NCBI GenBank assembly: GCA_002727195.1
Contig: PBWH01000009.1
Span: forward strand, 61,442-125,441
Reading direction: 5' to 3'
Source of the DNA: Gemmatimonadota bacterium
GTDB lineage: Bacteria; Latescibacterota; UBA2968
Length of the DNA stretch: 64,000 nt
Shown piece after piece: positions 1-64,000 of this stretch (positions within the stretch are counted from its first letter, which is position 1; every line of letters starts with the position of its first letter). A model generated the notes under the pieces. It was not told the DNA's origin, did not search any database, and worked only from the letters and a program-made list of their open reading frames with translations. Made by a program: the position numbers and the translations under genes.

Positions 1-26
1 TGACTTTGTGGTTCTGACGTTGCCTG

Positions 27-848
27 CTACGCTTCGCTCCAGAGGCTCTCGATAAACCGGACGTCGATACGGCACAGGTCGACGACTGTGTCTACATCCT
101 CACCGGAGTATTCACTGTGGAAACTGACGGGGCCGTCGAACCCGATCCGTTTAATCGTCGAAATGAGTTCAGGCCAGTCGCCGAATCCCGTTCCGAGTCT
201 GACCACACCCGTCTTGCGAGTGCCCTGATCCTTTCGGCCCTGGGGGCGATACTTGATCAGATCCTTGAAGGCGAACACCGAGACGTAATCTCTGACGATG
301 TCGATCGCCATCTCGATCGGTTCCCCGCAGAGCGAGAGATGTCCGGGATCGGTGAAGATGCCGACGTGTGCCGGATCGAACCCTTTGACGATGTTCATGG
401 CCGCACAAGAATTGAGACCCATGGATTTGCCCGAGTGGTTGTGGACGACCGTCTTGACACCGGTTTTCGCCGAAAGCTCCTCGAAGCCTTCCATATACCG
501 GCGGACTTCATCCAGGTGATCCCAGTAGTGTTTGGCCGCCTTCCAGTGCCAGTAGCCCAGCTTGATGTGCCCCACACCCGCTTCGCCGCAGGCGGCGTAG
601 TATTCTTCTGCGTATTCGATGTCCGGACGCGTGAAGTCGCCCGGAGCCGTCACGAGCGGAATGACAAGCCCTTCGTCGGCGAAGGCCTTTGCTGCCTCCG
701 GCAGAGCGGTCGAGATATTCTCGGGATTCACCGGGTATCCGGGACGTACGCACAGATCCGCCCCTTCTACCGTGGCTGCCTTGAGGCCGTTGATGATTCC
801 CTTAAGGTCAAGTCCCTCAAGGTGTTTCGTGAACATGATCTTCTTCAT
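27..848 (-). CDS. Sugar phosphate isomerase/epimerase (TIM barrel, AP-endonuclease-2 superfamily)
   Basis: 273 aa, the usual length of the xylose-isomerase-like TIM-barrel family. The strand order shows the typical metal-ligand pattern: a His-containing loop near residue 135 (VVHNHSGKS), an acidic/His stretch near 165 (GIFTDPGHLSL) and a C-terminal FHSEYSG Glu. These bind the divalent metal used for keto-aldose isomerisation or epimerisation. Start chosen at ATG 848, preceded by GGAGAC about 10 nt upstream. It is divergent from the radical SAM gene. The substrate cannot be read from the sequence; in this kind of genome such genes act on sugars or inositols beside Gfo/Idh/MocA oxidoreductases. 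Confidence 0.85.
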   Translation of the reverse strand: MKKIMFTKHLEGLDLKGIINGLKAATVEGADLCVRPGYPVNPENISTALPEAAKAFADEGLVIPLVTAPGDFTRPDIEYAEEYYAACGEAGVGHIKLGYWHWKAAKHYWDHLDEVRRYMEGFEELSAKTGVKTVVHNHSGKSMGLNSCAAMNIVKGFDPAHVGIFTDPGHLSLCGEPIEMAIDIVRDYVSVFAFKDLIKYRPQGRKDQGTRKTGVVRLGTGFGDWPELISTIKRIGFDGPVSFHSEYSGEDVDTVVDLCRIDVRFIESLWSEA

Positions 849-968
849 ATTGGCACGTCTCCATCATCAGGTTGCATCGTGCGAGTCTCGACAAGATTGA
901 CGGACCTAGTGGCTATGTCAAGGGCCCATAGGCTGGACAAATTCCTTTAACGGGTTAAGGGCAATCGT

Positions 969-974
969 TATATT
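969..974 (+). promoter_or_regulatory. Candidate -10 element TATATT in the 849-1042 divergent spacer
   Basis: The 194 bp between the divergent isomerase and radical SAM genes contains no ORF. TATATT at 969-974 lies 69 nt ahead of the radical SAM start. The same hexamer sits upstream of several other genes in this window (24502, 39899, and on the minus strand 45592). No convincing -35 box was seen, so this is a weak call. Confidence 0.25.
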
Positions 975-1042
975 TTCCGGACGCCGTAAAATCGTGCCGG
1001 CGGAATTCACGCCGAGATCCGCCCGCGAAAAGGGAGACCCCG

Positions 1043-2872
1043 ATGCCCAATGCTCTGCTCATAAGCCCTCAGAACCCGATCACCTTCTGGAGTTTCGACG
1101 AGGCTCTGAAGATGATCGGCAAGAAGAACGCCTTTCCTCCGCTTGGCCTGCTGACAATCGCGGGCATGATGCCCGATCGATACGACCTGCGTCTGATCGA
1201 CATGAATGTCAAAGACCTCAGGCCGCAGGATCTCGAGTGGGCGGACGTCGTGATCACGTCGTCCATGATCATCCACTGGTCCTCGCTCGAGGATGTGATA
1301 GCTCGCTGTAATGAGGCCGCGGTCCCCGTTCTGAACGGTGGGCCATTGCCCACGCAGTATCACGAGGAAATCGACGGTGAGGCGGTCTTCTACTTGGGCG
1401 AGGGTGAAAACGGGTTCATCGATCTCGTCGACGAGATGGCCGCGAACCCGGGGGGCGCTGAGCGGATGACGATTGATCGGCGCGGTGAGTTCAGGGATCT
1501 TGTAAACACCCCGCTGCCGCGCTGGGACCTGATCGACTTCCGCGACTACAGCAACATGGTTGTGCAGACCACCCGGGGCTGTCCCGAGAGTTGTACTTTC
1601 TGCAACATCCCCTCCCTATACGGCAAAAAGACACGCATCAAGGCCAAGAGCCGTATTGTGCAGGAACTCGACGCCCTTTACGATGCGGGCTGGCGTGGGG
1701 CGATTATGGCCGTCGACGATAATTTTGTCGGGAATGCCGACGCGATCCGCGAGTCGCTGGAATCCGACGTGATTCCTTGGCAGGCCGAGCGAGGTTACCC
1801 GTTTCAGTTCCACACCCAAGCGAGCATCCGGGTTAGCGACGACGAGTTACTGCTCGAGGCGATGTGGAAAGCGGGGTTCGACAAGGTGTTTGCGGGGATC
1901 GAGTCGCCGGTGGAGGAGAGCCTCAAGTTTATGGGCGCTCGCAAAAACCTTCAGGGGGACACACCTCTGCTGGACAAGGTGAAGAAGCTTCAGACCTTTG
2001 GTTTTGAGGTGCAGGCCGGTTTCATTATGGGGTTGGATACCGATCCGGCCGATATCCACGAACGGATGATCGCGTTCATCAGGGAAGCGGGGATTCCCGT
2101 GGCCATGGTCGGTATTCTCGGAGTGCTGAGGGATACCCCGGACTACAAGCGATTCAAGCGGGCAGGACGTCTGATCGAAGGGGCGAAGTACTCCGGAGAT
2201 TCCGGTGTCTTCAGCCGTCAGCTCAGCTACGTGCCCAAGATCGATGCGGAGCTGTTGATCAACATGCATCGCTATACGGTGGAGACGCTGAACAGCCCGG
2301 AAATTTTCTTCGAACGATGCACCACCCTTTTCGAGCACCACAAACGTAGGCCTCTAGGGAGCGTTCCGATCAGATGGCCGGAGATCAGGGCAACGCTCCT
2401 TTCTATCTGGAAGCAGGGGATCGTCGGATCGTATCGGTCGATCTACTGGAAGTTCCTGATCGACACGGCTTCAGTACATCCCGAACACCTGCCAGACGCG
2501 GTTCGTCTGGCCGTCCAGGGTCATCACCTCATCACGACTACGCAACAGGCCCTCCACGTGGATGACGTAAAGAACTTCTTCGAGATCGCGACGGCGGAGC
2601 TCGAAAAATTCGCGGATGGATCACGTGAAGCCCTCCACCAGGCTGAGGAGTATGCGTCGGGGCTGATGCGAGCGATTCAGCATCACTTCGATCAGGGGAC
2701 AGGCGAGGTCAGGGCACTGCGCGCCAATGCGGACATTCTGCTCAAAGCGGCGAACGTATATTGCGACGCGGTCAAGAATGAGTTTCAGCATCAGGTGAGT
2801 GAGCCCCTGGAGAAATTCCAGGAAGAGGTCGAGCGAATTGTAAAGGGCGCGGCCGCTCAGCAGACCAGCTAG
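1043..2872 (+). CDS. B12-binding-domain radical SAM protein with C-terminal helical extension
   Basis: 609 aa. Residues 1-140 resemble a cobalamin-binding Rossmann domain (PPLGLLTIAGMM near 32, then LNGGPLPT and FYLGEGE), without the DxHxxG motif of base-off B12 binders. The radical SAM cluster motif CxxxCxxC is at about 180-187 (RGCPESCTFCN). The middle resembles the DUF4070-type domain of this family. The last ~110 residues are charged and heptad-like, probably coiled coil, which is unusual for the family. The start ATG has GGGAGA 8 nt upstream. Such enzymes do methyl transfers or C-C chemistry on lipids, cofactors or peptides. No substrate is evident and no partner gene adjoins it. Confidence 0.88.
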   Translation: MPNALLISPQNPITFWSFDEALKMIGKKNAFPPLGLLTIAGMMPDRYDLRLIDMNVKDLRPQDLEWADVVITSSMIIHWSSLEDVIARCNEAAVPVLNGGPLPTQYHEEIDGEAVFYLGEGENGFIDLVDEMAANPGGAERMTIDRRGEFRDLVNTPLPRWDLIDFRDYSNMVVQTTRGCPESCTFCNIPSLYGKKTRIKAKSRIVQELDALYDAGWRGAIMAVDDNFVGNADAIRESLESDVIPWQAERGYPFQFHTQASIRVSDDELLLEAMWKAGFDKVFAGIESPVEESLKFMGARKNLQGDTPLLDKVKKLQTFGFEVQAGFIMGLDTDPADIHERMIAFIREAGIPVAMVGILGVLRDTPDYKRFKRAGRLIEGAKYSGDSGVFSRQLSYVPKIDAELLINMHRYTVETLNSPEIFFERCTTLFEHHKRRPLGSVPIRWPEIRATLLSIWKQGIVGSYRSIYWKFLIDTASVHPEHLPDAVRLAVQGHHLITTTQQALHVDDVKNFFEIATAELEKFADGSREALHQAEEYASGLMRAIQHHFDQGTGEVRALRANADILLKAANVYCDAVKNEFQHQVSEPLEKFQEEVERIVKGAAAQQTS

Positions 2873-2890
2873 TCCTGGTCCAGGCAACGG

Positions 2891-2937
2891 AAACGAGAAC
2901 GTCCCCGTGTCAGTGTGACGCGGGGACGTTCTCGTTT
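2891..2937 (+). terminator. 17-bp perfect hairpin after the radical SAM gene
   Basis: Arms 2891-2907 and 2921-2937 are perfectly complementary over 17 bp with a 13-nt loop, 18 nt after the stop codon. There is no long U-tract, though the right arm ends in CGTTT. It may be a terminator or a member of the GTCCCC/GGGGAC palindromes also seen at 53558. Confidence 0.6.
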
Positions 2938-2954
2938 AGGGACTGTGCCGGAAG

Positions 2955-3180
2955 CGTCCTAGAGTTTCCACAGCGATCCACGTCTCGCTGATAGTCGTTC
3001 ACTTTACCGGACACGAAGTCAGCCGCTTTGACGACCTGTCCGGATTTCCCGGATTCGTAAACCAGCTTCGCTGACTGCCTTGCTCTTGAGGCCTTCGGTC
3101 GCGTCGATCTCGACCGGCCGCGCTTTGGCCAACGCATCGACGAAATCCCACAGTTCAATCTGGCATGGTTTTTCCTCGAT
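2955..3180 (-). pseudogene. C-terminal remnant of a Gfo/Idh/MocA oxidoreductase
   Basis: The minus strand reads LWDFVDALAKARPVEIDATE then GLKSKA in one frame (about 3165-3070). It continues in another frame as SGQVVKAADFVSGKVNDYQR (about 3060-2975). Together these match the C-terminal end of Gfo/Idh/MocA dehydrogenases (a DFVDAL-x-x-x-RPVEID element followed by a VLSG-x-x-x-DYQ tail). The N-terminal three quarters are absent and the two parts are frameshifted, so this is a fragment. It fills the otherwise empty 2873-3268 spacer, together with the hairpin at 2891. It would once have paired with the isomerase at 3269. Confidence 0.6.
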
Positions 3181-3268
3181 AGGGGTGTCAGGAATTGGCG
3201 ACCGCCTTGACACGACTTGCCCATCCGATACCTTACACGCCACACTTTTAGAGCTACAGGAGGTCCGA

Positions 3269-4114
3269 ATGGAGCTTGCCTACTTCGCGGACGAAGTGAG
3301 CAAAGAGGATTTTGACGAGGCGGTACGGCTCGGCGTCGAAGCCGGCGCAACCGGTATTGAGCTTCGCGGAGGGATTTGGGGCAAACGCGTCCAGGAGATC
3401 GAGGACGACGAGGTCAAGCGTGTCCAGGATGTGTTGGCCAAGTATGACGTGCGCGTTTACTCCTTGGGGTCTCCCGTTGGAAAATGTCACGCCGATGACC
3501 AGGCCGAACAGGATGAGCATCACCGCATGTTCGACAGGATGATCGAGCTGGCGAACGCTTTTGGCACCACCATCATCCGCGGTTTTGCGCTCTGGAATCC
3601 CCGGATCAAGGTGGAGGGGCTGGAGGGAAGGGCCCGGAGCACAGAGCGACCGGATCTCGATGCACATCTGGACACGATCGTGTCGTTCCTTGGCCCAATC
3701 GTCAGCAAGGCGAGCGACGCCGGTGTGACGCTCTCACTCGAGAACGAGGGAGCGACCATCGGAGGGACGTGCGCAGAGGCGAGACGGATCGCAGATGCAC
3801 TGGATGAAGCGACTGGCAAGCCCGATGGCTTCACGTTCTGTTGGGACGTCGTGAACGGCGTTCATTGCGGGGAGCAATACGGTCCGGAGGCTTATGCCCA
3901 CCTCAAGGGGCGTGTGACGCACCTCCACGTCAAGCCGAATGCCGTCAAGGAGATCTTCCCGATCCTCGGGACCGAGGATGCGTCCTATGACGATCTGATT
4001 CGGACCCTCCAGGCTGACGGATATATCGGTGTCGCGAGTGTAGAACACTGGGGATCGCCTGAACTGATGCTGAAGGGTGTCCGCCAGTTGAGAGTGGTTC
4101 TCGACGGGCTATAA
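3269..4114 (+). CDS. Sugar phosphate isomerase/epimerase
   Basis: 281 aa TIM-barrel isomerase of the AP-endonuclease-2 superfamily. The start is ATG 3269, because a strong AGGAGG (3258-3263) precedes it; an in-frame upstream extension to 3080 lacks family similarity and overlaps the oxidoreductase remnant. Expected metal-site elements are visible: SLENEG near 160, CWDVVNGVHCG near 192, THLHVKP near 216 and SVEHWG near 264. The clear Glu/Asp/His/Glu ligand order supports an active enzyme. The substrate is unknown. Confidence 0.87.
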   Translation: MELAYFADEVSKEDFDEAVRLGVEAGATGIELRGGIWGKRVQEIEDDEVKRVQDVLAKYDVRVYSLGSPVGKCHADDQAEQDEHHRMFDRMIELANAFGTTIIRGFALWNPRIKVEGLEGRARSTERPDLDAHLDTIVSFLGPIVSKASDAGVTLSLENEGATIGGTCAEARRIADALDEATGKPDGFTFCWDVVNGVHCGEQYGPEAYAHLKGRVTHLHVKPNAVKEIFPILGTEDASYDDLIRTLQADGYIGVASVEHWGSPELMLKGVRQLRVVLDGL

Positions 4115-4164
4115 ATAGAAGAGATGACTGTCCACCCTCAGGAGGGGTCGGATAGGAGCGATGT

Positions 4165-5077
4165 ATGAAGCTGAACGCTGAACCAAGAATCGCCTATTTC
4201 TAGATGGAGATCGGGCTGTCTCCGGACTTGCCGACCTACAGCGGGGGACTGGGTGTGCTGGCTGGAGACACGATCAAGTCTGCCTCCGACTTGAAGCTTC
4301 CGATGGTGGCTGTGACACTGATCCACTAGAAAGGCTACTTCAACCAGTCGATCGACGCCAAAGGTTGGCAGGTTGAGGAAGATGTCAATTGGTGTCCCCG
4401 TTATCAGATGGATCTGCTCGGGCCGAAGGTCGAGGTGTAAATCGAAGGGTGACGCGTGGACGTGCAGGCGTGGCGGCACGATGTGCTAAGCCCGACCGGC
4501 GGTGTGCGGATTCTGGATGCGCTCGACGTAGATGTGAAGAAGTATCACCTGAACGAGGGGCACGCCAGCCTTCTGACGATCGAGCTTCTGCGCAAGAGCA
4601 AGCGCTACCTCGAGAAGGTCTGGGACGAGAGGCTTCAGTGGGACGATGAGTTCGTACGCGAGCGCTGTGTGTTCACCACGCACACACTGGTGGCGGCTGG
4701 ACACGACAAGTTCGGATACGACGTCGTGGAGCAGGTCCTCGGAGACACGGTCGATATGCAGCTTCTCAAGGAGCTGGCGGGTGAGGATGGTCTCAACATG
4801 ACGGTCCTGGCGCTGAACCTGAGCCGCTACGTGAATGGCGTTGCCAAGAAGCACGGCGCAGTGTCCCAGAATATGTTCTAGGGATACGCCATCCACGCGA
4901 TCGCGAATGGAATCCACTCCTACACGTGGACGGCTGAGCCGTTCAAGGCCCTGTTTGAACGGTATATCCCGGGCTGGGCGAACGAGCCCGAGTTGTTTGT
5001 GGCGAGTCGACCACGTTCCCGATAACGAGGTCTGGGAGATCCACCAGACCTGCAAGCGTCAACTTATCGACTTATGA
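4165..5077 (+). pseudogene. glgP: Broken alpha-glucan (glycogen/starch) phosphorylase
   Basis: Reading from ATG 4165 gives the N-terminal hallmark of bacterial alpha-glucan phosphorylases (AYF-stop-MEIGL, then [24 protein letters not shown] and MDLLGPKVEV). It is interrupted by TAG 4201, TAG 4327, TAA 4438 and TGA 4450. A deletion near 4485 joins the early barrel to the NEGHASLL region. TAG 4879 and a frameshift near 5000 follow, before VDHVPDNEVWEIHQ. The fragment stops after ~300 codons; the enzyme is normally 550-850 aa and the C-terminal PLP-lysine half is absent. The longest open stretch (4456-4881) should not be annotated as a gene. Mixed stop types and deletions show decay rather than recoding. 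Confidence 0.88.
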
Positions 5078-5270
5078 CGATCGGTAAGAATGCGTATTAC
5101 TTCAATACGCACAGGATGATACGTCGATACGTCACTGAAGCATATCTTCGCTGATCTGTGCTGATTCACCCTTTACATTTGGTTGAAATCTGCGGTGGAA
5201 GAGGAACAGGAAGGTGACGATTCTTTCCTGGCGGCTCTAATGAGCTATCCCATCAAATAATCTGGAAGTG

Positions 5271-5307
5271 GAAAGAGGCCGACTGCAGAATGCAGTCGGC
5301 CTCTTTT
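5271..5307 (+). terminator. Strong rho-independent terminator
   Basis: Arms 5271-5287 and 5291-5307 pair over GAGGCCGACTGCA/TGCAGTCGGCCTC plus flanking A/T, with a 3-nt loop and a run of six T on the + strand. It lies between the convergent phosphorylase and M48 protease pseudogenes and is itself intact. Confidence 0.85.
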
Positions 5308-5310
5308 TTC

Positions 5311-6227
5311 TTAAACGACGCGGAGAGTTTGCGCAGCAAACTCGCGAGCAACGCGTAAGCGTTTCCCGGATCGATAACCACCCACCCGCATCGGAACCAA
5401 CCTCCCCTCAAGCGAAAGCAAGTCCCGAATGCGCTCCTCTGTCGGCGGATGTGATCGGAGCCACGACGACTCTGCCGTATTCCCCGTCGCATAAATGAAG
5501 CGGAATCGGCGATAGACCCCGGCCATATACCGGTTGTATCGCTCCAGTTTCGTAAGGGCTGACGCCAGTGATCGTGGATCACCGGTGAGCACAGCTGCGT
5601 CCTGATCCGCCATCCGCTCCCGAGTTCTCATCAGGCCGGCACGAAGAACCTGGGCGGCATAGGGTGCAGCCACGACGACGAGAGCTGTGCTGATCAAGTC
5701 CGGCTTCATATATCCGCCGAGCGCGAGCAACAGCAACAGGAAGCCGAACAGTCCCGAAATGGTCGAGATGCTCTGAACGAACAGGCCGTCGGAAACACTT
5801 ACCAGGCTGTCTCTGTTCTTGAGGTGTGCGACCTCGTGAGCCACGACACCTTTGACCTCCTCGAGGTCGAGAATCTATGTTAGTCCTGTACTGACGGCGA
5901 TAAACCCTTCCTCGCGGCTCGCGGACATGGCGAATGCGTTCGGGACATCCGACGGATAGATGGCAAGAGTCGGTCTGTCGATCCCCGATCGCTCGGCCAG
6001 TTTTGCGACGAAGTCGTGCAGATAGGGCGACTCGCGATACTGAAGCGGTCTGGCTTTGTGCAGCCTGAGGATCATTCGTGCAGTCGGATCCCCGGGATCC
6101 TAGATGGCATCACTAGGCCCAAGCCGAGGATGATAGTGGCGAAGGTGGTGACGAGAACGGCGTATCCGATCAGGGCGAATACCCAGAAAAGGGCAGCGAT
6201 GATCAGTGCAGATTGAATGCGGTACAT
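5311..6227 (-). pseudogene. htpX: Broken M48-family zinc metalloprotease (HtpX-like)
   Basis: The minus strand encodes an HtpX-like membrane protease in three pieces. An N-terminal hydrophobic segment begins at ATG 6227. A frameshift near 6080-6110 (with stops in both frames) leads to the piece with HKARPLQYRESPYL and VPNAFAMSA (6075-5878). TAG at 5875-5877 then interrupts the ISTGL-LDLEEV junction. The downstream piece has the zinc motif HEVAH (in VVAHEVAHLKNRDS), the ERMADQDAA Glu ligand and two membrane segments. All catalytic residues survive, so inactivation looks recent. The 154-bp gap to the antiporter stop holds nothing I recognise. Confidence 0.83.
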
Positions 6228-6381
6228 AGCGTTTTCTCTATTGAGGTTGAGATGGCCTGACTGGATGTAATGCGTGTACCTTATGGGTGAGTGGCCATGA
6301 GCTTTTTATTAACAGATATATATGAGGATCGTCGTCATGCAGTTGGTGGTGCCGCATCGACGGGTTGGTGGGGGCGGACTA

Positions 6382-8067
6382 TCAGGATGGCAGTGCGTCG
6401 GTGGGCTTCCCAATGACCAAAAGGATCGTCAGGATCACAACGACGCCGATCCCGAGGCCAACGATCGATGGGTATGCGGCAGCGGTGCCCAGGTAGCCAC
6501 AGACAGCGGCGACGCCCATCGTCGTGAGGGCATAGGGGACCTGGGTTTTGACGTGGTCGAGATGATCGCACGATGAAGCGATGCTGGACATAACAGTTGT
6601 GTCGCTGATCGGAGAACAGTGGTCGCCGAAGATGGCACCGTCCAGAACCGCCGCCGCGGCCAGAATCGTGAGAGCCATGTCCCCGAGGTTGTGAGCAAGC
6701 GGAACGACTGTCGGAATCAGGATGGCCATGGTCGTCCATGAGGTGCCGATCGAAAAGGCTACAACGGATGCGAGCAGGAAGATCAGCAGTGGAAGCAGAA
6801 CCGGCGATATGACGGGGCTGAGCAGGTGAGTGAGGTAGTCACCCGTCCCGACGTCGTCACAAACCGCCTTGATCGCCCACGCGAGAATCAGGATTGCGAA
6901 CGCGTACCACACCCCCCAGGCACCGCGAAAGAACGTGCTGATGGCCAGCGGCAGGGAGATTGGTCGATCCGGAGATCCGTCCGCGCATCTCGTGAGGGCG
7001 AGAACAAAGGCCAGGAGCGCGCCGAGGATGGATGCTCGGAACAGGACGCCGGCAGAGTCCGCATTCTTGAAAGCGTCGGTCCAGTAGGCGCTGGTCAGGT
7101 AGCCCTCCGACGCGGCAGATACGACCTCTGCGTTTGCGCGTGTATCCCATCCGATCCCGAAGATGACGGCGGCGATGACGGCCATGACGGGCATTGCGGC
7201 GACCCACCACCTGGGGTTGATGGATTCGATGGTCTCGACGTCGGCGTATTGCCCCGTCATTGGTCGCGCGCCTTCTGCCAGAACCTGACCCGTTTGCTGT
7301 GCCCGACGTTCCGCCCTGAGCATCGGGCCAAAGTCGCGGCCTAACAGCGTGGACGAAACGACGAAGACCAGCGTCAGGATGCAGTAGAACCTGCTGGGGA
7401 GCGCTGCAAAGAATAGCTGATAGCCTGAGTAGCCCGTGCCGAGATCCTTCATCAGGTCTTCGAACAAACCGACCTCATACCCGATCCACGTACTGATGAT
7501 GGCAAGACCCGCGATCGGCGCAGCGGTGGAGTCGACGAGATAGGCCAACTTCTCACGTGATACGCGAAACCGGTCCGTGATCGGGCGCATGGTCGACCCG
7601 ACGACGATGGTGTTCGTGTAGTCGTCGAAGAAGATCGCAAGGCCCATCAGGAAGCTGGCCAATCGACAGGAGCGAGCGCCGGCAGCGCCCTGCGAGAGAA
7701 GGAGCGCGATGCCCCGGTTGCCGCCTGCCAAAGAGGTTACGCGAACCATCCCGATCAGGCAGGCAGTGAAGGCGAGGATGTGGCCCGAGAAAGAGTTGAA
7801 GACGGGCTCGTAGAGATAGGTGATCGCGATCTTATGGATTGCGACACCCGCGACGGCGTCTGATGCCAGGACTCCGCCGGAGATCACAGCGAGGCTCAGG
7901 CCCAGGATCAGGCGCCGAGTCAGGATTCCGACGGATATGGCGAGGATCGGTGGGAACAGACTCCACGAGGAAGCGTCGCCTGCCCGGGGCAAGAGTGCAC
8001 AGAAGCCTAAGGCGAATGCGAACGCCAGGATTGGTCTCATCCAGACGGGTCCGAACAGGTTCTTCAC
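6382..8067 (-). CDS. NhaC-family Na+/H+ antiporter
   Basis: 561 aa polytopic inner-membrane protein with about 12 hydrophobic segments. Family signatures are visible: FFDDYTNTIVVGSTMRPITD near 175 and the second-half GDHCSPISDTTVMSS near 490, with FSIGTSWTTMAILIP near 450. These are typical of NhaC-type antiporters that exchange Na+ (or an organic cation/malate) for protons. The ATG start at 8067 opens onto a 102-bp divergent spacer shared with the K+ channel gene, so the two cation transporters may be co-controlled. Length is slightly above the family average because of a hydrophilic loop at about 265-345. Confidence 0.9.
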   Translation of the reverse strand: MKNLFGPVWMRPILAFAFALGFCALLPRAGDASSWSLFPPILAISVGILTRRLILGLSLAVISGGVLASDAVAGVAIHKIAITYLYEPVFNSFSGHILAFTACLIGMVRVTSLAGGNRGIALLLSQGAAGARSCRLASFLMGLAIFFDDYTNTIVVGSTMRPITDRFRVSREKLAYLVDSTAAPIAGLAIISTWIGYEVGLFEDLMKDLGTGYSGYQLFFAALPSRFYCILTLVFVVSSTLLGRDFGPMLRAERRAQQTGQVLAEGARPMTGQYADVETIESINPRWWVAAMPVMAVIAAVIFGIGWDTRANAEVVSAASEGYLTSAYWTDAFKNADSAGVLFRASILGALLAFVLALTRCADGSPDRPISLPLAISTFFRGAWGVWYAFAILILAWAIKAVCDDVGTGDYLTHLLSPVISPVLLPLLIFLLASVVAFSIGTSWTTMAILIPTVVPLAHNLGDMALTILAAAAVLDGAIFGDHCSPISDTTVMSSIASSCDHLDHVKTQVPYALTTMGVAAVCGYLGTAAAYPSIVGLGIGVVVILTILLVIGKPTDALPS

Positions 8068-8169
8068 GCGGATACGCTTTGAGGATCGTGGTGCATGGCG
8101 AGCGCAGTATACTTTGACTCATGTGACCCGTCAACGTAGCTTCTTCCGTCCTGCAGCCCCGGAATACGC

Positions 8170-9264
8170 GTGAAAATTAAACACCGCACATACGAGATCA
8201 TGGAGCGCGCCGAGCACGGCGATCGCACCAGTCGTGCCTTCGATGCGTTCATCGTCTCGCTGATCGGGCTGAACGTCGTGATGGTGATCGTCGAGACGGT
8301 CGACATCATCGCGCAAACGTTTGGCACGTTCCTCCAGTTGTTCGAGGTGTTCTCGGTCATCGTCTTCTCGATCGAGTATGTCCTCCGGCTCTGGTCCTGT
8401 ACATCAGAACCAAGGTATCGTTCCGCAGTCAGCGGTCGTCTGAAGTTCGCCCTGAGTGGTTTTGCCCTGGTCGACCTGCTGGCAATTGCTCCGTTTTACC
8501 TTCAGCTGTTCCTGAATCTGGATCCGACCTTGGTGGGCGCGGTCCGGCTGTTCCGGCTTTTCCGCCTGTTCAAGATGGGACGCTACATCCGGTCGATCCG
8601 AATCCTGGGGGCGGTGATTCGCGAGAAGCGATCGGAGATGTATCTCGTGGTGACGGTGTTGACGATCGTGCTCGTGATGATCTCGAGTCTTATGTACTAC
8701 GTGGAACACGAAGCACAGCCGGAAGCTTTCTCCAGCATTCCGGCTGCGATGTGGTGGGGGATGGTTACGCTGACGACGATCGGCTATGGCGACGTTTTTC
8801 CAGTGACGACGCTAGGCAAGTTCTTCGGTATCCTGATCGCCATGCTGGGGATCGGTATGTTCGCGTTGCCGGCCGGTATCCTGAGTTCGGGGTTCATAGA
8901 AGCCATTGCACGTGACAGCGATGCGCCGGTAGAGGCGAGTGAAGCGACCGTAGGCCGTTTTGTGGAGGCGATCAATCGACACAACACGAACGACACGATT
9001 GGAATGATGTGGGGTACACCGTCCGTCTCGGATCCCACGTCGGGCGAGATTGTCGGGATGGAGGCCTGCAGTAGCTACTGGACTGCGCATCTGTCAGGTG
9101 AGTCTTCCTACGCCATCCAGATCGGAACCATCGCCTCGAGGGAGGAGCGAGTCTTACTGACGGGAACGCTCATTGACTCGGATGGGGAGCCTCGGCCCGC
9201 AGCCTGGGAGGCCCGAATCGAAAATCGACTGATTGCCGAATGGACGGCGTATCATCACACCTAG
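8170..9264 (+). CDS. Voltage-gated K+ channel with C-terminal NTF2/SnoaL-like domain
   Basis: 364 aa. S1-S4 occupy about residues 24-150, with an Arg-rich S4 (RLFRLFRLFKMGRYIRSIRI, about 126-145). The pore loop carries the potassium filter TTIGYGD at 202-208, followed by S6 to about 245. Residues 258-364 form an extra domain that reads like a SnoaL/NTF2-like fold (VGRFVEAINRHNTNDTIGMM, VGMEACSSYW, LLTGTLIDSDG). Prokaryotic Kv channels normally end after S6 or carry RCK or cNMP domains. Start is GTG 8170. It is divergent from the antiporter and followed 17 bp later by an isomerase. Confidence 0.88.
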   Translation: MKIKHRTYEIMERAEHGDRTSRAFDAFIVSLIGLNVVMVIVETVDIIAQTFGTFLQLFEVFSVIVFSIEYVLRLWSCTSEPRYRSAVSGRLKFALSGFALVDLLAIAPFYLQLFLNLDPTLVGAVRLFRLFRLFKMGRYIRSIRILGAVIREKRSEMYLVVTVLTIVLVMISSLMYYVEHEAQPEAFSSIPAAMWWGMVTLTTIGYGDVFPVTTLGKFFGILIAMLGIGMFALPAGILSSGFIEAIARDSDAPVEASEATVGRFVEAINRHNTNDTIGMMWGTPSVSDPTSGEIVGMEACSSYWTAHLSGESSYAIQIGTIASREERVLLTGTLIDSDGEPRPAAWEARIENRLIAEWTAYHHT

Positions 9265-9281
9265 ATTTCAGGAGAAGTACA

Positions 9282-10073
9282 GTGGCGGAACATACGATTG
9301 GTTCGACGACACGGCCCTACAACAAGCTCTCATTTTCTGAGGCTTGTGAGCGCATCGCAGCCGCGGGGTGCACGGATGTGGCGGTGTTCGCCCACGATCG
9401 CGAGATACCCGTCGATTCCGGGAGCAGTGCGGACGATGTTGCACTTGCCCGATCGGCAGCGGAGAATGCCGGGTTGAAGCCGTCGATGCTGCTGGGGCGG
9501 ACCCACCTGGATCTCGGGCTGGCGGAAGCGACGGACGACTACAAGCGTCTGATAGACAACGCGGCATCACTCGGTACATCGTGGATCCTTGAACTCGGGA
9601 CGAGCAAAGAAGAGCAGTATGCGGACTACCCGAAGCTGATGGCGGCGGTCGTCGATCACGCTCAGGGGGCGGGTGTCGGGATTTCGCTGAAACCGCACGG
9701 TGGGATAAGCCTGACCGCTCAGGAACTGATCGATTTGCACGACCAAGTTGATCACCCGGCCTTCAGGATATCGTACGATCCGGGCAACATCATCTTCTAC
9801 ACCTGGGGTGAGGTGTGTCCCGAACAGGAGGTCGAACTGGTGGCCTCACGGTCCTCGACGCTGATCATCAAGGACTGCACCCTCGAGGGAGAGAATCGCG
9901 ACGTGATGGTGACGGCGGGGGACGGTCTCGTGGACTTCCCGTTTGTGATTGAGAAGATGCAGGCCGGTGGGTTTAAGGGACCGATGTATGTGGAGTGTGT
10001 GGGAGCAACGGAGCCGGATGACGTGGATCGAGAGCTCAAACGCACCCTGTCATTCGTTCAGGGACTGATCTAG
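9282..10073 (+). CDS. Sugar phosphate isomerase/epimerase
   Basis: 263 aa TIM-barrel isomerase. The GTG start at 9282 is chosen because AGGAG lies 8 nt upstream; the earlier ATG at 9240 is inside the channel gene. Metal/active-site strands can be followed: ILELGTS near 106, ISLKPHGG near 142, ISYDPGNI near 172, IIKDC near 208 and MYVECVG near 243. It lies 35 bp before a Gfo/Idh/MocA oxidoreductase, the usual pairing for oxidation then isomerisation of sugars or inositols. The substrate is not predictable. Confidence 0.85.
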   Translation: MAEHTIGSTTRPYNKLSFSEACERIAAAGCTDVAVFAHDREIPVDSGSSADDVALARSAAENAGLKPSMLLGRTHLDLGLAEATDDYKRLIDNAASLGTSWILELGTSKEEQYADYPKLMAAVVDHAQGAGVGISLKPHGGISLTAQELIDLHDQVDHPAFRISYDPGNIIFYTWGEVCPEQEVELVASRSSTLIIKDCTLEGENRDVMVTAGDGLVDFPFVIEKMQAGGFKGPMYVECVGATEPDDVDRELKRTLSFVQGLI

Positions 10074-10108
10074 TCAGCGTACAAACTGTGTGATAGCGGA
10101 GGAAGTGG

Positions 10109-11143
10109 ATGGCGAAGTTCAACAGAGCGAAGGATATCAAGGTCGGGGTAATCGGATACGGTGGGGCGTTCAACATGGGGCGTCGCCACCTGAAGGACAT
10201 GCAGACGGCGGGTATGACTCCTGTGTGTGTCACCGAGGTCGATCCCGAACGGCGGAAAGTGGCCGAGGAAGAGTTCCCCGGTATCGATACCTACGCATCC
10301 GTGATCGAGATGCTGAAGAAGTCGGACGTGAACCTGGTGGTTTTGATCACTCCGCACAACACCCACGCGAAGCTCGCTTTGCAGTGCCTCAAGGCTGGTC
10401 GGAATGTGATCAGCGAAAAGCCGTTGGCGATCACGACCGCCGAGTGCGACGCGATGATCCGGGAAGCGAAGAAACGTCGACTGGTGCTGACGACCTATCA
10501 CAATCGACACTGGGATGGTTGCGTTCTCGAAGCACTCAAGCACATCAAGCGTGAGAAGGCGATCGGTGATGTCTACCGCGTCGAGGCACACATCGGCGGC
10601 TATGGACAGCCCGGTGACTGGTGGCGGTCGAGCAAGTCGATCTCCGGCGGGATTCTCTACGATTGGGGCGTCCATCTGCTGGAATACGCGCTGCAGATCA
10701 TCGACGACGACATGACCGAGGTGACTGGATACGCGAGCAAGGGCTTCTGGGCATCGAAGACGGCTTGGAAGAAAGACACGAACGAAGACATCGCTTCAGC
10801 AGTCGTCCGGTTCAAGAGCGGAAAGTGGCTGACCCTGACCGTGTCGACTATCGAGTCGAACCCGAAAGCAGGTCAACTGGAGATCTCTGGGACCAAGGGT
10901 AGCTACGTGTTCGACGGTGGGACCTACGAGTTGATCCATCAGGTGAGGGATCAGAAGGTGCACGTCAAGGGCAAGAACATGCCGAGTGAGTGGGCGAAAT
11001 TCTACAAGAACGTGGCCAATCACCTGGTGAAGGGAACCAAGCTCGTCATCACGCCGGAGTGGGCGAGACGGCCGATCCATATCCTCGACCTGGCAGGGCA
11101 GAGCGTGAAGCGAAAGAAGGCGCTGCCGACGAAATACAGATGA
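10109..11143 (+). CDS. Gfo/Idh/MocA family oxidoreductase
   Basis: 344 aa. The N-terminal Rossmann fold has GVIGYGGAFNMGRRHLKDM near 15-33. The family motif EKPLAIT is near 110, which supplies the catalytic-site Lys, followed by the HIGGYGQPGDWWRSSKSISG and DWGVHLLEY region (about 158-192) that gives the His/Asp catalytic pair. An AGGA-type site precedes the ATG. It is probably co-transcribed with the upstream isomerase (35 bp gap) and the membrane protein downstream (10 bp gap). Confidence 0.88.
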   Translation: MAKFNRAKDIKVGVIGYGGAFNMGRRHLKDMQTAGMTPVCVTEVDPERRKVAEEEFPGIDTYASVIEMLKKSDVNLVVLITPHNTHAKLALQCLKAGRNVISEKPLAITTAECDAMIREAKKRRLVLTTYHNRHWDGCVLEALKHIKREKAIGDVYRVEAHIGGYGQPGDWWRSSKSISGGILYDWGVHLLEYALQIIDDDMTEVTGYASKGFWASKTAWKKDTNEDIASAVVRFKSGKWLTLTVSTIESNPKAGQLEISGTKGSYVFDGGTYELIHQVRDQKVHVKGKNMPSEWAKFYKNVANHLVKGTKLVITPEWARRPIHILDLAGQSVKRKKALPTKYR

Positions 11144-11153
11144 CAGCAGAGCC

Positions 11154-12128
11154 GTGATCGATCGCCTACGATTCATCGCGCTGACAGTGTTTTTGCCCGG
11201 GGCTCTGAACGTCTACGCGTATTTCGGGTTCGTTCCATACTACACGAAGGACTCGTTCTCGGTTGCGACGTTTCTGGCTCAGTACGAGTCGAGTGTCTTC
11301 CGATACCGGATCCTGGGGCAGAAACTGCTGCTCGCGATCCACGATGCCCTGCTGTCCGTAGGCTATACGAGCAACTTCGACGTTCACATTCTCGACCCGG
11401 TGGGGACAGGCGAGTTTTACTTCGCCTACTTTTTCCTGAACACCAGTGCGCTGATCGCGACTGCTTTAGCGCTGGGGTGTCTGCTCAGACTTCCCTGTGT
11501 CAGGGCCACGGCGATCGAGCGTGATCTGCTGACGTTGGTTCTGGTGTTCTTTCTCGTCGGGTCACAGTTCGTGGTCGTCCCCTACGACCAGCTCTCGTAT
11601 TTCTTCCTCGTGATGGGGGCCTTTGCGCTACTCTGGTCCGGGCCATATCCGGCACGACTGACCATCCTGGTCCTCTCTGTCATCCTTGGTACGATGACCC
11701 GTGAGTCGACCGCACTTCTTCTCTCTTTGTGCGGTGCTCTTCTGGGGACCTCACTTGCCCGAGAGCATCGTATCGATCGGCGCCTGCTCAGCCTACTTGT
11801 TGGATACTTCATCGCGACCTACGTGGGGCTGCGCATCTGGCTCGGATCGTCGGAATCGGCTGTCTCCGAGACCGTCCGGTTTCACCAGCACTTCGGGAAG
11901 TCCAGCCTGATCAGTCTGATCTTCGCCGCGTCCGCTTATCTCGTACTCGTCCATGGAAAAGGGGATGCGCGTCTCAGGAACAGATTCCTGTTGTTCGCAT
12001 CCCCTTATCTGCTTGCCATCCTGCTGTTCGGTCAGTTGGCGGAGATCCGTCTCTGGATGCCGCTGCTTCTGCCGTTCGTGGTCCTCTCCCGCCTCGATAT
12101 CACCTGGGAAGAACGTCCAGCTTCCTGA
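11154..12128 (+). CDS. Polytopic membrane protein of unknown function
   Basis: 324 aa with about eight hydrophobic segments and short loops, starting at GTG 11154, 10 bp after the oxidoreductase stop. The pattern of an N-terminal segment, an exposed loop with YESSVFRYRILGQ, repeated hydrophobic helices and a GTMTRESTALLL element resembles membrane glycosyltransferase or DUF2029-like topologies. No catalytic motif is clear enough to assign. It is convergent with the membrane-protein pseudogene, whose remnant begins 1 bp later. Confidence 0.7.
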   Translation: MIDRLRFIALTVFLPGALNVYAYFGFVPYYTKDSFSVATFLAQYESSVFRYRILGQKLLLAIHDALLSVGYTSNFDVHILDPVGTGEFYFAYFFLNTSALIATALALGCLLRLPCVRATAIERDLLTLVLVFFLVGSQFVVVPYDQLSYFFLVMGAFALLWSGPYPARLTILVLSVILGTMTRESTALLLSLCGALLGTSLAREHRIDRRLLSLLVGYFIATYVGLRIWLGSSESAVSETVRFHQHFGKSSLISLIFAASAYLVLVHGKGDARLRNRFLLFASPYLLAILLFGQLAEIRLWMPLLLPFVVLSRLDITWEERPAS

Positions 12129-12854
12129 TCAATCTCGCTCTTTTTTGAATTCCTGCTCCATTCGTAGCCGCTGGGTAAACGAAACCCTCGCAACCATCTC
12201 CATCGGTTTTTCGTCGCCCTGAGTGATCTCCACTGGCTACAGCCGCATCCTGTGCCAGCCGTTTACCTCCTCTAGCGTGACCTTCAAAGAGCGGGCACGC
12301 CGGACCTTCGTGACGAACTCTTTGAGACGTGGGAAGTTGGTGGACGTCTCCAGCCATCAATTAGAGATCGTTACTCCGTTACAGTGGCTGTAGAAGAACA
12401 AGAACTGGAATAGGAAGAAGGCGCTGTAGAAGACGAAGATGAAGGGGAAGAGACTCGCGACACGGATCGTCCAATCGACCCCCATCCCGGCCAGGGCGAT
12501 GCTGAGGAGTACTAATGGCCACTGCTTCTCCAGCCAGAAGGGCGAGAGGTGGACCGGGTAGTCCTTCCGCTCGATGATGAACTGATACTCGATCCAGCAT
12601 CCGATGAAGATCGGCATCGCCGAACCCGGAACGGCCAACCAGAGGGTGCGAATGTCCTCCAGGAGGACGGTGATCAGGACGCCGATAAGGGTGGGGACAA
12701 AGCTGCCGTGAAAGAAGAGAGAGGGGTTGTATCCCGGCCCGAGATCTTCACCTGGCTTGGGGTTAAAGATCGGCTCAGGAAAAGCACTCCGCGTTGCTCA
12801 ACGGAGTCCGACGAACCAGGAAGCGAAGAAGACCAGCCACGGGAGTAAAAACAT
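12129..12854 (-). pseudogene. Decayed paralogue of the membrane protein at 13648-14391
   Basis: One frame from ATG 12854 to TGA 12129-12131 (242 codons) aligns along its full length with the intact 247-aa neighbour. Matching elements in order: LVFFASWFVGLR / IVFFTLWLYALQ, FWLEKQWPLVLLSIALAG / HWITEQWPFALLGLSVGV, FVFYSAFFLFQF / LVGFSAFFLTTF and NFPRLKEF / SFPRLRTF. It is interrupted by TGA 12798-12800, TGA 12357-12359 and TAG 12237-12239, with no frameshift. The 282-nt open piece in its middle is not a separate gene. It is a tandem duplication copy separated from its twin by the MBL-fold pseudogene. Confidence 0.85.
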
Positions 12855-12924
12855 GAGCTACCCGCACACGAAGACGTGGCCCTACTCGGGGATGTGGAAG
12901 GGTTCCTGAAGGTCTGGCTAAAGC

Positions 12925-13647
12925 CTATCCTTGACCTCTGACGGATAGCCAACTGTCCAGTAGCTGTTCTGTCACCTGGTAGGGTCCGAAGTGTTGCGGG
13001 AAGATGTAGCTGGGTCGAATGGCCTCGATCATCGTGACCATCGCGTCAATGTGCGTGTTATGCAGTGCCGGGGAGACGAAAAAAGCATCGCCATCTCCGT
13101 AGTCCTCGACGTGTTGCTTTAGCAGCACCGTGTCACCGACCTGGTAGGCGCGCTTTCCCGCTAACGTGAAGATATACCCGCAGTCGTCGATGCTGGCTCG
13201 TCGGTAGATGGTGAAGTCCGTGTGCCCGTGGAAGGCTCGCTGGGCCTAGACGGCGATTCTGCAGACATCCACGGGGGTGAGTGTGGGCTAGCCCTGTGGC
13301 TGGTGGTCGGGGATGGCGACGGTCAGGCGGTTGTCTGGGATTCCGAACTCATGTGCCCGCGCCACACAGTTTGCGGGGAAGATAAACTGACAGCTGGAGG
13401 AATCGAAAAGGATTCGGGTAGTGGGACCGGAAAAGTGGTTGCCGTGTTCGTGTGTGGTGAACAGCGCGTCGAGGTGCAGACCAATCTCTTCGGCCGGGAT
13501 TGGCGAGGGTGAGAGTCTGGTGTCGCGGTCGAGATCGAGATCCATGGGGATCAGCTTGTCGTCCGACCTGAGCAACCACCCCAGATTGCCAAGCCACACG
13601 AGCCTAACCCCGTGCTCGACGCCCAGCAGCTCATCGAGCGATCTCGC
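12925..13647 (-). pseudogene. Decayed metallo-beta-lactamase-fold hydrolase (UlaG-like)
   Basis: One minus-strand frame directly after the stop of the upstream membrane protein (13648) reads VRLVWLGNLGWLLRSDDKLI, THEHGNHFSG, AFHGHTDFTIYRRA, FFVSPALHNTHIDA and PSYIFPQHFG. This is the motif order of UlaG/L-ascorbate-lactonase-like MBL hydrolases. TAG 13288-13290 and TAG near 13246 interrupt it. The canonical HxHxDH is HEHGNH, so the metal Asp is already replaced by Asn. No ATG precedes the first motif. It is in the same frame as the upstream gene. Confidence 0.78.
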
Positions 13648-14391
13648 TCAAAGCGGCGCTTTCTGCTCCGTGCGGACGAAGTAGTCTTCGAGTTGCAGGT
13701 CGAGGTGTTCCCGGGAGGAAAAGCAGGCTGTGAGTTCGATCTCCCGTTGGCCTGATTCAATGATGCGAAGGTCATAGACACCGCGTCGACGGCGCAGTAT
13801 GCGCATCCCGAGCGCCTTGGTACGAGGGCGCCTGTGCGTAAAAGTGCGTAGCCGTGGGAAGCTGCGGACATACTCAAAGGTCGTGGGGGAGACCGATATC
13901 TCGTTCTGGTAGGTGAAGAACAGGCGAAAGGTTGTCAGGAAGAACGCGCTGAACCCGACGAGGAGAAGGGGAAACTGAGACCCTGTGAGCGCCCACCAGG
14001 CGGCACCCGCGACTCCAACACTCAACCCGAGGAGGGCAAACGGCCACTGCTCCGTAATCCAGTGAGGCGAGATCCGGCGGGTCGTGCGGGCCCCAGCTTG
14101 CGAGCTGTGTTCCATCATCAGGACGACCCCTTGTATGACGGGTGCCAGGAATCCGGGTAACCCGAACCAGAGCATCTGGGCGTCTTGGTAGACGCTGGAC
14201 AGAATTACAACCAGAAGCACGGTCGTTAGGCCGAGGTGGAATACGAGCGTCGCCGCTGAAATGGGGCCAGGCTCAAAGGGTATGCCGGGCATGTGATCGC
14301 GTTCAACCGTGAAGGCACGGTGTGTCGCTCGCTGCAAGGCATACAGCCAGAGCGTAAAGAACACGATCCAGAGGGTCAGCCCAGTAGGCAT
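13648..14391 (-). CDS. Membrane protein of unknown family (intact member of a tandem pair)
   Basis: 247 aa. Hydrophobic segments lie at about 5-20, 52-75, 82-98, 122-143 and 150-168. A C-terminal soluble part of ~75 residues (from SVSPTTFEYVRSFPRLRTF) is rich in beta-strand-like Arg/Ile alternation and looks like a small PH-like or bPH module after membrane helices. I do not recognise the family. Its decayed paralogue lies 0.8 kb downstream. The first gene of this minus-strand group starts at ATG 14391, 28 bp before the stop of the racemase-like gene. The intact frame suggests it is still used. Confidence 0.75.
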   Translation of the reverse strand: MPTGLTLWIVFFTLWLYALQRATHRAFTVERDHMPGIPFEPGPISAATLVFHLGLTTVLLVVILSSVYQDAQMLWFGLPGFLAPVIQGVVLMMEHSSQAGARTTRRISPHWITEQWPFALLGLSVGVAGAAWWALTGSQFPLLLVGFSAFFLTTFRLFFTYQNEISVSPTTFEYVRSFPRLRTFTHRRPRTKALGMRILRRRRGVYDLRIIESGQREIELTACFSSREHLDLQLEDYFVRTEQKAPL

Positions 14392-14419
14392 ATCAGTAAA
14401 TGATCAATGAAATCCAGTG

Positions 14420-15589
14420 TTATTCGCAGTACTGAATCGATCCGTAGGGGAATACGGCGACCTTGCTATCGTCTCCGTGCTGCTTATGCAGCTCAGCGAG
14501 CACGTCCTCCCACGTCTTGCAGAACGTGGCGTGTTCGCCATACATCAGCATGACATCCCACTTATTCAGATTGGGAGAGAAGATAATCGTGCGCCATCCC
14601 TGGGGCGACGGTTTTGCTCGAAGTTCCGCGCCGGCACCAAAGACAGAGTGGAATCCCATCCCCTCGGGTGAGGCCGTCGAGAGCACCACAGTGGTGTCAT
14701 CTTTTAGTTTATCGGCATTTCCACCCCGAATCGGCACCATTGCCATGCCTGCCTGCGTAAATTCTGCGTCTTTGGGCCACGCATTGAAGACAGCAATGTC
14801 CGGTTTCTCCGGAAATGGTGACGCATAGACCCTTTTTCCGATCTCTACGCCCTCCCAGAAGGCGTGCACTGGGTCTCCAGTGACCAACGCGTCGATTTCC
14901 AGATCCGGGTTCAGACAGGGATTCACCAGATAGTCCAGGCCGACCAGACGGGCTACCTCGTCCAGATGCTCGCGAAAACCCTCATGAACATAGCGGTGGT
15001 TGGCGGCGATCGACACGCGTCCTGATGCACCGGGCAGGACCAGCTTGGCACCGCCGCCGAAGAATCCGCCTCTTGGGGTGATCATCCCAAGCGCGATCCG
15101 GACCTGGCAGGCCATGAAGTCACGGTTGACCCACATCGGAATGCCCCGGCTCGTGTGGCCCAGGAAGTCCAGGTTGTCATCCGCGTTGTGACAGATCACC
15201 TGCATTCGGTCGACGATGTCCTGACCGAGCTTCTTGATGAAATCCTTTCGGATCATCGCGCGGTGCGCCGCTATGGCGCCGATGATGCGCACCTGATCCT
15301 CGTGGATGCCCCCCGCCTCGAGCTCTTCGAGGATATACGGTACCAACTGACCGGCAGGCGTTGGGCGTGTGAGGTCGTCAATCAGGATAGCCGCTGACGT
15401 TTTACCCTTCGCGATCTCGGACAGCCGAGCTGACCCGATGGGATTCGCAAAGGCTTCCCGTATGCCTGCGTCTCCGATATTCGGACCGCCGACCATCTCC
15501 GACACTTCAACCGACCAGCTGTCGGGGAAAGTCATCTCGAACGGTTCGTCGTTGTAGTACATCCCGAATGGAACGTGGACGGATTGCAT
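14420..15589 (-). CDS. LarA-like lactate racemase domain protein (DUF2088)
   Basis: 389 aa, close to LarA length (~420). The N-terminal domain contains DDLTRPTP near 70-77, a LarA-family signature. It is followed by GAIAAHRAM near 104 and a central loop with RIALGMITPRGGFFGGGAKL near 165-184, which in LarA surrounds the nickel-pincer cofactor. LarA homologues racemise or epimerise 2-hydroxyacids such as lactate, malate or sugar acids. Here the neighbours are sugar-acid enzymes, so an aldonate or other hydroxyacid is more likely than lactate (inference). No larB/C/E cofactor genes are in the window. ATG start with GGTAGG-like purines upstream. Confidence 0.85.
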   Translation of the reverse strand: MQSVHVPFGMYYNDEPFEMTFPDSWSVEVSEMVGGPNIGDAGIREAFANPIGSARLSEIAKGKTSAAILIDDLTRPTPAGQLVPYILEELEAGGIHEDQVRIIGAIAAHRAMIRKDFIKKLGQDIVDRMQVICHNADDNLDFLGHTSRGIPMWVNRDFMACQVRIALGMITPRGGFFGGGAKLVLPGASGRVSIAANHRYVHEGFREHLDEVARLVGLDYLVNPCLNPDLEIDALVTGDPVHAFWEGVEIGKRVYASPFPEKPDIAVFNAWPKDAEFTQAGMAMVPIRGGNADKLKDDTTVVLSTASPEGMGFHSVFGAGAELRAKPSPQGWRTIIFSPNLNKWDVMLMYGEHATFCKTWEDVLAELHKQHGDDSKVAVFPYGSIQYCE

Positions 15590-15716
15590 CGGCCTACCTC
15601 AGTGACTAGAATTTATCTTAGGAACCGCAGAGGGGGCTTGGGACGAGCTTACGGACAAGATATTTGGTTGTGCTATAAGAGTCTGCAAGGGACTTGGGCC
15701 GGGATTCCTCGAAAAG

Positions 15717-16031
15717 GTGTATGAGAATGCCCTCTGCATTGAACTAAAGGATGCCAACCTCTCGTTCAGGCAACAGGCGCCGATCCCGATCAGCTATCGC
15801 CAGACCGTTGTTGGTGACTACGTTGCGGACATTGTGGTTGAGGATTGGGTCATTGTTGAGCTGAAGGTCGTGAGAGAGTTCGACAAAATCCACGAGGCAC
15901 AGCTACTGATCTACCTTCGCGGGTCTGAGATAGGTCGTGGACCGCCGTTGAACTTCGGGAAAACACGTCTCGGAATCAAGAGAATGGTACTGACCCAAGA
16001 GTGTCGACGATTGCAGGGCGTTGACGCTTAG
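15717..16031 (+). CDS. GxxExxY-family protein, N-terminus without a usable start
   Basis: The frame is open from 15606 and encodes DELTDKIFGCAIRVCKGLGP then GFLEKVYENALCIEL, so the family's G-x-x-E-x-x-Y motif (GFLEKVY) lies at about 15702-15722. The first standard start codon in frame is GTG 15717, inside that motif; upstream codons include no ATG, GTG or TTG. The conserved VADIVVEDWVIVELKVV and HEAQLLIYL segments (PD-(D/E)XK-like core) and the KRMVL end are intact. Either the start codon was lost (pseudogene) or a rare start is used. It is a lone plus-strand gene between minus-strand operons. Confidence 0.6.
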   Translation: MYENALCIELKDANLSFRQQAPIPISYRQTVVGDYVADIVVEDWVIVELKVVREFDKIHEAQLLIYLRGSEIGRGPPLNFGKTRLGIKRMVLTQECRRLQGVDA

Positions 16032-16079
16032 TCGCGAACTACCCTCTGTGTCCTCCACGTACTCTGCGGTTCCCTGCCT

Positions 16080-17213
16080 TTACCAATTTGTAAAGGACCC
16101 ATCCGATCGATGCAGTCGTGGACCGTGGATGGCCTTGAACGGGTACTTCTTAGCCGCATCCTCATTGAACTCGACGCCGAGGCCCGGTGCGGTGGGGGCA
16201 AGCATATACCCATTTTTGTAAGGAACCTGGACGGGGAAAAGGTCTTCCATGACAGGATTCCCGACGAGTCCCGCTTCCTGAACGGCGAAGTTGTCCGTGG
16301 CGATGTCGAGATGGAGGCATGCGGCGGCACTGATTGGGCCCAGTGGATTATGAGGGACGATCTTGATGTAGTGGGTCTCGCACCAGTTGGCGATTTTGCG
16401 TGCCTCGGTCAGGCCCCCGACGATACAGAGGTCGATTCGGGCGTAATCGAGCAGCTCCTCCTCGATCAGCTGGCGGAACTCCCATTTCGTGGCGAAGTGT
16501 TCGCCGATCGCCAGCGGCACCGGGACCTGCTGGCGAACCAGCCGATAGCTCTGCGGGTTCTCGCAGCGTAGGGGATCCTCGACAAAGAACGGGTCATACG
16601 CTTCGAGCTTACGGCCCAGTCGGATCGTATCAGGTGGGTCGAGACGTGTGTGGACGTCGATCACGATCTCGATATCCGGGCCGACGGCCTCCCTTACGGC
16701 GGCAAAGTGGTCGACGGCGTCGCGCACGGCAGTCGGTCCGTCGAGTACGCCGTTCCGATCTATCACACCGAGACGTAAGAACTTCCAGCCTTCCGCCACT
16801 CGCTCCTTTGCTGCGCGGGCTGCATCCTCGGGCGTCTTTCCGCCGATGCCTTTGTAGCAGGCCACGCGTTCTCGCATCTTGCCGCCGAGCAGCATATACG
16901 CAGGCTGATTGAGCGCTTTCCCCTTGATGTCCCACAGGGCGATGTCGATCGCGCTCTGCGCGGCCATGGCGACGCGTCCTCCCGGGAAGAAGTCACCGCG
17001 GAACATCAACTGCCACAGGTATTCCGTATTCAGTGGGTCCTGGCCGATCAGGTCGGACTTCAGGTGTTCGATCACGCCGATTCCGGCATGCTCCTTCCAG
17101 GTAATGCCAAACTCGCCGACCCCGTAGAGGCCCTCGTCGGTCTCGACCTTGACGAAGAGGTAGTTCCGGCTTGCGCTGAAGCAGGGGAAGCATTTGACGT
17201 CACTGATTTTCAA
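16080..17213 (-). CDS. Enolase-superfamily (mandelate racemase/muconate lactonizing-like) dehydratase
   Basis: 377 aa from TTG 17213, which has GGAGA 8 nt upstream; an in-frame extension to 17372 lies inside the sulfatase gene. The capping domain runs to about 115, with YGVGEFGITW. The barrel carries the three metal carboxylates (Asp in VIDVHTRLD, Glu in FFVEDPLR, Glu in AIGEHFATKWEF), the KFLRLG strand and the late HNPLGPISAAACLHLD element. DVHTR and an EH pair resemble acid-sugar dehydratases of the D-mannonate/galactonate dehydratase branch. It is the last gene of a seven-gene operon, so it probably dehydrates the sugar acid produced upstream. Confidence 0.87.
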   Translation of the reverse strand: MKISDVKCFPCFSASRNYLFVKVETDEGLYGVGEFGITWKEHAGIGVIEHLKSDLIGQDPLNTEYLWQLMFRGDFFPGGRVAMAAQSAIDIALWDIKGKALNQPAYMLLGGKMRERVACYKGIGGKTPEDAARAAKERVAEGWKFLRLGVIDRNGVLDGPTAVRDAVDHFAAVREAVGPDIEIVIDVHTRLDPPDTIRLGRKLEAYDPFFVEDPLRCENPQSYRLVRQQVPVPLAIGEHFATKWEFRQLIEEELLDYARIDLCIVGGLTEARKIANWCETHYIKIVPHNPLGPISAAACLHLDIATDNFAVQEAGLVGNPVMEDLFPVQVPYKNGYMLAPTAPGLGVEFNEDAAKKYPFKAIHGPRLHRSDGSFTNW

Positions 17214-17229
17214 GAGGATTCTCCAGATT

Positions 17230-18546
17230 TCAGTTGGTGTAGGGGACGGCGCCCTTCTCGTCGACCTCGAATCCCCACTTGTCAATGTAGAATTGCGCAG
17301 GCTCAAAGGGATCGTCGCGCTCCGCGAGCAGACGGATGAGATAGCCTTCCAGCTCCTCCTGCAAAGCGGCATACTCCGGCTGATCGATCATGTTGTTCTG
17401 CTGGTAAGGATCGGTCTCGTTGTCATACAGAAGCCACGGGCCATCCAGACGACGCGCGTATGTGTAGCGTGAGGTCCGTACACCCCGCCACGGCAATCCT
17501 GTATACTCGGCGAACGGTGTGATACACATGGTGAGCGCCACATCATCACCATCCGGTTCACCCCCTGTGAACAACCTCGATAGGTCCCGCCCCTCGACCC
17601 CGTCTGGAATGTCGATTCCCGCGAAGCTCAACAGGGTGGGCATCAGATCGACCATGTTGATCGGCTTCTGGAGCGTGGAGCCCTCGCCCTTCAGTCCGGG
17701 GCATTGGATCACGAAGGGAACACGAATTGACTCATCCCACGGCTTCTGTTTCCGCTGTTCACCATGGGAACCGACCATATCGCCGTGATCGGACGTGTAG
17801 ATCAAGACGGTGTTCTCCATAAGGTCCTTCTGCTCCAGGAGATCCTGGATCCGTCCGAGTTGCTCGTCAAGCGCAGTCACGTGCGCGTAATATCCGGATA
17901 GTTCCTCCTTGTTCGGCGTCTCACAGTTCGGGCGGACCTCTGCCTCATCAACCGGATACTGGTCGAGATAGGCGTCGGGAATATCCCGGTAGGGATTGTG
18001 CGGTGGCCCCCACGACAATACGAGGGCGAAAGGGCGGCTGTCGTCATCGGCTTTGTTGATGAAGTCGACTGCCGCGTCCGTCTGGGTGATGGCGTCGTAG
18101 CCGTCCCACTGGCGAATCTGGTCGTCGTCATTCAGATAGTAGCGGGATTTCAAGTAGCTGTGGGTGCAGTTCAGGACTGCCCACTCGTCCCAGCCTTGTC
18201 GGCGCGGGCCAGGTGGGATATAGCCCGCACGTTTGTTGCCATCGAGATGCCATTTGCCGACGTAGCCGGTCCGATAGCCACCGGCTTTGAGGCAATTGCC
18301 CAGCGTCGGGATGTTGGTCGAGAGGCGGACATCATTAAGGAATACGCCATTGGTCAGCGGATACTGGCCGGTCAGGAACGCGGCACGCCACGGGGTACAG
18401 ACCGGCGCGTTCGAGATGCAGTTACGCATCACGATACCCTCGGACGCCATTCGCTCGAGGTTCGGTGTTACTACGGCAGCGCCTTCGAGGCTGGTCGTGC
18501 ACGCACGGTGCTGATCGGAAAAGATAAAGACGATGTTTGGCTGCAC
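17230..18546 (-). CDS. Type I sulfatase (Cys-type)
   Basis: 438 aa alkaline-phosphatase-superfamily sulfatase. Metal motif FSDQHRA lies at residues 9-15. The formylglycine signature CTPWR is at 50-54, so Cys50 should be converted to formylglycine, followed by LTGQYP. YTSDHGDMVGSHGE near 250 supplies the second metal/active-site set. There is no signal peptide, so it may act in the cytoplasm on imported sulfated sugars. It overlaps no neighbour: 13 bp after the oxidoreductase and 16 bp before the dehydratase, all one operon. The anaerobic or oxygen-dependent formylglycine-generating enzyme is not in the window. Confidence 0.92.
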   Translation of the reverse strand: MQPNIVFIFSDQHRACTTSLEGAAVVTPNLERMASEGIVMRNCISNAPVCTPWRAAFLTGQYPLTNGVFLNDVRLSTNIPTLGNCLKAGGYRTGYVGKWHLDGNKRAGYIPPGPRRQGWDEWAVLNCTHSYLKSRYYLNDDDQIRQWDGYDAITQTDAAVDFINKADDDSRPFALVLSWGPPHNPYRDIPDAYLDQYPVDEAEVRPNCETPNKEELSGYYAHVTALDEQLGRIQDLLEQKDLMENTVLIYTSDHGDMVGSHGEQRKQKPWDESIRVPFVIQCPGLKGEGSTLQKPINMVDLMPTLLSFAGIDIPDGVEGRDLSRLFTGGEPDGDDVALTMCITPFAEYTGLPWRGVRTSRYTYARRLDGPWLLYDNETDPYQQNNMIDQPEYAALQEELEGYLIRLLAERDDPFEPAQFYIDKWGFEVDEKGAVPYTN

Positions 18547-18559
18547 GTGAGCTCCCAGT

Positions 18560-19588
18560 TTATGCGATCAGTTCGCTGATCTGTTTGGGTTGTCCATCCG
18601 TGGTCGTCTGCACGGCGGCGATGACCATGGCGAAGCTCTGGATGTTGTCCTGTATCCGGGTCGCCGATGGGGGACCGCCGTCAAGCCAGTCAAGAAACTC
18701 GGCAAACAGGTGCTGGTGGTTGTCCCACGTCAGAGTTGGCGCCCTATACGTTTCGTGATCCTGGCCCACGCGTGTGATTGCAACCTGGTCGGTGCCCCAG
18801 ACTTCTACAGACCCTTCCTCGAACTCAGCCCGATAGTATTCGTTATGCCAGCAGTTGGTGATGCCGGCGGCGGAGCTGTTTCCCTCGTAGAAGGTGTGCA
18901 CGCCATTGCTCATCTTCATGAGATACATGCCGCTCGAGAAGTGCCTGAAGCTCGACCACTCGGGATTCCAACCGAATCCCACCAGCGTTTCACAATCCCC
19001 GCCTGAGAGGAACCGCAGCATATCGAAATGATGCACAGAGCCTTCGAACAGCAGGCCGAAGTCCATGTCGTGACGCCATTGCTTTCCCCACGAGCTGGGC
19101 TGGCGGTAGTCACAGGCGTATCGCCCAATCACGTGCTGCAGACGTCCGAGTTCCCCGGATTCCCGGAGGCGAACGACCTCCTGCTTGTTCGGCTCATATC
19201 GATAGTTCTGGATAACCGCACACGGGAGGCCGGTCCGGTCTGCCGCATCGACCATCCGTCTTGCCGATTCCAGGGTGTCGGCGATGGGTTTCTCCGTGAT
19301 AACGGGCATGCCGGCCTCCAGGGCGCCGACGACCGCCTGTTCGTGGAACTGAGGCGGTGTGGCGACTCCGACGAAGTCCGCTTCACACGAGGCGAGCGCC
19401 GTCGCGGTATCGGTAAAGCGCTGACTCGAATCGAGGCCCAGTCGTTCACCCTGCGATTCGAGCACGTCGGGAGCTACGTCAACGAGTCCGACGATCTCGG
19501 CTCGATCGCCGAACGAGCCGGTTATCCAATCCACCCATCGACCGGCCATCCCGCTTCCGCCAAACATCAACATCCTGTGTCTTGCCAT
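18560..19588 (-). CDS. Gfo/Idh/MocA family oxidoreductase
   Basis: 342 aa from ATG 19588, selected for the AGGAGA site 6 nt upstream. The Rossmann motif MLMFGGSGMAGRWVDW is at the N-terminus, and GVATPPQFHEQAV and VITEKPIADT near 95 give the EKP motif. WRHDMDFGLLFEGSVHHFDM near 185-204 provides the catalytic Asp/His region, and PTLTWDNHQHLFAEFLDWLD near the C-terminus is typical. It should oxidise or reduce a sugar or inositol with NAD(P). It is the fifth gene of the operon, 19 bp after the toroid lyase-like gene. Confidence 0.88.
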   Translation of the reverse strand: MARHRMLMFGGSGMAGRWVDWITGSFGDRAEIVGLVDVAPDVLESQGERLGLDSSQRFTDTATALASCEADFVGVATPPQFHEQAVVGALEAGMPVITEKPIADTLESARRMVDAADRTGLPCAVIQNYRYEPNKQEVVRLRESGELGRLQHVIGRYACDYRQPSSWGKQWRHDMDFGLLFEGSVHHFDMLRFLSGGDCETLVGFGWNPEWSSFRHFSSGMYLMKMSNGVHTFYEGNSSAAGITNCWHNEYYRAEFEEGSVEVWGTDQVAITRVGQDHETYRAPTLTWDNHQHLFAEFLDWLDGGPPSATRIQDNIQSFAMVIAAVQTTTDGQPKQISELIA

Positions 19589-19607
19589 TGCTCTCCTGCC
19601 GTGAGGG

Positions 19608-21272
19608 TTACTTCGTTTCGATATTCCAGTTTTGTCGCCAGACGAATCCTGGCGCGTCCAGTAGGGGCGTCTCGTCGGCAACGGAATCGCCTGTCGTGAC
19701 AGACAGGGTTCCGTCGGTCAGACGACAGCCCGTCCGGGTGGGCTCGATCGGGGAGACACTGGCCGCACCGGTCTCAGAAATGCCGATCCCAATTGCGACT
19801 CGTGTCGCCCTGGGGGCAATCACTTCGATGGTGAGCTGATCGGTCTGGTAGTCATTCCAGAGGAAGAGGGTCGTAGATGGCTCCGGGCTCATTTCTGCCA
19901 CCCGGAACGCGATCGTTAGCGACTCTGTCGTGAAACAAGCGACCTGCTCTGAACCGAGGGCACGATAGTCTCCGTCCCAGGGCGTCTGATCGATCGAGAT
20001 CGCATCGAATTCTGACCGGCGACCCAACCTGACTTTCATCCACGCGTGAGGTGGGGCGGCGCCAAACTCGCTGTCAGGGAGATCGAGAAGGATCAATGCG
20101 TTAGGACCATCTAGCGCCGCGTGGGTGGCTGGCCTGACCTCGGACGCTTCGTGGAGATATACCAGATGCTGACGCTTGCCCGGGTAGGCGATTGTCAGCG
20201 GCAGTTCCTGCTTGCCGTATGCGGGGCCTGATTTCACTCCGAGGGCGAATGTGTTTCCGAAGTAGGCCTGTCGTTCGATGTTCAGGTCTGGAATCGCCGC
20301 GCTGACGGTCGTGCCTGCTTTGTCGATTGTACCAACAGCCCTTAGCCGTTCCGGCGCCAGATACTCGGATGCGGCCGTGAAGGGAGTCGTCAGGTTGATG
20401 GCCTCGTGAGGCTCACCGAGCTGCTGAAACGCGATATGGTTGGTCATGCTGTTGTGTAGCCAGTCGCCAGGGTAGGCACGAGACATCGCGCCTGCCAGAC
20501 CGCCGGAGGGCTGGTGATAGTGCCAGAAGAAATCGGCATACAGACACTCGAGCGTCTGCTCGACCTGTGCCCGCATGGCCTCCCGACAGAACAGCAACAT
20601 ACGACCTAGGGGTGCGAGCGCCGTGACGATGTAGGTGGGACTGTTGTACTCGGTCAAACCGCCCTTTCCGGTCTCGACAAACCAGAGGTCCCAGTCGTTC
20701 TCTGCCTTTTCGAGTACGTCGGAGCGATCGAGGGCGCGTGCTAGGGTCAGGCGTGACAGGATGTTGAGGAGGAAGATGTTCGTGTATTGCCAGCGCGGTC
20801 GGTGTCGATCAAGGCCTTCGATGCACAGCTGAAGCGTGGCTTCCAGCTCAGCATTCGTCTGGTCTGTCAGCAAGTCACGGTGTTCGAGGTAGATCAATCC
20901 GGCTTCGGGAGACCAGAAGCTGATGCCGTTCCGATCCTTAACGTCAGTCCATCCCACGCGCCAGTAGAGGTTCCCATACGTCTCAGACGACGAATCGCGA
21001 TCTTGGTAGCTCGCCATTGTCGAGACCAGGCGGTTCAGGCGATCCCGCTCACGTTCAGAATTCTCGGGATGATCCCTACACCAGCGCGCCAGGCTGACCG
21101 CATACCACACCGAGCTCTGAACGACGTCGTACCCCCACCGATCCTTGAGGGATGTCTCCACGTTCGGCCTCAGGACCAGCCCGAGATGGTCCGAATAGAC
21201 CTCGTCACCCAGCGTCTTGCATCGCTCGAATAGTAACCTGTTCCGGTCGGCAATGGTGTCAACGATGCTCAA
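19608..21272 (-). CDS. Putative alpha/alpha-toroid plus beta-sandwich protein (polysaccharide-lyase-like), function unassigned
   Basis: 554 aa. The first ~330 residues are helical, with aromatic-rich repeats typical of (alpha/alpha)n-toroid lyases and hydrolases (SSVWYAVSLARW, WQYTNIFLLNIL, GLTEYNSPTYIVTALAP, AYPGDWLHNSMTNH). The remainder is beta-rich with VYLHEASEVRPATH and LFLWNDYQTDQLTIEV. The N/EYNSPTY-Y element resembles the catalytic cleft of heparinase/alginate-lyase-like toroids, but I cannot place the family. The TTG start at 21272 overlaps the SDR stop by 4 nt (TTGA). There is no signal peptide, so the substrate is probably cytoplasmic. Confidence 0.72.
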   Translation of the reverse strand: MSIVDTIADRNRLLFERCKTLGDEVYSDHLGLVLRPNVETSLKDRWGYDVVQSSVWYAVSLARWCRDHPENSERERDRLNRLVSTMASYQDRDSSSETYGNLYWRVGWTDVKDRNGISFWSPEAGLIYLEHRDLLTDQTNAELEATLQLCIEGLDRHRPRWQYTNIFLLNILSRLTLARALDRSDVLEKAENDWDLWFVETGKGGLTEYNSPTYIVTALAPLGRMLLFCREAMRAQVEQTLECLYADFFWHYHQPSGGLAGAMSRAYPGDWLHNSMTNHIAFQQLGEPHEAINLTTPFTAASEYLAPERLRAVGTIDKAGTTVSAAIPDLNIERQAYFGNTFALGVKSGPAYGKQELPLTIAYPGKRQHLVYLHEASEVRPATHAALDGPNALILLDLPDSEFGAAPPHAWMKVRLGRRSEFDAISIDQTPWDGDYRALGSEQVACFTTESLTIAFRVAEMSPEPSTTLFLWNDYQTDQLTIEVIAPRATRVAIGIGISETGAASVSPIEPTRTGCRLTDGTLSVTTGDSVADETPLLDAPGFVWRQNWNIETK

Positions 21273-22045
21273 AAGGCGTTGGGCCTTCCCTGTGCGCCGT
21301 CCACCGGGATTGAGGCGCCGTTGACCCAGCTTGCCCGATCGGAGGCCAGGAAGACAGTTGCGTCCGCGATTTCTTCGGGAGTGCCCAGCCGCTTGGTCGG
21401 GAACTCCCGATCAGCGAAGCGCTCGTAACCTTCTGGATTGTCGTTCCGAAAGCGATCCCACGCACCGCCCTCGAACATCGTTGAGCCCGGACAGACGGTG
21501 TTCACGCGCACTCCGATTTCGCCGAGTTCCCACGCGAACGCTCCCGCGAGAAACATCTCAGCCGCCTTGGTCGCACCATATTGCGCGCGCGACGGGGCAG
21601 GTTTCCAGCCCGATATGGAGGAGATGATGGTAATCGATCCACCACCTGATTTCCGGAAATGGGGGATTGATGCTCGTGAAGCGCGCACCGCGTGGAACAG
21701 GTTGAGGTCAAAGGTCCGCATCCAGTCTTCGTCGGTGCTGTCTTCCAGACCTTCACCCTCACGACCACCGACGTTGCAGACCAGCGCGTCCAGACGCCCG
21801 AGTTGTTCCACTGCGCCGTTGACGAATGCTTCGGTCGCACCGGACTCGGTCACGTCAGTCGGGATACCGATCACTGTCGTGCCGTGTTTCTGGAGGTCTG
21901 TTACCGCCTGGTTCAGTACTTCGCTATCCCTGGCACAGATGCCGAGGTCTGCGCCCTCGGCCGCAAAACAATCCGCGATGCATTTTCCGATGCCACGGGA
22001 TCCACCCGTGATTAATGCCACCTTGTCTTTGAGATGCAGGTCCAT
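21269..22045 (-). CDS. Short-chain dehydrogenase/reductase (SDR)
   Basis: 258 aa classical SDR. The cofactor loop TGGSRGIGK is at 14-22, CNVGGREGE near 89 takes the NNAG position, and the catalytic Ser (IISSISGW, about 140) and Tyr-x-x-x-Lys (YGATK, about 155-159) are intact. A C-terminal NAFN-type end is missing, but the substrate loop PTKRLGTPEEIADATVFLAS is normal. It should interconvert an alcohol and ketone with NAD(P). It follows the TPP enzyme by 10 bp and is translationally coupled to the next gene. Confidence 0.9.
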   Translation of the reverse strand: MDLHLKDKVALITGGSRGIGKCIADCFAAEGADLGICARDSEVLNQAVTDLQKHGTTVIGIPTDVTESGATEAFVNGAVEQLGRLDALVCNVGGREGEGLEDSTDEDWMRTFDLNLFHAVRASRASIPHFRKSGGGSITIISSISGWKPAPSRAQYGATKAAEMFLAGAFAWELGEIGVRVNTVCPGSTMFEGGAWDRFRNDNPEGYERFADREFPTKRLGTPEEIADATVFLASDRASWVNGASIPVDGAQGRPNAF

Positions 22046-22055
22046 GGATTCCTCT

Positions 22056-23666
22056 CTAGTCGGGATACAGCCATGGGACGCGTTGTATAATCTGATCTCG
22101 CTGCTCGGTCATCACGACCTCAATGACGGTTGGGCCTTCGTGGCCAACGACGTCCGCGAACACGCTTTCGAAGCGATCGGCGTCTTCGATCCGGATGCCC
22201 CTGGCCCCGAACGCGATCGCTGCATCGGCGATGCGAGGGACCTTCATGTCCGTGTCACATACGCGTCCATCGAAGGTCTTGGCCTGTGACCCTCTGATGG
22301 CGCTCAGGCTTCCATCGTTCACGACAACAACGGTTATTCCGATTCCATGTTCCACCGCGGTTGCCAGTTCGAACGAGGTCATCTGGTAGCCCCCATCCCC
22401 ACAAAAGGCGATGACTTGGCGATCGGGCATCCCGAGTTTGGCGCCGATGGCACCGGGGAGGCCATAGCCGAGCGTGACCGAGTGACAGGGGTAGAGAAAC
22501 GTGCGCGGTCCGTATACGGGGAGCTCGTCGAACGATCGGTAGCCGAACGAGGTGACGTCGACCGAGAAGATCGCGTCCCCGTTCGTGTGCTTCCGGATTG
22601 CCGAGAACAGCTCGAGAGGCGGCATCGCCGACCGGATGTCGCTAACGGTCTTCGATACGGCCGTAGACCAGTCGGAATCCGGTTCCCGTGTGATCCGGGT
22701 CGTGACCGCCTCAATTGTTTCGGCGAGTGGGCCCGAAGCACCGGCCTCAATGTCATATTCCCGGCCGAGCTCGTAAGCGTCCACGTCGATTTGAACGATT
22801 CGGTCAGGGATCGGGAGCTGCCAGCTGCGGGTGTCGATCTGCGTGAAGCGACAGCCGATGGCAATCAGTCCGTCCGCCTCGCTCAGGAGACTGCGTCCGA
22901 CCTTTGCGTGGCAGTGTCCCTTGACCGCGGGATGGGCATCGGAGAGCGCCCCCTTGCCCAGGCGTGTGAACAGGATCGGCGCATTGAGTCGACTCGAAAG
23001 AGCTGAGACCTGACCGGCTGCATCCGTATCCGCCACGTTCTTCCCGACGAGGATCACTGGTCGCTCGAACCCGTCGATTGTGGATGCACACGTCGACAGT
23101 TGATGGTCGTCCGGTTGCTGAAGCTGCGGGCTGACGATACGATCGGGGATCCGGACATCGCCCGACTGGGCCGCGATATCAACCGGGAGCTCGAGGACGG
23201 CAGGACCCGGACGGGGTGCCCGAAGTGCGGCGAATACGCGCTCGACTGACTCCGGTATCTGGTCGACCGATGAGGGGCGCTCGAAGGCCCGGGTGATCGG
23301 GGCAAAGAAGGCCTGCTGATCCAGCCCGTGGAAACACTTGCTTCGGTCCCTACCGTCGAGGGCGACCTCCGTACCTCCCGTTATGAGGAGTACGGGAACG
23401 GAGTCCGTGTATGCGTCAACTATGCCCGTCGAGGCGTTGGTCGAACCCGGCCCGGGAACGGTTAACGCGACGCCTACGTCGCCCGTCGCCCGTGCATATC
23501 CGTTGGCGATCAAGGTGGCGCCCTGTTCGTTGCGGATGAGGTAGGAATCGATCGTCGAGTCGGGAAGAGAGTCGTAGATCCAGATGTTCTGGTTCCCGGG
23601 CATCCCCACGACCGTGGACACCCCCTGTGCCTCCAGGGATCTGACGAGAATCTCTCCACCGGTCAT
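22056..23666 (-). CDS. Thiamine-diphosphate-dependent enzyme (acetolactate synthase-like)
   Basis: 536 aa, three-domain TPP enzyme. The N-terminal pyrimidine-binding domain has the catalytic Glu in LIRNEQGA near 45, and the central domain ends near 330. The C-terminal domain has the TPP/Mg motif GDGGYQM...VVVNDGSL (GDG-x25-N, about 430-460). It belongs to the acetolactate synthase/benzoylformate decarboxylase/glyoxylate carboligase superfamily. No regulatory subunit is adjacent and the operon is catabolic, so a decarboxylase or carboligase acting on a 2-oxo acid is more likely than branched-chain amino acid synthesis (inference). The start ATG overlaps the upstream pseudogene stop (ATGA). Confidence 0.88.
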   Translation of the reverse strand: MTGGEILVRSLEAQGVSTVVGMPGNQNIWIYDSLPDSTIDSYLIRNEQGATLIANGYARATGDVGVALTVPGPGSTNASTGIVDAYTDSVPVLLITGGTEVALDGRDRSKCFHGLDQQAFFAPITRAFERPSSVDQIPESVERVFAALRAPRPGPAVLELPVDIAAQSGDVRIPDRIVSPQLQQPDDHQLSTCASTIDGFERPVILVGKNVADTDAAGQVSALSSRLNAPILFTRLGKGALSDAHPAVKGHCHAKVGRSLLSEADGLIAIGCRFTQIDTRSWQLPIPDRIVQIDVDAYELGREYDIEAGASGPLAETIEAVTTRITREPDSDWSTAVSKTVSDIRSAMPPLELFSAIRKHTNGDAIFSVDVTSFGYRSFDELPVYGPRTFLYPCHSVTLGYGLPGAIGAKLGMPDRQVIAFCGDGGYQMTSFELATAVEHGIGITVVVVNDGSLSAIRGSQAKTFDGRVCDTDMKVPRIADAAIAFGARGIRIEDADRFESVFADVVGHEGPTVIEVVMTEQRDQIIQRVPWLYPD

Positions 23667-24405
23667 GTCGGCTGCTCCGTTCGGCGGGGATAGACGGCCC
23701 TTGCGGTCACGGGGAAGTTTCCCGGATCACAGGCCTGACAGATCTGTACGTCACAGGCTGTACTCATCAACATGTACGCGTCTTCGAATGAAAGGTAGAG
23801 TCGGTTCTGAAGGAAGCGGGCCATTTCTTCTGCCGCAACGCGAAGGGCCACGGCCGGGTCAGGGTCGTCGCCCGTGGTGAAGATCGGCAGGTGGATCGTG
23901 TGGCCCCCGTCGTCACGTAACGGTTGTCCATGTTTCCGCCGTGGGCGCCGGGATAGGCTGTCTCGATCGCGTCACCGTAGGGCGCCGTCCCAATGACCCC
24001 AACCATGGGCCGGACGGGAAAGCGAATGCCCGGACTATAGTCGATCCAACCGTCTCGAACCCTGACGACGCGTGTGGCGAACTTATCGGCTCTCTGGGCG
24101 AGTAATCCTACGTGCTTCTTCACGGCCACAAACGCGGTATCAGCCAACTGGATGTCGAGAATGCGGACGGCTAGACTGTCCAGAGGGTGCGCGTCTCGAA
24201 TCCACACGGGACCCGTGGCCGGGTTGGATCCATCGGGATGAGGCTTCTCGAGGAGGTCGGCTGTGGAGGTGATCGTCCCGGTTCTTGCGTCGTGCGTTTC
24301 GAACCGGACGGTTTCACCCGAATCGATCGTGAGTGCAAGACTCGTCTGCCGGTCAAGCGCGTAGACGATGCGGTCCCTGGAGAGCGTTCTGGGTGTGCCG
24401 TTCAT
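23663..24405 (-). pseudogene. Broken acetamidase/formamidase-family protein
   Basis: From ATG 24405 the frame encodes the family N-terminal half (ETHDARTGTITS, GPVWIRDAHPLD, GVIGTAPYGDA, HGGNMDNRYVT). Near 23905 a duplicated AC shifts the frame; correcting it gives GATIHLPIF. The next residues TTGDDPDPAVALRVAAEEMA and LSFEDAYMLMSTACDVQICQ belong ~70 residues later in intact relatives. The loop carrying GD-x-H-A-x-x-GDGE is therefore deleted (junction near 23885). Two independent lesions mean the amidase is dead. The stop overlaps the TPP enzyme start by 4 nt, showing it was the first gene of the operon. Confidence 0.8.
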
Positions 24406-24437
24406 GGACGAGCGTCGTGAGGGGTTGAAGACGGAGC

Positions 24438-24466
24438 ATGATGCTACACGCCTCTGATGGTGTCAA
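24438..24466 (-). promoter_or_regulatory. Candidate sigma-70-type promoter of the seven-gene operon
   Basis: On the minus strand TTGACA (24466-24461), a 17-nt spacer and CATCAT (24443-24438) precede the first gene's ATG (24405) by 33 nt. The -35 is a perfect consensus and the -10 matches at four of six positions. Confidence 0.45.
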
Positions 24467-24539
24467 GGCGATCACCATGTGGCACGGGCGTCTTCAGTTG
24501 TTATATTCTACGATCACTTTACTAGATGTATGAGGCAAT

Positions 24540-25694
24540 ATGATCAACATCCCGGAAGAGCTCGAATCGGTGTGCGGGGAGGCCAGGGAGGCGGGCTTAA
24601 TCGGTCTGGACACCGAGTTTGTTTGGGAACGAACCTATTATCCCCAGCTTGGCGTGGTGCAGATATCGATCGGCGAGGATCGTTGCTACCTGGTCGATAC
24701 GCTGGCGCTCGATGATTACAGGGCATTAGCGGGCGTACTGGAATCATCCGATGTCGTCAAGATTCTTCACGATTCTCCTCAAGACCTCACTATTCTGAAG
24801 CGACTGACCGGCGCCTCTCCGCGGAACATCTTTGACACGCGGATTGCGGCAGGGTTTGTCGGTCTGCGTGCGTCCCTGTCCCTGCAGGATCTTACACGGT
24901 TCCTGCTGAATCTGTCGCTCGAGAAGACCGAGACACGTACGGACTGGCTGAAGCGACCATTGTCCGATAAACAGGTTGACTACGCTATCAATGACGTGCG
25001 TTATCTCCCTGCCATGCGAGAGAAACTCCTCGATCGCGCGGCAAAGAACGGGCGGCTGGCGTGGATGCAGCAGGAGTTGGGAGAACTCGACGACGCGACC
25101 GCCTATGATCCTCGGGATCCGGAAGAGCAGTATACGAGGGTCAAGGGGGTCGGCCGTTTATCGGACCGCGATTTGGGGACACTGCAGAGTGTGACCGCCT
25201 GGCGAGAACGCCAGGCGGAGAAGCGCGACCTCCCGAGACGACACGTCGTTTCCGATGAGGTTCTGGTCGCTGTCGCCAAGATAAGACCCAAGACGATTGG
25301 CAAGCTGCGTCAGATCCGGGCCGTTCAGCCTACCGTCGTGGATCGTTACGGTCACGATCTGCTGAAGGCAGTGGCCGATGGCGCAGACCGGAAGCTTAAG
25401 CCGTTGCCAAAGCCGAGTCAGTCCACCCCGCACGATGATGTCCGTGTCGAGTTTGGTCTCGCGTTTGTTCGAGGACGAGCCATCGACGAAGGCGTGGATC
25501 CGGCCTTGATCGGGTCCCGCAGCGATGTCCGGGACGCTGTGCTGAACGGGAGCGCTGAACAACCGGCGCGACTGATGTCCGGATGGCGAAGGGAATTCGT
25601 CGGTGACGATCTGCAGAGGGTTCTCCGAGGCGAATGCGCGCTGCGGATTGGAGGGAAGCACGGCTTGCCCAAAGTGGAAGGGCTGAATGCCTGA
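24540..25694 (+). CDS. rnd: Ribonuclease D
   Basis: 384 aa, typical RNase D length. The DEDDy exonuclease domain shows LDTEF (Asp24, Glu26), ILHDSPQDL near 79, FDTRIAA near 98 and YAINDVRYL near 145 with the catalytic Tyr. The HRDC helical domain follows at about 210-290 (ERQAEKRDLPRRHVVSDEVL). It trims tRNA and other stable RNA 3' ends. The start has GAGG 5 nt upstream and TATATT at 24502-24507 about 35 nt upstream. It is divergent from the catabolic operon and convergent with the GHMP kinase (9-bp gap). Confidence 0.93.
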   Translation: MINIPEELESVCGEAREAGLIGLDTEFVWERTYYPQLGVVQISIGEDRCYLVDTLALDDYRALAGVLESSDVVKILHDSPQDLTILKRLTGASPRNIFDTRIAAGFVGLRASLSLQDLTRFLLNLSLEKTETRTDWLKRPLSDKQVDYAINDVRYLPAMREKLLDRAAKNGRLAWMQQELGELDDATAYDPRDPEEQYTRVKGVGRLSDRDLGTLQSVTAWRERQAEKRDLPRRHVVSDEVLVAVAKIRPKTIGKLRQIRAVQPTVVDRYGHDLLKAVADGADRKLKPLPKPSQSTPHDDVRVEFGLAFVRGRAIDEGVDPALIGSRSDVRDAVLNGSAEQPARLMSGWRREFVGDDLQRVLRGECALRIGGKHGLPKVEGLNA

Positions 25695-25703
25695 CGAGAA
25701 AGG

Positions 25704-26759
25704 CTAGTGGAAGTCTTGCTGCAAAGCTCTCGATGCGAGTTCTTCTTCGGCCGTTTTTCGGTCGGCGGATGACTTGATCTGCACCACGTTCACACCAGGC
25801 TCCGGTCGAGGGTGAAGGATCCGGCTTGCCCCGGCCTCCTGTACGGCGGCGATGACGGGTTCCGGGTCTTCGGTGAGCGCGATGATCGTGCCACCTCCAC
25901 CTGCTCCCGATAGCTTCGCCCCGATAGCTCCGCCGTCAAGCGCGGCCTCAATCAGCGCGTCGTTCTTGGGGCCTGAGCCTCCCAGATCTTTCTGGATCGC
26001 GTGATTCTCCACCATCAGTTCCCCGAGTATTTCCCAGTCCTTCCCGAGCATCGCACGCTTACCCAACCTGGCGAGATGCGCGATGCGCTCATAACAGCGC
26101 GTGACTTCGCGGTCTCCTTCCAGCCAGCGCTCCCGAATGGGTTTGTGTACCATCGCCGAACTGCGCTTCACACCTGTGTGGGCGAGGATGAACGGAAACG
26201 CGTCGATGTGATCGTTCAGAGATTCCATCGTCGTGTAGGGTTCATCACCAAAGGACCTGTAGAACTGCTTGCGGCGGAAGTCCATGTAGTTGATGCCGCC
26301 GAACGTGCACATGTAGGCGTCCTGGTAGCCACATAGAACCAGGTAGTGCAGTTCGATATGACGGGCCATCTCGGCTTTGTAGTAGAGATGCTCGTCCCGT
26401 CCGAGGTATGCGAGGATGGCGCTGAGCATGGAAACCATCATGGCCGACGAACTCGAGAGTCCCGCGCTGAAGGGCACGTTGCACGACCACCTCAGCCTGA
26501 ACTTCGCGTCACTCAGGTCGAGGAAGTCACAGATCGCCTTCGCGACGTCGAAATAGCCGCCATCGAGGATCAGGTCATCGGGGCCGTTGACGAGGAAGGT
26601 CTCTCCGGCGACCTCGAAGGTAAGGTGGTCTGCCGGTTCGATCAGGACGGCGGCGCGCTCCCGTGTGGAGACCGAGATTACGCTCCCCCCGTACATGTCG
26701 GTGGGATTCCCGATGATTCCCGCTCGGCCAGGAGCTGTTGCCAGGTAGGTTCCGTGCAT
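25704..26759 (-). CDS. GHMP-family sugar kinase, glucuronokinase-like
   Basis: 351 aa. GHMP motif 1 is in APGRAGIIGNPTDMYGG (9-25), motif 2 is VPFSAGLSSSSAMM (about 97-110), and motif 3 is GAKLSGAGGGGT near 290. The GNPTDMYGGSVISVS stretch resembles eukaryotic glucuronokinases (GNPSD-x-Y-G-x-x-ISF) more than galactokinase or heptose kinases. The start codon abuts the stop of the uridylyltransferase gene (0 bp), so the pair is translationally coupled. Inference: the kinase makes a sugar-1-phosphate (possibly glucuronate 1-phosphate) that the partner converts to a UDP-sugar. A heptose or L-fucose kinase is the alternative. Confidence 0.82.
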   Translation of the reverse strand: MHGTYLATAPGRAGIIGNPTDMYGGSVISVSTRERAAVLIEPADHLTFEVAGETFLVNGPDDLILDGGYFDVAKAICDFLDLSDAKFRLRWSCNVPFSAGLSSSSAMMVSMLSAILAYLGRDEHLYYKAEMARHIELHYLVLCGYQDAYMCTFGGINYMDFRRKQFYRSFGDEPYTTMESLNDHIDAFPFILAHTGVKRSSAMVHKPIRERWLEGDREVTRCYERIAHLARLGKRAMLGKDWEILGELMVENHAIQKDLGGSGPKNDALIEAALDGGAIGAKLSGAGGGGTIIALTEDPEPVIAAVQEAGASRILHPRPEPGVNVVQIKSSADRKTAEEELASRALQQDFH

Positions 26760-27665
26760 CTAGAAGTCGCGGAGTCTCTGCTGGAAGTGCTGCCGGATGC
26801 GATACCCGTACTGCTGGTCGGACAGGGCGAAGTCGATGAACGCCCGGTAGTAGCTTTCTGGATTACTGATGTTGTACTGGTGCTCTTCTTTCGTCAGGTG
26901 CACGCAGCGGACGTTGCGACCCATCTTGATCAGGTTTCGGATCGCGTCTGTCAGTTCGACTTCGCCACGATACCCGGGGGCCGTGCGTTCTATGGCGTCG
27001 AAGATTTCCGGAGTGAACACGTAGCGGCTGGCAACGGCGAGGCGGCTTGGCGCCTCATCTGCCGCGGGTTTCTCGACGATGTCGTCGATCTCGAAATTCT
27101 TGCGTCCACGGCCCGCCGGTGACACGATCCCGTAATGAGAGACCTCATCGGGCTCGACTGTGGTGACCGCGATGGTGCAGGCCGATTCGTTCTGGATGTG
27201 CGATTTGACCATCCTGCGGATCAGGCCGGCGTGGTTACCGGACCGGATGATGGTATTTCCCAGGGCGACCACGAATGATGCGGAAGACACGAAGTCCTTG
27301 GCCGTGAGTACCGCGTTCCCCGATCCGGCCGGGGTGTGATACCCTTTGGGCACCATCTGACGGGCGTAGAAGAACCTGGCGTCTTCCTTCTCGTAGTCGG
27401 TCTCCTCGAGAAGCCCTTCCTCACCGATCTGGGACAGGTGGCTGATGAGCTCGGGATCCCGGTCGAAGTGATCCTCGATTGTCCGTTTGTTCCGCCCGGT
27501 GATAAACATGATCTTGCTCATCCCCTGATCGACCATCTCCTCTACGACATACTGAACGACTGGCTTTCGGCCGACGGGTAGCATTTCCTTCGGCTGGGAC
27601 TTTGTCGCCGGAAGGAGTCGGGTCCCGGATCCTGCGACTGGGATAACGACTTTCTGGATCTCCAT
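26760..27665 (-). CDS. galU: UTP--glucose-1-phosphate uridylyltransferase (GalU-type)
   Basis: 301 aa from ATG 27665, which has GAGG 6 nt upstream; an ATG eight codons earlier has no ribosome-binding site. The nucleotidyltransferase signature AGSGTRLLPATKSQPKEML is near 11-29, and later elements GRNKRTIEDHFD, ALGNTII and EVELTDAI are in the GalU order. It makes a UDP-sugar from UTP and a hexose-1-phosphate. Directly coupled to the GHMP kinase, so its physiological substrate may be a uronate or other sugar-1-phosphate. The 228-bp spacer to fliL holds no ORF or clear promoter. Confidence 0.88.
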   Translation of the reverse strand: MEIQKVVIPVAGSGTRLLPATKSQPKEMLPVGRKPVVQYVVEEMVDQGMSKIMFITGRNKRTIEDHFDRDPELISHLSQIGEEGLLEETDYEKEDARFFYARQMVPKGYHTPAGSGNAVLTAKDFVSSASFVVALGNTIIRSGNHAGLIRRMVKSHIQNESACTIAVTTVEPDEVSHYGIVSPAGRGRKNFEIDDIVEKPAADEAPSRLAVASRYVFTPEIFDAIERTAPGYRGEVELTDAIRNLIKMGRNVRCVHLTKEEHQYNISNPESYYRAFIDFALSDQQYGYRIRQHFQQRLRDF

Positions 27666-27893
27666 GTAGACCTCTGGTTTGGCTGACATTCGATGAGGAC
27701 TGAACGGGGGAGCTTCTTGACGCAGTTTCCCATAAGCCTTAATGTTTCAACGACTTATCAGGATAGTCAGGGAAGATGAGACGCTCCAAATAATAGGAGC
27801 CGGGTCGGGTCAAATCAAGATCTATCTCTCTGAGCTTGTTCAACTGGGCGTGTGATAACCGCCTTAGGAAACAGTCGGTTACGGTGAGCATCC

Positions 27894-28451
27894 ATGGCGG
27901 AAGAAGAGGAAGAACCACAGGAAGGAGAAGGCGGGGAAGGTGAGGCTTCCCCAGAGCCGGAACAGAGCTCCAGGGTCCCTCAGTTTATTGTCCTGATCTT
28001 CGTGATCCTTGTGGGACAAGGTGCGGCCGTCTATTACCTGATTACCGAGGTCTATTACCCGGGCCTGCTCGGCGAACCCGATGAGGTCGAAGGGAAGGCG
28101 ATGGAGCGGGAGCGACCGGTCTTCGAGATCGATCAGCCGATGCTTCACGAACTGGGTGAGATGGTCATGAACCCTCCGGATCCGGAAGGGATCCGGTTCC
28201 TATCCGCCAAGGTAACGATCGAAGTTGATACACCTGAAGCCCTCGCCTCGTTCGACGATCCGCTGGCTGCAGCCCAAGTCCATGACCTCGTTTTCGGACT
28301 GCTCACGTCCACACGTTTCAAGGACATGGATGAAGCCGAGGACCGTCAGAAGATCAAAGAGCGGCTCAAGGCTGAAATCAACAGCTCGCCGTTGCTGGAA
28401 GACCTTGGGGAGGTGACGAACGTCTACTTCGAGCGTTTCGTCCTACAGTAA
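27894..28451 (+). CDS. fliL: FliL-family flagellar basal-body-associated protein
   Basis: 185 aa. An acidic Glu/Gly-rich cytoplasmic tail (1-27) is followed by one membrane helix (about 28-50) and a periplasmic FliL domain with YLITEVYYPG, FLSAKVTIEVDTPEAL, AAAQVHDLVFGLL and VYFERFVLQ, the FliL C-terminal pattern. FliL surrounds the stator at the flagellar motor. No other flagellar gene is in the window, so either flagellar genes are scattered or this is a FliL-domain protein used elsewhere. It is a single-gene transcript ending at the terminator at 28473. Confidence 0.8.
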   Translation: MAEEEEEPQEGEGGEGEASPEPEQSSRVPQFIVLIFVILVGQGAAVYYLITEVYYPGLLGEPDEVEGKAMERERPVFEIDQPMLHELGEMVMNPPDPEGIRFLSAKVTIEVDTPEALASFDDPLAAAQVHDLVFGLLTSTRFKDMDEAEDRQKIKERLKAEINSSPLLEDLGEVTNVYFERFVLQ

Positions 28452-28472
28452 CGGCTGCCTATAAGAATAAAA

Positions 28473-28505
28473 AAGGGGTGGCAACCGGGTTGGCTCCCAC
28501 CCCTT
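28473..28505. terminator. Bidirectional rho-independent terminator
   Basis: Arms AAGGGGTGG (28473-28481) and CCACCCCTT (28497-28505) pair with a 15-nt loop, preceded by AATAAAAA on the left and TTC on the right. It separates the convergent fliL and trxA genes. The A-run gives a U-tract for trxA on the minus strand. Confidence 0.75.
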
Positions 28506-28533
28506 CTGCGTAGCTACAGTCTGAACTTATTGC

Positions 28534-28872
28534 CTAGGCGGCAGCACCCTCCAGCACGCCTTGTAGCTTGTCCACGAGCTGACTCTTGGGAACGGCACCG
28601 ACGATCTGCTCGGCCATCTTGCCGTCCTTGAAGATCAGGAGCGTCGGGATGCTCCGGACGCCAAAGTCCGCGGCCAACTGTTGTTCCGCATCAACGTCAA
28701 CCTTTCCGACCTTCAGCTTTCCCTCATACTCGGTCGCCAACTCATCGATCACGGGAGCGACCGCACGGCACGGTCCGCACCACGTCGCCCAGAAATCCAC
28801 CAGCACAGGCACGTCGCCTTCGATCACTTCAGACTGGAAATTGTCCTTGGTCAGTTCCATTGCAGCAGACAC
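28534..28872 (-). CDS. trxA: Thioredoxin
   Basis: 112 aa from GTG 28872, chosen because AGGTGG lies about 7 nt upstream; an upstream ATG (28911) would add a non-conserved tail, and ATG 28860 is an alternative. The active site WCGPC is at 31-35 in [14 protein letters not shown], and the cis-Pro is in RSIPTLLIF. It is a general cytoplasmic disulfide reductant, last in the long minus-strand run after holA (119 bp gap). Confidence 0.95.
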
Positions 28873-28991
28873 GATTGCACCACCTTTCTGTTCTTCCGGG
28901 TCGTTGGTCAATACCGAATGTATACGTTCTGTCCCCGGTAAGGTTCCAATCTACCGGGATGCGCGATTGTGTCAACCCGCACCAGGTTGCG

Positions 28992-30038
28992 TCAACCCGG
29001 CGTGCTCGAGAGGGCTGGCTGGCAGACCTCCGCGACCGTCCGCGTAAGCGTCACCTGATGTGTGCGGGCACGGCTCTTGATCCTGTCTTCAGCTCTTAGG
29101 AGAGATCGATATGCCGCCCAGAGTTCGGCGTCCGTGAAGTTGCCGGCCTGTTCGCTGTATTTTTCGACGGTGAATGGTGGCACCTTGAGCTTACTCGCAT
29201 ACTGGGCCCGGGGGAGACCGGAATCAAGAAGCCAGCGCGTCTTTCTGATGATGCCGATATGCCGGATTAAAAGGGCTAGGATCCCGATCGGACTGTCGCC
29301 CTGCTCGAGCAGGTTGCGGAGCAGTCTCAACGAGGTGTTCAGGTCTCTCCGCCCGACGGCCTCGGTGAAGTCGAACACGCTTGCTTCGCGTGAGGCACCT
29401 GTGACCCAGGCGATGTCTTCGCTTGTGACCGTGCGTCGGTCGCCCACGTGGAGGTCCAGCTTCTCCAGTTCGTTGGCGATCTCTCGCGGTTTCGTGCCGA
29501 TGAAAAGGGCGAGCAGGTGGGTCGCTTCGTGGTCGAACTCCAGACCCAGCTTGCGTGATCGCGCCTGGATCCAGCCCGGTAGATCGTTCTCTCGCGGGAG
29601 TTTGAACTCGACCGAGACCGCCGACTTCTTCAGGGTGGCGAAGAACTTCCGCCGTCCATCCACCTTGGTTGCCGTGAAGATGAGCACCGTTACATCGGTC
29701 GGGTTTTCCACGAGGGGCAGGAAGTTCCGAGCCGATGTCTCAGGTACGTCCTCGACCCGCTTGATGACGACGACCCGTCTGGATCCCATCATCGGGAACG
29801 CGGATGCGCGGTTGACGGCGTCGCTCACGTCCAACTCGTTCCCAACCAGCATATCCAGATTGAATGCGCGGCTGGCAGGATCGAGCGTGTGGTCGATCAA
29901 TGCGGTGACCATTTCATCGCGCTCGAGATCCTCCGGGCCGTGGAGGAAGTAGACCGGGGCGATCTCTCCTGACTCGATTTGAGAACGGAGCCACCCGGCG
30001 TTCTTCGCGGATGTTTTCTTCGCGCGTCTCTTACCCAT
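28992..30038 (-). CDS. holA: DNA polymerase III subunit delta
   Basis: 348 aa from ATG 30038 with GGGAG 6 nt upstream. Delta-type features: PVYFLHGPEDLERDEMV near 30, FPMMGSRRVVVIKRVED near 85, a FKLPRENDLPGWI segment and the helical C-terminal collar domain with LIRHIGIIRKTRWLLDSGL. Delta opens the sliding clamp within the clamp loader. The start overlaps the stop of the enolase-superfamily gene by 8 nt, an odd coupling of replication and catabolic genes. Confidence 0.9.
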   Translation of the reverse strand: MGKRRAKKTSAKNAGWLRSQIESGEIAPVYFLHGPEDLERDEMVTALIDHTLDPASRAFNLDMLVGNELDVSDAVNRASAFPMMGSRRVVVIKRVEDVPETSARNFLPLVENPTDVTVLIFTATKVDGRRKFFATLKKSAVSVEFKLPRENDLPGWIQARSRKLGLEFDHEATHLLALFIGTKPREIANELEKLDLHVGDRRTVTSEDIAWVTGASREASVFDFTEAVGRRDLNTSLRLLRNLLEQGDSPIGILALLIRHIGIIRKTRWLLDSGLPRAQYASKLKVPPFTVEKYSEQAGNFTDAELWAAYRSLLRAEDRIKSRARTHQVTLTRTVAEVCQPALSSTPG

Positions 30039-31230
30039 CAACAGACTCCCTGATCGTGCAGTCTTCACGGTCGAATACATCGGTGTTCAATTTCGTGCCC
30101 AGGCCCGGTAACTCTGGCGGATACGCATATCCGGCCTCGATCCGGGGCTGCGTGGTCGTCAGGTCCGCATAGAAGCCCCGATAGTAGGCGCGGACGCTTT
30201 CCTGGATGAGCGCGTTGGGGCAGTGGACGGACAGGTGGATCGAAGCGAGCAGTGTAACAGGGCCCGTGCAATCGTGGGACACAAACGGGAGATTATACGT
30301 TTCAGCGTGCGAAGCGATCTTCCGTGACTCGGCAATGCCTCCCGTCCACGTCACGTCCGTCATGACGATGTCGACCGCCTCCTGCTCGATCAGGTCGCGC
30401 ATCCCGTAGCGTGTGAGTGCCAACTCGCTCCCGCAGATCGGGATCTCCGTTTCCTGCTTGAGCCTGGCCAGCGTCTGAGGACTGTCCGGTTTCATGAAGT
30501 CCTCGAGCCAGAAGGGCTTGTAGGGTTCGAGGGCACGAGCAATTCGGGCCGCAGCGGGAAGGGACCAGTATCCATGTCCCTCCATCATGACCTCAATGTC
30601 GTCGCCGACGGCGTCGCGGATCTTCCGGATCGGCTCGAGTCCACGTTCGACATCGCGCAGGCTGATGCTGGTGCCGTTCGTTTCGCGAGCGTAGGCGTCG
30701 AACGGCCAGATCTTCATGGCAGTGATGCCTTCCGAGAGCAGATCCGTGGCGAGGGCGCCAGCATCCTCGTGGAACGCGGTCAGGTCCTCATAGGGATGAT
30801 CCGTTCGGCGAGCCGACTCGTGCCTGGGCACGCCAGGCGTGCCGCGGGCATACAGTGGACCGGCACAGGTGTTGTATATGCGTATCCGATCGCGAAACGC
30901 TCCGCCGAGTAGCCGGTAGATCGGGAGGCCGGCGACCTGACCGAGGATGTCCCATAGCGCGACCTCAAGGGCCGATATGGCCCGCATCTCGTTGCCGCGG
31001 TTCCCGTAGACGTGGGTCGCGTCGTAGAGACGGCGCCAGTGAGCGTCGACATCACGGGGATCGTGCCCCAACAGCATGGGAGCCCCGACTTCGTGGACGA
31101 AGCTGCGAGCGGTTTCCGGTGTGTAGTACGTTTCACCGAGGCCCACGAGTCCCTCGTCGGTGTGGACCCGAACAAAGAGGATGTTTGTAAACTCGGCGAT
31201 GTGGACGGATTCGACTTTGGTGATTCTCAA
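30031..31230 (-). CDS. Enolase-superfamily (mandelate racemase/muconate lactonizing-like) enzyme
   Basis: 399 aa from TTG 31230; the longer frame to 31350 would overlap the MBL gene by 88 nt and adds a Pro/Ser-rich tail without similarity. Capping-domain element GLGETYYTPETARSFV is near 32. The barrel has AMKIWPFD (Lys base), VMMEGHGYW, FWLEDFMKPD and ICGSELALTRY for the metal carboxylates, and VSHDCTGPVTLLASIHL late in the barrel with a His. This pattern fits acid-sugar dehydratases. Sits in a housekeeping run and overlaps holA by 8 nt. The substrate is unknown. Confidence 0.85.
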   Translation of the reverse strand: MRITKVESVHIAEFTNILFVRVHTDEGLVGLGETYYTPETARSFVHEVGAPMLLGHDPRDVDAHWRRLYDATHVYGNRGNEMRAISALEVALWDILGQVAGLPIYRLLGGAFRDRIRIYNTCAGPLYARGTPGVPRHESARRTDHPYEDLTAFHEDAGALATDLLSEGITAMKIWPFDAYARETNGTSISLRDVERGLEPIRKIRDAVGDDIEVMMEGHGYWSLPAAARIARALEPYKPFWLEDFMKPDSPQTLARLKQETEIPICGSELALTRYGMRDLIEQEAVDIVMTDVTWTGGIAESRKIASHAETYNLPFVSHDCTGPVTLLASIHLSVHCPNALIQESVRAYYRGFYADLTTTQPRIEAGYAYPPELPGLGTKLNTDVFDREDCTIRESVDG

Positions 31231-31261
31231 TGTTGGAGTCGTTTCCGGGGAGAGGGGCGGA

Positions 31262-31981
31262 TCAGGCGAATTCGTATGGGGTATGGCTCCGGGCCCACTG
31301 GAAACCGGCTTTGACGGCGCGGGCCTCGTGGGCTGCGTACGCGTCGTCATAGTGCATCAGCCAGGTTTTCTCGCGTATCTCTTCGGGGAGTGAGAGGAGG
31401 TCGTCGAGGAGGGTGTGGACGATGCCGCCCCCGAATTCAACCTCGTGGTAAATGATCTCGGAGTCTTTACCGTTGGCAAGGATCATTGCCCGGTCGAAGA
31501 CTGTGTCACCGGAGAAGTAGATCCGGTCATTGAGCCGGAAGCCGCAGCAGTATTTGTCGGGGATGTGCTTGGTGGGGATCAGGTCGAAATGCAGTCCGTC
31601 AATATCGAAGGCGTCGGCGACCGGGTGGACGTCGAAGTAGTCGTCAATCCCGGGGGTTCCTGAAGCCGCATCGGCCAGGCTGCCGCTCAGGGAGTGGTCC
31701 CATAGATCCGGGATCAAGGTCTCTGGGAGATAAAGTCTTGGACGCGACCCTCCGTTCAGATACCGGTTGAAGAAAGCGCACTCTTCAAGGCCACCGATGT
31801 GATCCGCGTGGGTGTGGGTGATGAACAGGGCGTCTACCGTGGAGAAGTCCCTCCCCGTGTCGGAGAGACTACGGGCAGCCGTGAACCCACAGTCGATGAG
31901 GATATGATCATCGATCAGCAGGTTATTGTGATAGTCCTTCTTCGTGAAGAAGTTTCGGACTCCCAGGAACTCGAGCTTCAT
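31262..31981 (-). CDS. MBL-fold metallohydrolase (RNase Z/phosphodiesterase-like)
   Basis: 239 aa. The metal motif HTHADH is at residues 56-61, the second His at FFNRY/GDTVFDRAM, and the late ligand in WLMHYDDAYA. The opening MKLEFLGVRN and the ISGDT-like YFSGDTVFD element resemble ribonuclease Z or cyclic-nucleotide phosphodiesterase-type MBL proteins. The specific RNase Z exosite arm is not evident. Its ATG overlaps the stop of the 62-aa membrane protein gene by 4 nt. Confidence 0.85.
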   Translation of the reverse strand: MKLEFLGVRNFFTKKDYHNNLLIDDHILIDCGFTAARSLSDTGRDFSTVDALFITHTHADHIGGLEECAFFNRYLNGGSRPRLYLPETLIPDLWDHSLSGSLADAASGTPGIDDYFDVHPVADAFDIDGLHFDLIPTKHIPDKYCCGFRLNDRIYFSGDTVFDRAMILANGKDSEIIYHEVEFGGGIVHTLLDDLLSLPEEIREKTWLMHYDDAYAAHEARAVKAGFQWARSHTPYEFA

Positions 31982-32166
31982 GACGGTGCGTCTTCTCTCT
32001 TGGTCACGTCGCGGAATTCGGCATCCCGGATGACGGAAGGGTCAACCCCCAAGTCTCGTGATGCCGCCTCGGATGAACGACTCGACAGGTATGCGTGCCA
32101 CTTCCTCCGGATCGCAGAAATGATCAGGAGGATGGTGATCGTGAACAGGGCGAGGCGCAGAGCCAT
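31978..32166 (-). CDS. Small single-pass membrane protein, unknown
   Basis: 62 aa. An N-terminal hydrophobic helix (3-18, LRLALFTITILLIISAIR) is followed by a charged cytoplasmic tail. It starts 2 bp after the purM stop and overlaps the MBL start by ATGA, spacing that supports translation. No family is recognised; it could anchor or regulate the adjacent hydrolase. Confidence 0.6.
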   Translation of the reverse strand: MALRLALFTITILLIISAIRRKWHAYLSSRSSEAASRDLGVDPSVIRDAEFRDVTKREDAPS

Positions 32167-32168
32167 GC

Positions 32169-33215
32169 CTATCCGTTCACAATCTGGATGCGGATTTCGG
32201 GCGAGGGGACCGTTTGGCCAATCACGAATGCCTCGGTGCCCGATTCGCGAACGGCCGAAACCGCTTTGTCTGCTTCGTCAGCAGCCACGATAAAGACGTA
32301 TCCGACGCCCATGTTAAAGTCCTGGAAGAGTTCCTCGGTGTCGATGTCCTCCCCGATTTTCGCGAGAAGATCGAAGACGGGGAGCTCCGGCCAGGTTCCG
32401 CGCTCGACCACTGCCCCCTGATCGTCGGGAAGGGAGCGTGGGATGTTATCGATGATGCCTCCGCCCGTAATGTGGGACATTCCGCGGATGTCGGCCACAT
32501 CTGCGGCAGCCCTGACCGCATCGACATACGACGGATGCGGCGCCAGGAGGGTTTCCCCAACCGTCTTCCCAAGCTCCTCGACGTGCGAATCCACCTTATA
32601 TCCGGCCGTATCGAACAGGAGCTTGCGGGCGAGGCTGTAGCCATTGGTATGGAGACCCATTGCCGGAAGACCGATCAGGGTGTCTCCTACCTCGACACGA
32701 GTACCGTCGCAGATCTTCGGTTTATCGACCATGCCAACGATCGTCCCGGCGAGATCGTACTCACCGGGGGAGTAGAAGTCGGGCATCTCCGCCATCTCGC
32801 CACCGAGAAGTGCGCACCCACTGGCCTTGCACCCGTCGGCCACCCCCTGAACGATGGCCTCGACGATGTCGCCGTCGTGTTTGCCCATCGCCAGGTAGTC
32901 CATGAAGAAGAGCGGTGTCGCTCCCTGAACCAGGATGTCGTTCACGCAGTGGGAAACAAGATCGGCGCCCACGGTGTTGTGGACGCCTGTCATGAAGGCG
33001 ACCTTCAGCTTTGTTCCCACGCCGTCGGTGCTGGCGACGAGGACGGGGTCTTCGAATTCCTTCCAGGCCGGTTGGAAGAGTCCCCCGAATCCGCCGATCT
33101 CAGTCAGGACGTCCGGGCCGAAAGTTCCTCTTACGATCTGTTTGATTCTGTCCTTGGTTTCGTTGGCGCCATCGATGTCGACGCCGGCCCAGGCGTAGGC
33201 CTTCTGCTTGGACAT
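32169..33215 (-). CDS. purM: Phosphoribosylformylglycinamidine cyclo-ligase (AIR synthetase)
   Basis: 348 aa, standard length. The start at ATG 33215 has GGAG 5 nt upstream; a longer frame to 33431 runs antisense-like through the preceding gene. PurM signatures: YAWAGVDIDGANETK at the N-terminus, DGVGTKLKVAF near 75, GADLVSHCVNDILVQGA near 93, LLGGEMAEMP near 137 and GLHTNGYSLARKL near 185. Catalyses the ATP-dependent ring closure giving aminoimidazole ribotide in purine synthesis. Confidence 0.95.
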   Translation of the reverse strand: MSKQKAYAWAGVDIDGANETKDRIKQIVRGTFGPDVLTEIGGFGGLFQPAWKEFEDPVLVASTDGVGTKLKVAFMTGVHNTVGADLVSHCVNDILVQGATPLFFMDYLAMGKHDGDIVEAIVQGVADGCKASGCALLGGEMAEMPDFYSPGEYDLAGTIVGMVDKPKICDGTRVEVGDTLIGLPAMGLHTNGYSLARKLLFDTAGYKVDSHVEELGKTVGETLLAPHPSYVDAVRAAADVADIRGMSHITGGGIIDNIPRSLPDDQGAVVERGTWPELPVFDLLAKIGEDIDTEELFQDFNMGVGYVFIVAADEADKAVSAVRESGTEAFVIGQTVPSPEIRIQIVNG

Positions 33216-33267
33216 GCTCGCTCCGTTCGGTTGCCTGGGGAGGACGCGACCTGGCGGTCGGTCTGGG

Positions 33268-34947
33268 CTAGTTTTGCTGAATATACTCGATCTGGTTGCC
33301 CTTGTTCTTCGCGTTGTCGAGGGCCTGGATCGAACGCTTGTAGAGGCCTTCCTGAAGGCTCTTGGGGGAACCCGTGTAGGACTGGATCGCCGAGAATCCG
33401 ATGCTGACGCCAATCGACAGAGAGTTGCCATTCAGCGTGTATCGCCGGGAGGTCAGCTCCTTGTGGATGCCGTCGGCGCGTTTCCGAAGCTGGTGTTCGG
33501 CGAGGTTGGGGGAAAGGAGCGCGAAGTTGACGCTCTCCAGATGCAGGAGCCTTTCTCCCTTCCGCACCAGCGACTTCAAGATCTCTGTGAATTCCTTGAT
33601 GAGAATATCTCCGGACTCACGACCATACTTGCCGTTGATTCCGGTGATACCCTCAGGGGAGATCAGGATACAGCCGAGTGGCTGCTTCTTCGCAGCGACG
33701 GCCTTGAAAAGCCCAGGCAGGAGGACACGATTCAACATCACGCGATTCGGGAGGCCCGTCAGTTTCGACATTCCGGCGAGTCGCATCCACCGTCGGTTTT
33801 CCTCATCGAGCTGAGCGAGCTTCTTCTCGAGGGAAGAGGCGCTGCCGTTCGTCGCCGGGGGCGCTGCCGGCGACGGTGCTGATGCCGGTGCATTTTCCTC
33901 GGCGGGGGCGGCTTCCTGCTCCGCGGCCTCCTCGGCCGGGTTCGGTTTTGGTGCTTTGTGTTCCGGAGGAGGGGGCGCTGACTCCGGAGGCCCCTCTTTG
34001 TCGTATCGGTCGCGGAGGGCCCGCAATTCCCGGCCCCGATCACCGGCCTTCTCCAGCGTGTCCTTTGCCCGATTGACGGCACCACCAACGATCGACTTGT
34101 CGTTCACGACGCTCAGACACTTTTGCATCGTCCCACTAAAACCGCTTTGCGCCTTCTGGAAGTCGTCCGCGTCTCCGGTCATCTCGCAGATGCGATACCG
34201 GATCTCGGCGATCAGCGTCATCAGTCGCATCTCGTCTTCCGTGCCACTCGAAGATGAGAGTGTCCGGAAGTTCCACTCGAAGTAGGCCGCGGCGAACCGC
34301 AAGGCCTCGACTTCGTTCATGGCGACGGATGGGGGGACAGGGTAGTTGCTGTAAGGGAGGAGCTCTTGGTCCCAGACTGCTTTAACCTCCTTGAGGAGCG
34401 CTTCGGCCTCGGAGGTGTCGAAGTCCGTGTAGAGCCTCTCTGCATCGCGATAGATCCAGGCGACACGGAGGTAGGATCGAGCGAGCGTTCCTGCCACGGG
34501 CGCGGTCTTGAGCGTTTCCGTGAAGATTCCAGAGTAGAATTGGGCCAGGAGACGCGTATACATGTTAGTCTCGCTCAGACCCTTCTTGAGGGTTCCTAGC
34601 GTTCCCTGACTCACTGCGCCGCGCGCCTTGATGTTGTCGAGCGCCCCTTCGTGGAAACCGTTCAGGTATTTGGTGGTATTCTTCTTCCACTGACGGAAAT
34701 CACCGTCATCGACCTGTCCCGAGAAGTTGCAGGTCGAGCAGCAGCCCCAGAAAAACGTGAGCGGGCCCGCCCAGACGGGGAACTCTCCTTCGGCACGAAA
34801 GGAGACCTCCAGCGGGTGGCCATCAGGCTCGGAGGAAGAGGCGCGACAGACGTCGCGCGTATAGCGAGGGAACGGATTCTCGGTGCCGCAGGCGGGGCAT
34901 GGGATCGTGTAGACTCGGCAGAGGCTGTCGACGAGAGGTTGGATCAT
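33268..34947 (-). CDS. Zinc-ribbon (DUF2225-like) protein with degenerate GGDEF domain
   Basis: 559 aa. Residues 15-80 hold two Cys pairs (CPACG near 18 and CCSTC near 70), a likely zinc site as in DUF2225 proteins. A helical TPR-like stretch follows to about 290, then a Pro/Ala/Glu-rich disordered linker (about 305-360). The C-terminal ~170 residues have GGDEF-domain architecture: KLTGLPNRVML, INGKYGRESGDIL, and at the signature position HLESVNFALLSP instead of GGDEF. The catalytic motif is lost, so it may sense or bind c-di-GMP/GTP rather than make it. It lies 8 bp after a 72-aa gene and 52 bp before purM. Confidence 0.8.
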   Translation of the reverse strand: MIQPLVDSLCRVYTIPCPACGTENPFPRYTRDVCRASSSEPDGHPLEVSFRAEGEFPVWAGPLTFFWGCCSTCNFSGQVDDGDFRQWKKNTTKYLNGFHEGALDNIKARGAVSQGTLGTLKKGLSETNMYTRLLAQFYSGIFTETLKTAPVAGTLARSYLRVAWIYRDAERLYTDFDTSEAEALLKEVKAVWDQELLPYSNYPVPPSVAMNEVEALRFAAAYFEWNFRTLSSSSGTEDEMRLMTLIAEIRYRICEMTGDADDFQKAQSGFSGTMQKCLSVVNDKSIVGGAVNRAKDTLEKAGDRGRELRALRDRYDKEGPPESAPPPPEHKAPKPNPAEEAAEQEAAPAEENAPASAPSPAAPPATNGSASSLEKKLAQLDEENRRWMRLAGMSKLTGLPNRVMLNRVLLPGLFKAVAAKKQPLGCILISPEGITGINGKYGRESGDILIKEFTEILKSLVRKGERLLHLESVNFALLSPNLAEHQLRKRADGIHKELTSRRYTLNGNSLSIGVSIGFSAIQSYTGSPKSLQEGLYKRSIQALDNAKNKGNQIEYIQQN

Positions 34948-34955
34948 CAGGTCGG

Positions 34956-35174
34956 CTAACGTCGTTTCTTTGCCGCCAGAATTTCGGCGGTCCGGCGCTG
35001 GGATCCGGTCATGTTGGCTTCAGGAGGAGGGTGACCGAGGTATCCGGTCGCCTCATACAACTCCTTGGGCGTAAACTGACGAACCTTGCCGTCGTTGAAT
35101 TCGATCAGGAGAGCTTGCTGCTCACCATCGTGGATTACTCTGGCTTCCTTGATGCGTGCGAAATCTGAATTCAT
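34956..35174 (-). CDS. Conserved-looking small protein, unknown
   Basis: 72 aa from ATG 35174; a longer frame to 35243 is possible but adds residues with no obvious merit. The body (ARVIHDGEQQALLIEFNDGK, FTPKELYEATGYLGHPPP) has a beta-rich look and a basic tail (ILAAKKRR). It sits 8 bp before the zinc-ribbon/GGDEF gene, with which it is probably co-translated. The 126-bp spacer upstream toward folP has no recognised element. Confidence 0.6.
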   Translation of the reverse strand: MNSDFARIKEARVIHDGEQQALLIEFNDGKVRQFTPKELYEATGYLGHPPPEANMTGSQRRTAEILAAKKRR

Positions 35175-35300
35175 CGAACAAAATCGCGTCAACAGGGGTG
35201 GAGCAAGATTTCTTTCGAGTGCGAGTGAATCTATCCACCTCATTTACCTTTGTCAAGCCGCCAATTCCGCCAGGGTCAGATGGCGGAAAGTTCTGAATAT

Positions 35301-36191
35301 TCAGGAGGTTGCGTTTTTCGCGGCGACGTCGGATCGGCGCAGTTCGTCCGCCACGAAGACCGCTCTTCGGGTCGCCTGAATGTCGTGGGCCCGGATGATC
35401 TGTGCGCCTCCGGATGAGCATAGCGCGGCGGCGGCCAGGCTCCCCTCCAGCCGGTCCTGGGGAGGAAGGGCGGAATCGAATCCGACGAAGGTCTTCCGGG
35501 AGGGGCCGATCAGGACTGGGTGGCCCAGACGGGTGAAGGCCGACAGGTGACGGATCAGCACATAGTTGTCCCGGTAGGATTTGCCGAACCCCAGCCCCGG
35601 GTCTATGGCGATCTTGTCCTTGGGGATGCCAGCCTCCAGTGCCCGTTGTGCAGACACTTTCAGAAAGTTAGAGACCTCACGAACCAGGTCATCGTATGCG
35701 GGCGCGCGCTGCATGGTCCTCGGCGTGCCCTTCATATGCATGGTGAAGATCGAGGCACGAGAAGAGGAGGCGACGTCGAGCATGTCCGGATTACGGAATC
35801 CCTCGATGTCGTTCACGGCATCCGCTCCCGCCTCTAAAGCGCGTCTGGCAACCTCCGGTTTGACCGTGTCGATGGAAATCGGCACATCAAACCGCTCCTG
35901 GATCGCCGTGATGACGGGAACGGTTCTGCGCGTCTCCTCGTCGACGTCCACCTGGGCAGCCCCTTCGCCATAGGGACCCGCGGGACGGGAGCTTTCCCCT
36001 CCGACGTCCAGGATGTCGGCCCCTTCTGTGATCATCGTTTCTGCGTGTCGGAGGGCGTGGTCAGAGGCAAGGTATCGTCCACCATCCGAGAATGAGTCTG
36101 GGGTGACGTTCAGGATGCCCATCAGGTGGGTGCGTGAAGTCAGATCGAACGTTCGATCTCCGATGCGGAAGGCTTTCGCCGGTTCGGCCAT
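35301..36191 (-). CDS. folP: Dihydropteroate synthase
   Basis: 296 aa. The first signature LMGILNVTPDSFSDGGRY lies near 23-40, followed by GADILDVGGESSRPAGP near 55-70. AVNDIEGF, DPGLGFGKSYRDN and LIGPSRKTF then follow in order. Joins p-aminobenzoate to hydroxymethyldihydropterin pyrophosphate in folate synthesis. It follows ftsH in the tilS-ftsH-folP order common in bacteria, but an intervening terminator hairpin suggests partly separate transcription. Confidence 0.95.
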   Translation of the reverse strand: MAEPAKAFRIGDRTFDLTSRTHLMGILNVTPDSFSDGGRYLASDHALRHAETMITEGADILDVGGESSRPAGPYGEGAAQVDVDEETRRTVPVITAIQERFDVPISIDTVKPEVARRALEAGADAVNDIEGFRNPDMLDVASSSRASIFTMHMKGTPRTMQRAPAYDDLVREVSNFLKVSAQRALEAGIPKDKIAIDPGLGFGKSYRDNYVLIRHLSAFTRLGHPVLIGPSRKTFVGFDSALPPQDRLEGSLAAAALCSSGGAQIIRAHDIQATRRAVFVADELRRSDVAAKNATS

Positions 36192-36210
36192 AGTGGATCA
36201 CAAACACAAA

Positions 36211-36238
36211 GTCGGCAGAACCGGTTGGCTCTGCCGAC
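36211..36238 (-). terminator. Rho-independent terminator between ftsH and folP
   Basis: Arms GTCGGCAGA (36211-36219) and TCTGCCGAC (36230-36238) pair with a 10-nt loop; on the minus strand the hairpin is followed by TTTGTGTTTGTG. It sits 25 bp after the ftsH stop and 20 bp before folP, so it would attenuate read-through. Confidence 0.65.
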
Positions 36239-36262
36239 GTGATTGATACCAGGATAGTGCGG

Positions 36263-38380
36263 TTATTCTTCTGTTGGCGTGTCAGGTGCGGAAGGCGGTT
36301 CCGGCTCTTCGGACGGGGTATCCGCATCCGGCGGGTCGGAAGGCTTCGCTCGGCCGTTCTCCTCGATAACGGGAGGCGCCAGGGTTTCTCCTGCGATGAT
36401 TTGGTCGAGTTGCTTGTCGTCAAGGACCTCGTGTTCAAGCAGCGCTTCGGCCATCTTGTGGAGCGTGTCGAGGTTGTCCTTGAGGAGGCCCTCCGCCTTC
36501 TTGGCCGCACTGCTCACGAAGTTCTTGATCTCTTCGTCGATCGCTTCTGCCGTCTTCTCGCTGTAGTCCCGACGATGGGCCATGTCTCGGCCCAGGAAGA
36601 TCTCGTCCTGTTTCTGACCGTAGGAGAGCGGCCCGAGACGTTCGCTCATCCCCCAGTCACAGACCATTCGTCGCGCGAGCTCGGTCGCCTGGGCGTAATC
36701 CGATGACGCACCGTTGGTGAGCTCGTTGAACACGATCTTCTCAGCGGTCCGGCCGCCGAGTGCGATGGCCAGCCGAGCGAGGCACCAGCCGCGGCTGTAG
36801 TTGTGTCGGTCGTCGACGGGAAGAGAGGTCATCAGACCCAGAGCCCGTCCACGCGGGATGATCGTCACCTTATGGACCGGGTCGGCCTCGGGAATCAGCT
36901 TGGAGACCAGAGCGTGACCGATTTCGTGGTAGGCCGTGAGCTTCTTCTCTTCGTCGGAGATCACCATGCTCCGCCGCTCGACGCCCATCATGACCTTGTC
37001 TTTGGCGTTCTCCATGTCGATCATCATCACCCGTGAGCGATCGTGGCGCGATGCAAGGAGTGCGGCTTCGTTGACGAGGTTTTCGAGGTCTGCAGGGGAG
37101 AGCCCCGGGGTTCCGCGAGCAAGGACCTTGAGGTTGACGTCCTTGGCGAGCGGTGTGTTGCGCGTGTGCACCCGGAGGACGGCCTCCCTGCCCCGAACGT
37201 CGGGCAGGTCGACGATGACCTGCCGGTCGAATCGGCCGGGGCGCATCAGGGCCGGATCGAGTACGTCCGGCCGGTTGGTCGCGGCGATGAGGATGACACC
37301 CTCTTTGGACTCGAAACCGTCCATCTCTACGAGCAACTGGTTGAGCGTCTGCTCGCGCTCATCATGACCGCCGCCGATTCCGGCGCCGCGATGACGGCCG
37401 ACCGCGTCCATTTCGTCGATAAAGATGATACAGGGAGCGTGCGTCTTGCCCTGCTCGAACAGGTCGCGGACACGAGAAGCGCCTACACCGACGAACATTT
37501 CGACGAAGTCGGAACCGCTCATGCTGAAGAAGGGGACGCCCGCTTCTCCGGCGACGGCCTTGGCCAGCCAGGTCTTACCGGTTCCTGGGGGACCGACGAG
37601 GAGCACGCCCTTGGGAATGCGCCCACCGAGTCGCTGGAATTTCCGAGGATCGCGTAGAAATTCGATGATTTCCTGGAGCTCCTGCTTCGCTTCCTCGGAT
37701 CCCGCCACGTCCTTGAACGTGATCTTGGGATGGTCTTCCGAGACGAGTTTCGCCCGGCTCTTTCCGAAGCTGAAGGCGCCTTTGGGACCGCCCTGCATCT
37801 GGCGGAGGATGAACAGCCAGAGCCCGATGAACAGGAGCCAGGGTAGGAAGTTGAAGAAGACGCTCAGCCAGTTGAACGGCTTTTGCTGGAAGCGGAAGTC
37901 GACGCCCTGCTTCTCCCATTCGGCCCGTGTTTCCGCGTCGATGACGCCAAGGTTTACGGTGAAGGAGTCGTAGGAACGTTGGGGGCCACGGTCTGGCGTG
38001 GTGAACTCGGGTTCGACCAGCTTGCCGTGGAACTCCGTCTCGATGATCACGGCGCTGGTTATCTTCCCATCGTTCAGAAACTGCTTGTATTCCTTGTAGC
38101 TGAGGATGACCTCGTCGTTCGCGGTGTTGCTGCCGAGGAACTTGGAGGCCGATATCGCGACGAGCAGGAAGATGATCCAGAACGCGAGCGTCTTGGAGAT
38201 CCGGTGCCAGGGCTTCTTACCGTTCCCATCGTCGGGATCGCGGCGGACCCGGTCGGCCGGCTGACGACGTGGTCTCTCTTCCGGTTCCGGCTTTGCCGAA
38301 ACAACCTCATCCTCGCGCTCTTCAGCGATAGGGGGGTCTTGCTCGGTGCTTTCCTGTTTCTTGGGGTCGAGTTCTGCCAT
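36263..38380 (-). CDS. ftsH: ATP-dependent zinc metalloprotease FtsH
   Basis: 705 aa from ATG 38380 (an earlier in-frame ATG at 38425 lies inside tilS). An unusual ~60-residue charged N-terminal cytoplasmic extension precedes TM1 (about 65-80), then a periplasmic domain and TM2 (about 170-190). The AAA+ module has [13 protein letters not shown] (about 265), [11 protein letters not shown] and the SRH region [17 protein letters not shown]. The protease zinc site is HEIGH in [11 protein letters not shown] (usual HEAGH). The C-terminal tail is acidic and Pro-rich. Degrades membrane and regulatory proteins. It starts 5 bp after tilS. Confidence 0.95.
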
Positions 38381-38385
38381 GTAGG

Positions 38386-39825
38386 TCAAGTATAAGGCTC
38401 TACAGCCGCGTAAAGAGTTCGCCACGATCCTTCGAACGTAAACCGTGCCGCGCCTTGTGCCGATTCGGGGACCCGGCTCGATTCACCCGCGCGGATGCCG
38501 ACGATCCAGTGGACCTCATCCCGATCAGCGAGGACGGGGACTTCGTCCCGGATCAGACGCGGGACTTTCCGATCGATCAGGACGTCATGGACCTTTCGTG
38601 ATCCCGTAGATCCGAACGGGCGGATCCGGTCTCCCGGTCTGACTGTCCTCATCACCAGGTTTTTCGGAAGGATCTCACGATCGAACCAGACTTCGAACGG
38701 TGGGATCGCAGAGAAACGGGTGGGAAACTCAGGTCGTAAGACGTCATCGACCGACAGTTTGGCGTCGATCGCGTCGATCTGGTTAGGCCCTAACCCGATC
38801 GGCTCCTCGAATACCGGAGCCTCAGCCCCCAAAAGAATCAGCCGCCCGGTATTGCTGGCGGTCAGATCGGTTGTAACCTGCACGAAACCCGGCCCACGTT
38901 TAAACCGGGTCAGGAGGCGGTCGATCAGGCCGAATGTTACGCGGCGAGGGTCGTGTCCGACCCGGCCCAGACAGTGCCGAATAAGCCGCCTTTGAACGGC
39001 TACATGATAACCGAAAAAAGCAGGTCCATCAAGCGCAATCTTGCGCTCTGAACGCGCGCAAATTACGGTTTTTGAAGCGTCTAGCGTGATCTGGTCGAGG
39101 GCGTCGTCGTCTGCCTGTAGAACTTGAGCCGCCCGATATACGGCTTCCGGAACGCGGGGGTCGAAGGCCTCCGTCAGAAGAGGCATCACCACGTTCCGAA
39201 TCCGGTTCCGGTGGTATGTGCTGTCTGTGTTGGTCGCGTCTTCTCGCCACTCGAGCGCTCGTGCGGCCGCATAAGCTCTGATTTCTTGGCGGCTTACGTT
39301 AAGGAAGGGACGAATCACCCGTCCATCCTCTGAGATCGGGCGGATTCCTGCCAGACCGGTCGTACCGCTCCCGCGAAAGAGGCGCAGGAGCACGGTCTCT
39401 GCCTGGTCATCCAGGTGATGGGCCGTCGCGATTCGGTCTGCCCCGATGTCGTCCGTAACGCGAGACAGAAAGGCTTTTCGCGCGTCTCGGGCCGCTTCTT
39501 CAAGCGATCGCTTCGACTTCGCTGCCAGCCGCGGGGTGTCGACCGCTTCTGAGTGGCAGGGCAAATCGTACCGGTCGGCTAGCTCGAGGACGAATGCCGC
39601 GTCGCCCGCCGATGCGGAACCCCGGATGCCGTGGTCCAGATGAGCGACGTGCAGACGAAGATCCCTTCTCTCCGCCAGGGATCGCAGGGCGGCAAGCAGG
39701 GACACGGAATCGAGGCCACCCGACACGGCAACCAGAACGGTATCGCTGGGCTCTGTCATGCGGTAGGTGTTGAGAAACCGGTCTACCCTATCGTGGAATC
39801 GATCTTTGGGTTGTGGTGAGTTCAC
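38386..39825 (-). CDS. tilS: tRNA(Ile)-lysidine synthase
   Basis: About 479 aa if GTG 39825 is the start; the frame is open to 39870, and ATG at codon 23 is another option. The PP-loop motif [11 protein letters not shown] is near 34-44, followed by [38 protein letters not shown] and [19 protein letters not shown], all standard. The C-terminal TilS domain ([20 protein letters not shown]) is present. It converts C34 to lysidine in the AUA-reading tRNA-Ile. AATATA at 39832-39837 (TATATT on the minus strand) sits only 7 nt before GTG. Confidence 0.93.
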
Positions 39826-39874
39826 GGCCAGAATATACAAGAAGCACGACGACCTGTAACGTTGTCCCATCTGC

Positions 39875-39904
39875 TTGATGCGCCGAGGCTGGGCGACTTA
39901 TATT
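39875..39904 (+). promoter_or_regulatory. Candidate promoter for the sugar-acid cluster
   Basis: TTGATG (39875-39880), an 18-nt spacer and TATATT (39899-39904) lie 31 nt ahead of the oxidoreductase start in the divergent spacer with tilS. Confidence 0.45.
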
Positions 39905-39935
39905 GCGTGCAAACTGCAACGAACGGAACAGGTCT

Positions 39936-40985
39936 ATGGTCGGTATCGGTATTGTCGGCATCGGGTTTATGGGTATGACGCACTTTCGTGCGGCGAGGAA
40001 AGTGCGACGGGGACGGGTTACGGCCATCTGTAGCCGGTCGGATAAGAAGCTGCAGGGAGACTGGCGAGGTATTCGCGGAAACTTTGGCGATCCCGGTGGG
40101 AGAGAGGACCTGAGCCGGATCGGCACCTACGCAGAGTTTGACGACCTGCTTTCTGATCCCAAAGTCGATCTTGTTGATATCTGCATGCCGACGTCGGATC
40201 ACTGCGATGCTGCTGTTCGTGCTCTACGTGCCGGAAAGCACGTCCTGGTTGAAAAGCCGATTGCGCTGTCCCTCCGAGATGCGGACCGTATGGTGAGGGA
40301 AGCGGACAGGGCCGGGAAGCACCTGATGGTGGCTCACGTTCTCCCGTTCTTCTCGGAATACGCGTTCCTTGCCGACTGTGTCCAATCCGGCCAGTATGGG
40401 GCCCTTCAGGGGGCTCACCTGAAGCGGATCATTTCACGTCCGGACTGGTCGTCTGATTTTTCGAATGTCGAGCGGAGTGGTGGTCCCGGGATCGACTTGC
40501 ACATCCACGACACACACTTCATCGTGGCGACGTGCGGGACGCCAGACCGCGTGTCAGCGGTGGGGCGGCTGATCGACCCGACTCACGCGTCTTATATCGG
40601 GGCTTCATACCGGTATGAAAACGACCCGAGCTTGTCGATCACCTGTACGGGAGGGGCGATTGCTCAGAAGGGGAGGCCCTTCGTCCACGGCTTCGAGGCC
40701 TACTTCGAGCAGGCGACTGTTCTCTACGAGTTCGGGACCGTGGCCGGGAGAGTGCATCTGGCGCAGCCGCTTACAGTGCTGACTGCCGACGGAAAATCAA
40801 GGCGTCCTCGAACCGGATCGGGAAATCCACTGACGGCCTTCACCAAAGAGATTCAGAGTGCGGTAGACGCGGTTCTGGGCGGTGGGGTCGCTGCAGAGAT
40901 CTCCGGGGAAGTCGCCCGCAACGCTCTGGCGATGTGCTTCAAGGAAGTCCGGGCGATACAGACAGGTCGTCCTGTCAGGATATAA
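39936..40985 (+). CDS. Gfo/Idh/MocA family oxidoreductase
   Basis: 349 aa from ATG 39936, where the Rossmann motif GIGIVGIGFMGMTHF begins; an upstream in-frame ATG at 39903 overlaps the candidate -10 box. VEKPIALSLRDADRM near 104 gives the EKP motif, and SGGPGIDLHIHDTHFI near 172 gives the catalytic Asp/His region. It should be an NAD(P)-dependent sugar or sugar-acid dehydrogenase. It is the first gene of the cluster ending at 45109, though 123 bp separate it from the dehydratase. Confidence 0.87.
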   Translation: MVGIGIVGIGFMGMTHFRAARKVRRGRVTAICSRSDKKLQGDWRGIRGNFGDPGGREDLSRIGTYAEFDDLLSDPKVDLVDICMPTSDHCDAAVRALRAGKHVLVEKPIALSLRDADRMVREADRAGKHLMVAHVLPFFSEYAFLADCVQSGQYGALQGAHLKRIISRPDWSSDFSNVERSGGPGIDLHIHDTHFIVATCGTPDRVSAVGRLIDPTHASYIGASYRYENDPSLSITCTGGAIAQKGRPFVHGFEAYFEQATVLYEFGTVAGRVHLAQPLTVLTADGKSRRPRTGSGNPLTAFTKEIQSAVDAVLGGGVAAEISGEVARNALAMCFKEVRAIQTGRPVRI

Positions 40986-41108
40986 CAGTTCGAACTGGGA
41001 GGGGGTCAGGTGTCCGGGACCAAACAGATAGAAGATACCCTGGGCATGACGCATTTCGTAATTTTGGCCACGCACCCAAACCAACAGAATGACAGGAGTT
41101 GTGAAGAA

Positions 41109-42887
41109 ATGAGCGAGCATACACCAAAGGCGTTGCGATCGCAGGAGTGGTTCAATAACCCAGATAACCCCGGGATGACGGCGGTGTATGTCGAACGGTA
41201 TATGAACTACGGGATCACCAGGGAGGAATTGCAGGGTGGTCGACCGATCATCGGCATCGCGCAGACGGGGAACGACCTTTCGCCCTGCAACCGTCACCAC
41301 ATGTTCCTCTCGCAGCGGATCAAGGAGGGGATTCGGGATGCGGGTGGGTTCCCGTTCGAGTTCCCCGTGCACCCGATAGCCGAGCAGGGCAAGCGGCCGA
41401 CGGCGGCGCTGGACAGGAACCTGGCCTACATGGGAATCGTCGAGATTTTGCACGGCTACCCGATCGATGGCGTTGTTCTGACGACGGGATGCGACAAGAC
41501 GACGCCGGCCTGTATCATGGCGGCTGCTACGATGGACATCCCGTCAATCGTCCTGTCAGGCGGGCCGATGCTGGACGGACACTGGAAAGGGTTGTTGGCC
41601 GGCTCGGGTAAGGTGGTTTGGGATGCTCGCGAGGAGTATGCCGCGGGGAACATCGACTATGACGGCTTCATGGAAATGGTGGTCTCCTCCTCACCTAGCG
41701 TAGGGCACTGCAACACGATGGGTACCGCCCTTTCGATGAACTCGCTGGCCGAAGCGCTCGGGATGTCGCTCACAGGGTGCGCGGCTATTCCAGGACCGTA
41801 TCGCGAACGCGCGCAGATGGCTTACCACACCGGCAAACGAATCGTCGACATGGTTCACGAGGACCTGACGCCGTCGAAGATCCTGACCCGGGAAGCGTTC
41901 CTGAATTCGATCGTCGTCAACTCCGCAATCGGTGGTTCCACCAACGCACCGCCTCACCTGATCGCGATCGCGTGCCACATTGGTGCACAACTCGAGATCG
42001 ATGACTTCCAGACTTATGGGGCGGAGATCCCGCTGCTCGTGAACTGTCAGCCCGCCGGGGAGTGGTTGGGTGAGATGTTTTACCGGGCTGGTGGGGTGCC
42101 TTCGGTGATGGCCGAACTGCTGAAGCACGAGAAGATCGACGGCGGCTGCCTGACGGTCACGGGGAAGACGATGGCCGAGAATCTGGATGGCGTTTATATA
42201 AAGGACGATCGGGTGATCAAAACGTATGATCAGCCGCTGAAGGAGAACGCCGGGTTCATCATCCTCGGCGGGAACATCTTCGACTCCGGTCTGATCAAGA
42301 CATCGGTGATCGGGGTCGACTTCCACGAGAAGTATCTGAACAAGCAAGGGGATGAAAATGCCTGGGAGGGTCGGGCCATCGTGTTCGAGGGGCCCGAAGA
42401 TTACCACGATCGGATCAACGATCCCGATCTTAACATCGATGACGACTGCATCCTGTTCGTTCGTGGGTGCGGGCCCGTCGGGTTCCCCGGATCGGCGGAA
42501 GTTGTCAATATGCTGCCTCCCGATCGGCTTGTGCAGCAGGGGACGCCAGAACTTCCGTGTGTCGGTGACGGTCGGCAGAGCGGTACATCGGCCAGCCCGT
42601 CGATCCTGAACTGCTCGCCCGAGGCAGCGGTGGGCGGCAATCTGGCGATCCTGCAGAACGGCGATATGGTTCGGGTAGACCTGAACACCCGTGAGGTGAA
42701 TATGCTGGTCGACGACGAGGAGCTCGAGCGCAGGAAGGGCGCACTCGAATTGAACGTACTCGACAGTCAGACCCCGTGGGAGGAGATCTATCGGTCGACC
42801 GTGTCTCAGTTGTCGGAAGGCGCCGTCATGAAGCCTGCCGTGAAGTATCAGCAAGTGAAGAAGGGCATCCCACGACACAGTCACTAG
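41109..42887 (+). CDS. IlvD/EDD-family sugar-acid dehydratase
   Basis: 592 aa from ATG 41109 with AGGAG 10 nt upstream; the in-frame region back to 41010 lacks similarity. Three Cys positions of the iron-sulfur site are visible: Cys60 (GNDLSPCN), Cys128 ([10 protein letters not shown]) and Cys201 ([10 protein letters not shown]). The C-terminal swivelling domain ends with [15 protein letters not shown] and the Ser of the active site. The ~590-aa length and the [12 protein letters not shown] segment fit the arabinonate/xylonate dehydratase group rather than dihydroxyacid dehydratase. It removes water from an aldonate to give a 2-keto-3-deoxy acid. Confidence 0.88.
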
Positions 42888-42896
42888 GCAGAATAC

Positions 42897-44039
42897 GTGA
42901 AGATCACAGAGATCAGCCTGTCCGTCTTTGAGACGATCTCCAACACGGGACTGTTTGAGCTGCAAGAGGTCCCTGCGGGCGGTGAACGAAAACGCTGGGT
43001 TCGGACGGCCGAGGGCGCACCGACCCGTGAGTTGCACGTTTTGCACGTCCGGACGGATCAGGATCTCGAAGGCGTCTGCACAGTCGGAGACGCTCGCTAC
43101 ACGAGAATGCGGACGGAAGACCTCGAACAGCTGAGGTTTCTGGCGCTAGGCGAAGATCCGCAGGAGCGAGAGCGTCTCTACTCCAAGTGCAAGGCCGCCA
43201 CCCGCGGGATGTTCACGATGTATGGGTGGCACGGCGCGTTCGACAACTGTCTCTGGGACATCGTCGGCAAGGTGGAGGGGAAGTCGGTCTCCGAGCTGAT
43301 CGGACGGGCGAGGCAGTCGTGCCCGGCGTATTACAACTATGGTGGGGCTACGAAGGAGGCTTCTGCCGAGGATGCGTCGAAAGCCGCGGAGCAGGGGTTC
43401 ATCGCGCTCAAGGATCACTTCAGAGGGACCGGTGAAGTGAACGCGGAGTGGGCGGCTGCAGTGCGTGACTCGGTGGGGGAGGATCTCGATCTTCTGCACG
43501 ATGCGGCCGGGTGTAGCTATACACTGGACGAGGCGGTCGAGCTCGGTAGGCGGCTCGAGGCGTTGAAGTTTGGCTGGTTCGAGGAACCCCTGGACGATCG
43601 GGACCTGACGGGTCTTCAGCGACTGTGTGACGCGGTCGACATCCCCATTTTGGCGCCCGAAACGCTGATGAATGACGTGGATCTGAGCCGGGCGTGGTTG
43701 GAGACGGCGGCGACGGATAAGCTCAGGGTGAACGGACGGATCGGGACAACGGCCTATCTGCACCTGGTCGAAGCGGCGCGCGTGATGGGGACGACGGTCG
43801 AGCCGAATGGACCGGGCGGACTGTTCGGCCACGTGCACGCGCATCTGACGTGTGCGGTCAAGAACACGACCTACTACGAGTACTTCCCGAACGGATCACG
43901 AGACGAGGCCGGCAAAGAGATCGGCCTCATTAATCCGCCGATTCCCATCGACGGACAAATCACTCCTGCCGGCGGCCTTGGTTGGGGAGCCGAATGGGAC
44001 TGGGACTACTTCGAGAAGAAACGAGTGACGGTTCGCTAA
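42897..44039 (+). CDS. Enolase-superfamily sugar-acid dehydratase-like protein
   Basis: 380 aa from GTG 42897, 9 bp after the IlvD-family gene. Capping domain to about 125. FIALKDHFRG gives the second-strand Lys, and the carboxylates appear in LLHDAAGCSY (Asp), GWFEEPLDD (Glu) and ILAPETLMND (Glu). RVNGRIGTTAYLHLVEAARV and VEPNGPGGLFGHVHAHL close the barrel with the late His. It is a non-orthologous second dehydratase next to an IlvD-type one, suggesting two acid sugars or two steps. It is coupled to the next gene by a 2-bp gap. Confidence 0.85.
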   Translation: MKITEISLSVFETISNTGLFELQEVPAGGERKRWVRTAEGAPTRELHVLHVRTDQDLEGVCTVGDARYTRMRTEDLEQLRFLALGEDPQERERLYSKCKAATRGMFTMYGWHGAFDNCLWDIVGKVEGKSVSELIGRARQSCPAYYNYGGATKEASAEDASKAAEQGFIALKDHFRGTGEVNAEWAAAVRDSVGEDLDLLHDAAGCSYTLDEAVELGRRLEALKFGWFEEPLDDRDLTGLQRLCDAVDIPILAPETLMNDVDLSRAWLETAATDKLRVNGRIGTTAYLHLVEAARVMGTTVEPNGPGGLFGHVHAHLTCAVKNTTYYEYFPNGSRDEAGKEIGLINPPIPIDGQITPAGGLGWGAEWDWDYFEKKRVTVR

Positions 44040-44041
44040 CT

Positions 44042-45109
44042 ATGGATGCGCGTGAAGAAAGATCCGACAGGTCGAACGTTCTGAGACAGGAATGGCCGTA
44101 TCTGTCCGTTGAGGGATCCGCCTACGAGTTGGGTTACCAGCACGGCGCGCAGGCCTCACACCTGATCGACAAATACCTCCTGTGGATCGACCGGATGACG
44201 GGGAAGTCCAGAGATGAGCTCTGCCGGAACGCAATGGCCTTCCTACCGCTGATGGAACGACTGAGCCCGCAGTATGTCGAGGAGGTGCGGGGGCTGGCTG
44301 AGGGGGCGGGGATCAGCTTCGAGGAGGCTGTGCTCTGTCAGGCGAGAGGAGAGGCGGCGAAAGTCGGTGATGAAGCCTGCACGGCTTTCGCGATGACCGG
44401 CAAGGCGACCAAAGACGGCGCAACGCTCGCAGGGCAGAACCAGGATCTGGCTCCGGATTACGCGGACTTCGCACTTCTTCTTCACGTCAAGCCGACGGAT
44501 GGGAGACCTCAAGCGCTGCTGTTCACCTTCGCGGGACAGTTGGGATACTCAGGGATGAACGAACACGGCGTCGCTCACTTCGCCAACGCCCTGTATGACT
44601 GTCCCTGGAAAATGGGGCTGCCACACTACCCGATCAAGCGCGTTTGCCTGGAGAAGCAGGATGTCGCCGGGATCTCAGAGGTACTGGATACGCATCACAC
44701 CTGTTCGGCGGGTAACATGGTCATCTGTAGCGGCGATGGCGAGATCGCAGATTTCGAGATCCGGCCAGAAGGTGCCGAGCGATATACGGGAGCCGATCCC
44801 GACTGCATCATCCACGCGAATCACTATGAGAGCGAGGTCTACTCCGACCATGAGACGAACTCGTTGGCTGACTCCTGCCCGAGAGCGGACCGAATGCGGT
44901 CCCTCGTGACGGAACAGTACGGGGAGGTCAGTGTGGAGACGATGAAGGTGATTCTGGCCGATCACGACGGGGATCCTGCCGCGATCTGTCGACACGGGGC
45001 GGAGGAGATGATCTCCGTGTCAGGCTACATCGCTGACGCCACGAACCGGGTACTGCACGTGCGAAAGGGACACGGGTGCACGGGTACCTGGACGGCGTAT
45101 GAGGTTTGA
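44042..45109 (+). CDS. C45-family (acyl-CoA:6-APA acyltransferase-like) Ntn hydrolase
   Basis: 355 aa from ATG 44042, 2 bp after the upstream stop. The processing/nucleophile Cys is Cys113 in GDEACTAFAM, preceded by the family's N-terminal helical propeptide (GSAYELGYQHG near 25, YVEEVRGLAEGAGISFEE near 78). GQNQDL and GYSGMNEHGVAHFANAL fit the C45 family. Such proteins self-cleave before Cys and hydrolyse or transfer amide-linked acyl groups. In this cluster it may deacylate an amidated sugar or amino acid conjugate (inference). No signal peptide. Confidence 0.85.
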   Translation: MDAREERSDRSNVLRQEWPYLSVEGSAYELGYQHGAQASHLIDKYLLWIDRMTGKSRDELCRNAMAFLPLMERLSPQYVEEVRGLAEGAGISFEEAVLCQARGEAAKVGDEACTAFAMTGKATKDGATLAGQNQDLAPDYADFALLLHVKPTDGRPQALLFTFAGQLGYSGMNEHGVAHFANALYDCPWKMGLPHYPIKRVCLEKQDVAGISEVLDTHHTCSAGNMVICSGDGEIADFEIRPEGAERYTGADPDCIIHANHYESEVYSDHETNSLADSCPRADRMRSLVTEQYGEVSVETMKVILADHDGDPAAICRHGAEEMISVSGYIADATNRVLHVRKGHGCTGTWTAYEV

Positions 45110-45122
45110 GAGGGTTGCCATT

Positions 45123-45148
45123 CGTTCCCAGGCTGGAACCTGGGAACG
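45123..45148. repeat. Dispersed palindrome, copy 1 (GTTCCCAGG type)
   Basis: Arms CGTTCCCAGG (45123-45132) and CCTGGGAACG (45139-45148), loop CTGGAA. It lies between the convergent C45 gene and a minus-strand gene. The same core recurs at 57361 and 59729. Confidence 0.8.
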
Positions 45149-45151
45149 AGG

Positions 45152-45562
45152 CTAAGGCTGCTCGAGTAGATCGGCCATCGTGTGCATGTAGAGCGAGACG
45201 TCCTGGATGTCGTTCTTGCGCAGGGTCGGGCGGCCATCGATCCTGCTGAGGACGCGGCGGTCGGAGAGGTGTTCGAGGTGACGCATGTCGTCGGAGCTCA
45301 GGCCGAATGACTTGAGGGTTTCGAACAGGTCTTCGACCCTAGAGCTGGTGCCTTCACAGTAGTCCTTGGCGTGTTCGGACCATTCGTCCAGTTGGTAGTC
45401 GACCGACTGGGCGATTTCTATGTCCGTCATGTCGGTGAGTGTCTGAACGAGATGCCCGCAGTTGCAGCGCCCCATGTGGCCCCACTCGTATCGTGCCCCA
45501 TCGGTCAGCCGGTCGGCCGTTTCCCTCAGTGCATTCGCCAAGTTTCTGTCGACGTGATCCAT
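45152..45562 (-). CDS. Conserved hypothetical protein with WGHMGxCNCGH motif
   Basis: 136 aa. The motif YEWGHMGRCNCGHLVQTLT near 25-43 with clustered His/Cys looks like a metal-binding site, followed by charged helices (SSRVEDLFETLKSFGLSSDD). I recall similar uncharacterised proteins in other phyla but no function. ATG 45562 has the promoter-like TATATT on the minus strand (45597-45592) about 30 nt upstream. The stop lies 3 bp from the palindrome at 45123-45148. Confidence 0.7.
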   Translation of the reverse strand: MDHVDRNLANALRETADRLTDGARYEWGHMGRCNCGHLVQTLTDMTDIEIAQSVDYQLDEWSEHAKDYCEGTSSRVEDLFETLKSFGLSSDDMRHLEHLSDRRVLSRIDGRPTLRKNDIQDVSLYMHTMADLLEQP

Positions 45563-45624
45563 GCCGTCTCCTGTGTTCGACGTTTCTGCAGAATATAGAC
45601 CCTGCGAACAGTCGTATCAATGGG

Positions 45625-46032
45625 TCAGGTGTGTTGCCCGTTCGTGAACGAACCCCGCTCCAGCTGTCTTTCGATCTCGGCTTCGAGCTTTGGGCCCGGA
45701 TCTTCCCAACCTTCCGGTTTCAAGATCTTCCCATCATCCCGACGGATCACCTTCCCGTCGACAATCTTCTGCATGTTCGCGCCGTGCACGATGTCGAACA
45801 GAGGATCCAGGTTGATCCCGTGTGTGGCCGCAAAGTCGCAGATGTAATAGATCGCGTCGACGAGGGCGTCGGCCTGCTCGGCGACCGTTTGCGCCTCCTC
45901 CAACTCATCCATCTCGTCGTTCACCATCTGCCTGATAAAAGCGATTCGCTCGTCAGATATTCGTGTCGGCCGGTCGGGTAACCCTTCCTTGCACGCCGTG
46001 GTGAATTGGTGGACGTCGGTGGTGTATCCCAT
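45625..46032 (-). CDS. MazG-like nucleotide pyrophosphohydrolase
   Basis: 135 aa, all-helical. The metal-binding pattern E-x-x-E...E-x-x-D is visible in NDEMDELEEAQTVAEQADAL then VDAIYYICDFAATHGINLDP, typical of MazG/HisE-type NTP-PPases. A C-terminal segment VIRRDDGKILKPEGWEDP follows, which is characteristic of a phosphoribosyl-ATP-pyrophosphatase-like subgroup. It probably cleaves non-canonical NTPs or dUTP. ATG 46032 has GGAGA 6 nt upstream. The 134 bp upstream to the kinase remnant holds no gene. Confidence 0.8.
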   Translation of the reverse strand: MGYTTDVHQFTTACKEGLPDRPTRISDERIAFIRQMVNDEMDELEEAQTVAEQADALVDAIYYICDFAATHGINLDPLFDIVHGANMQKIVDGKVIRRDDGKILKPEGWEDPGPKLEAEIERQLERGSFTNGQHT

Positions 46033-46166
46033 GCGCGGTTCTCCTGGCTTATACGGTGGTCCGCGACGGGGGGGAGGGGGACGCCGATCAGTCTCTCGGC
46101 GGTCGCCCGCGGCGTGTTTAAATAAGGGAACCTAATCTACTTATTAATCGGGGAGAGCGAAATCGC

Positions 46167-46945
46167 TCAGGGTCGGGTCGGGAGGTAGACGAGCACTGTT
46201 GTCCTCTCTCCGAGAGCGCTGGCAATGTCGAGTCGCCCGCCCCAGGTATGCACCAAGTCATCGATCGTGGAGAGACCGAACCCGGATCAAACGTCGTTCT
46301 CGGTCGTGAAGAACGGGGTCGTAGCACGCTTCAAGGTGTCCATCCCGATCTCGTTGTCTCAGATCGACAGACGAACGAAATCACCCGATTGCGCAGCAGT
46401 GACTTCGATCAATCCGCCCTCCGGAAATGCCTAGTTCTCGTTGTTGAGCAAGTCGATGACGAAGTCATTCCGGTCGGATTCTGTCGCGTGAACCTGGGGC
46501 AATGGATCATCGATCTCGAGACTCAACTGTAATTCTCTCCCCTCCAGGTTGGATTCCGCTTCCCAGACGGCACGTAAGTTCTCCACTGCTTGGAGCACTG
46601 CTGTCTTCAAATCGATGGGATGTGGAACGGAAGAGATATTCTCTCGCAACGCCAGCCCGAGATCGGCGCCACGGCGTCTCGTACGGAGGATATCCTGAAC
46701 GCACTCGAGTACCTCGGGGTCCGAGGACGCCGAACTGATTAGCTCAGCTTGGAGAAGCATGCCCGTAAGCAGGTTGTTTAGGTTGTGGCCGATGCCCGAT
46801 GATATTTCGCAAAGCGCGTGCAGACGATGGTCCTCGATTGTGGACTGGCTGTTGCCCTCCAGAGCGGCCAGTTTGGATTCCTGCGTCTTGCGCCGGGCGA
46901 TCAGCTCTTTTTTTTCAGGTCCTCATACGTGGGGCATCAATGAAA
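46167..46945 (-). pseudogene. Broken histidine kinase (HisKA-HATPase)
   Basis: On the minus strand the frame reads GIGHNLNNLLTGMLL (H-box, near 46790) and LLNNEN-stop-AFPEGGLIEV (N-box). It continues RLSI-stop-DNEIGMDT (G1), PFFTTENDV-stop-SGFGLSTI (F and G2), and ends VYLPTRP. Stops are TAG 46431-46433, TGA 46359-46361 and TGA 46287-46289. An A8 run at 46908-46915 adds a frameshift at the coiled-coil linker. All sequence motifs survive, so decay is recent. No sensor domain or start is visible beyond about 46945. A good promoter lies just upstream. Confidence 0.83.
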
Positions 46946-46980
46946 AAGGACCGCTGCAAGCAGCTGCGACCCGACGAGAA

Positions 46981-47009
46981 AGTATGTCCGCCAAGGGTGG
47001 GAATGTCAA
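46981..47009 (-). promoter_or_regulatory. Consensus-like promoter ahead of the kinase remnant
   Basis: On the minus strand TTGACA (47009-47004), a 17-nt spacer and CATACT (46986-46981). It is the best sigma-70-type match I found in the window, now driving a dead gene. Confidence 0.55.
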
Positions 47010-47149
47010 GATCAAAGCCGGTTAGGCACCGGATGATCGAGCTGGATCTTCCCGTTCCAGCGCCTGGCTGTCCTGCTTCTGAAGAACGATCTCAACTGCG
47101 CGCTTTCTATCTTCATTGATCAGGTGGTGGGTCGCTCCCACCGAGATCT

Positions 47150-47380
47150 TCACTCGATATCTCCTTGGTAAAGTCGCTCCATCTCGTCGCACACTTCTAG
47201 CAACTCGTCCAGCTTGCCGATTGCGTCAACGTGCCCCGACTTCAGCACGACAATCTGGTTGGCCCTGCGAAGCGCTCTACTGCGGTGGTATACCACCAGG
47301 CTGGTTGCGTCGGCTCCCGCAGTAGCGAAGAGTCCCTGCCAGAGTTGTCGTTCTGTCTCGACGTCCAGGGCGCTCGATGG
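47150..47380 (-). pseudogene. C-terminal fragment of an ABC exporter ATPase
   Basis: 77 codons in one minus-strand frame: PSSALDVETERQLWQGLF, SLVVYHRSRALRRANQ and IVVLKSGHVDAIGKLDELL, ending at TGA 47150. This is the D-loop to C-terminal end of an ABC exporter nucleotide-binding domain, with the H-loop SHR changed to YHR. Everything upstream (Walker A, signature, membrane domain) is gone and replaced by an unrelated ABC-F fragment. Confidence 0.75.
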
Positions 47381-47382
47381 GA

Positions 47383-47607
47383 ATAGCCATTCAGTTAGAG
47401 CGCGATTTTGCCCTGAGCGGACTGGACACCGAAGTTCGGATCGATTCGGTCGCCGTCGAGAACCGGACGATCGATCCGTTCCATCCGGTCCAGATACTCC
47501 TATCGGCTCCGGGTACGGATGGCGTGTGACTTGTTGCCCTTAATGTGCGCCCAGTGCGCGAACTGCTTGATCATCACCTCGAGCCGCGCGATCTCCTTGT
47601 CTGGATT
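47383..47607 (-). pseudogene. Internal fragment of an ABC-F ATPase (Uup/EttA-like)
   Basis: The minus strand reads NPDKEIARLEVMIKQFAHWA, KSHAIRTRSR-stop-EYLDRMERIDRPVLDG and IDPNFGVQSAQGKIAL-stop-LNGYS. This resembles the arm/linker of ABC-F proteins between the two ATPase domains. TAG 47500-47502 and TAA 47395-47397 interrupt it. It begins directly beside a terminator (47612-47638) and ends at the exporter fragment, so both ends look like rearrangement junctions. Confidence 0.6.
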
Positions 47608-47611
47608 CAAT

Positions 47612-47638
47612 AAAAAGCTACGAGGATCGCTTCGTAGC
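47612..47638 (-). terminator. Rho-independent terminator after the deacetylase remnant
   Basis: Arms GCTACGA (47617-47623) and TCGTAGC (47632-47638) with an 8-nt loop; on the minus strand it is followed by TTTTTATT. It lies about 100 bp past the remnant's stop, with no ORF in between. Confidence 0.75.
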
Positions 47639-47738
47639 CTTAAACCTTTGATTTCAATTGGTGTGGTGCCGTTCTAAGCGTGCGCCTCTGCGTCAATTTT
47701 GGGCATACGTCTCCCCTGAACGGCTCCATTCCGTCGAT

Positions 47739-47875
47739 TCACTCGAAGCCAGCCTGGAATCGTGAGGCGCAGATGCCCAGGGCGGTCGTGTCGTAATCGC
47801 CTTCCTGCACGATCACAGTCGGTAGATCAAGGCCGGCTACGTGCTCCGCTGGCACCTTGCTCGGACCGGACGATC
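47739..47875 (-). pseudogene. C-terminal remnant of a histone deacetylase/acetylpolyamine amidohydrolase-family protein
   Basis: The minus-strand frame ending at TGA 47739 reads [20 protein letters not shown] then ICASRFQAGFE. This is the family's final signature (LPT-x-x-VQEGGY...G-x-x...F-x-x-GFE), with the second Gly changed to Asp. Nothing upstream is left because the uvrB promoter/leader begins there. The 47639-47738 stretch has no other feature. Confidence 0.6.
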
Positions 47876-47915
47876 CGGCTACATTCGTCAGGGACTTTTC
47901 AGGAGCCTTGAGAGT

Positions 47916-49907
47916 ATGCCGGATTTACGCGTAGAAGCCCCGTTCGAACCGTCGGGAGACCAGCCGAGAGCGATCGATGAGCTGGTGACCGGTATCGAGA
48001 GGGGAGACAAATATCAGACCCTGATGGGGGCGACGGGAACAGGCAAGACCTACACGATCTCGAAAGTGATCGAGTCGGTTCAGAAGCCCACGATCGTGAT
48101 CTCGCACAACAAGACGCTGGCCGCCCAGCTCTACGGCGAGTTCAAGGCCTTCTTCCCGGACAATGTCGTCGAGTATTTTATTTCATATTACGATTACTAT
48201 CAGCCCGAAGCCTACAAACCCGTTACAGACACGTATATCGAGAAAGAAGTCGATATCAACGACGAGATCACGCGTCTGAGGCTGCGTGCGACGAGCGCCC
48301 TGCAGTCCAGGCAGGACGTGATCATCGTTGCCAGCGTGTCGTGCATCTACGGGATCGGGAATCCGGACGAGTATGATCGCCTACACGTTCAACTCAAAAA
48401 GGGGGAGGAGATCGACCGGGACGAGATGCTCCGGAAACTCGTCGACATCCATTTTACCCGGAACGATCTGGCCTTCGAGCCCGGGACATTCCGGGTCCGG
48501 GGTGACGTCGTCGAGATTCGGCCGATGGAACAGGAGCTGGCCGTCCGCGTTGAGCTATGGGGCGACGAAGTCGAAAACATCTCGATGATCAATATCCTGA
48601 CGGGTGAGGTGGTCGACGAAACGCAAGAGATGTCAATCTTCCCAGCCAAGCATTTCGTGACCTCGGGAGACCGGATCGAGCGGGCGATCCTGGACATGGA
48701 GGTCGATCTGGCCAAGTGTTTGGAGCAGTTCCGCACCGAGGGCAAGCTGCTGGAGGCCCAGCGGCTGGAGACGCGGACACGATATGACATCGAGATGATG
48801 CGCGAGATTGGCTTCTGTCCCGGTATCGAGAACTACTCGCGATACATCGATGGACGTCAGCCGGGTGAACCGCCCTATGTGCTACTCGACTTTTTCGGCG
48901 ACGACTACCTGATGGTGATCGACGAATCCCACGTGACCATGCCCCAGGTGCGGGGTATGTGGAAGGGGGATCGCACGCGTAAAGAGACTCTGGTCGAGCA
49001 CGGGTTCCGACTGCCGGCTGCGGTGGACAACCGCCCACTATATCACGAGGAGTTCGAGGGCAAGATTGGGCAGGTCGTGTTTATGTCCGCGACGCCGGCT
49101 GACTACGAACTCGAGAAGAGCGAGGGTGTGGTCGTCGAGCAGATCATCCGGCCCACCGGTTTGCTGGATCCCAAGATCGACGTGAGGCCCGTACGCGGTC
49201 AGGTCGACGACCTGGTCGAGGAGGCGCGTGTCCGGATCGAGCGGGACGAGCGGGTCCTCGTCACGACGCTGACCAAGCGGATGGCCGAAGACCTTTCGGA
49301 CTACCTGCGGGACATCGGGATCAAGGCGCGATACGTGCACTCCGAGATCGATTCGCTGGACCGTGTCGAGATCATCCGCGATTTGAGGCTGGGCAAGTTC
49401 GACGTTCTCGTTGGCGTGAACCTGCTGCGTGAAGGACTCGACATGCCCGAGGTGAGTCTGGTGGCTGTTCTCGACGCAGATAAAGAAGGTTTCCTGCGAT
49501 CGGAACGGTCGCTCATCCAGACGGCCGGACGCGCCGCACGGAACGCGGGAGGCGTCGTCATTATGTATGGGGACAAGATCACCGACTCGATACAGCGTAC
49601 GATCGACGAAACGAATCGTCGACGAGCACTTCAGGAAGCCTACAACGAGGAACACGGGATCACGCCAGAGACGGTATTCAAGTCGGAAGAGGAGATCATC
49701 CAGGCCACACGGGTGACGGTAGATGCGAAGATGGAGGATGACCGGATCGCCGAGCCCGAGACATCTTATGACCTGAATAAGGATCCGACGGAGTTGATTG
49801 CAGAGCTCGAGAAACAGATGTCAGCTGCGGCTGCGGATCTCGACTTCGAGAAGGCGGCGGAATGCCGTGATGAGATCGTTCGTATTAAAGAGAAGCTGCT
49901 TAGCTGA
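47916..49907 (+). CDS. uvrB: Excinuclease ABC subunit B
   Basis: 663 aa from ATG 47916 (AGGAG 10 nt upstream); the frame back to 47841 lies over the deacetylase remnant. Walker A GATGTGKT is at 38-45, the beta-hairpin [10 protein letters not shown] near 92-101, and the helicase motifs [15 protein letters not shown] and QTAGRAARN follow. The C-terminal UVR domain ([20 protein letters not shown]) binds UvrC. Damage verification in nucleotide excision repair. It is followed 24 bp later by nadC. Confidence 0.96.
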
Positions 49908-49931
49908 CCAGTGTGACCGAATGGACAAACC

Positions 49932-50789
49932 ATGACCGAACTGAAACGCAAAGACATCCAGCCGCTGATCGATGTGGCACTCTCGGAAGACGTCGGCTCC
50001 GGGGATATCACGAGCAACTGGACCGTGCCAGATTCCATGACGGCGTCGGCGGATTTTGTCGCGAAGGCGACCGGGGTCGTCTCCGGGCTTCAGGTGGCCG
50101 CCTGGGTGTTCGACACGGTTGATGGGTCCGCAGCATTCGAATCCAAAGTGTCGGACGGGGAGCGTGTGCATCCCGGCGACCTGATTGCGACCGTGTCGGG
50201 GCCGGCGCGGGGCCTTCTCACGGGCGAACGAACGGCGCTGAACTTCCTGCAGCGGATGTCGGGGGTGGCGACTCTGACCTGTCGGTATGTCAAGCAGACC
50301 CTGGGCACCGATGCCACCATTCTGGATACCCGGAAGACCATTCCGGGCTGGCGGAAGCTCGACAAGTATGCCGTCGCGGTCGGGGGAGGGAAGAACCATC
50401 GGTTCGGGCTCTTCGACATGGTGCTGATCAAGGAAAACCATATCGAAGCCGCAGACGGTATCGGGCCTGCTGTCAATGGGGTAAGGAAGCACCTGAACGG
50501 GAATGCCGATGACGTCAAGATCGAGGTGGAGGTCAAGACGTTGATCGAACTCGAAGAGGCGATGATGGCCGCTGTGGACTGGGTGATGCTGGACAACATG
50601 GGTGTAGACACGATGGTTGAGGCCGTGCAGATGGTCCGGAATCAGAGAGGTGGTCCACTCCTAGAGGCGTCAGGGAACGTCACTCTAGATCGGGTCAAAG
50701 AGATCGCTGGGACGGGTGTCGACTACATCTCCGTCGGTTCCCTGACCCATTCGGCGACGGCTCTGGACATCAGCATGCTGTTCCGGTAG
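49932..50789 (+). CDS. nadC: Nicotinate-nucleotide pyrophosphorylase (carboxylating)
   Basis: 285 aa. Signatures in order: EDVGSGDITS (19-28), GERTALNFLQRMSGVAT near 97, ILDTRKTIPGWRKLDKYAV near 137, GGGKNHRFGLFDMVLIKENH near 156, EVEVKTLIEL near 200 and MLDNMG near 219. Makes nicotinate mononucleotide from quinolinate and PRPP in NAD synthesis. Probably co-transcribed with uvrB (24-bp gap). Confidence 0.95.
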   Translation: MTELKRKDIQPLIDVALSEDVGSGDITSNWTVPDSMTASADFVAKATGVVSGLQVAAWVFDTVDGSAAFESKVSDGERVHPGDLIATVSGPARGLLTGERTALNFLQRMSGVATLTCRYVKQTLGTDATILDTRKTIPGWRKLDKYAVAVGGGKNHRFGLFDMVLIKENHIEAADGIGPAVNGVRKHLNGNADDVKIEVEVKTLIELEEAMMAAVDWVMLDNMGVDTMVEAVQMVRNQRGGPLLEASGNVTLDRVKEIAGTGVDYISVGSLTHSATALDISMLFR

Positions 50790-50884
50790 GCTGCAGCGCG
50801 ATTTATCTTCGGCCGGGCTCGGGAAACTGTGCGGGGCATCTTTGTGTCTGGTGCGACGAGAAACGGTCCTTTCCGGGGGGCCTC

Positions 50885-53533
50885 GTGTCGGTCCTGATCT
50901 TCACATTGTATCTGCTCGCCGGCGTCCCCTCCGCACCCGCGGCGGAACTGGAAGACGCGTTCGGCGATCGGGCAAGTCAGGCGACTACCGCTCTGATTAC
51001 CGCTGTGGTCGGAGCCGACTCCGCGGAGATCTACGAATCTTTCGACCGAGCAGAACAGGCCGCCTACATCGATCGGTTTTGGCGTTCGCACAACCCCCCT
51101 CTCCACAAGTACTACTTTTCCCACCACCTGGGTATCCGCCGATACAGCGTATCCGACTATTTCTTCGAGCGGATGGACAAAATCCCGGAGCTGTTCAAGC
51201 TGTATGTGAATCGACCTGATGAATCGGTCGTTCGCTCGGCTGATTCGCTGTCCGCAATTCTGATATCCCGTCTGCCTGACGATCCCGTCGCACAAAGCGC
51301 GCGCGGCTATGTTCTGCTCGAGGCTGGTAAGTTTATCGAGGCCGATCGGGCCTTCCTAGAGGCGCTGAAGAAGAATCGGAGTTTTGCCGAGGCCCGGAAC
51401 GGTCGGGCGCTCGCCCTGCTGGCCTAGGAAAAACGAGGGGCGAAGGCGCTCGAGGAGTTCCGGAGCGTTTCGTTGGTGGACGCCGAGTATGCCGCCGCGC
51501 CGTATAACCTTGCGATGGGGCATCTCGTGATTCGGAGTCGTGAGGTCGGGCGCTGGTTCGAGAAGGTCATCGAGAACTTCCCAGATCATCCAGATGTGCA
51601 TTACAAGCTCGGCGCCTACCACGAGGCAGGCCTGGTCCTGGAGAAGGATCCGAACCTGGAGCAGGCGGCGTTGGCGTATCAGGGGCAGGTGGATGTCAAT
51701 CCCGATCCAGGCAAGACCTGGTTTCAACTCGGGAGTGTGCTGCTGAAGTCGGGGAAGGCCGATGCTGCAGTCCACGTATGGACGCGCCTGATGGTGGAAC
51801 GCCCCAACTTCAGGTCCAGATATCTGACGCAACTGATCGAGGTCTATCAACTGGCGGGGAAGATCCGTGAGGTTGGAGAAACGGCGGCCGAACATATCTC
51901 GGGTCTGGACGACAGTACGCGGGCACTGTTCAGTGACATTTCGATCATCGCGACCGAAGAGGAGAGGCTCACATACCAGGAGATGGATAGCTGGGAGCGG
52001 CTTGCGTTTACGCGTCTGTTCTGGCAGAAGCGTGATCCCTCTCCAGCAACGGATGAGAACGAGCGTCGGGTCGAACATTACCGGCGTATCATCTATGCCA
52101 TGCATGAGTTCGGGCAGGTTCGATGGCCCTGGGATCGTCGTGGTGAGGTTTATGTGCGGTATGGAGAACCGAGGCACAAGAGTCGGTGGGATAACGCACG
52201 CTTCGAATTCCATCCAGATGTAATCAGAGTGAAGGATCGACTTCAGGAACAGCTCCCGATTGCCGCACGACAGGAAATCATCGCCCGGTCCAGGCGGATT
52301 AGTCAGTCGATTCGAGAGCGGGAATCGGGAACGCTCGATGTGGGTGACTTCGAGGGGGGCGAGTTCGAGTTGAATGCCAACAGACGTCTGTACTCGAGCA
52401 ATGAGAGGACGGAAGGAAACAGCTACGGGACGAACTCTTTCACCTCGCTCGAAAGGATGGGGCCAACGAGATTCGGGGCATGCCGCTGTATCCGGTCGAA
52501 CCGGACAAGCCGTGGGAGTACTGGATCTACCCATACATCAACGATGGCATCGAGGTGGTCTTTGTTTCTCAGAGGTACCAGGAGGATTTCGACTATCCTG
52601 GGCTGCCTCAGGGAGGTCGCGCCGAGTCATCCAAGAACACTGTGGTCTGGACCCAGAGGCGTCCGGAGACAGTGGTTGCTGCAGCCGTGAGTCGTAAGAG
52701 CGATGTCTATTTTCAGATGGCATCGGTGATCCTGGTCACGTCCGAGTCTGCTGACTTTATCGGCGATGGACGCGCCTCATGTCTCGAGCTCTACTTCGGC
52801 GTACCTCTCGAGGGCTTGAAGACCGTCACGCCCGACACCGGCACTTTAGCCCGAGGCGTCGCGGTTTTTTCGCTCGATTGGAAGCCTCTCTACCGAAAGC
52901 GAGACACGATCCGCTATCTGTCGGATCCAGAACGGCCGGGGCAGGTGGCTGCGAGTGAATCGGCGTTGACTCTGCCGCCGGGGTCGTATCAGATCGGGTC
53001 GGAATTTCGCGACGTCGGCGGTGATGCCTTTGGAGCCCGATACGATACCATCACCGTTGAGCCATAGATCCCGGGTACTCTCGCCATCAGTGATATCGAG
53101 CTCGCGAGCGAAGTGTTCGAGGACTATCGGGAAGTAATCAAGGGGGCTGAGCGTCATCCCCAACCCGACCCGTACCTACACGACAGAAAAGCCCTTCCTG
53201 ATCTACTACGAGATCTATGACTCGCAACGGGATGATTTCGGGTAATCGCGATACCGGGTGACCTACACGATCCGTGCTTCGGCGCACGAAGGTCGCTTCT
53301 TCAGCAAAGTAATCAGGTCGATCGGGAAGGTTCTGAAGGACGAGCAGAAGGAGACGGTGACGATCTCAACTGACCAGGTGGGCTACCGACGGGACCACAG
53401 CGAGTATATTGGGCTGGATGTGTCCAGGTCTAACGAGGGGAAATACGATCTGGTCGTCACGGTTACGGATATGGTGACGGGGGACTCGGTGACAAAGGAA
53501 ACTTACTTCTGGTTGAGGAAGCCTGCAGACTGA
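50885..53533 (+). pseudogene. Broken GWxTD-domain/TPR protein
   Basis: A secreted protein begins at GTG 50885 with a signal-peptide-like LIFTLYLLAGVPSAPAA. YIDRFWRSHNPPLHKYYFSH, a TPR-like region and DSWERLAFTRLFWQKRDPSP, then VRYGEPRHKSRWDN follow, all typical of GWxTD proteins. Lesions: TAG 51425-51427, a frameshift near 52475, TAG 53065-53067, a frameshift near 53145 and TAA 53243-53245. The C-terminal beta-rich part ends at TGA near 53531. The separately open pieces (50885-51427, 51473-52690, 52480-53067, 53258-53533) are one dead ~880-codon gene. Confidence 0.85.
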
Positions 53534-53557
53534 ACTAGGAAATCTGGCCTCTATCAA

Positions 53558-53582
53558 CGTCCCCAGCCACAGGCTGGGGACG
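53558..53582. repeat. Palindrome of the GTCCCC/GGGGAC type
   Basis: Arms CGTCCCCAGCC (53558-53568) and GGCTGGGGACG (53572-53582) with a 3-nt loop. It is a variant of the GTTCCCAGG palindromes and lies between the GWxTD pseudogene and modC. The rest of 53583-53713 holds no recognised feature. Confidence 0.75.
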
Positions 53583-53713
53583 AGAGTATAGCTGGGAATA
53601 GACCCGGGCCGTTTTACGAAAAAAGCTCAGGCGGCCCGATCCAGTAGGAGGCACGCTTTTAGTCGCCAACTTAAGGTGTCGTGACGAAAGTAGCCCGCCT
53701 GGCAATCACGAAT

Positions 53714-54793
53714 CTAAGTCACGTCTGGACCGACTCGGATGGAGTGGGTCTTCACAAGACAGACAACACGTTCCCCCTTGCTCAGTCCGAGCTCCCGCAC
53801 AGCCTCTCCGGTTACCTCCACCGCAAGCCGCTTCCCGATGTCTACGGTCACCAGCTTGCGGCCATCAACGTCCGCGATATCTGAGACCCTTCCTTCGATC
53901 GCGTTTCGAACGCTGATTCCCGCTGGCCTGCTCCGGCACAGAATAATGTCGTTGGCCCGTATCCCGATGAAGATCCGCTTCCCCGGCTTGCGATCGCTGC
54001 CAGGAATTACCCATTCACTCTGACCATATCGAACGTGCGTGACGCCAGAGTCCGCATCGTTGGAGATCACGTCGACGGGAAGGACATTCTCGAACCCGTG
54101 CGCCTCGACGAGGGGGAGGATCTCGGTGTGGTGGGCGATATTGAAGAAGTCTCCAGCGGCAATGACCTTCCCTTCCTGAAGGACGATCACCTGCCCGGTC
54201 AACTGAAGGATTTCCGCAACAGAATGGCTGACATACAGAATCGGCAGACCGAGGTCCGAGCGGATGTGCCTGAGGTAGGGGATGATCCTGTCTTTGAGGC
54301 CCTGGTCGAGGGCGGCCAGCGGCTCGTCCATCAGAAGCAGCTTTGGAGAAGCCAGAATGGCACGGCCAAGCGCGACCCGTTGGCGCTCGCCACCCGATAG
54401 CGATGCCGGATACCGATCCGTGAGTGTCCCGATCTCCAGCAGGTCTACTATCGTCTCCACCTGGAATCGACGTTCCGATGCGGGCCGGAGGTCGAACCCG
54501 TAGCGCAGATTGTCTGAAACCGACAGGTGAGGGAAAAGCTGGTCGTCCTGGAACACGTGACTGACACGTCTCTGGTCGGGAGGGAGATCGATGCCTCGTT
54601 CTGACGAGAACAGGATCTCGTTGTCCAGGATGATCTCGCCCTGATCGGGTCGCATCAAACCGGACACCGTGCACAGGAGGGACGTCTTCCCCGAACCCGA
54701 AGGGCCGAAGATCGCCGTCACGGAGTAGGGGCACTCGACGTCCACTTCGAGCGTAAAGGGCTCCAGGTCCCGACAGACTCGGATGGTGAGCAC
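53714..54793 (-). CDS. modC: Molybdate ABC transporter, ATP-binding protein
   Basis: 359 aa. Walker A GPSGSGKTS (30-38), signature LSGGERQRVALGRAI near 133, Walker B LLLMDEPLAALD near 155 and H-loop YVSHSVAE. The C-terminal ~70 residues form a TOBE/MOP-like domain (ISVRNAIEGRVSDIADVDGR, VEVTGEAVRELGLSKGERV) that binds oxyanion, as in ModC. Energises molybdate uptake. The GTG start overlaps the modB stop by 1 nt. Confidence 0.94.
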   Translation of the reverse strand: MLTIRVCRDLEPFTLEVDVECPYSVTAIFGPSGSGKTSLLCTVSGLMRPDQGEIILDNEILFSSERGIDLPPDQRRVSHVFQDDQLFPHLSVSDNLRYGFDLRPASERRFQVETIVDLLEIGTLTDRYPASLSGGERQRVALGRAILASPKLLLMDEPLAALDQGLKDRIIPYLRHIRSDLGLPILYVSHSVAEILQLTGQVIVLQEGKVIAAGDFFNIAHHTEILPLVEAHGFENVLPVDVISNDADSGVTHVRYGQSEWVIPGSDRKPGKRIFIGIRANDIILCRSRPAGISVRNAIEGRVSDIADVDGRKLVTVDIGKRLAVEVTGEAVRELGLSKGERVVCLVKTHSIRVGPDVT

Positions 54794-55470
54794 TATGACT
54801 TCCTCAGACGCCGTGAAAGGTATTCGCTGGCCACCATCACTGCGAGGGACAGGAGAACCGAGAGGATGACAAGTCGTGCAGCGGCCGCCTCTCCGCCGGG
54901 TTGATTCAGGTAGGTGAAGATCGCTGAGGGAATGGTTCGGGTTTCGCCCTGGATGTTGGAGACGAAGGTGATTGTCGCCCCGAACTCACCCAGGCTGCGA
55001 GCGAACGAAAGTAGCGCCCCTACGAGCAGTCCGGGGGAGGCAAGCCGGAGTGTCACTGTGGCAAAGGCCCGTAATTTTCCGGCGCCGAGCGTGCGTGCGA
55101 CGCCCTCAAGGCGTGGGTCGACCCCCTCTATCGCTAGCCGGATGGCTCGGAGCATCAGCGGAAATCCAACGACGGCCGAGGCCAGAACCGCGCCCTTCCA
55201 GTCGAAGGCGAGGCGGATTCCCAGCCCGTCTTCCAACCATCCTCCGAGCCAGCCGCGTCTGCCGAAAAGGAGGAGGAGCACATACCCGGTGACGACCGGG
55301 GGAAGGACCAACGGCAGATGACACAGACCATCGAGGATCGACTTGCCGGGAAAGTCCGTGCGCGCCAACAGCCATCCGAGTGCGATGGCAAAGGGGAGGC
55401 TCAAGGCCACGCAGAAAACTGCCACGCGTAGCGAAAGGAGGAGAACTTCTGACTCAGCAGGCGTCAACAT
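54793..55470 (-). CDS. modB: Molybdate ABC transporter, permease
   Basis: 225 aa integral membrane protein with five hydrophobic segments and the EAA loop (AIEGVDPRLEGVARTLGAGK, near 130-149) that contacts the ATPase. PLVLPPVVTGYVLLLLFG is the ModB/CysT-type element. Overlaps modA and modC by 1 nt each, so the three are one translationally coupled unit. Confidence 0.94.
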   Translation of the reverse strand: MLTPAESEVLLLSLRVAVFCVALSLPFAIALGWLLARTDFPGKSILDGLCHLPLVLPPVVTGYVLLLLFGRRGWLGGWLEDGLGIRLAFDWKGAVLASAVVGFPLMLRAIRLAIEGVDPRLEGVARTLGAGKLRAFATVTLRLASPGLLVGALLSFARSLGEFGATITFVSNIQGETRTIPSAIFTYLNQPGGEAAAARLVILSVLLSLAVMVASEYLSRRLRKS

Positions 55471-56222
55471 CAGTCGCTCAGGTCCTTGAATCCGTGCTTC
55501 CTGAGAATCTGCCTGGATCGTTCGGAGGCCAGGAGGTCGAGAGCGTCCCGAGTGCGGCGTCCTGACTTGCCGTGAACGATCGCGATCGGATAGACGATGG
55601 GTTCGTGCAGATCCGAGCGAATCCGTCCTGCTACTCGCACACTGTCACTAACTCTCGCATCGGTGGCATAGACAATGCCCATCTCGCATTCACCCCGCTC
55701 GACAAGCGCCAGTGCCGCCCGAACGTCTACAGCGGGCGCTATCCTGTTTTGCAGACGTTTCCACCAGCCAAGCCTTTTCAAAGCCTGCTTCGCGTAGACC
55801 CCGCCTGGCACGTGGTCCGGATCGGCTATGGCAACTCTCCCCAGGAAAGCATCTGCGATGTTGAAGCCACGGTTTAGCGAGATTCTGTCCGGGCCATCCT
55901 GGGATGCGATCAGGACCAGTCCGTTGCCCACCAAATCCATTCTTGTCGATGCTTCGATCAGGCCCGCCCGGTCAAGATAGTCCATCCACTGAGTGTTCGC
56001 CGACACGTATAAATCTGCCGGAGCGCCCATTTCAATCTGTCTGGCTAGGGCGGACGAGCCCCCCGACGAAATTCTGAGGTCGATGCCCTGTGCCCTTGCT
56101 GAATCTGCAAGTTCCTCCAGGACGCCGGCCAGGCTGGCCGCCGCGTAGACCGTCACGGGTCGTTCGGCATTCGCCGGAGTGCACAGAGCAAGAAAGAGGA
56201 TTACGATAATCAGAGCGGTCAT
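55470..56222 (-). CDS. modA: Molybdate-binding periplasmic protein
   Basis: 250 aa. Signal peptide at 1-19 (TALIIVILFLALCTPANA). The mature start VTVYAAASLAGVLEEL and later GSSALARQIEMGAPADLYVSA and ECEMGIVYATDA match ModA oxyanion-binding loops. First gene of modABC and 74 bp after selD. A molybdate supply next to a selenium-activation gene suggests Mo/Se enzymes such as formate dehydrogenase elsewhere (inference). Confidence 0.93.
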   Translation of the reverse strand: MTALIIVILFLALCTPANAERPVTVYAAASLAGVLEELADSARAQGIDLRISSGGSSALARQIEMGAPADLYVSANTQWMDYLDRAGLIEASTRMDLVGNGLVLIASQDGPDRISLNRGFNIADAFLGRVAIADPDHVPGGVYAKQALKRLGWWKRLQNRIAPAVDVRAALALVERGECEMGIVYATDARVSDSVRVAGRIRSDLHEPIVYPIAIVHGKSGRRTRDALDLLASERSRQILRKHGFKDLSD

Positions 56223-56296
56223 GGAATAGCGAATATTCGTCGTGGATCGACTCCGGTCAACGACGGGCGTATGCGAGGTTGGGTGTGAAGCAGATG

Positions 56297-57349
56297 CTAT
56301 ACAAAGTGGAGGTGATCGGAGGCCTGCTCTTTGACTTCGCCGATGATCGCGGCTTGAGTGTGCCCGGCGTCGTGAAGCTTTTTCAGGAGGGCTTTCGCGT
56401 CATCTCGAGCGAGTGCAAGCAGCAAGCCGCCGCTTGTCTGTGGGTCGATGAAGAGCTCTTGTTCGTAGATACTGATCGAGCCGGCAAAGCGGGTGCTGTG
56501 CTCGATCATCGCTCTGTTCTCGGCATTTACGCCGGTGGTCATGCCTTTCTTGTACATATCGAGCGCTTCGGGAAACTGCGGGATCTGGCTAGCGTGCAGC
56601 TCAATCGTGACGTCTGACCCGTTCGCCATCTCCGTGGCGTGACCGGCAAGCCCGAACCCGGTGACATCCGTGGCCGCGTGGATCGTGAACGTCGAGGCGA
56701 GTTCGGCGGAAGATCGGTTGAGCGCGGATATCGTCTCGAGACAGGTGGTCAGAGCTCCATCCGAGACCCAGCCCTTCAGGTTCGCATTGAACAGGACACC
56801 GCTTCCGATCCGTTTGGTTAGGATAATGAGGTCTCCGGGTTGCGCCCCTGCGTTCGACCAGTAACGCTCCGGATGCACGATGCCCGTAACCGACAAGCCA
56901 AACTTGGGCTCCTCGTCCTCGATCGTATGGCCACCCGCCAGAACGGCGCCTGCTTCAGTGATCTTGTCTAGCGCCCCCTCCAGAATTCCGTGCAGCATTT
57001 CCTCCGGAAGTTTTTTGCTCGGGAACCCGGCGAGATTCAGGCACGTCACCGGCTGGCCACCCATCGCGTAGATGTCACTGAGCGAGTTGGCAGCAGCGAT
57101 CTGACCAAACAGGAACGGGTCGTCGACGGGCGGCGTGATGATGTCGGCCGTGACGACGATCGCCTGATCTTCCGAAAGTCGATAGACTCCTGCGTCGTCC
57201 GACTTGTCGAATCCGACAAGCAGGTTGGCGTCCTGAACCTTCGGCAGTTGCGCGAGCAGTTTCCCCAGTCCGACCGGACTGATCTTAGCCGCTCAGCCGC
57301 AGGTCTTGGCGAGACCGGTCAGTGTCTTTTTGTGTGATCTAAATAGCAT
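56297..57349 (-). CDS. selD: Selenide, water dikinase, itself a selenoprotein (in-frame UGA)
   Basis: 350 aa if UGA at 57295-57293 is read as selenocysteine (residue 19) from ATG 57349. The start reads LTGLAKTCG-U-AAKISP, placing Sec at the catalytic Cys/Sec position before the conserved Lys. The frame continues uninterrupted through VGFDKSDDAGVYRL, TADIITPPVDDPFLFGQIAA, SDIYAMGGQPVTCLN, HAATDVTGFGLAGH and DPQTSGGLL. A standard ORF call would start at 57064 and lose ~95 residues, including the active site. Makes selenophosphate from selenide and ATP. No strong ribosome-binding site was seen. Confidence 0.9.
57266..57281 (-). promoter_or_regulatory. Predicted bacterial SECIS hairpin in selD
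   Basis: On the minus strand, 11 nt after the UGA, CAGTCC (57281-57276), loop GGTC (57275-57272) and GGACTG (57271-57266) form a 6-bp stem, extendable by one G-U pair. The apical loop starts with GG about 18 nt past the UGA, inside the window expected for SelB-recognised bSECIS elements. Confidence 0.7.
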
Positions 57350-57360
57350 AGGATGTTCTG

Positions 57361-57417
57361 GTTCCCAGGCTGCTACGGGTCGGGCCGAAGCCTTGGCGAA
57401 GGCCGATGCCTGGGAAC
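57361..57417. repeat. Dispersed palindrome, copy 2, with long loop
   Basis: Arms GTTCCCAGGC (57361-57370) and GCCTGGGAAC (57408-57417) enclose 37 nt containing a smaller stem (GCCTTGGCGAAGGC). It is upstream of selD and divergent from the dioxygenase; the rest of the 57418-57580 spacer has no gene. Confidence 0.7.
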
Positions 57418-57580
57418 GACAGGATTTTAAGCCCTCACCTGACCCACCTTCGCTTCGCTACGGCGAATTTGTCCTATCCCGCCAGCAGGAGAGGATTCTA
57501 GTAAATGATCTCGTCTCAATCGAGCAGTCCGAAGAATGTATGAGAATTGTCGGTGAATGTGAAGGGCTGGCCAAATCGGG

Positions 57581-57609
57581 TTGATCTGTATGACGGCCTG
57601 GTCTATTAT
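57581..57609 (+). promoter_or_regulatory. Candidate promoter of the dioxygenase-sulfatase pair
   Basis: TTGATC (57581-57586), 17-nt spacer, TATTAT (57604-57609), 19 nt ahead of the dioxygenase ATG. Confidence 0.4.
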
Positions 57610-57628
57610 GCCCACGAAAGGTAGCCCC

Positions 57629-58375
57629 ATGAGCTTGAGTCAGGACGAGATACAGCATTTCGACGATGTCGGATACGTGGTCAAGTCCGGTTTGTTCGGA
57701 GAGGAGCTCGTCGATGTGGTGCTGGATGAGATCGATGACCTCCACGACCGTATGGCCGACGCGCCCAAGGAAGGCGTCGGGATAAGCTGGGAGGAATTCG
57801 GCGATGTGAACATGCCGAAGCTGATCCGCCAGCTGATGCACAGCGAACTGGTCAGTTTGACGCTGAACGAGATCCTCAGAAGCGATGCGATGCTGGACAG
57901 CATCGAGGCCTTGATCGGGCCGAATGTATCGCTCTACCACAGCAAGCTGCTGATGAAGGCGGCGAACGACGGGTCAGCAATCCCTTGGCATCAGGACTAC
58001 GCCTACTGGAAGCAGGAGGGGAATGAGCCCCTGATGGTCAACTGCATGGTGGCGCTGGATCCGGCCGATCAGGCTAACGGGTGTACCCAGTTTGTCGCGG
58101 GGAGTCACAAGTGGGGTTTACAGGAACACGAGCGCGAGAAGACGAGTTTCGGGGTTTTCTTGCCTGGTCATTATCAGGAGCGTGACGACGCCACGCCCGT
58201 CGAGATGGCCCCCGGTGACGCTGTGTTCTTCAACGCGCTCGTGATCCACGGCTCCGCGCCGAATACGTCCGGTCGATCTCGCCGGATCAACACCTTCGCC
58301 TACAACGTCACTGGTAATGGCGAAGGCCAATGCAGGGAAACATTGAGAACTGATGAAAGAAGATGTGAAGATTGA
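57629..58375 (+). CDS. Phytanoyl-CoA dioxygenase-family Fe(II)/2-oxoglutarate oxygenase
   Basis: 248 aa from ATG 57629 with AAAGGT 8 nt upstream. The iron triad is visible: His121 and Asp123 (PWHQDYAYW) and His207 (VIHGSAPN), with Arg216/218 for 2-oxoglutarate. SKLLMKAANDGSAIPWHQD and GSHKWG are family-typical. The last ~11 residues (ETLRTDERRCED) are encoded by the left arm of the hairpin at 58355 and look like an added tail. Hydroxylates an unknown small molecule. It is paired with the downstream sulfatase (57-bp gap). Confidence 0.88.
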   Translation: MSLSQDEIQHFDDVGYVVKSGLFGEELVDVVLDEIDDLHDRMADAPKEGVGISWEEFGDVNMPKLIRQLMHSELVSLTLNEILRSDAMLDSIEALIGPNVSLYHSKLLMKAANDGSAIPWHQDYAYWKQEGNEPLMVNCMVALDPADQANGCTQFVAGSHKWGLQEHEREKTSFGVFLPGHYQERDDATPVEMAPGDAVFFNALVIHGSAPNTSGRSRRINTFAYNVTGNGEGQCRETLRTDERRCED

Positions 58376-58412
58376 AGGGCTTCAGACATCTTCTTTCTTC
58401 ATATCTTCACAT
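58355..58412 (+). terminator. Overlapping alternative hairpins between dioxygenase and sulfatase
   Basis: GAAAGAAGATGT (58355-58366) pairs perfectly with ACATCTTCTTTC (58386-58397). Alternatively ATGTGAAGAT (58363-58372) pairs with ATCTTCACAT (58403-58412). The two stems share bases and exclude each other, as in an attenuator. No U-run follows either stem. Confidence 0.45.
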
Positions 58413-58432
58413 AATTGATTCCAGGGGTTTCA

Positions 58433-59722
58433 ATGGCTGACCAACCGAACATCCTTTTTATCTCGACAGACCAGCAGTTCGCAGGAGCGATGAGTTGCGC
58501 GGGGAACGAAAACCTGTCCACGCCAGGGATGGATCGCATCGCGGCGAATGGAACCCGCTTCGAGCGGGCTTATTGTCCGCACCCGCTCTGTTGCCCGGCA
58601 AGGGCGAGCTATATGAGTGGGAAAATGCCTCACGAGGCGGGCGTGGAGTCTAACGGGATGCCTTTCCATCAGGATCTGATTCCGCAGTCGATCGGAAACG
58701 TGATGAGATCCGCAGGATATAAAGCAGCCCTGGCAGGAAAGTGGCACGTGCCCGGTGTTTCGCCCGAAGATCTGGGTCTGGATGTGCTTTGCCCGATGAA
58801 CGATGCACTGGTACCCGAAGTGTCGGCCGACTACTTCAATAACGGTGACAAACCATTCTTTCTTTTCGCCTCCTTCATCAATCCACACGATATCTGTCAG
58901 GTGGCCAGGAATCAGGATCTTCCGCAGGGACCGGTGCCTTCTGCGACTCTCGAAGACTGCCCGGGCCTCCCTGAGAATTTCGCGATTCCTCCGTATGCGC
59001 CTGAAGCGCTGCAGATGCTCAGACAGCGATCGCCGAGGATCTATCCGACACTGGAGTGGACCGATGATGACTGGCGTCATTTTCGTCACGCGTACTATCG
59101 GTTGTGTGAGAAAGTCGATGCGGAGGTCGTCAGGCTGCTCGATGCTCTGGATGCGTCGGGGAAGGCAGACAACACGGTCGTGATCTTCACGAGTGACCAC
59201 GGTGACGGTCATGGTGCGCACCATTGGAACCAGAAGACGGCCCTTTGGGAAGAGGAGATCCGGATCCCGATGCTGGTATCGGCACCGGGCGGGCAGTCAG
59301 GACAGGTATCGCACCGGCTTGTCTCGAACGGGCTGGATCTGTTGCCGACCGCGTGCGACTATGCTGGCGTAGCGTGTCCCGATGGCCTCGAGGGGCTGAG
59401 CTTGCGGCAGATCGTAGAGGGATCCGAGTCCACCGACTGGCGGGAGGAACTCTTCGTAGAGACGCAGATCAACTTTGCCGATGGGCCTGGTGGGCCGTCA
59501 TACGCGAGGACGATGGTGACGGATCAGTACAAGTATTCCGTGTATCTGATGGGGCAGAACCGGGAACAGCTGGTTGACCTGCAAGAGGATCCTGGTGAGA
59601 TGGTCAATCTTGCGGTGGAGTCCCGCCATCGGGATACACTATTGGACTGCAGGGATCGGCTGAGGGCGTGGGGCGAGCGGACGGAGGATCCCGGTGTGAA
59701 GGTCGTGCCCACGCAGGGATAG
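58433..59722 (+). CDS. Type I sulfatase (Cys-type)
   Basis: 429 aa from ATG 58433 with AGGGG 6 nt upstream. N-terminal metal motif ISTDQQ at 10-15; formylglycine signature CCPAR (53-57), so Cys53 is the modified residue, followed by SYMSGKMPHEAG. FTSDHGDGHGAH near 252 is the second metal element. No signal peptide. It differs from the sulfatase at 17230 in the core signature and is paired with an oxygenase rather than a catabolic operon. The 3' end is closed by the palindrome at 59729. Confidence 0.92.
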   Translation: MADQPNILFISTDQQFAGAMSCAGNENLSTPGMDRIAANGTRFERAYCPHPLCCPARASYMSGKMPHEAGVESNGMPFHQDLIPQSIGNVMRSAGYKAALAGKWHVPGVSPEDLGLDVLCPMNDALVPEVSADYFNNGDKPFFLFASFINPHDICQVARNQDLPQGPVPSATLEDCPGLPENFAIPPYAPEALQMLRQRSPRIYPTLEWTDDDWRHFRHAYYRLCEKVDAEVVRLLDALDASGKADNTVVIFTSDHGDGHGAHHWNQKTALWEEEIRIPMLVSAPGGQSGQVSHRLVSNGLDLLPTACDYAGVACPDGLEGLSLRQIVEGSESTDWREELFVETQINFADGPGGPSYARTMVTDQYKYSVYLMGQNREQLVDLQEDPGEMVNLAVESRHRDTLLDCRDRLRAWGERTEDPGVKVVPTQG

Positions 59723-59728
59723 GTCTTT

Positions 59729-59754
59729 CGTTCCCAGGCTGGAGCCTGGGAACG
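59729..59754. repeat. Dispersed palindrome, copy 3, at the broken end of the DUF2330 gene
   Basis: Arms CGTTCCCAGGC (59729-59739) and GCCTGGGAACG (59744-59754), loop TGGA. On the minus strand it is read as SQAPAWERK, directly fused to the end of the DUF2330 remnant. Confidence 0.8.
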
Positions 59755-61446
59755 AGGCGATTCTGTGAGTGCTTCCGCGAAGCGAAGGAAGTCGCCGAAG
59801 CCGATGATGCCGTCGCCGTCCAGGTCGTAGCGCGGCGCTGCTTTACTATAGACAGACAGGAAGTCTGGGCGATCATCGACGGTGGTCTCCCCGTCGTCGT
59901 TGAAGCCAGAATTGATCGCAGTAAGGGTGCGGATCGTCTCCGCCTGGCCCGATGTAGAGAGCCGTTGGACCAAGGTGGCCGAGGTGAGACGGAGGGACTC
60001 GAACGGGAAGGGGACTGGATTTGGATCCGGGGTCACGCGAATCTCGCGCCCATCGGCCAATATGATCACGATAACCTTGTCCTTGATCTTTACACTATCG
60101 GTTGGAACGCCTTCCGGGCACTCGCAGCGAGCAGTCGCGCGTCTCGTGGCTGGAACCTCAGGCGGATTCGGATTGTAGTCGAACATCCGGTCCACCGTCA
60201 TCTCGTTGGCAGACAGCGTAGTGAAGAGACGCGTGAGATACGGGTTGTCCGTGAGCAGAGCCTGGCCGTCCCTGAGTGGCGTCACAATAGTCGCATCGAT
60301 GTCTTCGGTCATCGCATTCGGGTCGAGCGCGATCGACCCGATCCACTCGGCATAGGCTGCCATGTTGTTGTAGAACGACTGTTCAGCGATCCCTTGTAGG
60401 CTCCCGTCTTCGAGGGCGCGGTTGTATGCGTCTCGATCCACGGTATACCACCTGAAGCACACCCTCCGTCAGGACTTCGTTCGGCATTGGGATGTGTCGA
60501 CGGGTGATCGACTGTGTCTGTGTGTCTCTCGGGAAGCCCTCGCGCAGCAGGTCGTCTAGATACTCGACCGGATCCTACGTCGAGCGGAGCCTCGTCAGGT
60601 CATTCTGTGCCTCTGTGAACAGCCTCTCAGCTATCACCTCGCTTGAACATAGTCGGTCGTGAATGCATTGCCCCCAGCTTCGTTCGCTGCCTCGGCGACG
60701 AGATCGGCATAGTTCTGACCACCATTCAGCCAGTAGATCTTGGCATCGTTCACTTCGACTTGGAGGTAGTTTTCGGGGATCGCCCGGTTCTCGGCCAGCA
60801 CCCAGGCGATCACGCCCAGATCGGGATCCGTGGTGATGGCGGTGAGCTGCGTGGGAATCCCGGGCTTTTTTGCCACATAGGTGAGCGCGATCGGCTCGAT
60901 GTCGCCTAGATCCTTGCCCGGAGCCAGTTTCAAAGCGACGAAGTGGAAGCCGTTGTTCACTTAGGGGGCCAGCAGCTCCACGCCCATTCCATCCAGGACA
61001 TAGCCGTTCTCGGCCAGCCAGTTTGCGACAGCCTGCGGGTCGTAACCCGTGATGATCACGGTGTCGAACGCGCCGCCCTGTTCCTCGGCGACCACATCCA
61101 CGCCGCCGTCTTCGGCAACGGCATCGGTAAACCGGACGAAGGGAGGGAAGAAGAAGTAGTTTTCGTCGCCCTCGAAGTCGAGGACAAAGGAGGGCTGTGT
61201 GGTGAACTCGAGCTGGCGGAACAACTCGTTGTGGCTAACGGAAAGCTCAGGCAGGGAGGGGACAGGCAGAATCCACGCGAAGTCTTCCGGTCGCCCCGAG
61301 TACTGAATCTGGACGTGGGTGGTCACCGTGCCGTTCCCTTGAACGAACAGAATCCGCTCGTTGACCTGGCTGATCGGGAAGGTGGTACAGAAGAATCCAC
61401 CGCAGGCGTGAGTTGCGGCCGAAAGAACGATGGTTGCGGAAACCAA
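59755..61446 (-). pseudogene. Broken DUF2330-type secreted protein with C-terminal EF-hand-like repeat
   Basis: From TTG 61446 the frame gives a short signal peptide and HACGGFFC, VNERILFVQGNGTVTTHVQI and FAWILPVPSLPEL, the DUF2330 start. TAA 60961-60963 interrupts LLAP-VNNGFHFVALKL. Further lesions are stops at about 60636, a frameshift, TAG 60575-60577 and a frameshift near 60450. The tail DRDAYNRALEDGS...RYDLDGDGIIGFGDFLRFAEAL ends in a D-x-DGDG anchor-like motif and then runs into the palindrome. The part of the frame overlapping the sulfatase 3' end is not coding. Confidence 0.82.
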
Positions 61447-61574
61447 GGTTGCCCGTAACCAACGCGAGGAATCTGGAGCCGTAACCGGGCATGTTTCGAT
61501 CTCTTGTCACTGATCTATCTGATGATATGCGCGTGGACCGTCTACTTATAAGCGCTCTGCGTGACTGGGCTCCG

Positions 61575-62243
61575 TCAGGCAGGCGCAAGGTTCGACCGTT
61601 TCGAGATTCGGATATCGCCCGAAAGCTCGTAGTCGGGAGGAAGGGCGAGGACCTTGGTGGTTAGGCGGTCAACAAAGTCCGTTACCCGTTCGGCGTTCCC
61701 CAGGTCCAGCAAGATCTCGTCGTCGAACGCAACTCCCTCCCAGATTTGCTCGATCCGTTCCGTGAGGGATCGATCCGTTGGCGAGAGTCTGGCTGAAATG
61801 GTCCGCTGAACGTATTCGAGCTCGAGACGGTGGTCTTCCCCGATTTTGAGGTCGATGGTCACCAGGGCCTCCGGAAACGCGGTCAGCGCCCGAACGAGTT
61901 GATCCGCACGTTCGAGAAGCGCGGAGAGAAGTCTGGATCTCCCGTCAGGATCGACGGCGTCCTCGGGTAACTCGGCCTGAACGAGATCGGCAATTCTGGC
62001 CACCTTGCGGTGGTGATTCAGCATCCACCCGGCGCCTGCGAAACAGAGCAGGCCCGCAACGATCGGCATCCAACCTCCAACGCCGAACGATGGAGAGAGG
62101 GGTGCTTGGATCGCGCCCGCAGAGCGCGGGATAGGGGCGAAGACGAGGACGGCAAGGCCGTTGAGGAGCAGGACGACGCCCGTGATCAGGAAGATGAAAA
62201 GGAAGGCGCGTCGAGGTGGAGCGATTTTGAGTGAATCATTCAC
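61575..62243 (-). CDS. Membrane protein with two helices and a soluble C-terminal domain, unknown
   Basis: 222 aa. Hydrophobic segments at about 13-35 and 52-70 are followed by a ~150-residue soluble region with helical, acidic character (LLSALLERADQLVRALTAF, LEYVQRTISARLSPTDRSL). No family recognised. The start ATG at 62243 overlaps the endonuclease IV stop by 4 nt, so it is translationally coupled to it. A 128-bp spacer separates it from the DUF2330 remnant. Confidence 0.7.
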   Translation of the reverse strand: MNDSLKIAPPRRAFLFIFLITGVVLLLNGLAVLVFAPIPRSAGAIQAPLSPSFGVGGWMPIVAGLLCFAGAGWMLNHHRKVARIADLVQAELPEDAVDPDGRSRLLSALLERADQLVRALTAFPEALVTIDLKIGEDHRLELEYVQRTISARLSPTDRSLTERIEQIWEGVAFDDEILLDLGNAERVTDFVDRLTTKVLALPPDYELSGDIRISKRSNLAPA

Positions 62244-63085
62244 TTCCCCAGCGCTCTCAACTTGGCGAGATTTTCGATGTCTTCGGTCAGGTCGTCATCC
62301 TTGGGTGTCTCGAGGATGAAGGGAATCTTCTTGAATCGTTTGTCGTTCACGAAGTTGGAAAATGCGTCGATCCCGATGTGGCCTTCGCCAATATGTTCGT
62401 GTCGATCCTTCTTCGAACCGAGTTCTGTTTTGCTGTCGTTCGCGTGAACGATCTTCAGGTTTTTAATCCCGATCACGTCGTCGAATTGCTTGATCGTCTT
62501 CTTGTAGTCTTTCGGGTCCGTGATCGGGTAGCCAGCCGCGAAGATGTGGCACGTATCGAGGCAGACGCCAACGTGGGCCTTGTCCTCGATGCGATCCATG
62601 ATGTAGGCGATCTGTTCGAAGGTGTATCCGAGGTTGCTCCCCTGGCCGGCCGTGGTTTCCAGGCAGAGGGTGACGGTGTTGTCGGGGATCGCGTCCAGGA
62701 CCTGGTTCATGTTGTCCACGATTCGATCCATGCCGGGTTCCTCACCCGATCCAACGTGGGAGCCGGGGTGGAACACGAGATTCGGAATCTTCAACAGGTT
62801 GCAGCGCTCAGTTTCTTCCTGGAGCGAGTTGCGCGACTTCTCCTGCAGTGCATCGTCGGGTGAGCCGATGTTGATCAGGTAGCTGGTGTGTGAGCAGGCA
62901 ACCGTCACGCCTGTCTTTTCGATCGCTGCGAAAAACCCGTCGACCTCTTCCGTCGTTAGTTTCTTTGCTCTCCACTGGTTGTTCGATTTGTTGAAGATCT
63001 GAACAGCATCGCAAGTCGCTTTCTGCCCACGCGTAATGGCGTTGAACACGCCACCTGCGATCGATTCGTGTGCACCGAAAATCAT
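62240..63085 (-). CDS. nfo: Deoxyribonuclease IV (endonuclease IV)
   Basis: 281 aa, standard length. The trinuclear zinc ligands appear in order: FGAHESIAGG (His), SHTSYL, FHPGSHVGSG, LETTAGQG (Glu), CLDTCHIFAAG (Asp, His), HANDSK (His, Asp), RHEHIGEGHIG (His) and ILETP (Glu). Cleaves DNA 5' to abasic sites in base excision repair. Confidence 0.95.
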   Translation of the reverse strand: MIFGAHESIAGGVFNAITRGQKATCDAVQIFNKSNNQWRAKKLTTEEVDGFFAAIEKTGVTVACSHTSYLINIGSPDDALQEKSRNSLQEETERCNLLKIPNLVFHPGSHVGSGEEPGMDRIVDNMNQVLDAIPDNTVTLCLETTAGQGSNLGYTFEQIAYIMDRIEDKAHVGVCLDTCHIFAAGYPITDPKDYKKTIKQFDDVIGIKNLKIVHANDSKTELGSKKDRHEHIGEGHIGIDAFSNFVNDKRFKKIPFILETPKDDDLTEDIENLAKLRALGK

Positions 63086-63096
63086 TCAGACTCCAT

Positions 63097-64000
63097 TCAC
63101 TCGTCTAGACCCAGCTCTGCTCTGAGCGGGATGTGTTCCAGGTTGTGCTGACGCCAGTATGCTGTCATCAGCCGCTTCTTCAACGTTCCTCGCGTCGTCA
63201 TTTCGACACGATCATCACCGCGTCCGACGAACTCGATTTCCTCCCAACTCTCGATCTCGTGGGGGAAGTCGCGCTTGTGGTTGATCACGACTACGCGGTC
63301 GAATTCTGGGTAGGAGATTGTGTAGGTCTCCAGGGATGCGTCAACCGGGTTAGGCATCTTCTCAGCGACCGCGTCGAATACTCCCCAGGCCTTGTGGCGA
63401 AGGCGCTGAAAGATCGTTCCCGGAATGATCTTAACCTTGCCAAGGGGTAGCGTATCAGGAGACAGCCGAATACGGGTCCAGATCTCATCCTCAGGGATTC
63501 CGTTACGCCACGTCAGGTCACGGTCACTTTCGCGCTCGAAGTAGGAGTACTGTCTGGCCCGATACCCGTTCGTCTTCCGGTTGAGCTGTGTGAATGTGTG
63601 GCCACACCACTCCTGGGATGTGGTTGTGACCTTGAGCGTGTGCGGATGCTGGTCGGCATAGACGGGTGTGAACACGGACGTCATCATCGAATAGGTATAG
63701 ATGCCCGTGTTGAACTTCCGGGTGGCGTTCAGCTTCAGAACCTTGACGGCGTCCTCCGGTGATCGCTCGGGACGGTCGAGTTTCACGTGCTTCTTATCCG
63801 AGAAGTCCTCGGTGACGAAAATCATCACCGCATTGCCGGGATGGACCTCACCGTATCGGACCTGCTCGAGGTCGTAGCTCGTGATTTCGGCTTTTCCTTG
63901 GTACCAATAGTCTCCGAAAGGATCCGCGCACAGTGAACTGGGTAGGAGAAGGAACACGGCCCAGAGCAGTATGACAGGGGGCAGGGAGCGGGAGGCCGGG
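63097..64000 (-). CDS. Secreted protein of unknown function, 5' end beyond the window
   Basis: At least 286 aa are visible from GTG 63957, but the frame stays open to the window edge and the hydrophobic PPVILLWAVFLLLPSSLCA forms a better signal peptide, so the true start is probably outside. The mature part (ADPFGDYWYQGKAEITSYDL, VRYGEVHPGNAVMIFVTEDF, TTTSQEWCGHTF) is a beta-rich protein that I recall as a widespread uncharacterised family, sometimes mislabelled septum inhibitor. It ends 11 bp before endonuclease IV. Confidence 0.75.
   Translation of the reverse strand, partial: PASRSLPPVILLWAVFLLLPSSLCADPFGDYWYQGKAEITSYDLEQVRYGEVHPGNAVMIFVTEDFSDKKHVKLDRPERSPEDAVKVLKLNATRKFNTGIYTYSMMTSVFTPVYADQHPHTLKVTTTSQEWCGHTFTQLNRKTNGYRARQYSYFERESDRDLTWRNGIPEDEIWTRIRLSPDTLPLGKVKIIPGTIFQRLRHKAWGVFDAVAEKMPNPVDASLETYTISYPEFDRVVVINHKRDFPHEIESWEEIEFVGRGDDRVEMTTRGTLKKRLMTAYWRQHNLEHIPLRAELGLDE

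Follow-up and report, generated by a model that had tools for sequence, protein, structure and literature searches.

A predicted selenocysteine form of SelD, with a covarying bSECIS hairpin, in an uncultured Latescibacterota bacterium

The gene at positions 56297–57349 on the minus strand of the window (the whole stretch of 64,000 nucleotides analysed here) is almost certainly an ordinary, functional selD, encoding a selenide,water dikinase whose catalytic residue is predicted to be selenocysteine (Sec), its in-frame UGA being decoded through a SECIS element and SelB. As computed from the sequence, the reading frame extends from ATG 57349 to TAG 56297–56299 and, with the TGA read through, specifies 350 residues with a sole TGA at 57295–57293, in the context TCG-U-AAKISP; 331 residues and the stop follow it, giving the 332 downstream codons of the original prediction, whose coordinates were likewise reproduced. 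Membership of the SelD family was judged by the curated equivalog TIGR00476 (cut-off 125 bits), which matched residues 10–317 of the 350-residue protein at 359.2 bits (E = 1.7e-107). The start codon is supported by relatives that open with M-A-x-L/F...KTLT.

Alignment demonstrated that the UGA, codon 19 (57293–57295, minus strand), falls exactly on the catalytic Cys17 of E. coli SelD (PDB 3u0o), with TCG-U-AAKISP set against AG-C-GCKISP, so that UAAK stands opposite CGCK in the C/U-x-x-K motif. Across 14 aligned members carrying C/U-A-A/S-K, G18, position 19, A20 and K22 are invariant, and the N-terminus is conserved on either side of the UGA. By sequence, the best structural template together with 3u0o is Aquifex aeolicus SelD (PDB 2yye, 2zod), which has the same N-terminal catalytic loop; the crystallised 2yye chain has Cys at the catalytic position, whereas our sequence has UGA there. 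The original prediction that this codon occupies the Cys/Sec catalytic site of SelD is thus upheld by alignment with both Sec- and Cys-type proteins.

The gene resembles known Sec-SelD/SPS2 proteins (TIGR00476, Sec motif UxxK) in its full-length match, in the catalytic Sec followed by AAK, in a bSECIS directly downstream of the UGA, and in the presence of selA, selB and selC in the genome. It differs from them in nothing essential, its only particulars being the subfamily signature TCGUAAKxSPVGL, modABC-like neighbours and occurrence in an uncultured lineage. Sec-SelD is listed among experimentally verified selenoproteins (PMC13188914, Table 1; also PMC4561486, PMC1794560) and ranks second among prokaryotic selenoprotein families in breadth of distribution (PMC13188914; also PMC1794560, PMC4561486); since the family is already known and widespread, the SelD of the window adds a member to a known kind.

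The genome to which the window belongs is a metagenome assembly of 5.42 Mb in 38 contigs, 91.7% complete and 7.1% contaminated, and gene searches recovered from it the full Sec-decoding set of selA, selB, selC and selD. On contig C31, selA (160177–161523, 575 bits), selB (161563–163440, 371 bits) and selC, a tRNA-Sec with anticodon TCA recovered by tRNA search (164838 to the contig end), are adjacent; selD lies on contig C15, and its link to selABC comes from binning rather than from contiguous sequence. No tRNA was detected in the 64-kb window by ARAGORN, selC sitting on other contigs. Two identical 98-nt copies of the tRNA-Sec occur (C12:44763–44860 and C31:164838–164935), with differing upstream flanks. 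Because C31 terminates exactly at the CCA end of the tRNA and nearly all relatives are single-copy, the extra copy is unlikely to be a second gene and probably reflects overlap in the assembly or strain variation.

A frame that is open once its TGA is read through would also be seen if UGA encoded a standard amino acid in this organism, as it does Trp or Gly under codes 4 and 25. However, TGA is the commonest stop in the genome, ending 672 of 1442 long ORFs, so general reassignment of UGA is excluded; moreover, the residue stands for a catalytic Cys rather than for Trp or Gly, and tRNA-Sec(TCA), SelA and SelB are all present. The chance that UGA is read in this way is very small. A role for SelD in tRNA selenouridine synthesis was also considered and rejected: 2-selenouridine synthase (TIGR03167) was found in 0 of 64 genomes, including the window's own, by a search that does detect the E. 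coli enzyme. With no selenouridine synthase in the sample, SelD here serves Sec.

We then assessed the distribution of the UGA in a sample of 64 genomes from the phylum. SelD is present in 47 of them, with TGA at this codon in 40, Cys (TGT/TGC) in 6, and a fragment lacking the site in 1; all 40 TGA-type genes contain exactly one TGA. Among these 40 genomes, selB scored over its cut-off in 37 and tRNA-Sec above 60 bits in 37, and both are missing only from G063, a bin that is fragmented and 87% complete; in the 17 genomes without SelD, selB (0/17) and tRNA-Sec above 60 bits (0/17) were not found. TGA occupies the same codon in 55 named genomes from many phyla. The closest named relatives, at 60–62% identity, are metagenome bins assigned to Desulfobacterales, Verrucomicrobiales, Deltaproteobacteria and Acidobacteriota, assignments that we do not trust. 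The codon therefore behaves as expected of a selenoprotein gene: it aligns with Cys in homologues and is kept as UGA in related Sec-decoding genomes.

Under the standard code, the longest ORF is a truncated one of 255 residues from ATG 57064 (56297–57064, minus strand) that has lost the active-site N-terminus, as the original prediction had expected of default gene calling. Since standard calling yields just this ORF, the UGA might be taken for a true stop, leaving either a selD pseudogene created by a nonsense mutation or a short protein from ATG 57064. Against this stand the retention of TGA at the codon in the 40 sampled and 55 named genomes, the conservation of the N-terminus on both sides, and a hairpin that is conserved only together with the UGA; nor is there any other SelD in the genome, though selA, selB, selC and a Sec-containing FdhA exist. 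We regard a true stop as extremely unlikely. The pseudogene and alternative-code readings were accordingly rejected on the conservation of the UGA, TGA stop usage and the Sec machinery, and decoding as Sec is retained as the preferred reading.

Two types of Sec-SelD, TCGUAAKxSPVGL and CGGUASKL, share approximately 48% identity and are found in separate genera within the same families; no genome of the sample has two SelD genes. This pattern points to replacement through horizontal transfer, or to differential loss. Genomes G052–G056 have Cys-SelD, yet retain selB and Sec-FdhA, while G058–G063 have Sec-SelD with no UGA seen in FdhA-like proteins; these are natural Sec/Cys exchanges in the SelD and FdhA families.

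The 6-bp hairpin with a GGTC loop that had been claimed 11 nt after the UGA lies at 57281–57266 (CAGTCC-GGTC-GGACTG, minus strand), its loop beginning 17 nt from the UGA. The 51-nt segment starting at the UGA has a predicted folding energy of -19.5 kcal/mol, and both the MFE and the centroid structure predict a larger stem-loop at 57254–57294, in which a lower helix pairs GAGCGG (57294–57289) with CUGCUC (57259–57254), so that the UGA comes to lie at the foot of the lower stem. The bSECIS model of Zhang and Gladyshev, as restated in PMC13188914, specifies a loop of 3–9 nt, a stem of 4–16 bp, a G in the first two loop positions, a distance of 16–37 nt from the UGA and an energy of -7.5 kcal/mol or lower. 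With its GGUC loop, 6–7 bp, 17 nt and -19.5 kcal/mol, the selD hairpin falls within every one of these limits, in agreement with the original prediction of a bSECIS with a loop G at 16–37 nt. It is also like the bacterial SECIS consensus (a 4-nt loop, G in the first two positions and then G), and no difference from that consensus was found. Rfam returned no match in the 64-kb window at the gathering threshold, and relaxing the threshold brought up nothing but chance matches around the hairpin; this silence is no evidence against a SECIS.

Taken alone, the selD hairpin of this single gene is mildly unusual and of borderline significance (dinucleotide-shuffle z = -2.07, with 5 of 200 shuffles equally good; p = 0.07 under a synonymous-codon null). 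Because this single-gene evidence is weak, relatives were tested. The covariation test covered the upper hairpin stem, the lower helix being a fold prediction, in 21 SelD genes of the TCGUAAK type (20 distinct sequences). Across this set 95.8% of stem cells pair; among the distinct sequences, pair 18–27 occurs as U-A (11) or C-G (9), with 0 mismatches, and pair 15–30 mostly as C-G (9) or G-C (8). The computed covariation score was 0.346 versus 0.184 +/- 0.029 for shuffled data, a value reached by 0 of 500 shuffles, and it fell to 0.09 or below once the partner strand was slid. The main stem changes (AGT/AGC with GGA/GGG; ATC/GTG with CTG/CTC) are synonymous, affecting third codon positions, and hence cannot be put down to the protein.

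We further compared 126 SelD genes, 95 with Sec and 31 with Cys, against a null of synonymous recoding. The best bSECIS-like hairpin scored 15.9 versus 8.4 expected in the Sec genes, and 8.3 versus 7.7 expected in the Cys genes; a hairpin at p <= 0.05 was present in 53/95 Sec-SelD versus 2/31 Cys-SelD (Fisher p = 6e-7). The CGGUASKL type builds its hairpin at the same distance from a different peptide (ATCCAGC-GGT-GCTGGAT). The hairpin therefore goes with Sec and not with Cys across SelD genes, far beyond chance over the 95 Sec-SelD.

These data bear on a further possibility, that the UGA does encode Sec but the hairpin is a side effect of conserving the peptide KISPVGL and the true signal lies elsewhere. 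Approximately 7% of synonymous draws for this peptide give such a hairpin, and the perfect 6-bp stem is broken in two named relatives (L072 and L075). Against this, both partners of a pair change together, mostly at synonymous sites, and other Sec-SelD lineages, unlike Cys-SelD, form the hairpin with quite different peptides; we consider this explanation very unlikely. A bSECIS at this position remains the preferred reading. The original prediction had named two findings that would speak against a Sec-containing SelD, the absence of selB and selC and a lack of SECIS conservation among relatives; selB and tRNA-Sec are both in the genome, and the stem is kept through double compensatory changes.

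The genes that follow selD on the same strand resemble modABC. A modA-like gene for a molybdate-binding protein (55470–56222, minus; SBP_bac_11, 2.2e-49) lies 74 nt downstream of selD, followed by genes for a modB-like permease (54793–55470, minus; BPD_transp_1, 1.4e-18) and a modC-like ATPase with a TOBE domain (53714–54793, minus; ABC_tran, 1.9e-29; TOBE, 5.9e-8) of an ABC transporter. The molybdate specificity of the modA-like protein is suggested by the adjoining modBC-like genes, and we infer that this neighbourhood fits a molybdenum formate dehydrogenase as a main consumer of selenium. In genome G025 the order selB, ResA-like gene, selD, selC is found on one contig. Separately, palindromes built on GTTCCCAGGCT recur in the window (45124–45147, 57361–57417 and 59730–59753; 6 matches versus 1.1 expected by chance), one copy lying 12–68 nt upstream of the selD start codon.

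A scan for UGA-interrupted frames, which covered about 2.45 of the 5.42 Mb, followed by family searches, gave an incomplete list of selenoprotein candidates. Formate dehydrogenase FdhA has one in-frame TGA, in the active site CSRAUHAP. Between selB and selC lies a gene (C31:163730–164476, plus strand) for a ResA-like thioredoxin-fold protein with WASWUGC and a TPR tail; its UGA is kept in 22 genomes, in many of which the gene is beside selD and selC, and the copy in G060 contains, in addition, a TAG within the matched region. UGA occurs in an AhpC/TSA-like protein (GEWUPVC), in a PrxQ-like protein (STGGUT), and in a SelW-like protein (CAQU), where it is kept in 44 genomes. SelW-like genes with two in-frame TGA codons were observed at G062:C95:8004–8219 and G063:C724:10329–10544. 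A DUF5069 protein has UGA in YPUGAD (position 118785 of contig C5, minus strand), apparently at a conserved Cys, and followed by the hairpin GGTTCC-TGGA-GGAACT; our literature search found no paper joining DUF5069 and selenoprotein. For two further UGA frames (L196 and L216), no family matched convincingly through the UGA. The idea of SelD as the sole selenoprotein was rejected on the strength of the FdhA, ResA-like, Prx-like and SelW-like genes.

Outside the window, the Sec system supplied by SelD likely also decodes a UGA at the metal-site cysteine of an M20D amidohydrolase (C22:305104–306366, plus strand; TIGR01891, 8e-59). The UGA falls at the Cys of GHxCGHN (here GHGUGHN), aligning with GHACGHN of HmrA (3ram); in M20D enzymes this Cys binds the active-site metal. 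In the phylum sample, 23 genomes of the class carry a close homologue with a single TGA, always at this codon; just one close homologue has Cys (TGC) instead, that of G057, a genome without selB, selC and selD. Codons 6–13 after the UGA are nearly invariant despite four-fold degeneracy, the mean top-codon frequency in the 11-codon window being 0.88 versus 0.74 or less in the other windows tested. Against the synonymous null the hairpin did not reach significance (p about 0.4–0.6) because the peptide is Ala/Gly-rich, and the case for a selenoprotein rests on codon invariance and the UGA/Cys distribution. Such an M20D hydrolase is absent from the 2026 inventory of 119 prokaryotic selenoprotein families (PMC13188914), and our literature search found no selenoprotein of this kind. 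The gene probably represents a new selenoprotein family, whose Sec would be more likely to bind metal than to do redox chemistry.

From what is known of the families involved, a course of events can be proposed. During translation, SelB carrying Sec-tRNA-Sec would bind the hairpin downstream of UGA 57295–57293, which would then be decoded as Sec without termination. The Sec, in a flexible N-terminal loop beside the conserved Lys of U-A-A-K, would handle selenide, and the ATP-binding core of SelD would make selenophosphate. SelA would use this selenophosphate to form Sec-tRNA-Sec, which would feed SelD itself, the molybdenum formate dehydrogenase and several thiol-redox selenoproteins.

Standard annotation drops 95 residues, including the active site, from the core enzyme SelD, and in 39 related genomes of the sample selD is likewise interrupted by this in-frame UGA. 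Sec decoding is established across a class of uncultured bacteria with no selenouridine pathway to explain SelD. If the M20D assignment is true, its Sec form would place selenium at the metal site of a hydrolase, in a conserved Sec version.
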